From: Chloroflexota bacterium
GTDB taxonomy: Bacteria > Chloroflexota > UBA11872 > VXOZ01
Assembly (NCBI GenBank): GCA_022824225.1
Contig: JAJEAH010000070.1
Coordinates: 1 to 34,472, forward strand
Reading direction: 5' to 3'
DNA: 34,472 bases
The notes under the pieces were generated by a model, which ran no database searches, was not told the origin of the DNA, and saw only the letters and a program-made list of their open reading frames with translations. This document shows, in pieces, positions 1-34,472 of the stretch. How positions within the stretch are numbered: position 1 is the first letter of the stretch; each line of letters starts with the position of its first letter. Position numbers and translations under genes: made by a program.

Positions 1-123
1 CCCTGCGAGGAATCTAGCGCCCGCGCAACGTGCCGCCCGCTTGGCGCGGCTGCTTAGATTCCTCACTGCGCTGCGCTACGTTCGGAATGACATTGGATTA
101 GTCGCTACGCTCGGAATGACATT
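1..123. repeat. Dispersed inverted-repeat element, family A, copy 1 (left end cut by window)
   Basis: This stretch matches 231-353 at a constant offset of 230 bp, with only two mismatches that I can find. It has inward-facing arms GAGGAATCTA (9-18) and TAGATTCCTC and ends in GGAATGACATT, so it can fold on itself. No protein is encoded. The design (TCATTCCGA outer end, GAGGAATCTA inner arm) recurs at 4172, 4386, 24445 and 27856, which suggests a non-autonomous MITE- or REP-like element. Confidence 0.8.
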
Positions 124-220
124 GATTGCCGTTCCAAATGACACAGGGGGTGCAGCATTCGGTTTGGCGTGGGCGCGTGCAGCGTTCGGCGTGGCATGGC
201 TGTGCGTTCCCTATCTTTTG

Positions 221-353
221 TCATTCCGATCCCTGCGAGGAATCTAGCGCCCCCGCAACGTGCCGCCCGCTTGGCGCGGCTGCTTAGATTCCTCACTGCG
301 CTGCGCTCCGTTCGGAATGACATTGGATTAGTCGCTACGCTCGGAATGACATT
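221..353. repeat. Dispersed inverted-repeat element, family A, copy 2
   Basis: This is a full copy of the element at the window start. It opens with TCATTCCGAT at 221, carries GAGGAATCTA and the reverse arm TAGATTCCTC, and closes with two GGAATGACATT ends (314-324 and 343-353). The near identity of the two copies only 100 bp apart points to recent duplication. Short open frames across it have no ribosome binding site and are not genes. Confidence 0.8.
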
Positions 354-641
354 CGATACACCCTTCGCACTACCTCTTCACCCCCTCCCGTCTCCCCGCC
401 TTCTACAACATACAAATGACATGAGATCTAGCCCAACAAGGTGATCAAGTCAAAAACTATTGATTCCCTGCTTAAGGTTTCTGCGCAGAGCATGCAGGCT
501 TTTGAGCAGTGACCTCAGAGATTCGCTGCGCAGGCCGGGCCGCGCCCTTTACTATAAAGATTATAGTTTTTAGAATAAGAGCTTGTTTCTTAGAATATCC
601 TTAATATTTGCCAATCTTCCTAAGAAGTTCCTTAAAATCGC
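354..641. other. Intergenic region with an AT-rich patch
   Basis: No gene is visible. The section 540-640 is much more AT-rich than the rest of the window. It holds two small inverted repeats: ACTATA/TATAGT near 551-567 followed by a T run, and TTCTTAG/CTAAGAA about 20 bp apart near 590-626. A TTGCCA (608-613) and a TAAAAT (633-638) resemble promoter boxes but are 19 bp apart. The patch is probably the upstream control region of the DksA-like gene. Confidence 0.4.
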
Positions 642-670
642 TTCACAGTCCTCATATGCGGTGATATGCT
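642..670 (+). promoter_or_regulatory. Predicted promoter of the DksA-like gene
   Basis: TTCACA (642-647) lies 17 bp from TATGCT (665-670), and the -10 box is preceded by TG plus one base (662-664), an extended -10 arrangement. Transcription would start near 677 and leave a leader of about 135 nt before the ATG at 814. The prediction rests on box match and spacing only. Confidence 0.4.
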
Positions 671-813
671 GGCAGAAACAAGCTCGAAACGACCCGGTGG
701 GACTGCGAAAACGGAACAAGGAAGTTACCCCGCAAACCCACCAAGCCCACAACATTGCACGGCACCGGCGCCGCCGGCAAGGCGGACAGAGTGCGGTGAA
801 GGAGGTACGAACC

Positions 814-1200
814 ATGGCCAGAGAGCTCGATCAGCGTGTTGACCGCGTGCAGCGGCTGCAGGAAGCGCGTGATGCCCTGGCATCGCTCCTCGCAAGTTCG
901 ATCGCATCCGACTTGCAGGCCCGCGAGCGCGGCGCCGACACCTCGGCCGACGATGACGACTTCGTAGACTTGGCGCAGGAAGTGGCTATCCAGGAAGACC
1001 GGGAGGCCGTTCTGGACGTGCTGCGGCGCGACATGCGCGCCTTCGATCATGCCTGGCAGCGAGCGGAGGCCGGTACCTACGGCATCTGCGAAGACTGCGG
1101 CGAGGGCATTTCCGCCGAGCGCCTTGAGTTCGTGCCCGAGGCCACGCTCTGCGTGGCGTGCCAGGCCCGCCGCGAACGCGCCTGGTTCGGCGCAAGCTAA
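814..1200 (+). CDS. DksA/TraR-family C4 zinc-finger protein
   Basis: The 128-residue product has an N-terminal helical, likely coiled-coil part (about 5-85) with an acidic stretch near 46-50, then a C4 zinc finger with Cys92, Cys95, Cys113 and Cys116 (CEDCGEGIS ... CVAC). This is the signature of DksA/TraR proteins, which enter the secondary channel of RNA polymerase and modify transcription, often with ppGpp. The length and single finger fit the short DksA-like proteins of non-proteobacteria, so a true DksA role is not assured. The ATG at 814 is chosen because GGAGGT sits at 801-806; the frame is open upstream to a TTG at 583 but without a binding site. The gene stands alone and converges on pabC. 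Confidence 0.9.
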   Translation: MARELDQRVDRVQRLQEARDALASLLASSIASDLQARERGADTSADDDDFVDLAQEVAIQEDREAVLDVLRRDMRAFDHAWQRAEAGTYGICEDCGEGISAERLEFVPEATLCVACQARRERAWFGAS

Positions 1201-1306
1201 GACCCGCTGGCGCGACCCACGCGGCTCATCGCCGAACGTGGGGCGCCCAAGAGATGTGAGGCGGCTGCGCGGAATTTTATCTGCTGCCTCTTACCCTCTC
1301 ACTCCG

Positions 1307-1344
1307 TAGGGAGGAGGGTGACGCTGATGTCACTCTCCTCCCTA
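1307..1344. terminator. Strong stem-loop between converging genes, possible bidirectional terminator
   Basis: TAGGGAGGAGGGTGAC (1307-1322) pairs with GTCACTCTCCTCCCTA (1329-1344) with one mismatch around a 6-nt loop. It lies between the convergent DksA-like gene and pabC, where a shared terminator is expected. The plus-strand tail is TTGCTTTG, not a clean T run, so the termination function is inferred. The remainder of 1201-1563 holds no gene that I can support. Confidence 0.5.
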
Positions 1345-1563
1345 TTGCTTTGCCCAACACGTGCGTGCGCCGGTTCCTGCTTTCAGGGCACACCCGCCTG
1401 TCTCTTACCACCATCCCACTGCGCTTTACCCTCGGCAATCGAACGTGCACGCGCCTGCTCGCTTGTGCGTGCGCCGGAATCCGCTGCGGATGCTCTACCG
1501 AGAACCTCGTATTCACTTCCTCCACTTCTCACGCCGCTGGCGCGAGGCGGGCCCACACCGGCG

Positions 1564-2439
1564 TTACCCACCCGCCGCCAGCCACTTCTCGTAGGCAGTC
1601 TGTAATGCTCGCGTCAGCGGGCCGGGCACACAACCGCCGACGGTCTGCGCGCCAATGGCGCGTACCGGCATGACGCCCATGAGGGTATTCGTCAGAAAGA
1701 CTTCGTCGGCGGCACGCACGTCTTCCTCGCCAAATTCCCGGCATTGGACTTCTACGTCGATGTCCGGCGCGAGTTCTGCGCAAACCAGAGCGCGCATCGT
1801 GCCCGGCAGCGGTCCGGCGGCCTCAGGCGGCGTGACCACGCGGCCATTTGCCATGATGAAGATATTGGCGGTTGTCGCGCATGCCACGCGGCCCTGCGTA
1901 TTCAGCAGCAGCGCCTCGTCGGCCCCCGCTGCCTCGGCCTCGCGCCGGGCCAGCACGTTGTCGAGATAGTTCAGCGATTTGATTCGAGACAGCGGCGAGC
2001 GCTCGTTGCGGCGCACGGTGCGGCTGACGATCACGCGCATGCCGTTTGCATAGAGATGCGCCGGATACGGCACGAACGGGGTGGCGCGGACTACGAGCGT
2101 TGGCCGACCGTCGGTGGACGGAAGCAGACCGCGCCCAGCGCTGCTGCCACGGGTCACGGTAAGGCGCACGGCAGCCGCGTGCAGGCCGTTGGCGCGCAGG
2201 GTCTGTTCGACAGCCGCGTAAATGTCGTCTGCCGACCCAGGCAACGCCAAGCCGATGACGTCCGCACCGTTGCGGAGCCGCTTCCAATGCCGTTCCCAAT
2301 TGCGGACCCGGCCGCCCACGGCGCGCATAGTCTCGAAGAGGCCATCGCCCAGCAGCAAGCCGCGGTCCAGCGCCGAGACCCCGGCCGCGCGCTCCGGCGT
2401 CAGTTCTCCGTTCACGTAGCAGAGGCTTGTGCCGCTCAT
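1564..2439 (-). CDS. pabC: Class IV aminotransferase-fold enzyme, probable aminodeoxychorismate lyase (PabC)
   Basis: The 291-residue protein belongs to the PLP-dependent class IV fold (branched-chain aminotransferase, D-amino-acid aminotransferase, aminodeoxychorismate lyase). The expected lysine is Lys154 in SRIKSLNYLDN, and Glu175 (ADEALLLN) fits the residue that contacts the PLP ring nitrogen. The lyase makes p-aminobenzoate and pyruvate from 4-amino-4-deoxychorismate in folate synthesis. The fold alone cannot separate lyase from aminotransferase; the call rests on its position 80 bp downstream of a pabB gene on the same strand. The ATG has GGAG seven bases upstream. No pabA is in the window. 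Confidence 0.85.
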   Translation of the reverse strand: MSGTSLCYVNGELTPERAAGVSALDRGLLLGDGLFETMRAVGGRVRNWERHWKRLRNGADVIGLALPGSADDIYAAVEQTLRANGLHAAAVRLTVTRGSSAGRGLLPSTDGRPTLVVRATPFVPYPAHLYANGMRVIVSRTVRRNERSPLSRIKSLNYLDNVLARREAEAAGADEALLLNTQGRVACATTANIFIMANGRVVTPPEAAGPLPGTMRALVCAELAPDIDVEVQCREFGEEDVRAADEVFLTNTLMGVMPVRAIGAQTVGGCVPGPLTRALQTAYEKWLAAGG

Positions 2440-2519
2440 GGGCTTCTCCGCATTGGACTCGCCGCGCTCCCGGCAAACGTCCGGCGGTCACATCTGAGAG
2501 TTTGCCGTTAGTCGAGCGC

Positions 2520-3944
2520 TCACTCCAGCACCCGCCGCGCGGCCCGGGCTTTCACCAGGGTCTCTTCATATTCCGCCTGGGGATCGGAGTCCGCCACTAC
2601 CGCGCCGCCCACCTGTAGATAGAGCCGTTCGGGCGTGAGCACCACCGTGCGGATGACGATACTCGTATCCATGCCGCCGTCGAATCCGAGATAGCCGATG
2701 GCGCCGCAATAGAACCCCCGCCGCACCGGCTCCAACTCTTCGATGATCTCCATTGCCCGGATCTTGGGGCAACCCGTCACCGAACCACCGGGGAATGCGG
2801 CTTCCAGCAGGGCCGCGGCGTCGGCCTCCGGGCGCAGCGTGCCGGTCACCGTGCTCACCAACTGCCACACGTTGCTGTAGCCCTCGACCTCCCACAGCGC
2901 CGGTACCCGCACCGACCCCAGGCGGCACACTTTCCCCAGGTCGTTGCGCAGCAGGTCTACGATCATGAGGTTTTCGGCCCGGTCCTTTGCGCTGGCGCGC
3001 AGCGCGTCGGCCAGGGCGGCGTCCTGCGCGGGAGTGGAACCTCGCGGGCGCGTGCCTTTGATGGGCCGGGTCTCTACCTGGCCGTTGCGCACGCGCAGGA
3101 AGCGTTCCGGCGACGCGGACACTACCCAACTCCCGCCAAGGTCGAGGAACGCGCCAAACGGCACCGGACTTTCCCGCCGCAAGCGGGTGTAGAGCGCCCA
3201 CGGCGAGCCCTCCCAACTGGCGGCGAAACGCTGTGAGAGGTTCACCTGGTAGATGTCGCCGGCGGCGATAAACTCCTGCGCTCGCCGCACCATGGCGACA
3301 TACTCGTGCTCGGTGAGATTCGGCTCGATCTGGGTGGTAAGCCGGAAGCCGCCGCCGGATGCTGCCCTGCCATTGCGCGCCTGCCACGCGCGCATGATGT
3401 CCAAGACTTGCGCGCGGCGGGCCAGAGCAGCCTCCTCCGTGCCGTCCGGCAGGCCGGTGGTCACCAGCCACGACACACCGGTGTGGTGATCATGTGCCAG
3501 CACCCAGTCGTAGAAACCCAGGCTCAGCTCCGGCGTGGGCACGTCCCGGCGGGCACACGACGGGAGTTCCTCTAGCTGACGCCCCAGATCATAGGCAAGT
3601 GCCCCCACCGCACCGCCCTGAAACGGCGGGCCGTGCGGCGCGGTCGACGTGGCAAATTCCGCCAAGAGTTCACGCAGCACGGCAAAGGGCTGCCCACGGC
3701 GCACAGCGGCGCGCTGGGGCCGGCGACACCACTCTAGGCGCACGCGCTCCCCGGTGCTTGCCATGCGCAGAAACGGATCGGCAGTGAGGTACGAGTAGCG
3801 TCCCAACGCCCCCCGTTGGCTGCTTTCAAGGAGGGCGAGGCCCGGCAAATTGGCGAACGCGGGCGCCACCGCATGCGGCAATACCGTTTCCGGCAACTGC
3901 CGTACCTGCGCCGCGAGCGTCCTGTTGGTCACCGTGCTGAGCAT
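2520..3944 (-). CDS. pabB: Aminodeoxychorismate synthase component I (PabB)
   Basis: The 474-residue product belongs to the chorismate-utilising family. The N-terminal domain carries LALLES (37-41), and the catalytic domain carries SASPERFLRV (about 277-286), PIKGTRPRG (294-302), DLLRNDLGKVCRLGSV (330-345) and FPGGSVTGCPK (384-394). Lys296 in PIKGT is the residue typical of PabB, where anthranilate synthase TrpE has Ala (PIAGT). This supports aminodeoxychorismate synthase over anthranilate synthase. It would convert chorismate, with ammonia from a PabA glutaminase encoded elsewhere, to aminodeoxychorismate for the downstream pabC. The ATG at 3944 follows GAGGGG about ten bases upstream. The frame stays open to 4124, but that part is made of 31-bp tandem repeats and is not expected to be translated. 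Confidence 0.92.
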   Translation of the reverse strand: MLSTVTNRTLAAQVRQLPETVLPHAVAPAFANLPGLALLESSQRGALGRYSYLTADPFLRMASTGERVRLEWCRRPQRAAVRRGQPFAVLRELLAEFATSTAPHGPPFQGGAVGALAYDLGRQLEELPSCARRDVPTPELSLGFYDWVLAHDHHTGVSWLVTTGLPDGTEEAALARRAQVLDIMRAWQARNGRAASGGGFRLTTQIEPNLTEHEYVAMVRRAQEFIAAGDIYQVNLSQRFAASWEGSPWALYTRLRRESPVPFGAFLDLGGSWVVSASPERFLRVRNGQVETRPIKGTRPRGSTPAQDAALADALRASAKDRAENLMIVDLLRNDLGKVCRLGSVRVPALWEVEGYSNVWQLVSTVTGTLRPEADAAALLEAAFPGGSVTGCPKIRAMEIIEELEPVRRGFYCGAIGYLGFDGGMDTSIVIRTVVLTPERLYLQVGGAVVADSDPQAEYEETLVKARAARRVLE

Positions 3945-4040
3945 ACGCCTTGGCCCCTCTTCCCTATGGAGACCTTTGCGTAGCTGCACTAGACGGGAGC
4001 GGAAGGGACGGATCGTTCGGATCTTGCCCCTCCCTCCGAT

Positions 4041-4133
4041 CCTCTGGGTGGATCTCCACTTCTTACCCAGACCCTTTGGGTAGACGCCCACTTTCAGCCA
4101 GGCCCTCCGGGTAGACCGCCACACTCACCCAGA
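4041..4133. repeat. Tandem repeat, three 31-bp units
   Basis: Three consecutive units (4041-4071, 4072-4102, 4103-4133) share the layout CC(C/T)T..GGGT(A/G)GA followed by CCAC and CAG. A fourth partial unit, CCCTCTCCCTAGGG, follows. It lies upstream of pabB on the minus strand and explains the artificial repeated extension of the pabB frame. Confidence 0.75.
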
Positions 4134-4171
4134 CCCTCTCCCTAGGGAGAATTGGCAGGGCTAGGCAAATC

Positions 4172-4277
4172 TCATTCCGAGCGCAGCGTCGAACAGGGTT
4201 CGCGGAACCTAGAGCTGCTGGTTTCGCGGGGACGCGCATTAGATTCCTCACTCCGCTGCACTCCGTTCGGAATGACA
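4172..4277. repeat. Dispersed inverted-repeat element, family A, copy 3
   Basis: The 106-bp element begins TCATTCCGAGCGCAG and ends TTCGGAATGACA, with an internal TTAGATTCCTCACTCCGCTG. It is nearly identical to 4386-4491. Its middle (GAACAGGGTTCGCGGAA, then CTGCTGGTTTCGCGGGG) differs from that of copies 1 and 2, so it is a separate subfamily with the same ends. Confidence 0.8.
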
Positions 4278-4385
4278 TAGGGAGCGGACTATAGAGTACA
4301 CGCCTTGCGCACCGTACGGAAATGTAAGTGTTGAGTGATTCGTAGACAAAATCCCATTCCCACCGTTCAGTATTGACACTTCATG

Positions 4386-4491
4386 TCATTCCGAGTGCAG
4401 CGTCGAACAGGGTTCGCGGAATCTAAAGCTGCTGGTTTCGCGGGGACGCGCATTAGATTCCTCACTCCGCTGCGCTTCGTTCGGAATGACA
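4386..4491. repeat. Dispersed inverted-repeat element, family A, copy 4
   Basis: This second copy of the 106-bp subfamily is in the same orientation as 4172-4277 and 214 bp away, with a handful of substitutions. The DNA between the two copies and from 4492 to 4714 contains no gene that I can support. Confidence 0.8.
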
Positions 4492-4714
4492 CATGGAGTC
4501 GACACGAATGCATACCCCTGTCAGCCCCTGGGAGAGCGGGAAAGACGTGCGCCTCCGGCTGAAGCTGCCAAGGTCCTCGAAGTTTCGCAAGGTTCTCCTC
4601 CTGTGACTATGCCACAGGCAGGTGCGCCATGGCGTCACCTCTGGTGCGGCAAAACGCTCGCCTGCCGGCAACAGGGGAATTGACTGCCTATTTGGGAGGG
4701 GGCAGTGCGTGCGT

Positions 4715-4780
4715 CGGAGCCGCGCTCGACGTGCGCCGGAGCCGTACTCGACGTGCGCCGGCGCCGCACTCGACATGCGC
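4715..4780. repeat. Tandem repeat, three 22-bp units touching a stop codon
   Basis: Units 4715-4736, 4737-4758 and 4759-4780 share CGG(A/C)GCCG..CTCGAC(G/A)TGCGC. The array ends exactly where the stop codon of the MraY-like gene begins (4781-4783), so it forms the first part of that gene's 3' untranslated region. Confidence 0.75.
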
Positions 4781-6280
4781 CTAGCGCCCCGCAGCATCAC
4801 CCAAAGCGTTTCTCGCGGGATGCTCCGCGCGCAGTGTGCGACTCGCTTCCGGAATGCGTTCCCAGGTTTCTCGCGCCGCCTCGTTGTCACCCGCCAGCGC
4901 TTGGGCGTAGGCCAGATTTGCCAGCACGTCCCAGCGGTTGCATGGCTGCCACAGGGCGATGGCGTGGCGCTCGCGCGGCGGCGGCAGCGGCGTTGTCGTT
5001 CGTTCCACAACCCGGTAGAGGCACCGACCAAAGACGCTGTACGGCCGGCCGCCGCACACGGCCAGGACATCAGCGCCGTCCGCGCCTGCCGCGACGCCCA
5101 GAAAGCGTCCCGTCGTCCACGTGGCGCTGCCGATCAGGAGCGCGTAGAACGCCAGCGCGCCGCCCACCGGCGCCAGGTGAAATGTGGGAAAAGCGGCCAC
5201 CACCACGCCGCTGACGGCGGCCAAGACGCTGATCGACCAGAAAAGCCAGACCACGCGCAGCCGGCCGATGCCGAGCATTTCGAAGTGGTGGTGCAAAGGC
5301 GTAGCCGTGAACGGCAGTGGAAACTCGGTGTGGGGCACGAAGTGGGGCAGGTCCGCGTACCGCCGCACGCGCACGAAGTGCCGAAAGAAGGGCGTGACCA
5401 CCTTCGCCTGCACGAACCCGGAACCGCCGTCCAGCAGAAAGACGCCCCCCACGAAGAGCCAGATGGCGTCCGCGCCGCCAAAGAGGGCCAGCGCCGCGAA
5501 GGCCCCGCCCAGCGCCACGGCGCCGCTATCGCCCAAGTAGATGCGCGACCGCCGCCGCACGGCGCCCGTGGACGACCAGGCCGAAGGTTGGTTGAAGAGC
5601 AACAGGCCGACGCAGGCGCCCAGCAGGGCCGCCGCGAACCCAATCACCTCCGCGTTCGCCTCACGGATGACCAATGATACCAGCATGCCCGCACCGGCGA
5701 TGGCCGCCATGCCGGCCGTCAAGCCGTCAATGCCGTCGCTTACGGCCACCGAGAATGCCGAGCCAAACGTGAGCACCGCCAACCACAACAGGGTCAAGCC
5801 CAGGCCGAGGCCGCCGACGACGTTCAGGGCTTGCAGCACGCGGCCGCCCTGCACGTCCGCTTGGGCGAAGCCGCCTACCCACCAGTAGAGCACCGCGACG
5901 GTGGTGAGGGCCATGCAGGCGTGGCCGACCAGATACGCGCGCTCGCCGATGCCCGCGCCCCGCCGCCACTTGAGCCAATCGTCGATGAGACCAAGCCCAA
6001 AGAAGAGCGTGGTCAGCACGATGAGCGGGAGCATGACCGCGCTCGCGTCGCCCCGAGTCAGCCACCACACGCCCCCCACGCACCAGAGCGTGAACACCAG
6101 CGCCATACCGCCCACGCTGGGCAGGCGCAAGCTCGGCAGGTCCTGGTGGTCTTTGCTCTGCACCACCGGCTTGACGTGACGAGACGTGAACCCCGGCGCC
6201 AGGCGGCCCAAGAGCGCGCTCAACAGTATGGTCAGCCCGGCAGCGCCGCCCATCGCCAGGATTGCCGTGAGCACGTTCAT
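4781..6280 (-). CDS. MraY-like phospho-N-acetylmuramoyl-pentapeptide transferase with C-terminal extension
   Basis: This 499-residue polytopic membrane protein belongs to the polyprenyl-phosphate N-acetylhexosamine-1-phosphate transferase family. Key motifs are present: PSVGG (54-58), DDWLK with Asp100-Asp101, SDGIDGLTAG (181-190), YLGDSG (248-253) and PLHHHFE (328-334). The triple His motif is typical of MraY, which links UDP-MurNAc-pentapeptide to undecaprenyl phosphate to form lipid I at the inner face of the membrane. Usual MraY proteins have about 320-360 residues. Here roughly 100 extra residues follow the last membrane helix, including a TPR-like stretch (WDVLANLAYAQALAGDNEAA, about 450-469). 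No other mur or division gene is nearby. The start lies 12 nt after the isomerase stop and no clear Shine-Dalgarno is seen, so translation may depend on coupling. A WecA/TagO-like role with another sugar is the main alternative. Confidence 0.85.
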   Translation of the reverse strand: MNVLTAILAMGGAAGLTILLSALLGRLAPGFTSRHVKPVVQSKDHQDLPSLRLPSVGGMALVFTLWCVGGVWWLTRGDASAVMLPLIVLTTLFFGLGLIDDWLKWRRGAGIGERAYLVGHACMALTTVAVLYWWVGGFAQADVQGGRVLQALNVVGGLGLGLTLLWLAVLTFGSAFSVAVSDGIDGLTAGMAAIAGAGMLVSLVIREANAEVIGFAAALLGACVGLLLFNQPSAWSSTGAVRRRSRIYLGDSGAVALGGAFAALALFGGADAIWLFVGGVFLLDGGSGFVQAKVVTPFFRHFVRVRRYADLPHFVPHTEFPLPFTATPLHHHFEMLGIGRLRVVWLFWSISVLAAVSGVVVAAFPTFHLAPVGGALAFYALLIGSATWTTGRFLGVAAGADGADVLAVCGGRPYSVFGRCLYRVVERTTTPLPPPRERHAIALWQPCNRWDVLANLAYAQALAGDNEAARETWERIPEASRTLRAEHPARNALGDAAGR

Positions 6281-6292
6281 CTGGCTAGGCTG

Positions 6293-7144
6293 CTAGTCCA
6301 ACTGCTCTGCGATCCGGCGCACAAACGCGATTGCGTCGCGGGTCTCTTCAACGCGGTTCTCGCCGGCTTCACGCTCGATGCAGTGGTAGCCCGTGAAGCC
6401 GATATTCTGATACGACTGCAGGTAGCGGGGCCAGTCGATCCAGCCCTGGCCCACGGGGGTCTCATCCCGGTCGCCGTCGTCGGTGACGCGGGCGTCCTTG
6501 ATGTGGGTGTGGATGATGTAGTCCTGCAGCGTGTAGACCGCTTCGTGGGGATCGGCGTCGACGAAGGCCTGTGCGCGGTCATAGGCGCGGCCTTCCTCTT
6601 TGGCGATGCGCGCCCACCACGTGATGAAATTCGCGGGATCGAGATTGATCTTGATGCCGTCGGTGTCCATGGATTCGATGAGGTTGAGGAGCACCGGCGC
6701 CGGTTCGGGACCGGTCTCGATGCCGAAGAGCATGCCGGTCTGCTCAGCGTGCTTGCCCACTGCCTCCAAGGATTCGCGAAACACCTGGCGCCGCGGCGAA
6801 TTGGGGTCTTTGGGCACGATGCCGATGTGGCTGGTCAGCGCCGGCGCGCCGAGTTCGCGGGTGTGGTCCAATAGCTGCTTCGTCCGGGCCACACGCTCCT
6901 CTACGGTGTCGGCGTCGCCAAAGTCGCCCAAGCCGCCGTCCGTCGCCGAGATGACCATGCCCAAGTCTTGCACGCGTTGCTGCAGTTCCTCGATTCCGGC
7001 CGCGTCGATTTCCTCAGGAGAATACTCGCCGCGCCCCACGGTCAACTGCACGCTGTCCGCGCCGATCTGCGCCGCCGTCTCCAGCCCTTCCGGGCCCGGC
7101 GTCCGCAGGCAGATGAGGCGCACGCCAACTTTTATATCAGCCAT
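6293..7144 (-). CDS. Sugar phosphate isomerase/epimerase, xylose-isomerase-like TIM barrel
   Basis: The 283-residue protein has the AP-endonuclease-2 / xylose-isomerase-like barrel pattern. Four metal-site positions can be read at the ends of beta strands: Glu143 (FGIETGPEP), Asp169 (INLDPANF), His214 (IHTHIKDAR) and Glu257 (HCIERE). Such enzymes isomerise or epimerise free or phosphorylated sugars and inositol derivatives using a divalent metal; the substrate cannot be read. The ATG at 7144 is preferred because AGGAG lies ten bases upstream; an ATG at 7168 would add eight residues. The MraY-like gene follows after 12 nt on the same strand, so the two are probably cotranscribed. Confidence 0.85.
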   Translation of the reverse strand: MADIKVGVRLICLRTPGPEGLETAAQIGADSVQLTVGRGEYSPEEIDAAGIEELQQRVQDLGMVISATDGGLGDFGDADTVEERVARTKQLLDHTRELGAPALTSHIGIVPKDPNSPRRQVFRESLEAVGKHAEQTGMLFGIETGPEPAPVLLNLIESMDTDGIKINLDPANFITWWARIAKEEGRAYDRAQAFVDADPHEAVYTLQDYIIHTHIKDARVTDDGDRDETPVGQGWIDWPRYLQSYQNIGFTGYHCIEREAGENRVEETRDAIAFVRRIAEQLD

Positions 7145-7558
7145 AGAACTTTCGCTCCTTTTGTACATTCATACGCCAGCCGCATCCAGGCTACTAGGAA
7201 AAAGCGGGAGAACGCTTCGGCCCAAGTCTTGCGAGCCGTCCCACTTCGCCGCGGCGACCCATTCATCCCGTGTCAGTGGAAGGTTCTACGCAGTGCCTAT
7301 GACCGTGCCGCTATCCCGCCGATCTACCCTAACCAAATCAATTCGCGGCGGGAACACAACGCCGCCGGTCCGGCTCCGCACTTCTCCCGGTGGCACAACT
7401 CCCCGCAACAGCAAGCGCTCGGATCGCGCAACGCGAACGACCGCTGGCACTTCAATGCGTGTTGGTAGTTTCTCGCCGCGCTCAACGTCAACCGGCATCC
7501 GCAGCCCGCCATTCTCGTCTGCGCGCTGCGCAGCTATGATACCACGCCCGCCGCGCTC
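7145..7558. other. Intergenic region with a possible decayed minus-strand reading frame
   Basis: No confident gene is present. On the minus strand a 70-codon frame (7498-7286) starts MPVDVERGEKLP and ends at a TAG, after which the same frame stays open for 38 more codons, with WVAAAKWDGSQDLGRS. There is no good ribosome binding site and I recognise no family. It may be a decayed gene or chance. Confidence 0.25.
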
Positions 7559-8773
7559 TCAATGAAGCAGCGCCCGCACCCGATCTTCCAGATAGGCCAG
7601 CGCCCGGGGCAGCATCACGTGGCCTCGGATCGCCGCCTGCAGCGTTTCCGCGCACAGCTCCTCCACTGCCGGATAGGCGGCAAACTTGGGAAACGTGAGC
7701 ATGTGACTCTGGACCGCCTCCTCCAGCGCCGCCAGACGCTGGGCGTGCACTGTGCCCGGCGGCGTCTCCTCCCGCACCCGCGCCATCACCGATATGCGCG
7801 GCGCGATGGCGCCGGTCTGCGCCTCGGCGTACTGGCTGTCCGCGGACGTCAGGAAGCGCACCAACGCCAGAGCGCCCGCCATGTCCCGCACGGAGGTGGG
7901 GATGGCAAAGGAGTGGCCCCCGGCGTAGACGGCGCGCGTGCCCGCCGGGCCCACCGGATAGCGCGCCACGCCAAACCGCTCGGCCACGGCGCTGGTCTGC
8001 GGGTCGGTGAGCAGGCCGTAGTAGGCGGGCCAGTCGGCCGCCAGCGCGCAGTTGCCCGCGCGAAAAAGCTGTGAGACCTCGTCGAAGTACGTCGCGCTCA
8101 GATCGCGGGGCGTGAGGCCCTGTTGGTAGAGATCGGCCAGGTAGCCCAGCGCCCAGCGGCCGGCGCGGGTGTCGAACGACGGAGTGAGGTCTGCATCGAA
8201 CAGCGTTCCACCCGCCATGGCCGCCAACTCGTAGAACGTGCCGAACAGCCCTGACGAGTGGCCGGGAAAAGCAAAGCCAAAGAGGTCGGGCGGGCGCGTG
8301 AAGAAGGTAGCTATGTCCCGCACCTCGTCCCACGTGTCCGGCACGGCCAACGGTCGCCCGTACTGGCGCTGGAACCGCGCCTGCTCGCCCGGATCGGAGA
8401 AGAGATCGCTGCGGTAGAAGAGGATGCGGGCGTCCACGTTGCGGGGCACCTGCACGAGCGCGCCGTCCACGCGGGCGAGTCTGCGCAAGGCGGGTGAGAA
8501 GTCCGCCAGTTCCGCCCCGGTAATATGGTCGTCGAGCGGGAGCAGCCAGGCGCGCTGCGCGGGGGCATATTTGACGTGCGTGGAGATTACGTCGTACGCG
8601 GCAGCGCCGGCGGTGAACGCCTCGTCAATATGAGCATTCAGCGCCGGATGCGGCAGTCGCGCGGCCACGTTGACCGTATAGCCCGTTGCCCGTTCGAATT
8701 GCGGCAGCCGGTCGTAGAGCGTATCGTACTGCGGCCCGCCGATGAAGGCGGCGTTGAGCTGGCGCTGCGCCAT
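7559..8773 (-). CDS. ABC-type solute-binding protein (family 1), lacking a signal peptide
   Basis: The 404-residue protein resembles sugar-binding proteins of ABC importers: an N-terminal lobe with AAYDVISTHVKYAP and ILFYRSDLF, TWDEVRDIATFFTR in the middle, and a C-terminal AGGHSFAIPTSVRDMAGALA followed by RFLTSADSQ. Family members normally start with a signal peptide or lipobox. This one starts MAQRQLNAAFIGGPQYDTLY with none, and an in-frame TAA lies only seven codons upstream of the ATG (8797-8795), so no signal fits. No permease or ATPase gene adjoins it. GGAG lies 12 bases before the ATG. It could be a cytoplasmic binding protein, or its export may use another route. Confidence 0.8.
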   Translation of the reverse strand: MAQRQLNAAFIGGPQYDTLYDRLPQFERATGYTVNVAARLPHPALNAHIDEAFTAGAAAYDVISTHVKYAPAQRAWLLPLDDHITGAELADFSPALRRLARVDGALVQVPRNVDARILFYRSDLFSDPGEQARFQRQYGRPLAVPDTWDEVRDIATFFTRPPDLFGFAFPGHSSGLFGTFYELAAMAGGTLFDADLTPSFDTRAGRWALGYLADLYQQGLTPRDLSATYFDEVSQLFRAGNCALAADWPAYYGLLTDPQTSAVAERFGVARYPVGPAGTRAVYAGGHSFAIPTSVRDMAGALALVRFLTSADSQYAEAQTGAIAPRISVMARVREETPPGTVHAQRLAALEEAVQSHMLTFPKFAAYPAVEELCAETLQAAIRGHVMLPRALAYLEDRVRALLH

Positions 8774-8973
8774 GGTACTGTTACTCCGCTGGGCTTAGGC
8801 AAAACATGGATTCCAGAGTCTCTGCCATGCTGCCGGCATCGGGGGATAGGCCCCGGGTAGTCGCCACAAAGATGCGCAGGGCTTGCCCCTGCCAACGATT
8901 CTGGGCGGGCGTATGCCCTGCGGTGATTGCAGTTTTCCGGTGGAGAAAAGATACCAGAGTGTTAGCCTGGCGC

Positions 8974-9006
8974 GGACGCAGGTTGCAAACCTGCGCTACC
9001 GGAGCA
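8974..9006. repeat. Palindromic dispersed repeat, family B, copy 1
   Basis: The core GCAGGTTGCAAACCTGC is almost perfectly self-complementary and is followed by GCTACCGGAGC. The same core and tail occur at 19711 and 29244. It lies in the 442-bp gap 8774-9215, in which I see no gene. Confidence 0.75.
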
Positions 9007-9215
9007 CGGCGGCTACCGCGGGGCAGAGCCGCCTACGGGTCCTACTTCTGCCGCTCCAGCGAGTGAGGCGACACAAATGTGGACAGGCCTTCGCACGACG
9101 AATTCATCGAAGAGTCTCGCCGGATCTACCGGGTTGCAATCTGAACGGCGTCGGGCCGGACGGTGGATGCGGCGGATTCGGCGCCGACGCGCGGCGCTCA
9201 GTGACGGGTCCTCGC

Positions 9216-10040
9216 CTAGCTCAGTCCGTACAGCGGCTGGCCTGCCACGCCGATATCCAGGCGATACACCGCGCCGGTCTGGGTTTCCGTCACGTAGAGC
9301 GAATCTTCCCAGAAATCCACGTTGGTCGGGTTCTTTCCCGGCACGGCGAGCTCTTCGATCACCTGGCCGGACGGATCGATGACGGCCACAACGCCTTTGC
9401 CGTAGTGCGCCACGTAGAGGTTGCCGTCCGCGCCAAAATCCATGCCGTCGGGTCCCACGCCGCCTTCCATCTGGGCATAGAGGCTGCGTTTGTCGGCGCT
9501 GCCATCGGGGTTCAGGGTGAACGCATGGATACGCCGCGTATACGTTTCGGCAACGTAGAGGGTTTCCTCATCCGCGGAGAGGCAAACGCCGTTGGGAAAA
9601 GCCAGGCCCACGGCAAAGACCGAAATCGCGCCGTCCGCCCCCACCCGGAAGACGCGCCCCACCGGCTTCTCCAGGTTGGACCCTTTGGGATCGGTGAAGT
9701 AGCAGTTGCCGTGCCTGTCCAGAATCAGGTCGTTGGGACCGCGAAAGCGCTTGTTGTTGAACGATTCCGCCACCACGGTATGCGTGCCGTCGGGCGCAAA
9801 GTCGAGAATCTGCGCCAGGCCGTTTTCCGCCACGATCAGGTTGCCGTTGCGGTGCATGCGCGAGCCGCAGGGCACGCCGCCGGTTTCGGCAAAGATCTCC
9901 ACGTGGCCGTCCAGCGTCACCTTGCTGATGCGGCCGGCGTCGCACTCCATGACGTAGAAGTTGCCCGCGCGGTCGAAAGAAGGGCCTTCGGGAAAACCGA
10001 AGCCGTCTGCAACGAGTACCGGACGCGCGTCGGTATTCAT
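9216..10040 (-). CDS. SMP-30/gluconolactonase-family protein
   Basis: The 274-residue beta-propeller protein carries the four metal-site positions of the SMP-30 family: Glu18 (GFPEGPSF), Asn103 (RGPNDLILD), Asn150 (AFPNGVCLS) and Asp198 (GVGPDGMDF). Family enzymes hydrolyse sugar lactones or related esters with a divalent metal. No signal peptide is seen, so a cytoplasmic location is likely. The ATG at 10040 is chosen for AAGGA ten bases upstream; the open frame further up overlaps the SDR gene. The SDR gene lies 70 bp upstream on the same strand; a dehydrogenase making a lactone followed by a lactonase is a plausible pairing. The second family member is at 19826-20704. Confidence 0.87.
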   Translation of the reverse strand: MNTDARPVLVADGFGFPEGPSFDRAGNFYVMECDAGRISKVTLDGHVEIFAETGGVPCGSRMHRNGNLIVAENGLAQILDFAPDGTHTVVAESFNNKRFRGPNDLILDRHGNCYFTDPKGSNLEKPVGRVFRVGADGAISVFAVGLAFPNGVCLSADEETLYVAETYTRRIHAFTLNPDGSADKRSLYAQMEGGVGPDGMDFGADGNLYVAHYGKGVVAVIDPSGQVIEELAVPGKNPTNVDFWEDSLYVTETQTGAVYRLDIGVAGQPLYGLS

Positions 10041-10110
10041 GCGAAAGCATCCTTTCTCCGCGCTGGGGTCGCGCGCCGCGCGCCGCGCTGTGCCGGGTGA
10101 ACGTCTTGCA

Positions 10111-10986
10111 CTACTGCTCGGATTCGTCGTCTTCAATGAGCGCGGCCGGGCCGAGCGGCCGCGAGAGATCATACCCAAGCAGGTCGGGATGCCGCTGCAG
10201 GAACTCCTGCACGCGCGTGCCCCCCAGCCCCTTGAAGCCGAGCAGGAAGCCGCCGTCTATGACCAGGGTGTGCCCTGTCACGAAGCGCGCTTGCGGGGAG
10301 CACAGATAGAGGGCGCCCTGGGCAATGTCCTCGGCTCGACCAATGGTGGGCAGGATATTCCAAAGAATGTTGCGTTCGTGCCAGATTGGGTCGTGGGCGT
10401 TTTCTTCTCGCATCTCATCCGAGGGAATGGCGCCGGGGGCGATAGCGTTGACGCGGATGCCGTCATTGCCGAAATCAAGGGCCATCTGGCGGGTGAGTTG
10501 CATGAGCGCGGCCTTGGCCGTTTCGTACGTGGGATAGCCGGGACTGACTTGAAAGCCGTGCACCGAGCTCAGGTTCAATATCGCGCCTCCGCCGGCCGCG
10601 CGCATGTGGGGCACGGCGTACTTGCCGGCCAGGAACGGCGCCTTGAGCAACACGTCGAAGCTCGCGTCCCAATCCTCCTCGCTCAGTTCCTCGATCGACC
10701 CTCTCCGCTCCCAGTGGGCATTGTTCACGAGAATGGTCACACCGCCGTAGCGAGCGGCCGCCGTTGCCACCATGTCGCGATTGCCGGCAAGCGTGCCCAC
10801 GTCGGCGTGGAAGTAGGAAGCCTCACCCCCGTTGGCGCGGATTTCCGCCGCCACGGCCTCGCCGGCCTCGTCCTGTATATCGGCAATGAGCACCCGCGCG
10901 CCCTCTGCGGCAAAGCAGCGGGCAATGGCACGCCCGATGTTGTTGGCGGCGCCGGTGACTATAGCTACCTGATCTCGCAATTGCAT
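10111..10986 (-). CDS. Short-chain dehydrogenase/reductase (SDR)
   Basis: The 291-residue classical SDR has the cofactor loop TGAANNIG (11-18), NNA (88-90), a catalytic Ser at 140/141 (LNLSSVHG), and Tyr154 with Lys158 in YETAK. VNAIAPGAI (179-187) and the C-terminal TGHTLVIDGGFL are also typical. Asp36, at the end of the second strand in LIADIQ, suggests NAD preference. It would oxidise or reduce a hydroxyl group on an unknown substrate. The C-terminus runs about 35 residues past the usual SDR end and is acidic at its tip (EDDESEQ). The ATG at 10986 follows a weak purine-rich site. The gene heads a minus-strand unit with the SMP-30 gene. Confidence 0.9.
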   Translation of the reverse strand: MQLRDQVAIVTGAANNIGRAIARCFAAEGARVLIADIQDEAGEAVAAEIRANGGEASYFHADVGTLAGNRDMVATAAARYGGVTILVNNAHWERRGSIEELSEEDWDASFDVLLKAPFLAGKYAVPHMRAAGGGAILNLSSVHGFQVSPGYPTYETAKAALMQLTRQMALDFGNDGIRVNAIAPGAIPSDEMREENAHDPIWHERNILWNILPTIGRAEDIAQGALYLCSPQARFVTGHTLVIDGGFLLGFKGLGGTRVQEFLQRHPDLLGYDLSRPLGPAALIEDDESEQ

Positions 10987-11315
10987 GTTCTCTTGAAGAC
11001 CTCTAGCGCCGCATGGTGTTCGCGGCAAGATGGCGCACCCCCGCAACTGGGGACTGCGCACTTTCGGTTCCTTCTGCCAAGGCACGTGGCTTGCGGCGGC
11101 GCCGCGCGCCGCCCCGACCCAAAGCTGCCCCTATTGTGACCAAACGGACTCCGGTTTGTCCACTAGCACGGTGTTACGGCGGTGAGAGCCACCCGCGTTG
11201 ACATCTCCGCTCCGCGCCTCCCATGGCGTTGTGCCCTGCCGCGGAACGTCCGGTAACTTGCCGACCGCACGGCAGGACGACTATTCTGCATCCAACGTAT
11301 CGCACAGGAGAGTCC
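10987..11315. other. Divergent intergenic region between SDR and EamA genes
   Basis: These 329 bp must contain the starts of both divergent transcripts. A GC-rich self-complementary stretch (GGCGGCG ... CGCCGCC, about 11095-11113) and a small inverted repeat CAAAC/GTTTG (about 11140-11158) are present. No confident -35/-10 pair and no gene is seen. Confidence 0.3.
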
Positions 11316-12185
11316 ATGCCGTTCTTCCGGGTCGCCCTGGCGTTGTGCGCCTCTGTGGCAATCATCAGCAGCGCTTCCATCCTGATCAAGCTCGCGCAGG
11401 CGCCGGTGCTCGTCATCGCCGCCTACCGGCTGGGCCTTGCCGCGCTGGTCCTGGCGCCGCTGGCCGTTACACTGCGCCGGCAACACCTCCGCGCCCTCAG
11501 CGGGCGCGATTGGCTGATTGCCGCCGTGGCCGGCAGTTTCTTGGGCTTGCACTTCATCACGTGGATCGCCTCGCTGGAATATACCTCCGTCGCCAGTTCC
11601 GTGGTGCTCGTCACCATCAATCCCATCTTCGTGGGTCTCGGCATGGTCGTCATCTTCCGCGAACGGCTGCATCCGCTGCTGGTGTGGGGCATCGCGCTCT
11701 CGGTAACCGGCGGCATCCTGATCGGCTACAGCGACTTTCAAGTGGAAGGTCAAGCGCTGCTGGGCGACGCGTTGGCGTTGCTGGGTGCGGTGATGCACTC
11801 CGCCTACTTGCTGCTGGGGCAACGCCTGCGGCGGCGGCTCGACCTGCTGCCCTACATCACCGTGGTCTACGGCATGGCGGCGCTGCTGGTACTGGCTACT
11901 GCCGTAGTCACGCAACAGTCGTTCACCGGCTATGCGCCAGCCACGTACCTGGTAATGGTCCTGCTGGCGCTGGGACCCCAACTCCTCGGCCACACCGCCT
12001 ACAATTGGACACTGCGCTACGTCTCGGCAGCCGTGGTCGCCGTGGCTATCCTGGGCGAACCGGTGGGGGCGAGCATTCTGGCGTACTTCATTCTGGACGA
12101 GCGCCTGACGCTGCTGCAGATGGCGGGCGGGGTGCTGGTGCTGTTAGGGATCTATCTTGCGCTGCGCACGCAAACGCGCGGATAG
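11316..12185 (+). CDS. EamA/DMT-family transporter
   Basis: The 289-residue protein has about ten hydrophobic segments arranged as two EamA repeats. In the first repeat, AAYRLGLAALVLAPLAV is followed by SLEYTSVASSVVLVTINPIF; in the second, GEPVGASILAYFILDERLT is followed by AGGVLVLLGIYLAL. This is the drug/metabolite transporter superfamily, inner-membrane proteins that mostly export amino acids, nucleotides or other small metabolites. The substrate cannot be inferred. The ATG at 11316 has AGGAG six bases upstream. The last codons and the stop lie in a small 26-bp tandem repeat that continues downstream. Confidence 0.9.
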   Translation: MPFFRVALALCASVAIISSASILIKLAQAPVLVIAAYRLGLAALVLAPLAVTLRRQHLRALSGRDWLIAAVAGSFLGLHFITWIASLEYTSVASSVVLVTINPIFVGLGMVVIFRERLHPLLVWGIALSVTGGILIGYSDFQVEGQALLGDALALLGAVMHSAYLLLGQRLRRRLDLLPYITVVYGMAALLVLATAVVTQQSFTGYAPATYLVMVLLALGPQLLGHTAYNWTLRYVSAAVVAVAILGEPVGASILAYFILDERLTLLQMAGGVLVLLGIYLALRTQTRG

Positions 12186-12239
12186 GCCTGCGCATGCAAA
12201 CGCGTGAGACGGTCTGCGCACGCGCAAGCGTGAGACGGT
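12162..12239. repeat. Tandem repeat of about 26 bp spanning the end of the EamA gene
   Basis: Three diverged units each begin CTGCGCA(C/T)GC; units two and three end CGTGAGACGGT. The first unit is coding (last residues of the transporter and its TAG) and the next two are noncoding, as if the gene end had been duplicated downstream. The DNA from 12240 to 12531 holds no gene that I can support. Confidence 0.55.
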
Positions 12240-12531
12240 GACAGTCGCTGCACGTCCCACCTGCTCCCATCCCGAAGCGGGACAGCAATCGAAAGTATGC
12301 GCGCAGTCTCAACCTATCCGGGCAAACGCAGCAAGGCGCCCTGCTACCGCTTTGCGACCATGCCGTTGGTGAGGAGAGAGACCAGCGCGCCTGATACACC
12401 TAGAGCCATGCAGAGAGGGCCGCCGGGTGTACAGGATTTAGCCAGACCTACACCGGCATGGAGAGGCGCCGAGGCGCGCCGGGCGTCCGGCACATGCATA
12501 CGGCCAAGAGGGTTCATTGGCGACCATTTCC

Positions 12532-12571
12532 GGCGCCGTTCGCGCCGCCGGGGCGCCGTTCGCGCCGCCGG
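12532..12571. repeat. Perfect 20-bp tandem duplication
   Basis: GGCGCCGTTCGCGCCGCCGG occurs twice back to back (12532-12551 and 12552-12571), six bases from the stop codon of the coiled-coil gene. Each unit is self-complementary in part, so the transcript end could form a hairpin. Confidence 0.8.
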
Positions 12572-12577
12572 AGACGA

Positions 12578-12916
12578 TTAGCCGCCGAGTAGCCGCATCC
12601 CGCCAATGAGGACAGCGGCCCACACTGCCATGCCGCCAACCATCCACTTGATCAGGCGAACCTCCATCGCGCGGAGTTCAGACGTCAGTTCGCCCTTCAG
12701 GTCGGCCATTTCGGCTCTGAATTCGCCCCTCAGGTCAGCCATGTCGGCCTTTAGTTCGCCCCTCAGGTCGGCCACGTCGGCCTTTAGTTCGCCCCTCAGA
12801 GCGGTCAGGTCAGCTTTCAGTTCGCCTCTCTGGGTGGCCAGGTCATCCTTGGTTGCCAAGTGGTCATAGACCCCTTCAAGGCGGCTAAGGCGCTCCTCTG
12901 TCGTCAGCGCAGCCAA
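12578..12916 (-). CDS. Small hendecad-repeat coiled-coil protein with C-terminal membrane anchor
   Basis: The 112-residue protein starts LAALTTEERLSRLEGVYDHL, then has about five 11-residue repeats (RGELKADLTAL, RGELKADVADL, RGELKADMADL, RGEFRAEMADL, KGELTSELRAM), and ends in one hydrophobic helix (WMVGGMAVWAAVLIGGM). An 11-residue period gives a right-handed or straight coiled coil, so it should form a homo-oligomeric rod anchored to the membrane. Similar small 'TTEERL ... KADL' proteins of unknown function occur in environmental bacteria. The TTG at 12916 is preferred because GAGGAG lies eight bases upstream. A TTG at 12964 would lie within the predicted -10 box. The repeat is also visible in the DNA as 33-bp units. 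Confidence 0.75.
   Translation of the reverse strand: MAALTTEERLSRLEGVYDHLATKDDLATQRGELKADLTALRGELKADVADLRGELKADMADLRGEFRAEMADLKGELTSELRAMEVRLIKWMVGGMAVWAAVLIGGMRLLGG
12689..12820. repeat. 33-bp tandem repeat inside the coiled-coil gene
   Basis: Four in-register units (12689-12721, 12722-12754, 12755-12787, 12788-12820) share TTCGCCC(C/T)TCAG at the start and a (C/T)TTTAG- or CTGAA-like end; a fifth, diverged unit follows. Each unit encodes one 11-residue repeat. Units two and three are nearly identical, consistent with recent expansion. Confidence 0.8.
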
Positions 12917-12951
12917 AATAGTGTCTCCTCGAGCCGAGACGTTCGCCTGCT

Positions 12952-12970
12952 CAAAGTATACCAAACTTTG
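12952..12970 (-). promoter_or_regulatory. Extended -10 promoter of the coiled-coil gene with an overlapping inverted repeat
   Basis: On the minus strand TGGTATACT (12965-12957) is an extended -10 box. Transcription would begin near 12950 and leave a leader of about 34 nt before the TTG at 12916. A perfect inverted repeat, CAAAGT (12952-12957) and ACTTTG (12965-12970), brackets the -10 box and could be an operator. A plus-strand TATACT at 12988-12993 may serve the divergent hydrolase gene but has no clear -35. Confidence 0.45.
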
Positions 12971-13099
12971 CCGGTACGCCTACACGGTATACTATATGAG
13001 ACTGGCCGCACGTCCACTGGATACGCACAGAAGCACAACACAAAGTCAAAGCGCGAGCCGCCCAACCCGTACCTGACTCTTGCAGGAAGGATCAGCCCC

Positions 13100-14503
13100 G
13101 TGAACTGCATCGTCATCTGCCTCGACACTTTTCGCGCCGACTGCATCCGGCATCTTGGCGCGCAGCACATGCAGACCCCCACCCTGGACGCCATGGCGCG
13201 GGACGGCGTCTGGTTCGAGAACGCCTTTGCCGAGGCGCTGCCCACCGTGCCGGCCCGGCGGTCGCTCTTCACCGGCATTCGCGGTTTTCCCTGGCGGTGG
13301 GTGCGGGATACCACCGGCTCCTCGCCCGGCGCGCCCGCCATGCCTGGCTGGCACGGGGTGCCGCCCCACCAGCAGACACTCGCCGAGCGGCTTTCCCGCG
13401 CGGGCTACGCCACGGCGCTGATCGCGGACACCTACCACCTCTTCAAGCCCACCATGAACTTCACCCGCGGCTTCATGAACTGGGAGTTCTACCGCGGGCA
13501 GGAAGCCGACCCCTACCGCCTGGGCACGGAAGCGGAGCTTCAGGCCGAGCGGTACAGCCACGATCCGGCGAACCTGCCGTTCGGGCTGCGCCAATGGCTC
13601 TGGAACGTCAAGGACCGCCACACGGAAGAGGACTTCACCTTTGCCAAGTGCATGCGCCGCTCCATACAATTCATCGAGGAAAGCCGCGATCACCATCCTT
13701 TCTTTTTATGGGTAGACTCGTTCGAGGCCCACGAGCCCTGGCACCCGCCGTTTGAGTATGCCGACGCCTACATGGACGCGCCGTGGGAGGGCATCGAACC
13801 CATTCACCCGCGCGGCGAGCCCTTGAGCGCGGCGGAGCAGGAGCGGGTCAAGGCGCTCTACTACGGTTCGTTTACATTCATCGATAAGTGGATTGGCGTC
13901 CTCGTCAATCATCTGGCCGATACGGGGCTGCTGGACGAGACCATCATCGTGCTCACCTCCGACCACGGCACCCAAATGAACGAGCACGGCGAGTTCGGCA
14001 AGAGCCAGCGCCACATGAACGCTTACAACACCCGCGTGAACATGCTCGTGCGCCATCCTGAGGGGCCCCGCGATACGGTGGTCACACCGTTCGTGCAGCA
14101 CATCGACGTCGCGCCCACAGTTCTCAATTGGCTTGGGGTCCCCCACGACCGTCTGGACGGCGCGGACATGTGGCCGCTTGCCACCGGCGGCAAGGAAGAA
14201 CTGCGCGATTGGTCGCTTACGGTCTGGGCCTATGAGGCGAGCGTGCGCGACCACACCTGGAACGCGGTGGTGAATATCCAAGATTCCGATCCGCAGTGGA
14301 AGCTCTACCGCATTGATGAAGACCGGGACAGCTTCGACGACGTGGCAGCGCAGCACCCGGACGTGGTGGCAACGCAACGGGCCAGGCTGGAAGGCTTCCT
14401 GGGCGAACCGCTGCCGGCGCGGCTGCTGGGACAGCATCCCGCGAGCAATTACCCCATGGTGGACTTCCTCAACGCCCGGGCGCGCGCGCAGGACGGCGGC
14501 TAG
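13100..14503 (+). CDS. Sulfatase-fold hydrolase, paralogue 1, with Thr at the nucleophile position
   Basis: The 467-residue alkaline-phosphatase-superfamily protein has the sulfatase layout: metal-site Asp9 in CLDTFRAD, the active-site segment TVPARRSLFTG (49-59), SFEAHEPW (208-214), TSDHG with Asp288-His289 (286-290), and VQHIDVAPTVL (332-342). Sulfatases need Cys or Ser at the first position of C/S-x-P-x-R so that it can become formylglycine. Here that position is Thr49, which cannot be converted by the known route. Thr nucleophiles occur in related phosphodiesterases and phosphoethanolamine transferases, so phosphoester hydrolysis is possible. No signal peptide is seen. The GTG start matches the GTG of paralogue 2, and GGAAGGA lies upstream. 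Confidence 0.85.
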   Translation: MNCIVICLDTFRADCIRHLGAQHMQTPTLDAMARDGVWFENAFAEALPTVPARRSLFTGIRGFPWRWVRDTTGSSPGAPAMPGWHGVPPHQQTLAERLSRAGYATALIADTYHLFKPTMNFTRGFMNWEFYRGQEADPYRLGTEAELQAERYSHDPANLPFGLRQWLWNVKDRHTEEDFTFAKCMRRSIQFIEESRDHHPFFLWVDSFEAHEPWHPPFEYADAYMDAPWEGIEPIHPRGEPLSAAEQERVKALYYGSFTFIDKWIGVLVNHLADTGLLDETIIVLTSDHGTQMNEHGEFGKSQRHMNAYNTRVNMLVRHPEGPRDTVVTPFVQHIDVAPTVLNWLGVPHDRLDGADMWPLATGGKEELRDWSLTVWAYEASVRDHTWNAVVNIQDSDPQWKLYRIDEDRDSFDDVAAQHPDVVATQRARLEGFLGEPLPARLLGQHPASNYPMVDFLNARARAQDGG

Positions 14504-14581
14504 TCTGCTATCGCGGACCGGCACTCGAGCGTCCGGAAGCGCCGGATTGGGAACGTGCGGCGGTGATGAAGGAGCGGCGAC

Positions 14582-15976
14582 GTGAACTGCATCGTGATCT
14601 GCCTGGATACGTTCCGCGCCGACTGCATCCGCTATCTCGGCGCGCAGCACATGCAGACGCCCAATCTCGACGCGCTGGCGCGAGACGGGGTCTGGTTCGA
14701 CAACGCCTATGCTGAGGCCCTGCCGACGGTGCCGGTACGCCGGTCGCTCTTTACGGGCATGCGCGGCTTTCCCTGGCGGTGGGTGCGCGATACGATGGGC
14801 TCCTCGCCCAACGCCGTGAACATTCCCGGTTGGCACGGCGTCCCGCCCCACCAGCCAACCTTGGCCGAGCGCCTCTCCCGCGCGGGTTACGTCACCGGTT
14901 TCGTGGCCGATACGCCCCATCTCTTCAAGCCGACCATGAACTTCACCCGCGGCTTCATGAACTGGGAGTTCTTCCGCGGCCAGGAGGCCGATCCGCATCG
15001 CCTCGGCACGCCGGCCGAACTTCACGCGGACCGCTACAGCCACCACCCGGACGACCTGCCGTTCTGGTTTCGCCAGTGGCTCTGGAACATCAAGGACCGC
15101 CGCACGGAGGAAGACTACACGTTTCCCAGGTGCATCCGCCGCGCCATCCAATTCATGGAGGAAAGCCGGGAACTGCATCCCTTCTTCCTGTGGATCGATT
15201 CATTCGAGGCCCACGAGCCGTGGCAGCCGCCGTCCGCGTATGCCGACGCCTATATGGACGCGCCCTGGCAGGGCGTCGAGCCCGTAGCGCCGCGCAACGA
15301 GACCTGGACGCCGGCGGAAGAAGAACGTGTGCGGGCGCTCTACTACGGCTCCCTGACGTTCATGGATAAGTGGATTGGCGTGTTGCTGGACCACCTGGCC
15401 GAGAGCGGCTTGCTCGACGAGACCGTCGTCGTCTTTACGTCGGATCACGGCACGCAACTCAACGAGCACGGCGAGTTCGGCAAGACGTCTAAGCACATGA
15501 ACGCCTACACCACTCGCGTGAACATGCTGGTGCGCCACCCGGACGGACCCCGCGACACCGTGGTCACGCCGTTCGTGCAGCACATCGACGTTGCCCCAAC
15601 CATCCTGCGGTGGCTGGGTGTGCCCCACGACCGCATGGACGGAGAGGACATGTGGCCGCTCGCCACCGGCCAACGGGACTCCCTGCGCGACTGGGTGCTC
15701 GCGGTCTGGGCGTATGAAGCGAGCGTGCGCGACCACACCTGGAACGCGGTGGTGAACGTCCAGGAACCCGATCCGCAGTGGAAGCTCTACCGTATCGACC
15801 AAGACCGGGACAACTTCGACGACGTAGCCCCCCGATACCCGGATGTGGTGGCAACGCAACGGACCAGGCTGGAAGGTTTCCTAGGCGAACCGCTGCCCGC
15901 CCGCCTGCCGAGCGTTCGCCCGGGCAGCAACTATCCCATGCAGGACTTTCTGAGAGCGCGCCTGCAAAGGGAATGA
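14582..15976 (+). CDS. Sulfatase-fold hydrolase, paralogue 2, with Thr at the nucleophile position
   Basis: This 464-residue protein is about 80 percent identical to the preceding gene; by hand count roughly 174 of the first 213 aligned residues match. It keeps the metal-site segments CLDTFRAD and TSDHG and the same substitution, TVPVRRSLFTG, with Thr49 where sulfatases have Cys or Ser. It lacks a signal peptide. The start is a GTG following GGAGCGGCGAC. The gene lies 78 bp after paralogue 1 on the same strand, so the two form a tandem duplicate and probably one transcript. Differences cluster at likely substrate-facing positions (for example DTYHLF versus DTPHLF), which could reflect different specificity. 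Conservation of Thr in both copies argues against a sequencing error or simple decay. Confidence 0.85.
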   Translation: MNCIVICLDTFRADCIRYLGAQHMQTPNLDALARDGVWFDNAYAEALPTVPVRRSLFTGMRGFPWRWVRDTMGSSPNAVNIPGWHGVPPHQPTLAERLSRAGYVTGFVADTPHLFKPTMNFTRGFMNWEFFRGQEADPHRLGTPAELHADRYSHHPDDLPFWFRQWLWNIKDRRTEEDYTFPRCIRRAIQFMEESRELHPFFLWIDSFEAHEPWQPPSAYADAYMDAPWQGVEPVAPRNETWTPAEEERVRALYYGSLTFMDKWIGVLLDHLAESGLLDETVVVFTSDHGTQLNEHGEFGKTSKHMNAYTTRVNMLVRHPDGPRDTVVTPFVQHIDVAPTILRWLGVPHDRMDGEDMWPLATGQRDSLRDWVLAVWAYEASVRDHTWNAVVNVQEPDPQWKLYRIDQDRDNFDDVAPRYPDVVATQRTRLEGFLGEPLPARLPSVRPGSNYPMQDFLRARLQRE

Positions 15977-16071
15977 CGATCCACGATGGCCTGTGTGGCG
16001 GAGTTGCTATTGGGGTAGACGTTAACTACAGACGTTAACGGCCCGTTTATTAAAGGAAAACAGCATTTTCT

Positions 16072-16099
16072 TTAACAAAACGCGGTTGAGGCTTATACT
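16072..16099 (+). promoter_or_regulatory. Predicted promoter upstream of the alpha/beta hydrolase
   Basis: TTAACA (16072-16077) and TATACT (16094-16099) are separated by 16 bp; each matches five of six sigma-70 consensus bases. The surrounding 16015-16080 is AT-rich. Transcription would start near 16106, giving a leader of about 300 nt before the hydrolase ATG at 16414. Confidence 0.45.
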
Positions 16100-16135
16100 C
16101 AGTCAGATTGCTTGTGCCCTGGGGTTTCACCCTAA

Positions 16136-16154
16136 CTCTCTCCATTGGAGAGAG
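16136..16154. other. Perfect hairpin in the hydrolase leader
   Basis: CTCTCTCC (16136-16143) and GGAGAGAG (16147-16154) form a perfect 8-bp stem with an ATT loop, about 30 nt after the predicted transcription start. It could be a leader structure or part of a dispersed repeat. No T run follows, so it is not called a terminator. The rest of 16155-16413 has no gene that I can support. Confidence 0.4.
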
Positions 16155-16413
16155 GGGACTGTTCCAGCGTGTGGCGATCTGTCAAAATCCGGTTTGCGGT
16201 GCGTTAGTTTCTGAGCTAGAAGTATGCGGCATTCTTCGAGAGATTGCGGGCCGGTCTCGCGGGAGAGTATTCATTTACGACGAGTACTTCACTCCCTTCC
16301 AGGTTGAAAACACCAAGCCACCGCAAGCCGCAAGAGTGATCAGTCCTCTTTCGAAAAGCGAGTGCCTCTTCAGCTTCCAGGCGGTCGATTTCTGCTATGG
16401 GCGGGAGGGAGAG

Positions 16414-17238
16414 ATGCAGCAAATTGCTGAATCGGGGAGTGTCACAGCGGACGACGGCGCCGAGATCGCCTACACGCTTCGAGGACCTGAGACGCCGCAC
16501 ACGCTCCTGTTTTGCCCGGGGCTTGGCGCGACGCAACTGGGATACTCGGCGGACGCCGACTACTTTGCCGGGTTGGGGCGACGGACGCTTACCTTTGACC
16601 TGCGCGGCTGCGGCCGTTCGCCGGGCCCGCGCCGAGTGACCGCGGCGTCCTTCACTGTCGCGCGGCTGGCGGACGACGTCATTTGCCTCCTCGATGCGCT
16701 TGGCGTGCAGAGTGTGGATTTCGTCGGTCACTCCCTGGGCGGTGTCATCGGGCTTGACATGATCAGCCGCGCCCCATCGCGCGTGCGGAGCCTGATCACC
16801 TACGGCACGACGTATCAGATCGACACCTCCTGGCTTACCTATGCGCTCGTAGCGCTGGTTTCCAAGCTGATCGGGACGAAACGGCTGGCCGCTCTTTTCT
16901 CAAGAATGGGGACGGCATACGACCATCCCCGTCAGGTGATAAAGACAATGCTCGCGGAATCTCCGGTGGACGTCACAAATCGCATCCGCCGTAGCATCCG
17001 TCGCTACGATTACCGCTCCGCAGCCGCTTCCTGGCCCGGCCCAATTCTGCTGATTCGCGGGTCGCAGGACAAGGAGATCAACCGCTGGCTCCCCGCAACC
17101 CTCGCGGCCCTCGCGCAGAAGCCGAACTTCCATCTAGCTGAGGTCGCGGGCGCCGGGCATTTCACTAACCTTGACAAACCCCAAGAAGTCCGTGAAATCA
17201 CCGCGCGGTTCCTGGAGCGATTGGACAGCGGCGGCTAG
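16414..17238 (+). CDS. Alpha/beta-fold hydrolase
   Basis: The 274-residue protein has the alpha/beta hydrolase core: CPGLGAT (34-40, oxyanion region), the nucleophile elbow GHSLGG with Ser107, acid Asp219 in RGSQDKEIN, and His249 in GAGHFTN. The triad is complete. Such proteins hydrolyse esters, lactones or C-C bonds, or act as haloperoxidase-like enzymes; the substrate is unknown. There is no signal peptide. The ATG at 16414 is chosen for GGGAGG six bases upstream; the open frame before it (from 16108) has no protein-like character. It is transcribed in the same direction as the sulfatase-fold pair but more than 400 bp away, with its own predicted promoter. Confidence 0.87.
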   Translation: MQQIAESGSVTADDGAEIAYTLRGPETPHTLLFCPGLGATQLGYSADADYFAGLGRRTLTFDLRGCGRSPGPRRVTAASFTVARLADDVICLLDALGVQSVDFVGHSLGGVIGLDMISRAPSRVRSLITYGTTYQIDTSWLTYALVALVSKLIGTKRLAALFSRMGTAYDHPRQVIKTMLAESPVDVTNRIRRSIRRYDYRSAAASWPGPILLIRGSQDKEINRWLPATLAALAQKPNFHLAEVAGAGHFTNLDKPQEVREITARFLERLDSGG

Positions 17239-17389
17239 GACTCGGGAAACCGGAGAAAGGGATTTAGTCCCTCGATCTTCGCTCATACCGGAGAAAAACA
17301 AGAGACGGATTTGAAGCATGTCCCATCAGACCCATTCCAGCACCCGCGCGTCCCAGGGCAAGGCTAGTAGTCAATCTATACCGTAGATT

Positions 17390-17398
17390 TGGTACACT
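17390..17398 (+). promoter_or_regulatory. Extended -10 box upstream of the PaREP1/HEPN-like gene
   Basis: TG (17390-17391) plus one base and TACACT (17393-17398) form an extended -10 element without a recognisable -35. Transcription would start near 17405, just before the AGGAGG at 17421-17426. Confidence 0.4.
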
Positions 17399-17431
17399 AT
17401 CAGGGCAGGGATGCTCATTTAGGAGGACCCA

Positions 17432-17803
17432 ATGACAGGGAACGGCAGAGATGAAGCGGTCGAAATGCACTTGCGAACTAGCCGGCAATTCATGCTCCAA
17501 GCGCAGGAAGAGTTCGACGCTGGTGACAGACTCCAGGCCTCAGAAAAGGCGTGGGGCGCGGCTGCACACGCAGTAAAAGCTATTGCCGAACAGAGAGGAT
17601 TGGAGCACAAAACTCACGCCCGGCTCTTCATTGCAGTCGATCATATTGCTGAAGATACCGAGTGTCCTGAATTACGCACGCTCTTTAGCCACGCGAGTTC
17701 CTTGCACCAGAATTTCTACGAGAACTGGCAAACGGAAAAGTTTGTGCAAGACGGCATCAACCAAGTAAGACAACTGGTTGAAAAGCTACAAGCGTTTGCA
17801 TGA
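17432..17803 (+). CDS. Small PaREP1/HEPN-like helical protein
   Basis: The 123-residue, helix-rich protein matches the PaREP1-type pattern: an N-terminal helix with AQEEFDAGDRLQASEKAWGA, then AHAVKAIAEQRGLEHKTH and a C-terminal helix with FYENWQTEKFVQDGINQV. PaREP1 is related to HEPN domains, which bind nucleotides or RNA, and some are toxins. An Arg followed six residues later by His (RGLEHKTH) resembles the HEPN RNase motif but sits mid-protein, so catalysis is not claimed. No nucleotidyltransferase antitoxin gene adjoins it. AGGAGG five bases before the ATG and a compact promoter suggest a well-expressed single gene. Family assignment is from memory of the pattern. Confidence 0.7.
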   Translation: MTGNGRDEAVEMHLRTSRQFMLQAQEEFDAGDRLQASEKAWGAAAHAVKAIAEQRGLEHKTHARLFIAVDHIAEDTECPELRTLFSHASSLHQNFYENWQTEKFVQDGINQVRQLVEKLQAFA

Positions 17804-18030
17804 TCCAGACTGAGCCTCTCTAGCCTCAATCTACCCATTGCGGTTTCCCCTGCTCAGACCTACTCTTGCAATCCTCGGTGTCACTGCGACGGTGTATTCT
17901 GTGTTACAAGTGATTGTACTTCTGCCATCTTCCTGATAGTCCTCAACATCTGGCAGTAACGATTCTCCTTGCTAAGTAGCCGCACGCCATTCCCGCAGGC
18001 CCTCGATCGCTTTTCCAGCCAAGCGACACG

Positions 18031-18468
18031 CTATGACAACAGCCGCCGTGTACGCCAGGCGCGGTAGGCGAAGAGCAGCGGTAAACCCAAAACGAAGAGC
18101 CGCCCGATGAGGCCCCATAGGATTTGGCGGCGATAGACGTACTCGATCTCGTCCCGCACCGTGGTCAGACCGTCTCCGCTCTCGGTGAAGGTATGGCGGT
18201 GGGCCCAATGCGCGAACGGGCCGCTGATTTGCCTGTCGGCAAAGCCAGCGTCGCTTACCGACTCGATGGCGGCGCGCCAGCGGATGGGAATGGGGCCGAG
18301 CCAGAGCGTGAAACGCATCTCGTCACCGGAAGACAGCACCTCGGGCGCCGACTGGATGCGCACGATGATAGGCGGCGGCGTGATCTCGACGAGGCTCTGC
18401 CGCCTGCGGTGAAATGCAGCCACCGTTTCGCGCGGCGCGGCGACCGTAAACTCGTGCCGGAAGGCCAT
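18031..18468 (-). CDS. SRPBCC (START-like) family protein
   Basis: The 145-residue protein begins MAFRHEFTVAAPRETVAAFH, the usual first strand and helix of SRPBCC ligand-binding proteins. It continues with RFTLWLGPIPIRWRAAIESV and FTESGDGLTTVRDEIEYVY, alternating strands of the same fold. The C-terminal helix is unusually hydrophobic (GRLFVLGLPLLFAY) and may lie on or in the membrane. SRPBCC proteins bind hydrophobic ligands or catalyse cyclisation; no substrate is evident. Its ATG overlaps the stop of the class V aminotransferase gene by one base (TGATG), so the two are translationally coupled. Confidence 0.8.
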   Translation of the reverse strand: MAFRHEFTVAAPRETVAAFHRRRQSLVEITPPPIIVRIQSAPEVLSSGDEMRFTLWLGPIPIRWRAAIESVSDAGFADRQISGPFAHWAHRHTFTESGDGLTTVRDEIEYVYRRQILWGLIGRLFVLGLPLLFAYRAWRTRRLLS

Positions 18469-19595
18469 CAGCCGTCCGGCGCAAAGGGGCGCAGCGCGTC
18501 AAGGTAAGAAGAAACGTCCGCGCTGTTGTTATAGAGGTGGAGGGACGCGCGCACGCGGCCGTCGCCGCCCCACGTGTGCACGTTCTTGGCGATGAGGGCG
18601 TCGCGCACGGCGACGGCATCTTCTACAGCGATTGCAATGTTGCCTGCCCGGCGCGCTCGTTCCACTGGCGTCATCACGGTCCAGCCCTGGCCCTGCAAGC
18701 CCGCGATGAGTTCATCCCCCAACGCCTCCACGTGGGCGCCGATGCGGTCTGCGCCAAACTGCTGCACGTAGCGGACGCCATTCTCCAGGGCGTAGATGGC
18801 CGCATACGCCGGCATGCCCAACTCGAAACGCTCGGCCGTGGGTTTCCAGTTGATTCTCTCAAAGCGATCGTCGCTGAGAAAGTTCTCCACGGCAAACCAC
18901 CCCACGGCCCCGGGGGCAAAGTCCGGCAGCCGCGCGCGGTTCCAGTAGAGCACGCCGCCGCCGTGGATGCCGAGCAGCCACTTATACGTGCTCGCCACCG
19001 CAAAGTCGTAGTCGCTTACGTCCACCGGCACGACGCCCAGCGATTGGGTCACGTCCGCCAGCAGCAGCGCGCCGTGGGCGTGGGCGGCAGCCGCAATTGG
19101 GGCCAGATCGAGCCGCAGACCGGACAAATAGCTTACGTGGCTCACCGCCACCAGGCGCGTGCGGTCGTTGATCTGCGCAATAACCTCTTCGGGCGTAAAC
19201 TGCCAGTCCCGGCTGCGCGCCAAACGCACCTCGACGCCGTGTTCCTGCATCTGTATCCACGGCAGCACCGTGCTGGGAAACTCCAGGTCGTTGGTGACGA
19301 TGTTGTCACCGGGCCGGAAGTCGATGCCGCTGGCGATGAGCACGATGGCTTCCGAGGCGCTGCCCACCAGGCCGATGTCGTCCGCCGCGCAATCCATGAG
19401 CGCCGCCAGCCGCTGCTTGCAGCGTGCCTCAGTGGCAATATGCTCCGCTCGCCCGGCCTCGGCGCGGGAGCGTTCGTGCAGGTAGCGCGTCAGCGCCTGG
19501 GTTTGAGACTTCAGCGGAGCCGACTCCGCACCGGTATAGAGATAGGCGGAGTCCGCCACACCGATGAAGTCCTGCCGGGGTGCGAGGGATTGCAT
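18468..19595 (-). CDS. Class V aminotransferase-fold PLP enzyme
   Basis: The 375-residue PLP enzyme is of the cysteine desulfurase / isopenicillin-N epimerase type. Lys205 in ASTYKWLLG should bind PLP, Asp181 with Gln184 (LLADVTQSLG) contact the ring, and His153 (AVSHVSYLSG) stacks over it. GSASEAI (78-84) forms the phosphate-binding loop. No catalytic Cys loop typical of cysteine desulfurases is seen in the C-terminal part, which favours an epimerase, lyase or aminotransferase role. The ATG at 19595 follows a weak AAAGG. The downstream SRPBCC gene overlaps by one base, implying a joint function. Confidence 0.87.
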   Translation of the reverse strand: MQSLAPRQDFIGVADSAYLYTGAESAPLKSQTQALTRYLHERSRAEAGRAEHIATEARCKQRLAALMDCAADDIGLVGSASEAIVLIASGIDFRPGDNIVTNDLEFPSTVLPWIQMQEHGVEVRLARSRDWQFTPEEVIAQINDRTRLVAVSHVSYLSGLRLDLAPIAAAAHAHGALLLADVTQSLGVVPVDVSDYDFAVASTYKWLLGIHGGGVLYWNRARLPDFAPGAVGWFAVENFLSDDRFERINWKPTAERFELGMPAYAAIYALENGVRYVQQFGADRIGAHVEALGDELIAGLQGQGWTVMTPVERARRAGNIAIAVEDAVAVRDALIAKNVHTWGGDGRVRASLHLYNNSADVSSYLDALRPFAPDG

Positions 19596-19710
19596 GTCCT
19601 GATGCCTTTCTTAAGTCCAGGTGAACACGTTGTGCTTGCTCTCTTTGAGATCCCGCGCAAGCGGGAATGACGGAACCTGCCGTGCTGTTCTCTTGGCAAT
19701 GAGAGCCGTG

Positions 19711-19741
19711 GACGCAGGTTGCAGACCTGCGCTACCGGAGC
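19711..19741. repeat. Palindromic dispersed repeat, family B, copy 2
   Basis: GACGCAGGTTGCAGACCTGC followed by GCTACCGGAGC matches 8974-9006 with one change in the core. It lies between the SMP-30 gene and the aminotransferase gene. Confidence 0.75.
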
Positions 19742-19825
19742 GAAAGCGCCCAAGCCAGCTATTCCCATGGCTATACCGAACGGTTGGTAGCTGGCACGGG
19801 CGTGACGGGGCGTTAGGAGAGACTA

Positions 19826-20704
19826 TTAGCCGCCGAAGCGGAACGACGGTACGCCTTGGTACGGCATCTGGATTGCGAAAAGGCCCCCTGCCAGGGGTTG
19901 CCGCGCCAGGTCGGCGGCGTCGAGTTGCTGGGCGGCGGACGTGATGTAGAGCGTGTCCAGATTGGCACCGCCGAACGCGCACGCCGTTACCTGGGTAACC
20001 GGCAGGTCAATCTTCTCCATGAGCGCGCCGGAATGAGGGTTCCAACGGCACACGCGCGAGCCGCCGTAATGGGCGACCCAGAGCATGCCGTCGGCGTCGA
20101 TGGCCATGCCGTCGGGCATGCCGGCGTCGTCCGGCACGGCCACGGCAACCCGCTCGTTGGCGATGTCGCCGGTGTCGTTGTCGTAGTCATAGGCCCGCAC
20201 GTTCTGGCGCAAGGTATCGATGTAGTACATAGTCGTGTGATCGAGGCTCCAGACGATACCGTTGGAGATGCCGACGCCGTCGAAGATCGTGTGGACGCTG
20301 AGATCGGTGTCCAGGCGATAGAGGCCGCCGGAGTCCTTTGGGTCCTCGTACGCCATGGTGCCGGCCCAGAAGCGGCCGCCCGGATCGCACTTGCCGTCGT
20401 TGAAGCGGTTGCCGGTAACGTGCGCCTCGGGATTGGCGATGAGCGATAAATCCTGAGATTCCGGGTCGAACGACGCAAAGCCCTGTTGCACCGCCAGCAT
20501 CAAGCCCCCGGCCTCGCGCAGCACCACCGTGCCCACGTGCTGGCCCACGTCCAAGCCGCGGTTCTCGCCGGTGGCCGGATCGTACACGTAGACCTTGGAG
20601 TTGAGAATATCCACCCAGTACAGCACCTGTTCGCGTTCGTCCCACAGCGGCCCTTCGCCCACCAAGGCATGGGCATCCACCAAGAGTTCGACAGCATTTG
20701 CCAC
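19826..20704 (-). CDS. SMP-30/gluconolactonase-family protein (regucalcin-like)
   Basis: The 292-residue beta-propeller has the classical SMP-30 metal site: Glu18 (VGEGPLWDE), Asn102-Asp103 (NRFNDGKCDPGG), Asn148 (GISNGIVWS) and Asp198 (GMPDGMAID). It is closer to regucalcin-type lactonases than the protein at 9216-10040, because it keeps RFNDGKCDP and RFWAGTM. The likely role is sugar-lactone hydrolysis in the cytoplasm. The GTG at 20704 is chosen because GAGAGGT lies six bases upstream; the longer frame (to 20908) crosses GC-rich noncoding DNA. It is divergent from the Gfo/Idh/MocA gene, a frequent partner type in sugar catabolism. Confidence 0.9.
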   Translation of the reverse strand: MANAVELLVDAHALVGEGPLWDEREQVLYWVDILNSKVYVYDPATGENRGLDVGQHVGTVVLREAGGLMLAVQQGFASFDPESQDLSLIANPEAHVTGNRFNDGKCDPGGRFWAGTMAYEDPKDSGGLYRLDTDLSVHTIFDGVGISNGIVWSLDHTTMYYIDTLRQNVRAYDYDNDTGDIANERVAVAVPDDAGMPDGMAIDADGMLWVAHYGGSRVCRWNPHSGALMEKIDLPVTQVTACAFGGANLDTLYITSAAQQLDAADLARQPLAGGLFAIQMPYQGVPSFRFGG

Positions 20705-21017
20705 GGTTCTACCTCTCCCCACCTGCCTGCGCAGGATTCCGCGTGCGTATTCACTCTGTGCCAATGCACAACCACCTCTGATGATAGACTCTACCTTGCC
20801 GGTCTGGCGAACGGAGACCCGGTGTAAGTCTTTATCCACGGGGCCGGGGCCGGATAGATGACGCCGCCCCCTCGGCAGCCGCCGCCGGACCGCCGCGCCG
20901 CGCGCCATTTGGCCGCCGCGCCGTCGTTGGCGCGCGGCGCTTGTGTTTCCGCCCTGCTGCTTCTATCATGGGGCGGAAGCAGCCACAAACGCCGGGACAC
21001 CGAACACGGAGGGACCC
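20705..21017. other. Divergent intergenic region between lactonase and oxidoreductase genes
   Basis: These 313 bp carry the upstream regions of both divergent genes. A short inverted repeat TGTGC-CAAT-GCACA (about 20758-20771) is the only operator-like site seen. No confident promoter pair and no gene is seen. Confidence 0.3.
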
Positions 21018-21998
21018 ATGCCAGGCCCGAGCACCGTTCGCATTTGCATGATTGGCGCGGGCAGCCTTGCCAACGCTATGCACTATCCGTCGTTGAGCGA
21101 AATGGAAGACGTGGAAATCGCCGCCGCGTGCGACCTGAACACCGAGAGGCTCCAGCAAACGGCGGCAAAGTTCAATATCGCCGCCACCTATTCCGACTAC
21201 CGCGAAATGTTGGACGCGGAGAAACCGGACGGCGTCTACTGCCTGATGCCGCCGCACCACCTCTTCGACATCTCGATAAATGTTCTACAGCGGGGCCATA
21301 ATCTCTTCGTGGAAAAGCCGCCGGGACTCAATGCCTACCAGACCAGCAGCCTGGCCAAGACGGCCGCCAAGTATGGCGCGCTCACCATGACAGCCTTCAA
21401 CCGCCGCTTCATCCCGCTCATGCGCGAGGTGCGCGCCCAGGTGGAAGCGCGGGGGCCTATCATCCAATTTCAGTCCGTCTTCCTGAAGCACCAGTTCACC
21501 ACGCCGGGCGACCTGCCCTACTACGCCGGCGCAACCGACATCTTGAGCTGCGATGCCGTGCATGCCGTTGACGTCTGCCGCTGGCTGGGCGGTAGCGACG
21601 TGGCGGCGGTGGCCAGCGACGTGCGCGAGGAGTATTCCGACTATCCGAACGTATTCAACGCCCTCATGCGCTTCGAAAATGGGTGCGCCGGTTTCCTGCA
21701 GGCCAATTGGGTGGCCGGCACCCGGCGGCACATTTTCGAGATACACGGCAAGGGCATCACGGCCTACATCGACCCCGACGAAACGGCCAAGGTCTATACC
21801 GACGGCAAGGCGGAACCCACGGTGCTGGACGTCAACGAGGTCGCCGGCAACGATGCGCGCTACCACGCCTACGGCTTCTTTGGCGAAAACCGGCACTTCA
21901 TCGACTGCATCAAGACCGGCCGCCAACCCGACACGAACTTTGCCGACGCCACCAAGACCATGGAACTCGTGGACGCTATCTACCACTCGGTGCTGTAG
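21018..21998 (+). CDS. Gfo/Idh/MocA-family oxidoreductase
   Basis: The 326-residue protein has an N-terminal Rossmann fold with GAGSLA (13-18), CDLNTERL at the second strand, and the family motif FVEKPPGL with Glu99-Lys100-Pro101. The C-terminal domain contains SCDAVHAVDVCRWLGG, matching the usual HxxD active-site segment. Family members oxidise or reduce sugars, inositols or their derivatives with NAD(P). The substrate is unknown. GGAGGGA lies three bases before the ATG at 21018. It is divergent from the SMP-30 lactonase gene, which suggests, but does not prove, shared substrate metabolism. Confidence 0.9.
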   Translation: MPGPSTVRICMIGAGSLANAMHYPSLSEMEDVEIAAACDLNTERLQQTAAKFNIAATYSDYREMLDAEKPDGVYCLMPPHHLFDISINVLQRGHNLFVEKPPGLNAYQTSSLAKTAAKYGALTMTAFNRRFIPLMREVRAQVEARGPIIQFQSVFLKHQFTTPGDLPYYAGATDILSCDAVHAVDVCRWLGGSDVAAVASDVREEYSDYPNVFNALMRFENGCAGFLQANWVAGTRRHIFEIHGKGITAYIDPDETAKVYTDGKAEPTVLDVNEVAGNDARYHAYGFFGENRHFIDCIKTGRQPDTNFADATKTMELVDAIYHSVL

Positions 21999-22178
21999 CG
22001 GATTCCCCTATGGGTTAAGCGGGCGCGGGCAGGCATGCGGCCTGCCCGCTCTTGCGGTCATCCGTCTTGTCCGGTCAGCGCCAGCTATCGCAGAGCCGGC
22101 GCGCCGCCGCTAAGGCGTTGGTAGCGATCTCGGGCCTAGCTTGTTTTTCGGCTCCGCAGCCGAGTAGTCCCCTCTGCA

Positions 22179-22322
22179 ATGAAGCGCCCCAACATGAAGG
22201 TTGCTCGTAACCTATCTGACTACGCCACATACCTGCTTGCCGCCGCCTGGGCGCTTGTCCTGGCCTTCACGGTTTTCCTAGCTGTAGACGCGTTCATCGA
22301 TTGGAAGGGGTTTGAGAATTAA
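22179..22322 (+). CDS. Possible 47-residue single-span membrane peptide
   Basis: An ATG at 22179 opens a 47-codon frame. The product has a basic start (MKRPNMKVARNLSDY), one hydrophobic helix (LLAAAWALVLAFTVFLAV) and a short polar end (DWKGFEN). The frame overlaps the start of the GT39-like gene by 11 bases. No strong Shine-Dalgarno precedes the ATG; the second ATG (Met6) is also possible. The positive-inside layout and the overlap with a membrane glycosyltransferase gene favour a real peptide. It could also be a chance frame in the leader. Confidence 0.4.
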   Translation: MKRPNMKVARNLSDYATYLLAAAWALVLAFTVFLAVDAFIDWKGFEN

Positions 22323-24270
22323 CGCGGGCAAGGATTTGCGAAACCAGGTAAGCAAGAAAAACCGCGGACGAGGCATTCTCCGCGGACCTCCCTTTGAATT
22401 GCTGCTTGGCTTGGCGGGGGCGCTGCTTGTAGCCCTTGCCGCAATCCCGGCCATCGACGCGTTCGTGGCAGCGCCGGGCTTCGATTCAGCGATCTACTTG
22501 TACGTGGGCCAGGGCATCCTGGACGGCTTCATCCCATATGTGGACCGCTGGGATAACAAAGGTCCTCTTTTCTACCTCATAAACGCGCTTGCGGTACTGC
22601 TGGACTTGACGTGGGGCACGTGGGTCGTGCAAGTCCTCTTCCTCATGGCCGCGTCGGTATTTGCCTTCCTTGCGCTGAGAAGTGGTTTTGGCGCTCTCCC
22701 CGCCCACTTTGCCCTGGCATTCTTCCTGACGCTTTTTGGAAAATTCGCGCCGCCAGGCAACTTCACCGAGCAGTATGGCCTTTTCTTTCAGTTCGGCGCG
22801 CTCTACCTCTTCACCCGCAGTCTGGAGAGCGGCTCGCCCAAGCCGCAGCAGCCTTCCTTTGCTCTGCTACATCTGGGCATCGGTTTACTGGGCGCTGCGT
22901 CATTCCTCATCAGACCAAATCTGGTTGTGTTGTGGCCTGCCATAGGTCTCGTCTGGCTAGTCTCGCGAACGCACGCCCGGCAGAAACTTACCTGGGCCGT
23001 GGTTGGCGGGGCGGGCCCGCTTCTCCTAGTTGCCGCCCTATTCTCTACACTGGGCGCGCTGGAGGCGTCCTTCAGCGCCTATTTCGGGTATAACTTTGCG
23101 ATGAGCACGAACACCATGCAGGATAGGCTAGGTGTGGCTCAGGCACTGACATCAGCAGCGCTCCCCATTTCGCTCCTGGTGATCGCCGCTTGGTTTGCGA
23201 GTGTATTCCTGCTCGCCCGCAATCGCGTGGGCGCCCGGCCTGGCGCGGAACTCCTGGCAGTCGGCATAGTCGCGTTGCCATTCGAAATCGCCAGCCTCTC
23301 CCTCTCCGGATTTGGTTACTCCCACTACTTTCTTGCTGCTCTCCCGGCCGCCACAGTGCCGCTGGCCTTTGCCGCCCGGGCAGTTCTCGATCACACGGCG
23401 CGCGCACGTCTACCAGTCGCCGCCCTCATGCTTGTGGGCGCCGCCTGCTACGTCTTACCTTCACTGAGCTTCGCCCATCTCGTTGAAAAGTACACGCGCC
23501 CTCCCGTCGTTGAAGAGCCGCTTGAAGCCGGGGCCGCCCGGCGCGTTGTTTCCTGGACGGAGTCCGGCGATCCCATTTTGGTGTGGGGCAATAACGCTTC
23601 CATCCACCTGCGCTCCGGGCGCAACGCGCCAACTCGCTATTTCTATCACCACCCGTTGGTAAAGCCGAACTACACAACGCCAGCCATGCGCGATGAGTTC
23701 TTCGCTGACGTCTTCTCGGCTAAGCCAAGGCTCATCGTCGATTCGCACTACTTTGAGTTGCCACCTCTTGACCGTGAGGAACGGATGGGTTGGCAACCGC
23801 ACCGGAGGTACTGGCACGACCCCCAGGACTTTCAGCCGCTCTACGACTTCGTTGAAGAGCACTACGTGCCCATCGGCGAAATCCCGCCGTTCACGTTCTA
23901 TCACCGGCGCAGCGACTTCGTCTTAGACCCGGCGGCTATCCAAGGCAAACGCATCATCCGGTCAAGCTACACCGTCTACCTACATGGCCGTACGCTGACC
24001 TACGCCAAGACCGACTGTACCCACAGGGATGCCGGCAATCGCTTCATCTTGCAGGTGGTACCGGTGGACAACAGCGCCATCGGGGGCAATTCCCACGCGA
24101 CCTTGGACTTCCATTTCTTCGAAGGCACGAACTGGCAGACGGGCCGGGACTGCATCGTCTCGCGCGAGTTGCCGGACTTCCCCATCGCCGTCATCCGGAC
24201 CGGACAATACAACGCGGCCGGCACGGGCGATGTCTGGCTTGCCGAGTATGCGCTGCAAGCGCCGCAGTAG
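22312..24270 (+). CDS. GT39-like polytopic membrane glycosyltransferase
   Basis: The 652-residue protein has about ten membrane helices in the first 400 residues and a large soluble C-terminal part. After the first helix comes GFDSAIYLYVGQGILDG, then PYVDRWDNKGPLFY. This is the acidic loop pattern of family 39 / PMT-type transferases, which take sugars from polyprenyl phosphate on the outer side of the membrane. RIIRSSYTVYLHGRTLTYAK starts the C-terminal beta-rich part. The start is uncertain: the TTG at 22312 has GGAAGGGG only two bases away, and the preceding small frame overlaps it, so reinitiation is possible. The acceptor is unknown. Confidence 0.8.
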   Translation: MRINAGKDLRNQVSKKNRGRGILRGPPFELLLGLAGALLVALAAIPAIDAFVAAPGFDSAIYLYVGQGILDGFIPYVDRWDNKGPLFYLINALAVLLDLTWGTWVVQVLFLMAASVFAFLALRSGFGALPAHFALAFFLTLFGKFAPPGNFTEQYGLFFQFGALYLFTRSLESGSPKPQQPSFALLHLGIGLLGAASFLIRPNLVVLWPAIGLVWLVSRTHARQKLTWAVVGGAGPLLLVAALFSTLGALEASFSAYFGYNFAMSTNTMQDRLGVAQALTSAALPISLLVIAAWFASVFLLARNRVGARPGAELLAVGIVALPFEIASLSLSGFGYSHYFLAALPAATVPLAFAARAVLDHTARARLPVAALMLVGAACYVLPSLSFAHLVEKYTRPPVVEEPLEAGAARRVVSWTESGDPILVWGNNASIHLRSGRNAPTRYFYHHPLVKPNYTTPAMRDEFFADVFSAKPRLIVDSHYFELPPLDREERMGWQPHRRYWHDPQDFQPLYDFVEEHYVPIGEIPPFTFYHRRSDFVLDPAAIQGKRIIRSSYTVYLHGRTLTYAKTDCTHRDAGNRFILQVVPVDNSAIGGNSHATLDFHFFEGTNWQTGRDCIVSRELPDFPIAVIRTGQYNAAGTGDVWLAEYALQAPQ

Positions 24271-24277
24271 TCCAATC

Positions 24278-24354
24278 GCCACATGGATGTGTGCGCCCGG
24301 CGTGGTGGTTGCCGATCAGAACATGAGCAGTCCCCTTGCCACGTGGATGTGTGC
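24278..24354. repeat. Direct repeat of 17 bp
   Basis: GCCACATGGATGTGTGC (24278-24294) recurs as GCCACGTGGATGTGTGC (24338-24354) with one mismatch. It opens a repeat-rich gap (24271-25009) without a supported gene. Confidence 0.6.
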
Positions 24355-24444
24355 CGGTGAGGGTGTTTTTCCTCTATTGCACCCGAACTGTTCCCGGGAA
24401 TCAGTAGATATAGACTTGACATTGTCACGGGGCCACGCTTTTTG

Positions 24445-24518
24445 TCATTCCGAGCGCAGCGAAGAATCTAGCATGCTCGCGACTCTAGATTCTTCGTCGC
24501 TACACTCCTCAGAATGAC
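24445..24518. repeat. Dispersed inverted-repeat element, family A, copy 5
   Basis: This compact version starts TCATTCCGAGCGCAG, carries GAAGAATCTA and the reverse arm TAGATTCTTC, and ends CAGAATGAC. The two halves can pair along much of their length. It directly touches a 23-bp tandem repeat. Confidence 0.75.
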
Positions 24519-24607
24519 GTTTCGGGAAGTAGCTCTAAGACGTTTCGGGAAGTAGCTTTATGACGTTTCGGGAAGTAGCTTTATGACATTTCGGGGAATA
24601 GCTTTGC
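24516..24607. repeat. Tandem repeat, four 23-bp units
   Basis: Units 24516-24538, 24539-24561, 24562-24584 and 24585-24607 start GACGTTTCGGGAAGTAGCT (the last is slightly diverged). There are no spacers, so it is not a CRISPR array. The first unit shares its opening GAC with the end of the family A element. Confidence 0.85.
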
Positions 24608-24840
24608 ATGTTGACAGTCGCATATCTATAGCCTAAGCCCAAATCTGCTAATTCCCTTGTTGCCGGCGGTCCGCCGCCGAACAGAATACGCGGCCCCACC
24701 GGGCGTCTGCGGCGGCAAAGCAAAAGAGCGAAGAGCCCGGTGGCAAGCTCTCCGCCCTTCCGCAAGGTAGGTAGACACTACGAGTAATGCAGCCGCCGCG
24801 CCGGAACGCAATGTGCCGTGCGCAAATCTTGGCAATCCCG

Positions 24841-24846
24841 TATAAT
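24841..24846 (+). promoter_or_regulatory. Perfect TATAAT upstream of the PhyH gene
   Basis: A consensus -10 box occurs in otherwise GC-rich DNA, 164 bp before the GTG at 25010. The spacing-matched -35 position (GTGCGC) is poor; TTGGCA lies too close. The remaining intergenic DNA 24608-25009 shows no gene. Confidence 0.35.
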
Positions 24847-25009
24847 ACCGCGTACGATGCGGGGGACAGAACCGGAAATGTCTCGGATCTATCTCGCCTG
24901 TTGAGGGCGGATGCCGGACGCCAGCTACGCTTGCCGGCGACCGCTCAGTCACAGAAACAGCAGCTGCGCCGCGGATGTGCCGCGGGCGGCTTCACGAAGG
25001 ACGTGCGAC

Positions 25010-25753
25010 GTGGCCAAGACAATGACGTTGACCGAGCATGCGCAGCCGTTGCGTACCTTGAGCGCGGCGGAGTTGGAGACTTACGAGGAGCAGGGATTCG
25101 TCACCTTGGAAGACGTCTTCCCGCAAGCAGACGTGCGGGCGATCAACGACGAAATCGAGCGCCTCATGCCGGAACACGGCGATAGGACAGCCAACCGCCC
25201 TGGGTGGATTCTGCAGTTGGGGCTGCGCTCCGAGCTCCTCGGCGGCCTTGCCCGCGACGAACGCATCCTCTCCCTCATCGAAGACATAGTGCACCCCGGT
25301 ATCGCCGTGCACTCGGCGAAGCTCGTCGCCAAAGTGCCCCACTCCGACATCGTCTGCCACTGGCACCAGGACGAGGCCTTCTACACCAAGCCCGACGACC
25401 CCAAGACCCACAGCCAGACCCGCATGTCCATCTGGGTGCCGCTGCAGGACGCCAACGAAGCCAACGGCTGCATGTGGGTGGTGCCCGGCAGCCACCGCTG
25501 GGGACTGCAAGACTACGAGATCATGGATCACGGGGCCTGCATCCGCAAGCTCACCCCGGAAGAATACGCCGATGAGCACGCCATTCCCGTGCCGCTGCCA
25601 GCCGGTTCGATGCTGCTTTTCCACGGTATGCTCTGGCACCACTCCAAGGGCAACAGCACGGACCACGTGCGCCGCGCCTTCATCGTCTCGTACCAAGAGG
25701 CCACGGTGTTGAGCGACAACGCGCAGTGGAAGCTCATCCGCCCCGCTACGTGA
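25010..25753 (+). CDS. Phytanoyl-CoA dioxygenase (PhyH) family protein
   Basis: This non-haem Fe(II)/2-oxoglutarate dioxygenase carries HWHQDEAF, in which His and Asp (115 and 117 from the ATG at 25022) form the first part of the iron triad. The distal His is in LWHHSKGNS, and an Arg in VRRAF is suited to bind 2-oxoglutarate. WVPLQDANEANGCMWVVPGS is the typical middle segment. Family members hydroxylate small organic substrates, and many bacterial ones have no known substrate. The GTG at 25010 has GAAGGA eight bases upstream and gives 247 residues; the ATG at 25022 gives 243 and remains possible. The gene is alone on its strand. Confidence 0.88.
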   Translation: MAKTMTLTEHAQPLRTLSAAELETYEEQGFVTLEDVFPQADVRAINDEIERLMPEHGDRTANRPGWILQLGLRSELLGGLARDERILSLIEDIVHPGIAVHSAKLVAKVPHSDIVCHWHQDEAFYTKPDDPKTHSQTRMSIWVPLQDANEANGCMWVVPGSHRWGLQDYEIMDHGACIRKLTPEEYADEHAIPVPLPAGSMLLFHGMLWHHSKGNSTDHVRRAFIVSYQEATVLSDNAQWKLIRPAT

Positions 25754-25870
25754 GTCCGGTCCTGATATTCTGCCAATCTGCACACCAGCCAGGACCCTCG
25801 TGTTGAGGATCCGCCTAGCGCTTTGAGCCGTAAAGCGCGACGCGGAGCGCGAGGCCCGCCCTCGGTCAGC

Positions 25871-26659
25871 TTAGTCCCACCGGAACAAGCGAGCGCCGGC
25901 GGCAACGCAGATACCCGCTAAGGCTGCAAGGTAGGCAAAAGAGACCCAGATTGGCAGGCCGATGGTCGTTTCTTCCCCCCAGCTTGCGCCCAGCCAGAGG
26001 AACGTGTGCAGGTCGTAGGCATGCGTCAGCGGCAGCCAGTCTCCCACCAATTGCAGGGCGGCGGGGAACGCCTCCCTGGGGCCGAACGCGCCGCTCAACA
26101 CGAACATGGGGAAGAACAGCGTAAGGCCCAAGCCGAGCGCGGTGCGCGTCCTGCCGATGCGGGCGGTGATGGCGGCTCCCAGAGCGGCAAACGCCAGGTA
26201 CGAGATGGATATTGCCAACGCCACCATGGCCGCGTTGCCCGCGAAGCGTATGCCGAATACCAGCCATCCCACGACGAGCATGAGCGCCAGGGACGCCAGA
26301 ATGACCGCCGCGCCCACCGCCAGCGGCGCGACGATGAGCATGTACGACGGCATGGGCGTAACCCGGTACCGGCGGAAAATCGCGTATTGGCGAAACTCCA
26401 CCAGCGTCTGCGGCAGCGCGATGATGCCGAACATTGCCGTCACCCAGGCGATGTTGCCGGCGAGCAGGACGTCTCGCACGTGAAACATCTCCACGTTGCC
26501 CGTGCCCCTGTCCACCGGGATCTCGACGTTGCCGACCGAGAATCCCAGGGCGAGAAAGATTGCCAGCGGCATTACTATCGTCATGAACATAGCCCAGGGC
26601 TCGCGCAGCGCCAGGAGCAGCTCGCTATAGATCAGCCTGCGCAAAACCGTTGCGTTCAT
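25871..26659 (-). CDS. ABC-2 type export permease
   Basis: The 262-residue protein has six hydrophobic segments. After a cytoplasmic start (MNATVLRRLIYSELLLALREP), WAMFMTIVMPLAIFLALGF forms the first. TPMPSYMLIVAPLAVGA and GLTLFFPMFVLSGAFGPREA follow; this is the usual ABC-2 permease layout for drug, antibiotic or polysaccharide export. The ATG overlaps the ATPase stop by four bases (ATGA, 26656-26659) and has GGAGG upstream inside the ATPase gene, so the pair is tightly coupled. Confidence 0.92.
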   Translation of the reverse strand: MNATVLRRLIYSELLLALREPWAMFMTIVMPLAIFLALGFSVGNVEIPVDRGTGNVEMFHVRDVLLAGNIAWVTAMFGIIALPQTLVEFRQYAIFRRYRVTPMPSYMLIVAPLAVGAAVILASLALMLVVGWLVFGIRFAGNAAMVALAISISYLAFAALGAAITARIGRTRTALGLGLTLFFPMFVLSGAFGPREAFPAALQLVGDWLPLTHAYDLHTFLWLGASWGEETTIGLPIWVSFAYLAALAGICVAAGARLFRWD

Positions 26660-27603
26660 TCCTGTCCTCCTCGCGGGTTTACATGCCCGACGGCCAGAAA
26701 GTAGATGTCCTCCAGGTTGGCCGGGCGCGCCTCGAGCACGCCGGGTGAGATTCCCTTCTCGCTCAGCAAGTCTGTAAGGTTGCCTACCACGTTGCCGTCT
26801 CCATATACGTAGCAGGTTGTATCCGTGCTGCGGATGTGGGCGACGCTTGGCAGCGCCACCAAGTCGTCCTCTCCGACGGTTTCGAGTACCGTTAGCGGCA
26901 GGACGACTCGCGCTGCCAAACCGGACTCCGCGATGAGGCGCGCAGGCGGCCCAGTTGCCACCACCTTACCCTCGTTCATGAGCAGGATCACGTCGCAGTA
27001 TTCGTGCGCCTCTTCCAGGTAGTGCGTAGTCACGACTATCGTCATGCCGCGGGCGTTTTGCCGCCGCAGGTATTCCCAGAACCGGAAGCGCGACTCCGGG
27101 TCGAGGCCGGTGGTAGGTTCGTCCAGGAACACGATCTCGGGGTCGCCCACCAGCGCGAGCGCGATGTTGACGCGTCGTTTCTGGCCGCCGGAAAGCGCAC
27201 CGTATTGCTTGGCAAGACACTCGGCAAGCCCCAACTCGTCGCTCAACTCGGCAACGGAAAGGGACGCGCGGTAGAGCGCGGCAAACAGGCTGAGCGCCTC
27301 CCGCGCCTTCATGCGCGGGGGAATGCCGACTTCCTGCAATTGCACGCCGATCTTGTGGACAACGCTGGCACGGTCGGTTACCGGATCCAGTCCGGCGACG
27401 CGAACCGAGCCGCTGTCCGGCTGGCGCAACCCTTCGAGGCACTCAATAGTCGTGGTCTTGCCGGCGCCGTTGGGGCCGATTATGCAGAACACGCTCCCAC
27501 GCTCAACCGCGAAGCTCGCGTCGTCTACCGCCACCACGTCGCCGTACACCTTCCGCAACGACGTCACTTGCAGGGCGGGAGAATCTGGAGGTAGTTTGCC
27601 CAT
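26656..27603 (-). CDS. ABC transporter ATP-binding protein (exporter type)
   Basis: The 315-residue ATPase has Walker A GPNGAGKT (43-50), the Q-loop region with GVQLQEVGIPP, signature LSGGQKRR (137-144), Walker B IVFLDEP (157-163) and His194 in the switch. About 100 residues after the core (RVVLPLTVLETVGEDDLVAL onward) match the C-terminal domain of drug-exporter ATPases; ANLEDIYFLAVG near the end is typical. With the overlapping permease it should form a (ATPase)2(permease)2 exporter. AAAGGA precedes the ATG by five bases. The substrate is unknown. Confidence 0.93.
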   Translation of the reverse strand: MGKLPPDSPALQVTSLRKVYGDVVAVDDASFAVERGSVFCIIGPNGAGKTTTIECLEGLRQPDSGSVRVAGLDPVTDRASVVHKIGVQLQEVGIPPRMKAREALSLFAALYRASLSVAELSDELGLAECLAKQYGALSGGQKRRVNIALALVGDPEIVFLDEPTTGLDPESRFRFWEYLRRQNARGMTIVVTTHYLEEAHEYCDVILLMNEGKVVATGPPARLIAESGLAARVVLPLTVLETVGEDDLVALPSVAHIRSTDTTCYVYGDGNVVGNLTDLLSEKGISPGVLEARPANLEDIYFLAVGHVNPRGGQE

Positions 27604-27627
27604 ACGGTTCCTTTACTCAATTCAGAG

Positions 27628-27642
27628 GTTTGTAAGACAAAC
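27628..27642. promoter_or_regulatory. Candidate operator of the ABC exporter
   Basis: GTTTGT-AAG-ACAAAC is a perfect 6-bp inverted repeat 25 bp upstream of the ATPase ATG and just downstream of the predicted minus-strand promoter. It is well placed for repression. The winged-helix protein encoded at 28690-28995 is a candidate binder (inference). Confidence 0.4.
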
Positions 27643-27656
27643 TACTTTGCAATACA

Positions 27657-27686
27657 ATAGTAGCTGGTATAGGCAGGCGTGGTCAA
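27657..27686 (-). promoter_or_regulatory. Predicted promoter of the ABC exporter operon
   Basis: On the minus strand TTGACC (27686-27681) lies 18 bp from TACTAT (27662-27657). TTGTAT with TACAAA, 17 bp apart and slightly downstream, is an alternative that would overlap the candidate operator. Confidence 0.35.
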
Positions 27687-27855
27687 GTAGGTGGCATTCC
27701 CTAATCAGAGCATTTAAGCTGGTATGCAATCCAAATCAGACCCCACACGCCCCCTTGTAGATGTTGAGCAATGCGTTGACAGATTTGGGAGACAGAACAG
27801 AGTCTTTTTGCTATGGCGCACCACCCGTCCACTGTCATTTCGAACCTTCCACATG

Positions 27856-27981
27856 TCATTCCGAACGGAGTGAGGAATCTAACGGAGTGAGGAATCTAAC
27901 GGAGTGAGGAATCTAAAGTGCTGCGCCGGTCAAGCGGTTCGCTCCGTGGACCTCAGATTCCTCGCTGCGCTCGGAATGACA
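27856..27981. repeat. Dispersed inverted-repeat element, family A, copy 6, with internal 17-bp triplication
   Basis: The element starts TCATTCCGAACGGAG and ends GCTCGGAATGACA. Its left arm AACGGAGTGAGGAATCT is repeated three times in tandem (27864-27880, 27881-27897, 27898-27914), and the right arm is CAGATTCCTCGCTGCG. It fills part of the 457-bp divergent gap between the exporter and the membrane protein genes. Confidence 0.8.
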
Positions 27982-28014
27982 CACTGCCAACGTTGTCCCG
28001 GGGCACACGGATTC

Positions 28015-28034
28015 TGTCAGCAAGAAACCTGACA
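28015..28034. promoter_or_regulatory. Inverted repeat upstream of the membrane protein gene
   Basis: TGTCAG (28015-28020) and CTGACA (28029-28034) are perfect 6-bp arms separated by 8 bp, about 26 bp before the ATG at 28061. The position suits an operator for the downstream regulator gene of the same unit (autoregulation), which is inferred. Confidence 0.35.
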
Positions 28035-28060
28035 ATTACACCACGGCAAGGAGGATCGTG

Positions 28061-28693
28061 ATGCAAGAATCAGACGGCAATACAGCGGCGCTCACGCCCG
28101 CGGAGAGTTGGCAAGACGTGCACGCGACGATGGAGCGGGCGCGGAGTTCCATGTACACCGCCGGCACGACGGCGATACTGCTCCTCTGGGGCGTGATAGT
28201 CGTGTTGGGATCCCTCTCGCAGTACGCCGTTCAGGCCTTGGCGCCCGAGTTTGCGGCGCGCTACCCGTGGCTTCCCTTTCCTCTCTGGGGCGTTGCAGTG
28301 ATGGCGGGGATGCTGGGCAGCGCCATCATCGGACACCGCGCGGGAAGCAAAAACGCAACCGGCGATGCCGCTCGCAGTGCTGGCGTCAGGGTGTTTCTCT
28401 TCTGGCTCGCCGTCGCTATCGCGGCGTTTGCTATCCCAGCGGCGGCAGGCATGTGGACTGCGGACGCCGGGGCCAACATACCCCGCGTCTCCATGGGCAT
28501 AGTGGCGCTGGGATACATCTTGTTCGGCATAATGCACCGGCCGGTGATAGCGGTGGTGGGCGTAGGCATTGCGGTGGCTTTCTATGTTCCCAGCTACCTG
28601 GTGGGTGACATGGCTCCGGTCGTGACCGCAATCGCGTTTCTCATCGTTGTAGCGCTGAGCGCGGCGTGGATACGCAAGAGCGGCGTCCTGTGA
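28061..28693 (+). CDS. Uncharacterised membrane protein paired with a winged-helix regulator
   Basis: The 210-residue protein has a soluble N-terminus of about 30 residues (ESWQDVHATMERARSSMY) and about six hydrophobic segments, for example TAGTTAILLLWGVIVVLG, LWGVAVMAGMLGSAIIGH and VFLFWLAVAIAAFAIPAAAG. I do not recognise a functional family. GGAGG lies six bases before the ATG at 28061; a GTG directly before it is also in frame. The stop overlaps the next gene's GTG by four bases (GTGA), so the two are coupled. Small membrane proteins coupled to a transcriptional regulator often sense or modulate it; that is inference. Confidence 0.82.
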   Translation: MQESDGNTAALTPAESWQDVHATMERARSSMYTAGTTAILLLWGVIVVLGSLSQYAVQALAPEFAARYPWLPFPLWGVAVMAGMLGSAIIGHRAGSKNATGDAARSAGVRVFLFWLAVAIAAFAIPAAAGMWTADAGANIPRVSMGIVALGYILFGIMHRPVIAVVGVGIAVAFYVPSYLVGDMAPVVTAIAFLIVVALSAAWIRKSGVL

Positions 28694-28995
28694 CCGACGA
28701 CATTGTCCTGGACGAGACCATCCACCAGTCCACCCGGTTGCGCATCATGACCATGTTGGTCTCTATACCCGAAAGAGACCGGCTTGCCTACGGGTTCATT
28801 CAAAAGACGCTTAGCCTCACCGGCGGCAACCTGACCACCCATCTGCGCAAGCTCGCGGAATCCAACTATCTTGTCATGACGAAAGAGTTCCGGGATGACA
28901 AGCCGCGCACCTGGCTACAGGCGACGCCGGCGGGACGCCAAGCGTTCGCGGAGTATCTTGCCAACTTAGAGAAGACGCTGAACTGGCGGCCATGA
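28690..28995 (+). CDS. Winged-helix transcriptional regulator (HTH_34 / MarR-ArsR-like)
   Basis: The 101-residue protein fits the short winged-helix type: an N-terminal helix with DETIHQSTRLRIMTMLV, LAYGFIQKTLSLTGGNLTTH as the helix-turn-helix, LRKLAESNYLVMTKEF leading into the wing, and TPAGRQAFAEYLANLEKTL as the C-terminal dimer helix. Such proteins bind operators as dimers. The GTG at 28690 overlaps the upstream stop (GTGA); a GTG eight codons earlier lies inside the membrane protein gene. Likely targets are its own operon and possibly the divergent ABC exporter. Confidence 0.87.
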   Translation: MTDDIVLDETIHQSTRLRIMTMLVSIPERDRLAYGFIQKTLSLTGGNLTTHLRKLAESNYLVMTKEFRDDKPRTWLQATPAGRQAFAEYLANLEKTLNWRP

Positions 28996-29243
28996 ACCTA
29001 GACGGCCAAATGGGACAAGGCCATATACTGGGTCAAAGCCTGAGGCCCACAATGACGCAGTTCTCTCTAGCGCCGGAGAACGTACGCAGCGCAGCGCCGG
29101 CTAACCCGCGTCGGTAACGGCAACTCCACCGCGCATTACCAGGCAGGAGTGCGGGGACGGGATCCTTTAGGGAAGCAGGAGCCGGGGCTCTTGATGGTTG
29201 GGTAGAGTCCGGTTGCATGGATATCTGTCCGGATGCTGTAACG

Positions 29244-29271
29244 AGCGCAGGTTGCAAACCTGCGCTACCGG
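29244..29271. repeat. Palindromic dispersed repeat, family B, copy 3
   Basis: GCGCAGGTTGCAAACCTGCG followed by CTACCGG matches the copies at 8974 and 19711. It is followed at once by TCATTCCGGACATG, which resembles a family A end. Confidence 0.75.
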
Positions 29272-29395
29272 TCATTCCGGACATGCCGCGCTCTGCCCAA
29301 AGCTGAAGCAGTGTCGCGCGGGGACTTATCCCCGAAGGTGTCGATTAGAGTCGAAAGCCAGGATAGGATTGCCGCTACCCGGACTGTCAACCACG

Positions 29396-29492
29396 GTAGG
29401 GGCACGACAATTCGTACGCAATGGTGTAGGGGCGCGGCAGTTCGTACGCAATGGTGTAGGGGCACGACATGTCGTGCCCCGACACCATTGCG
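29396..29492. repeat. 30-bp tandem repeat ending in a near-perfect 46-bp palindrome
   Basis: Units 29396-29425 and 29426-29455 start GTAGGGGC and end TTCGTACGCAATGGT. The third unit continues into a perfect 22-bp palindrome (29459-29480: GGGGCACGACA then TGTCGTGCCCC). The palindrome is flanked by CGCAATGGTGT (29447-29457) and ACACCATTGCG (29482-29492), so 46 bp pair with only one mismatched position pair. Confidence 0.85.
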
Positions 29493-29712
29493 AAGGCGTT
29501 GCCATCGCTTTAGCACGGCAGTTTCGCCGCAATTGACCCAGTCTGAGGCCAATGCGACAGCATTGGGACCTGTCCCCCGAATGGTAACCGCTCCCGACTG
29601 CGACTCACGGTCACGATCATGGCACGCGCTGGCGGCTTCGGCAATTTGCGGTTGTTCCAGGTGCGAGCGGTATAGCCGCGACCGTAGCCGCGTAGCACAA
29701 CTACGAGCGCGC

Positions 29713-30870
29713 TTAGCCCTTCAGCCACCGGTCCAAGAACTGCACCGAGTGCATCCGCGCCGTGTCCTCTTCCGGCTCGACTTCGTGGCCGCCTTCGTGG
29801 ACGTGAATTTGGCACTTCTCGCCGATGCCGAGGCGGTCGTAGATGGCTTTGACCTCCGCGAACGCTTCCTCGGCCAGCGGCCAGTAGACCGCGCCGTCGT
29901 GCTTGCCTTCCTCTACCATGAACGCGCGCGGACAGATCAGCGACGCGATATCGCTGTCGGCAAACTCCCGCAGGTGGGGATAGATCTTGTCCTCTTCCAC
30001 GGTCAGGGCAAAGGGACGGTAGTGTTCGGAGGGTATCACCTGTTTCTGGTAGCGCTCGTTGAACCACGCCGTGCTGACGACGGCTTGCAGGCGCGTATCC
30101 AGCGCCCCGAGCCAGAGCGCCGACTGCCCGCCCTGCGACTTGCCGTAGAAGCCGATGCGGTCGTTGGCCACCTGCGGCAGGCTCTCCAGCAGGTCCACGC
30201 CCCGTGAGAGCGCGAACATTTCCACGCCAAAGAGGTCCATGCCGATGGTGCGGCAGAGGCGGTTGAGATACATGCGGGCGTGGGTCTGACCGCTGCTGAG
30301 CTCCTGCAGCTTGGGCGCGAACCGTCCCGCCAGCTTGTCGGGCTCGAAGCCGGTCACCATGCGCGTGGCGAGCACGGTATAGCCATGCCTGGCCAGGCGT
30401 CCGCCGATGCGGTGATACGTGCTGTCGATGCCCGCGTGCTCGGTCTCGGTAAAGCCGCAGGCGGTTTCCGGCACGCCGTAGATGCCGATCTGCAGGACCA
30501 CACCGGGAAACGGTCCCTTGCCGAGCGGCGTGAGCAGCAGCGCATCGCTCTCCACGCCTTCGAACACGCGGTAGTAGACCCGCTCGACGCGAAAGTCTGC
30601 GGTCGTTGTCAGGGGCTCGATGCGCAGGTGCATGTCGTGCCGCTCCCACGGCCAGCCGCCCAGGCTATCCAAAAAGTGCTGCCGGTTGGGTTCCACCGAA
30701 TGCACATAGGCGTCCAGGCCGGAGTAGTCGCGGTTCCAGTAGCGCTCCCGCGCGTCGTAGAGCTCCTTGATGTGGTGGAGCAGGTACTCCTCGTACTGCT
30801 CGAACAACCGCTGCTGGCGGGGATTCACGTCCTCGATGCCGAGAATGGGCCAATCGTCGTAGTAGGCCAT
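29713..30870 (-). CDS. Large alpha/beta hydrolase (esterase or peptidase type)
   Basis: The 385-residue protein has an N-terminal helical region (about 1-90, with RQQRLFEQYEEYLLHHIKEL) before the alpha/beta hydrolase core. The nucleophile elbow is FYGKSQGGQSA with Ser245, and the catalytic His is probably His362 in VHEGGHEVEP. The acid is likely Asp325 or Glu320 in FMVEEGKHDGAV. The size and the N-terminal cap suggest an acetyl-xylan-esterase or dienelactone-hydrolase relative. No signal peptide is present. AGGAGG lies nine bases before the ATG at 30870; an upstream start at 30897 would overlap that site. It is apparently monocistronic. Confidence 0.85.
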   Translation of the reverse strand: MAYYDDWPILGIEDVNPRQQRLFEQYEEYLLHHIKELYDARERYWNRDYSGLDAYVHSVEPNRQHFLDSLGGWPWERHDMHLRIEPLTTTADFRVERVYYRVFEGVESDALLLTPLGKGPFPGVVLQIGIYGVPETACGFTETEHAGIDSTYHRIGGRLARHGYTVLATRMVTGFEPDKLAGRFAPKLQELSSGQTHARMYLNRLCRTIGMDLFGVEMFALSRGVDLLESLPQVANDRIGFYGKSQGGQSALWLGALDTRLQAVVSTAWFNERYQKQVIPSEHYRPFALTVEEDKIYPHLREFADSDIASLICPRAFMVEEGKHDGAVYWPLAEEAFAEVKAIYDRLGIGEKCQIHVHEGGHEVEPEEDTARMHSVQFLDRWLKG

Positions 30871-30948
30871 GCTGCAGAACCTCCTGTTCCTGTTCACGCC
30901 GCGAATGTGCTACGTGGACTGTGCCGCGTTCCTCCTTGTGCCCTCAAT

Positions 30949-31052
30949 CCGTTCGTGCTGAGCCTGTCGAAGCACAGGAGGGGAGTCGAGAAACTAGTTC
31001 GTCAATCTGACTTCCTATGCCGTTCACCCTTCGACTAGCTCAGGGCGAACGG
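30949..31052. repeat. Inverted repeat of 24 bp with 56-bp spacer
   Basis: CCGTTCGTGCTGAGC...GTCGAAG (30949-30972) and its imperfect reverse complement CTTCGAC...GCTCAGGGCGAACGG (31029-31052) match at about 20 of 24 positions. 'Gctgagcctgtcgaag' type repeats are widespread in environmental bacterial genomes. No gene lies between them. Confidence 0.7.
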
Positions 31053-31147
31053 GCCTGGTTCATGGCCATTCCACCTCCCAATCCGCTCGTGTGGGCTACT
31101 TTCACCTCGCATGACCCTACCGTAGGCCCAGTGACTTCACGGGCAGG

Positions 31148-32563
31148 TCAACCCCCTGCCGCGATGCCGCTCAGTCCCGGCTGCACCATCTTTGCCGGAT
31201 CGAGCGCTTCATTCAACTGCTCGTCGGTCAGTTCGGTGAGTTCTTTCGCCACTTCACGGACGGTCTTATTTTCGGTGTACGCGGTTTTGGCGATCACGGC
31301 GGCCTGGTCGTAACCCACCAGCGGCGCGAGCGCCGTCGCCGTCATGAGGCCGCGCTCCACCGTGGCGGGTCCGTGCTCGGTAGCTGTGATGCCGTTGACG
31401 CACTGGTCGGCAAAGTTCGCCGCCGCCGCGCTGAGCAGGCCAATTGGTCGCAATACGTTATACGTCGCCACGGGCAGCATGGTATTGAGCTCGAAATACC
31501 CCCATTGGCCGGAGAGCGTCACCACGTGGTGGTTGCCCATGGCCTGCGCGCAGACCTGGATGACGGATTCAGGTATGACCGGATTCACCTTGCCGGGCAT
31601 GATGCTGCTCCCCGGCTGCACTTCCGGCAGCAGCAGTTCGCCGAGCCCCGCGCGGGGACCCGACCCCAGCCAGCGAATGTCGTTGGCAATCTTCATGAGG
31701 GCCACAGCCGCGGTATTGAGCATGCCGCTCGCCATCACCATGGTGTCGATGGCGCTCTGGGCCTGGAAGTGGTTGTCGGTCTCGCGGATGCGGCAGCCTG
31801 TCGCCTCGCCGAGCTTGGCGCAGACGCGGCGCGCGAATTCGGGATGGGCGTTGATGCCGGTGCCCACCGCCGTGCCGCCCAGCGCCAATTCGCCCAGCGC
31901 CTCCTCGGCATGGCGCAGGTGCGCAATCGCCCGCTCGATCTGCCCGGCATAGCCCTGGAACTCCTGCCCCAAACGAATGGGCGTCGCGTCCTGCAGGTGG
32001 GTGCGCCCGGTCTTGATGATGGGCATGAATTCTTCAGATTTTGCGACGAGGGCGCGCTGGAGTTTGGCCAATGCCGGAATCAAGTCTTCACGGATGCCCA
32101 GGAGCGCCGACAGATGCATGGCCGCCGGGATCACGTCGTTGGACGACTGGCAGATGTTCACGTGGTCGTTCGGATGGATGGTGCGGGAGCCCCGCTCCTC
32201 GCCCAGCAATTCCACCGCGCGGTTGGCGATGACCTCGTTGGCGTTCATATTGGTGGACGTGCCGGAGCCGGTCTGGAAGATGTCGAGCACGAACTCGGCG
32301 TCCAGCGCGCCGTCCGCCACTTCCTGCGCGGCCTGCGTGATGGCGTCTGCCAGTCTGCCGTCCAGCAAGCCGAGCTCTTGATTCGTCTCCGCCGCCTTCT
32401 GCTTGATCAAGCCGAGCGCCTGGATGAACCGGCGCGGAAAGCGCAGGTCGCTGATGGGAAAGTTCAGCACGGCCCGCTGGGTGGAAGCGCCGTAATAGGC
32501 GTCGGCAGGCACTTCCATTTCGCCCATCGAATCACGCTCGGTACGGGTCTCTTCATTTGCCAT
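31148..32563 (-). CDS. fumC: Class II fumarate hydratase
   Basis: The 471-residue protein is a class II fumarase, the iron-free enzyme interconverting fumarate and malate in the TCA cycle. GSGTSTNMNANE (99-110), HPNDHVN (130-136), TGRTHLQDA with His189, and the mobile loop GSSIMPGKVNP (318-328) with its catalytic Ser are all present. The length is normal. Aspartate ammonia-lyase shares the fold, but the HPNDHVN and GRTHLQDATP sequences favour fumarase. The ATG follows AAAGGGAAG. The gene downstream of a metallophosphoesterase is separated by 263 bp of tandem repeats, so it is probably transcribed on its own. Confidence 0.95.
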   Translation of the reverse strand: MANEETRTERDSMGEMEVPADAYYGASTQRAVLNFPISDLRFPRRFIQALGLIKQKAAETNQELGLLDGRLADAITQAAQEVADGALDAEFVLDIFQTGSGTSTNMNANEVIANRAVELLGEERGSRTIHPNDHVNICQSSNDVIPAAMHLSALLGIREDLIPALAKLQRALVAKSEEFMPIIKTGRTHLQDATPIRLGQEFQGYAGQIERAIAHLRHAEEALGELALGGTAVGTGINAHPEFARRVCAKLGEATGCRIRETDNHFQAQSAIDTMVMASGMLNTAAVALMKIANDIRWLGSGPRAGLGELLLPEVQPGSSIMPGKVNPVIPESVIQVCAQAMGNHHVVTLSGQWGYFELNTMLPVATYNVLRPIGLLSAAAANFADQCVNGITATEHGPATVERGLMTATALAPLVGYDQAAVIAKTAYTENKTVREVAKELTELTDEQLNEALDPAKMVQPGLSGIAAGG

Positions 32564-32666
32564 GAACTTCCCTTTCGTCTACCCACGTTCGTTTACACTA
32601 CAGCGGAAGTATTAACGACTTTACCCGTCTCAGCACGCAACGTTGCAGTGCGTCACTCGTCCACCG

Positions 32667-32799
32667 GTCACTCCCCGCCCGCCTGCCCGTCACTCCCCGG
32701 CCGCCTGCCCGTCACTCCCCCGCTCGTCCACCCGTCGCTCCCCGCCCGCTTACCCGTCGCTCCCCGCCCGCCTATCCGTCTCTCCCGCGAATGCGGGAG
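32667..32799. repeat. 22-bp tandem repeat, about six units
   Basis: Units starting GTCACTCCCC or GTCGCTCCCC begin at 32667, 32689, 32711, 32734, 32756 and 32778. The core is GTC(A/G)CTCCCCGCCCGCCT. The minus strand is strongly G-rich with GGGG runs and could form quadruplex-like structure. The array lies between the metallophosphoesterase stop and the fumC start. Confidence 0.8.
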
Positions 32800-32826
32800 C
32801 CCATCCTATCCGTGCCCTTCGCACGC

Positions 32827-33546
32827 TCACGCCTGGCCAAACACGCGCTCCAAGATGAACTCCCCACCCGGAATCTCACGCTCCCGGTACGAACGGAGAA
32901 ATCCCTCCCAGTCGTACGCCGCTTCACGCCGTTCGACGCCAATGCCCTCTGCGCCGAGCGTCAGCACCGCATACCGCGCCACCGGGTGCATACCGCAGCC
33001 TAACGCGCCCGGGTTCAAGAAGACGCGCCCCGGCCGCTCAAAGAAATGTCCGTCATGGTGGTGGCCGGTGAGGACCGCGCCTGCGGGACTCTCCGCATAG
33101 TGCGCTTCGAGCTTGGCCAACGTGGGCTCCTGGTCTATCGGCAGCAGCATCCCCTCCGCATCCAGGTGGTAGTGGGCGATGAAGAAGGCCGCGCCGCCGT
33201 GTTGCGGCGCAAGGCAACGTGGCAGCGCCCGCAGTTGCGGCAGAAAGCGGCGGTCGAGTTCGGCCGCTACCCACTGGTGGTGTTCTTCCATGCCCGGCGG
33301 GCTGCTGGGCGTTTCGCCGGCCAGCAACGCCAGGATGCAGTCCTCATGATTGCCGGCAACGCTGGTGAAGTTTGGCAGGCTAAAGAGAATCTCCAGCACA
33401 TCGTTGGTGTCCGGGCCGATGCCGATGAGGTCGCCCGCGCCGTAGATATGCTCCAGACCGTCCTCGCGCTGGAGTTGCGCCAGCACGGCGCGCAGCGCGG
33501 GCGCATTGCCGTGCACGTCGGTAATGAAGCCGATTTTAGTTGCCAC
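32827..33546 (-). CDS. Calcineurin-like metallophosphoesterase (YfcE/phosphodiesterase type)
   Basis: The 239-residue protein has all metal-site motifs of the family: Asp10 and His12 in TDVHGN, Asp39 in GDLIGIGP, Asn66-His67 in GNHE, His125/His127 in FIAHYH and GHHH (161-164). Such enzymes hydrolyse phosphomono- or diesters with two metals. The substrate is not visible. The start is a GTG with AGGAG about ten bases upstream. No signal peptide is present, so it acts in the cytoplasm. It is followed on the same strand by tandem repeats and then fumC. Confidence 0.9.
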   Translation of the reverse strand: MATKIGFITDVHGNAPALRAVLAQLQREDGLEHIYGAGDLIGIGPDTNDVLEILFSLPNFTSVAGNHEDCILALLAGETPSSPPGMEEHHQWVAAELDRRFLPQLRALPRCLAPQHGGAAFFIAHYHLDAEGMLLPIDQEPTLAKLEAHYAESPAGAVLTGHHHDGHFFERPGRVFLNPGALGCGMHPVARYAVLTLGAEGIGVERREAAYDWEGFLRSYREREIPGGEFILERVFGQA

Positions 33547-33980
33547 GGCGCTGTGTTGCTCCTCTCGCTGGAGAGCTGTAAATTAGCCCGTCATTCCGGC
33601 GCACGCCGGAATCCAGGGCGGTGCGGCGATGCCAATCGAATCGCTTCCCTATACCCCGGATCCGATCATTCCTTGCGCGGTGAATCGGCGCTCGGCAAAG
33701 GCCTCCCACAAGAGCCATCGCGCGCAGGGCGCCTCTTTCCTATCGTAGACCGAGCGGGCCGTGCGCTCAACCTCTCACGCCCTGCCGAGCACCGTTTCGT
33801 ACGCGGCGCGCACTTAGGCTAAGATAGGGGTGAAGCGAAGTGCGCCGGGGAGGGGCAGTCGTCCTCACGGTCCGCGCACCGGCAAGCATCTGACATCTGT
33901 CAAACACCCCCAGGGAATCCCGATCCGGTGAGGGGGCATTATGCAGTCACGAAGCCGTGATACGGAGGAGCAACCCCAAG
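33547..33980. other. Divergent intergenic region
   Basis: No gene is seen in these 434 bp. They hold the upstream regions of the metallophosphoesterase and DegT genes. A perfect inverted repeat at 33593-33612 and a small hairpin, TCACG-AAGC-CGTGA (33947-33960), just before the DegT ribosome binding site, are the only structures found. Confidence 0.4.
33593..33612. repeat. Perfect short inverted repeat (family A-like end)
   Basis: ATTCCGGCG-CA-CGCCGGAAT is a perfect 9-bp stem. The preceding TC and the CATTCCG core resemble the ends of family A elements, so it may be a minimal relative. Confidence 0.65.
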
Positions 33981-34472
33981 ATGGAAAAACTCGCGATCCG
34001 CGGCGGCACGCCCGTCTGCACGACGTCGTTTCCCGGGTGGCCCCAGTCCGATGAGCGGGAGCTCGACCTGCTGCGCCAGGTGCTGGCGGGCTCCACGTGG
34101 GGCGGCACCGGCCATGGTCCCATGGTGATGGAACTCAATGAGCGCTTCTGCGCCTATCACGACGCCGCGTTCGGGATTCCGCTCACGAGCTGCACCGCGG
34201 GCCTCGACATCGGCCTGCGCGCCTTCGACATCGGACCCGGCGATGAGGTCATCGTCCCCGCCTTCACCTTCATGGCCACGGCCTTTGCGCCCATGTACGT
34301 TGGGGCAGACGTGGTCTTTGCCGACGTGGACGCCAACTCGCTCTGTCTCGATCCGGCGGCGGTGGCGGCAGCCATCACGCCCCGCACCCGCGCCATCATC
34401 CCGGTACACTTTGGCGGCTATCCGGCGCAGATCGACGAGCTGGGCGCGCTTGCCGAGAAGCATGATCTCGCC
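33981..34472 (+). CDS. DegT/DnrJ/EryC1/StrS-family aminotransferase (3' part outside window)
   Basis: The first 164 codons are visible. MEKLAIRGGTPVCTTSFPGW is the typical start, CTAG (71-74) is the likely PLP-phosphate loop, GDEVIVPAFTFMATA (87-101) is the family's strongest motif, and VHFGGY (142-147) precedes the expected catalytic region. The PLP lysine would lie beyond the window. Family members transfer amino groups to keto-sugars or catalyse related sugar dehydrations for surface polysaccharides or antibiotics. GGAGGAG lies ten bases before the ATG at 33981. The downstream genes, which would indicate its pathway, are not in the window. Confidence 0.9.
   Translation, partial: MEKLAIRGGTPVCTTSFPGWPQSDERELDLLRQVLAGSTWGGTGHGPMVMELNERFCAYHDAAFGIPLTSCTAGLDIGLRAFDIGPGDEVIVPAFTFMATAFAPMYVGADVVFADVDANSLCLDPAAVAAAITPRTRAIIPVHFGGYPAQIDELGALAEKHDLA

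Follow-up and report, generated by a model that had tools for sequence, protein, structure and literature searches.

Tandem sulfatase-family genes with threonine at the formylglycine position and aspartate in place of a conserved active-site lysine

The window, meaning the whole 34,472-nucleotide stretch of DNA analysed here, belongs to a host genome of 3.37 Mb in 87 contigs. The close relatives of the host are Chloroflexota MAGs (VXOZ01, JAAXIC01, CATQHC01, and JAPPLM01), and isolate names suggest a marine or sponge setting. Two adjacent genes of the sulfatase family lie on the forward strand:

13100–14503, + strand, copy 1: PF00884 hydrolase of the Thr type, 467 aa, starting at GTG (ORF and Pfam match)
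14569–14574, + strand, AAGGAG, ribosome-binding-like, 5′ of copy 2 (sequence)
14582–15976, + strand, copy 2: PF00884 hydrolase of the Thr type, 464 aa, starting at GTG (ORF and Pfam match)

A purine-rich, ribosome-binding-like stretch precedes the GTG start of both copies. Both proteins fall within PF00884, covering positions 2–301 of the 301-position profile and scoring 129.6 bits (E 2e-37, copy 1) and 142.4 bits (E 2.6e-41, copy 2) against a curated cut-off of 25 bits. The copies are 78.9% identical at the protein level, in agreement with the estimate in the first-pass annotation that they differ at about one residue in five. A dN of 0.13 and a dS of 0.80 (dN/dS ~0.16) indicate purifying selection on both. 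The proteins begin at the first core strand (MNCIVICLDT) and contain no signal or membrane segment. At the nucleophile site, both read ALP-T-VP(A/V)RRSLFTG. The positions of the predicted active site, all on the + strand and assigned from alignments unless stated otherwise, are as follows:

13124–13126 (copy 1) and 14606–14608 (copy 2), Asp9, predicted metal ligand
13244–13246 (copy 1, ACC) and 14726–14728 (copy 2, ACG), Thr49, nucleophile, in the formylglycine/Cys column
13256–13258 (copy 1) and 14738–14740 (copy 2), Arg53 of T-x-P-x-R
13427–13429 (copy 1) and 14909–14911 (copy 2), Asp110, in place of sulfatase Lys-A (Lys113 of P. aeruginosa AtsA)
13730–13735 (copy 1) and 15212–15217 (copy 2), His211-Glu212, His-B and a clade-specific Glu (column comparison)
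13961–13966 (copy 1) and 15443–15448 (copy 2), Asp288-His289, predicted metal ligands
14000–14002 (copy 1) and 15482–15484 (copy 2), Lys301, matching Lys-B of the sulfatases (Lys375 in AtsA)

Alignments with sulfatases and phosphonate monoester hydrolases (PMHs) agree on the location of Thr49. MAFFT places it in the formylglycine Cys column of ~100 relatives, HMMER aligns it with the nucleophile of PMHs in the PDB (including 4upk, NP[C]GPSR), and an hhalign profile comparison pairs it with the Cys of Cys-type sulfatases (E 2e-70). The earlier claim that both paralogues carry Thr at this position is thereby borne out. The residue is retained in all congeners (L023–L028, L037–L040) and in more distant relatives, and is therefore neither a sequencing error nor a product of chance. 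Where formylglycine (S1) sulfatases read (C/S)-x-(P/A)-x-R, Thr is found in both copies, in their congeners, and throughout the clade described below; it likewise replaces the Cys-derived formylglycine nucleophile of the PMHs (S1_0). Since the Thr is real and conserved, a formylglycine sulfatase is unlikely, as the first-pass annotation had held. The idea of a Thr nucleophile in PF00884 is not new: by 2016, Thr had been recorded in 30 of the 59 Pfam seed sequences of the family (PMC5066984).

The statement that known maturases do not turn Thr into formylglycine also stands, as oxidation of Thr would yield a ketone and no case of formylglycine arising from Thr is on record (PMC5066984). A new maturation, for instance oxidation to a ketone that hydrates in the manner of formylglycine, would fit a T-x-P-x-R sequence that still resembles the recognition motif of FGE, and an FGE homologue is encoded in the genome. 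However, the motif Pro is missing in several clade members (TLQVR, TIEVR) and no dedicated maturase was seen among the neighbours in the annotated loci, and we give this explanation hardly any credence. The FGE homologue is an ordinary one and would serve the Cys-type paralogues, which make up most of the 21 PF00884 matches in the host genome. Five of these 21 genes, namely the window pair, L018, L021, and L012, combine Thr with Asp at Lys-A, and a sixth Thr gene, L020, has Trp at Lys-A and a background of the Cys type. In genome G036, used to ask whether genomes lacking FGE carry Thr types alone, no PF03781 hit was obtained, yet most of the sampled PF00884 genes are of the Cys type.

The active site differs from that of sulfatases at a second position. 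Lys-A, part of the G-K-x-H signature and kept in 94% of S1 sulfatases (Lys113 of AtsA; PMC5066984), is Asp110 in the pair according to both MAFFT and hhalign. The clade-wide replacement of Lys-A by Asp had been overlooked in the first-pass annotation. The description there of the rest of the metal site as intact holds for Asp9, Asp288, His289, Arg53, His211, and Lys301; it fails at Lys-A and at the Asp-B position, which is Thr10 in the pair and Gln, Glu, or Asp in Cys-type proteins. In the His-A region, both alignment methods show His113 with a one-residue insertion. PMHs are defined by Tyr at Lys-A together with Thr or Asp at His-A, positions occupied here by Asp110 and His113.

We compared these positions in 88 representatives sharing <60% identity, 34 of them from the Thr-type clade. 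Asp9, Thr49, Arg53, His211, Glu212, Asp288, His289, and Lys301 are invariant in all 34 Thr-type representatives, Asp110 is present in 33 (Ser in the remaining one), and Arg132 is found in 33 of 34. Thr/Ser10, Trp84, Gly133, Asp/Glu206, and Glu212 are also common to the Thr-type representatives, and the set Thr/Ser10-Trp84-Asp110-Arg132-Gly133-Asp/Glu206-Glu212 is absent from the Cys/Lys type. None of 173 sequences combines Thr with Lys-A; as few independent events underlie this result, it describes a pattern and does not amount to a statistical test.

In the phylogenetic tree, proteins with the Asp scaffold, comprising Thr and Cys members, separate from the Cys/Lys sulfatases with a support of 100/100. 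Thr at the nucleophile position is found across a well-supported clade from Chloroflexota, Planctomycetota, and one alphaproteobacterial plasmid. The Cys subgroup, a single clade (support 100/99), differs from the pair in having a Cys nucleophile in an FGE-like motif, CMPARR(E/D) or similar, and carries the same Asp110, Trp84, Arg132-Gly133, Glu212, and Thr/Ser10. Its members are found in Rhizobium (L122), Deinococcus (L123), Marinovum (L124; Roseobacteraceae), haloarchaea (L125/L126), Planctomycetota (L041/L042), and distant Chloroflexota. They are probably the 87 S1 sequences previously reported to carry Asp at Lys113 (PMC5066984). In the best tree, the Cys subgroup falls inside the Thr members. 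A tree with a single Thr group is compatible with the data (AU p = 0.29), so that a single Cys-to-Thr switch is not rejected and we do not claim a reversal from Thr to Cys. Either Asp110 came first and was followed by one change from Cys to Thr, or more than one switch took place.

Searches for characterised members or PDB entries of the Cys subgroup returned none. Neither the Thr clade nor its Cys counterparts had a close match among solved structures or a curated NCBIfam equivalog model at cut-off, and we found no description of a clade combining T-x-P-x-R with the Lys-A-to-Asp replacement, or of its Cys counterpart, in the literature searched, which left many subscription papers outside. 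The Thr and Asp clade and its Cys sister group thus appear to be undescribed and uncharacterised. Scanning viral contigs yielded no relatives of the Thr type. The relatives also include a separate Thr class, with TxPxx and DHHG motifs (L128, L176). A Paenibacillus adenylyl-sulfate kinase encoded beside ‘sulfatases’ was considered as a functional clue and dropped: of the three proteins, two belong to the DHHG-type Thr class and the third is of the Cys type.

A relative that no longer catalyses and instead serves in binding or regulation would fit the absence of both the canonical nucleophile and Lys-A, as well as the duplication of the gene. Such a role is very unlikely, given that none of the predicted metal ligands, nor Arg53, His211, or Lys301, varies over 34 divergent members and that the genes are under strong purifying selection. 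Moreover, the nucleophile position across the Asp clade is occupied only by Thr or Cys, and never by a residue lacking a hydroxyl or thiol.

The single gene of this kind in the congeners is orthologous to copy 1 (88–91% identity). Copy 2 branches just outside the group of copy 1 and the congeners (quick tree, support 96; careful tree, 99/96), which suggests either an earlier duplicate that other lineages have lost or a copy that evolves faster. No second close copy was found in the congeners.

An AF2 model was calculated from an input of 18 sequences, including Cys-type sulfatases from viral contigs, and reached a mean pLDDT of 80 and a pTM of 0.86; an earlier model from eight near relatives only (pLDDT 56) was set aside. 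In Foldseek searches of the PDB, the model matched S1 sulfatases and PMHs (best E 3e-27, TM ~0.7), with PMH 4uph at E 6.5e-27 and TM 0.71/0.66. The structure comparison proposed in the first-pass annotation thus identifies an S1-sulfatase/PMH fold. Thr49 lies directly N-terminal to helix 50–58. Asp110 is the last residue of the predicted strand 104–110, which by sequence would be equivalent to a sulfatase strand. Asp288-His289 follow strand 281–287 and His211-Glu212 follow strand 201–207. Lys301 is kept where DHHG-type relatives have the Asp-His-His ligands of a second metal.

The pair sits amid genes of a sugar-acid catabolic type. The congeners have a single such gene, in a neighbourhood conserved on both sides. 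The flanking genes kept in the congeners, listed after a solute-binding protein of the window, are:

7559–8773, solute-binding protein
9216–10178, − strand, SMP-30/gluconolactonase, upstream flank
10111–11085, − strand, SDR, upstream flank
11223–12185, + strand, EamA transporter, upstream flank
18031–18468, − strand, small protein, downstream flank
18468–19595, − strand, class-V aminotransferase, downstream flank
19826–20908, − strand, gluconolactonase, downstream flank
20943–21998, + strand, Gfo/Idh/MocA oxidoreductase, downstream flank

No CUT1-type transporter immediately adjoins the pair. Genes for CUT1-type solute-binding proteins and permeases often adjoin those of relatives (L102, L108, L114, L115, L116, and L120), and Cys-subgroup genes in Rhizobium and Haladaptatus adjoin ABC transporter genes. 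Together with the lack of a signal or membrane segment, these transporter neighbours suggest the hydrolysis of small imported molecules. Glycerophosphodiesters were considered as a substrate and are not named here, as the UgpA/UgpE-like permease neighbours score far below curated cut-offs and indicate only CUT1-type transport.

These data bear on a possible group transferase, in which a Thr nucleophile moves a phospho-alcohol moiety between alcohols, as in LtaS and EptA. The ligand set is similar: LtaS, EptA, and MCR-1 use a Thr together with a metal bound by Glu, Asp, and His, and by alignment Thr49 in the pair is accompanied by Asp9, Asp288, and His289 as predicted ligands. However, those enzymes are membrane-anchored, with an extracytoplasmic domain, and act on lipids, whereas the proteins of 464–467 aa described here start at the first core strand and lack a membrane segment. 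In sequence as well as in fold, the pair matches soluble hydrolases of the S1/PMH type best; neither LtaS nor EptA is among the best 50 Foldseek matches or the best 50–60 by sequence and fold, and the neighbouring genes suggest catabolism. A transferase is therefore quite improbable.

Comparison with characterised enzymes places the pair closest to the soluble hydrolases. S1 sulfatases such as AtsA (1hdh) share the Pfam family, the fold, the Arg of C-x-P-x-R, His-B, Lys-B, and the metal-binding Asp residues, whereas the pair has Thr for Cys, Asp for Lys-A, His for Asn-A, Thr/Ser for Asp-B, and the extra Glu212. The PMHs (RlPMH 2vqr, BcPMH 2w8s, SpPMH 4upk, and 4uph) resemble the pair in fold, in a close sequence profile, in Asp and Asp-His metal ligands, in the retention of Arg, His-B, and Lys-B, and in the absence of Lys-A. 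They differ in their Cys-derived formylglycine, in Tyr at Lys-A (Asp in the pair), and in Gln at Asp-B (Thr/Ser in the pair and its clade). The Sphingomonas enzyme SPAP shares the Thr nucleophile and the Asp and Asp-His metal ligands (PMC3145672), but it is a bimetallic, NPP-like monoesterase with Lys171 near the phosphoryl group; the pair keeps Lys-B where bimetallic relatives have the second-metal ligands. MCR-1/EptA, LtaS, and YejM have a Thr nucleophile in an acid/Thr/Asp/His metal site (PMC5216409, PMC7576196), but are membrane-anchored, act outside the cytoplasm, and are not among the best matches.

Taken together, we consider it probable, with moderate confidence, that the two genes specify cytosolic, metal-dependent hydrolases within the S1-sulfatase/PMH branch of the alkaline phosphatase superfamily that use Thr49 as a direct nucleophile and act on phosphodiester- or phosphonate-type esters rather than on sulfates. 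In S1 sulfatases, one hydroxyl of the hydrated formylglycine attacks the ester and the other drives elimination, with a His as base (PMC5066984). With only one hydroxyl on Thr, it falls to water or an alcohol to open a covalent intermediate. Nucleophilic Thr residues are structurally proven in the superfamily, namely Thr89 of SPAP (PMC3145672) and Thr285 of MCR-1, where phospho-Thr285 was observed (PMC5216409), and a Thr-using hydrolase is therefore plausible. The PMHs, which act on diesters and phosphonates, have also lost Lys-A, with Tyr instead (PMC5488252). In SPAP, Lys171 was proposed as a stand-in for the magnesium site of E. coli AP (PMC3145672), which makes the opposite swap, from lysine to metal-binding acids, conceivable in this clade. 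These precedents favour a soluble phosphodiester/phosphonate-type hydrolase with a Thr nucleophile. The hydrolase part of the earlier prediction of a Thr-nucleophile phosphodiesterase, transferase, or novel activation is thus retained, the transferase is disfavoured, and novel activation finds no support.

In the proposed mechanism, the catalytic metal would be held by Asp9, Asp288, His289, and Thr49, and the transferred group would be bound by Arg53, His211, and Lys301. The Thr49 alkoxide would attack the ester to give a phospho- or phosphono-threonine intermediate, which water would then have to open, with a base or a second metal ion provided by Asp110, Glu212, and Asp/Glu206. The most likely substrate would be a small molecule taken up by the cell, namely a phosphodiester, a phosphonate ester, or a comparable ester of phosphate, and sulfate esters would be less likely. 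Asp110 and Glu212 may serve as base or hold a second metal in place, a role weakened by the occurrence of the same acids in the Cys subgroup, which also implies that they are not merely a repair for the loss of formylglycine.

A true sulfatase would require Thr49 to attack sulfur directly, forming a sulfo-threonine intermediate that is then hydrolysed. The nearest families by sequence and fold include S1 sulfatases as well as PMHs, the genomes of the relatives hold many Cys-type sulfatases and FGE, and Lys301 and His211 are retained. Serine enzymes of the alkaline-phosphatase type can have weak sulfatase activity, so that some probability attaches to a sulfate substrate. We know of no proven Thr-type sulfatase. 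The replacement of the otherwise conserved Lys-A by Asp across the clade argues against this chemistry, and extra negative charge next to the transferred group would not favour sulfate. A Thr-dependent sulfatase is therefore rather unlikely.

More tentatively, the Asp clade may represent a natural nucleophile-swap series, in which a formylglycine-Cys branch and plain-Thr branches share one Asp scaffold, and the acids form a second metal site, absent from S1 sulfatases and PMHs, that lets Thr replace formylglycine. If true, this series would constitute an unrecognised catalytic class within the ‘sulfatase’ family, present in bacteria and, through the Cys branch, in archaea. Matched Cys and Thr enzymes on one active-site scaffold would make it possible to test what formylglycine contributes relative to a plain alcohol, and whether the accompanying change from Lys to an acid is needed.

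The many ‘sulfatase’ annotations in marine and sponge-associated bacteria serve as an argument for the breakdown of sulfated compounds. About a quarter of the PF00884 genes of this host (the 5 of 21 and the lone Thr variant) are of the Thr type and probably not sulfatases. The enzymes combining Thr and Asp form a widespread clade whose substrates are probably esters of the phosphate type and not sulfates.

The nucleophile column of L020, a PF00884 paralogue in the window's own genome, holds a single Thr in sequence comparison (EIPS-T-TGARRCLHGGQ). The surrounding background is of the Cys/Lys type, with Trp at the Lys-A position. L020 is either a Thr variant of independent origin or a copy undergoing decay.

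C12:35652-36674, PF00884 paralogue L020

The same-class genome G036 (2.3 Mb, completeness 89%) carries 66 PF00884 matches, and the Cys type predominates among those read. No FGE (PF03781) match was found in this 89% complete genome; either the sequence is missing from the assembly or another maturase operates.

Cys-type sulfatases, most with QCQPSRAS, also occur on large IMG/VR contigs (L193-L199), most of 137-228 kb and one of 22 kb, which are labelled viral. On the Paenibacillus cellulositrophicus plasmid NZ_CP045296 (L128), an operon encodes three PF00884 proteins, a CUT1 transporter, Gfo/Idh oxidoreductases, and an adenylyl-sulfate kinase. Two of the three PF00884 proteins fall into a separate Thr class that carries a DHHG-like motif for a second metal (TTPAYAS, TEVAHTG).

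Two further genes lie in the window. The first is antisense to, and overlaps, the open upstream portion of the copy 1 frame; the second belongs to a family named from archaea, present here in a Chloroflexota genome.

12578-12964, minus strand, short coiled-coil protein containing LRGELKAD repeats
17432-17803, plus strand, PaREP1/PaREP8 family protein (PF05942)

Elsewhere in the same genome, the Thr-type paralogue L012 is located a few genes away from a ComA family protein.

L103:6316-7152, minus strand, ComA (phosphosulfolactate synthase) family protein

This proximity suggests a possible link to sulfonates.
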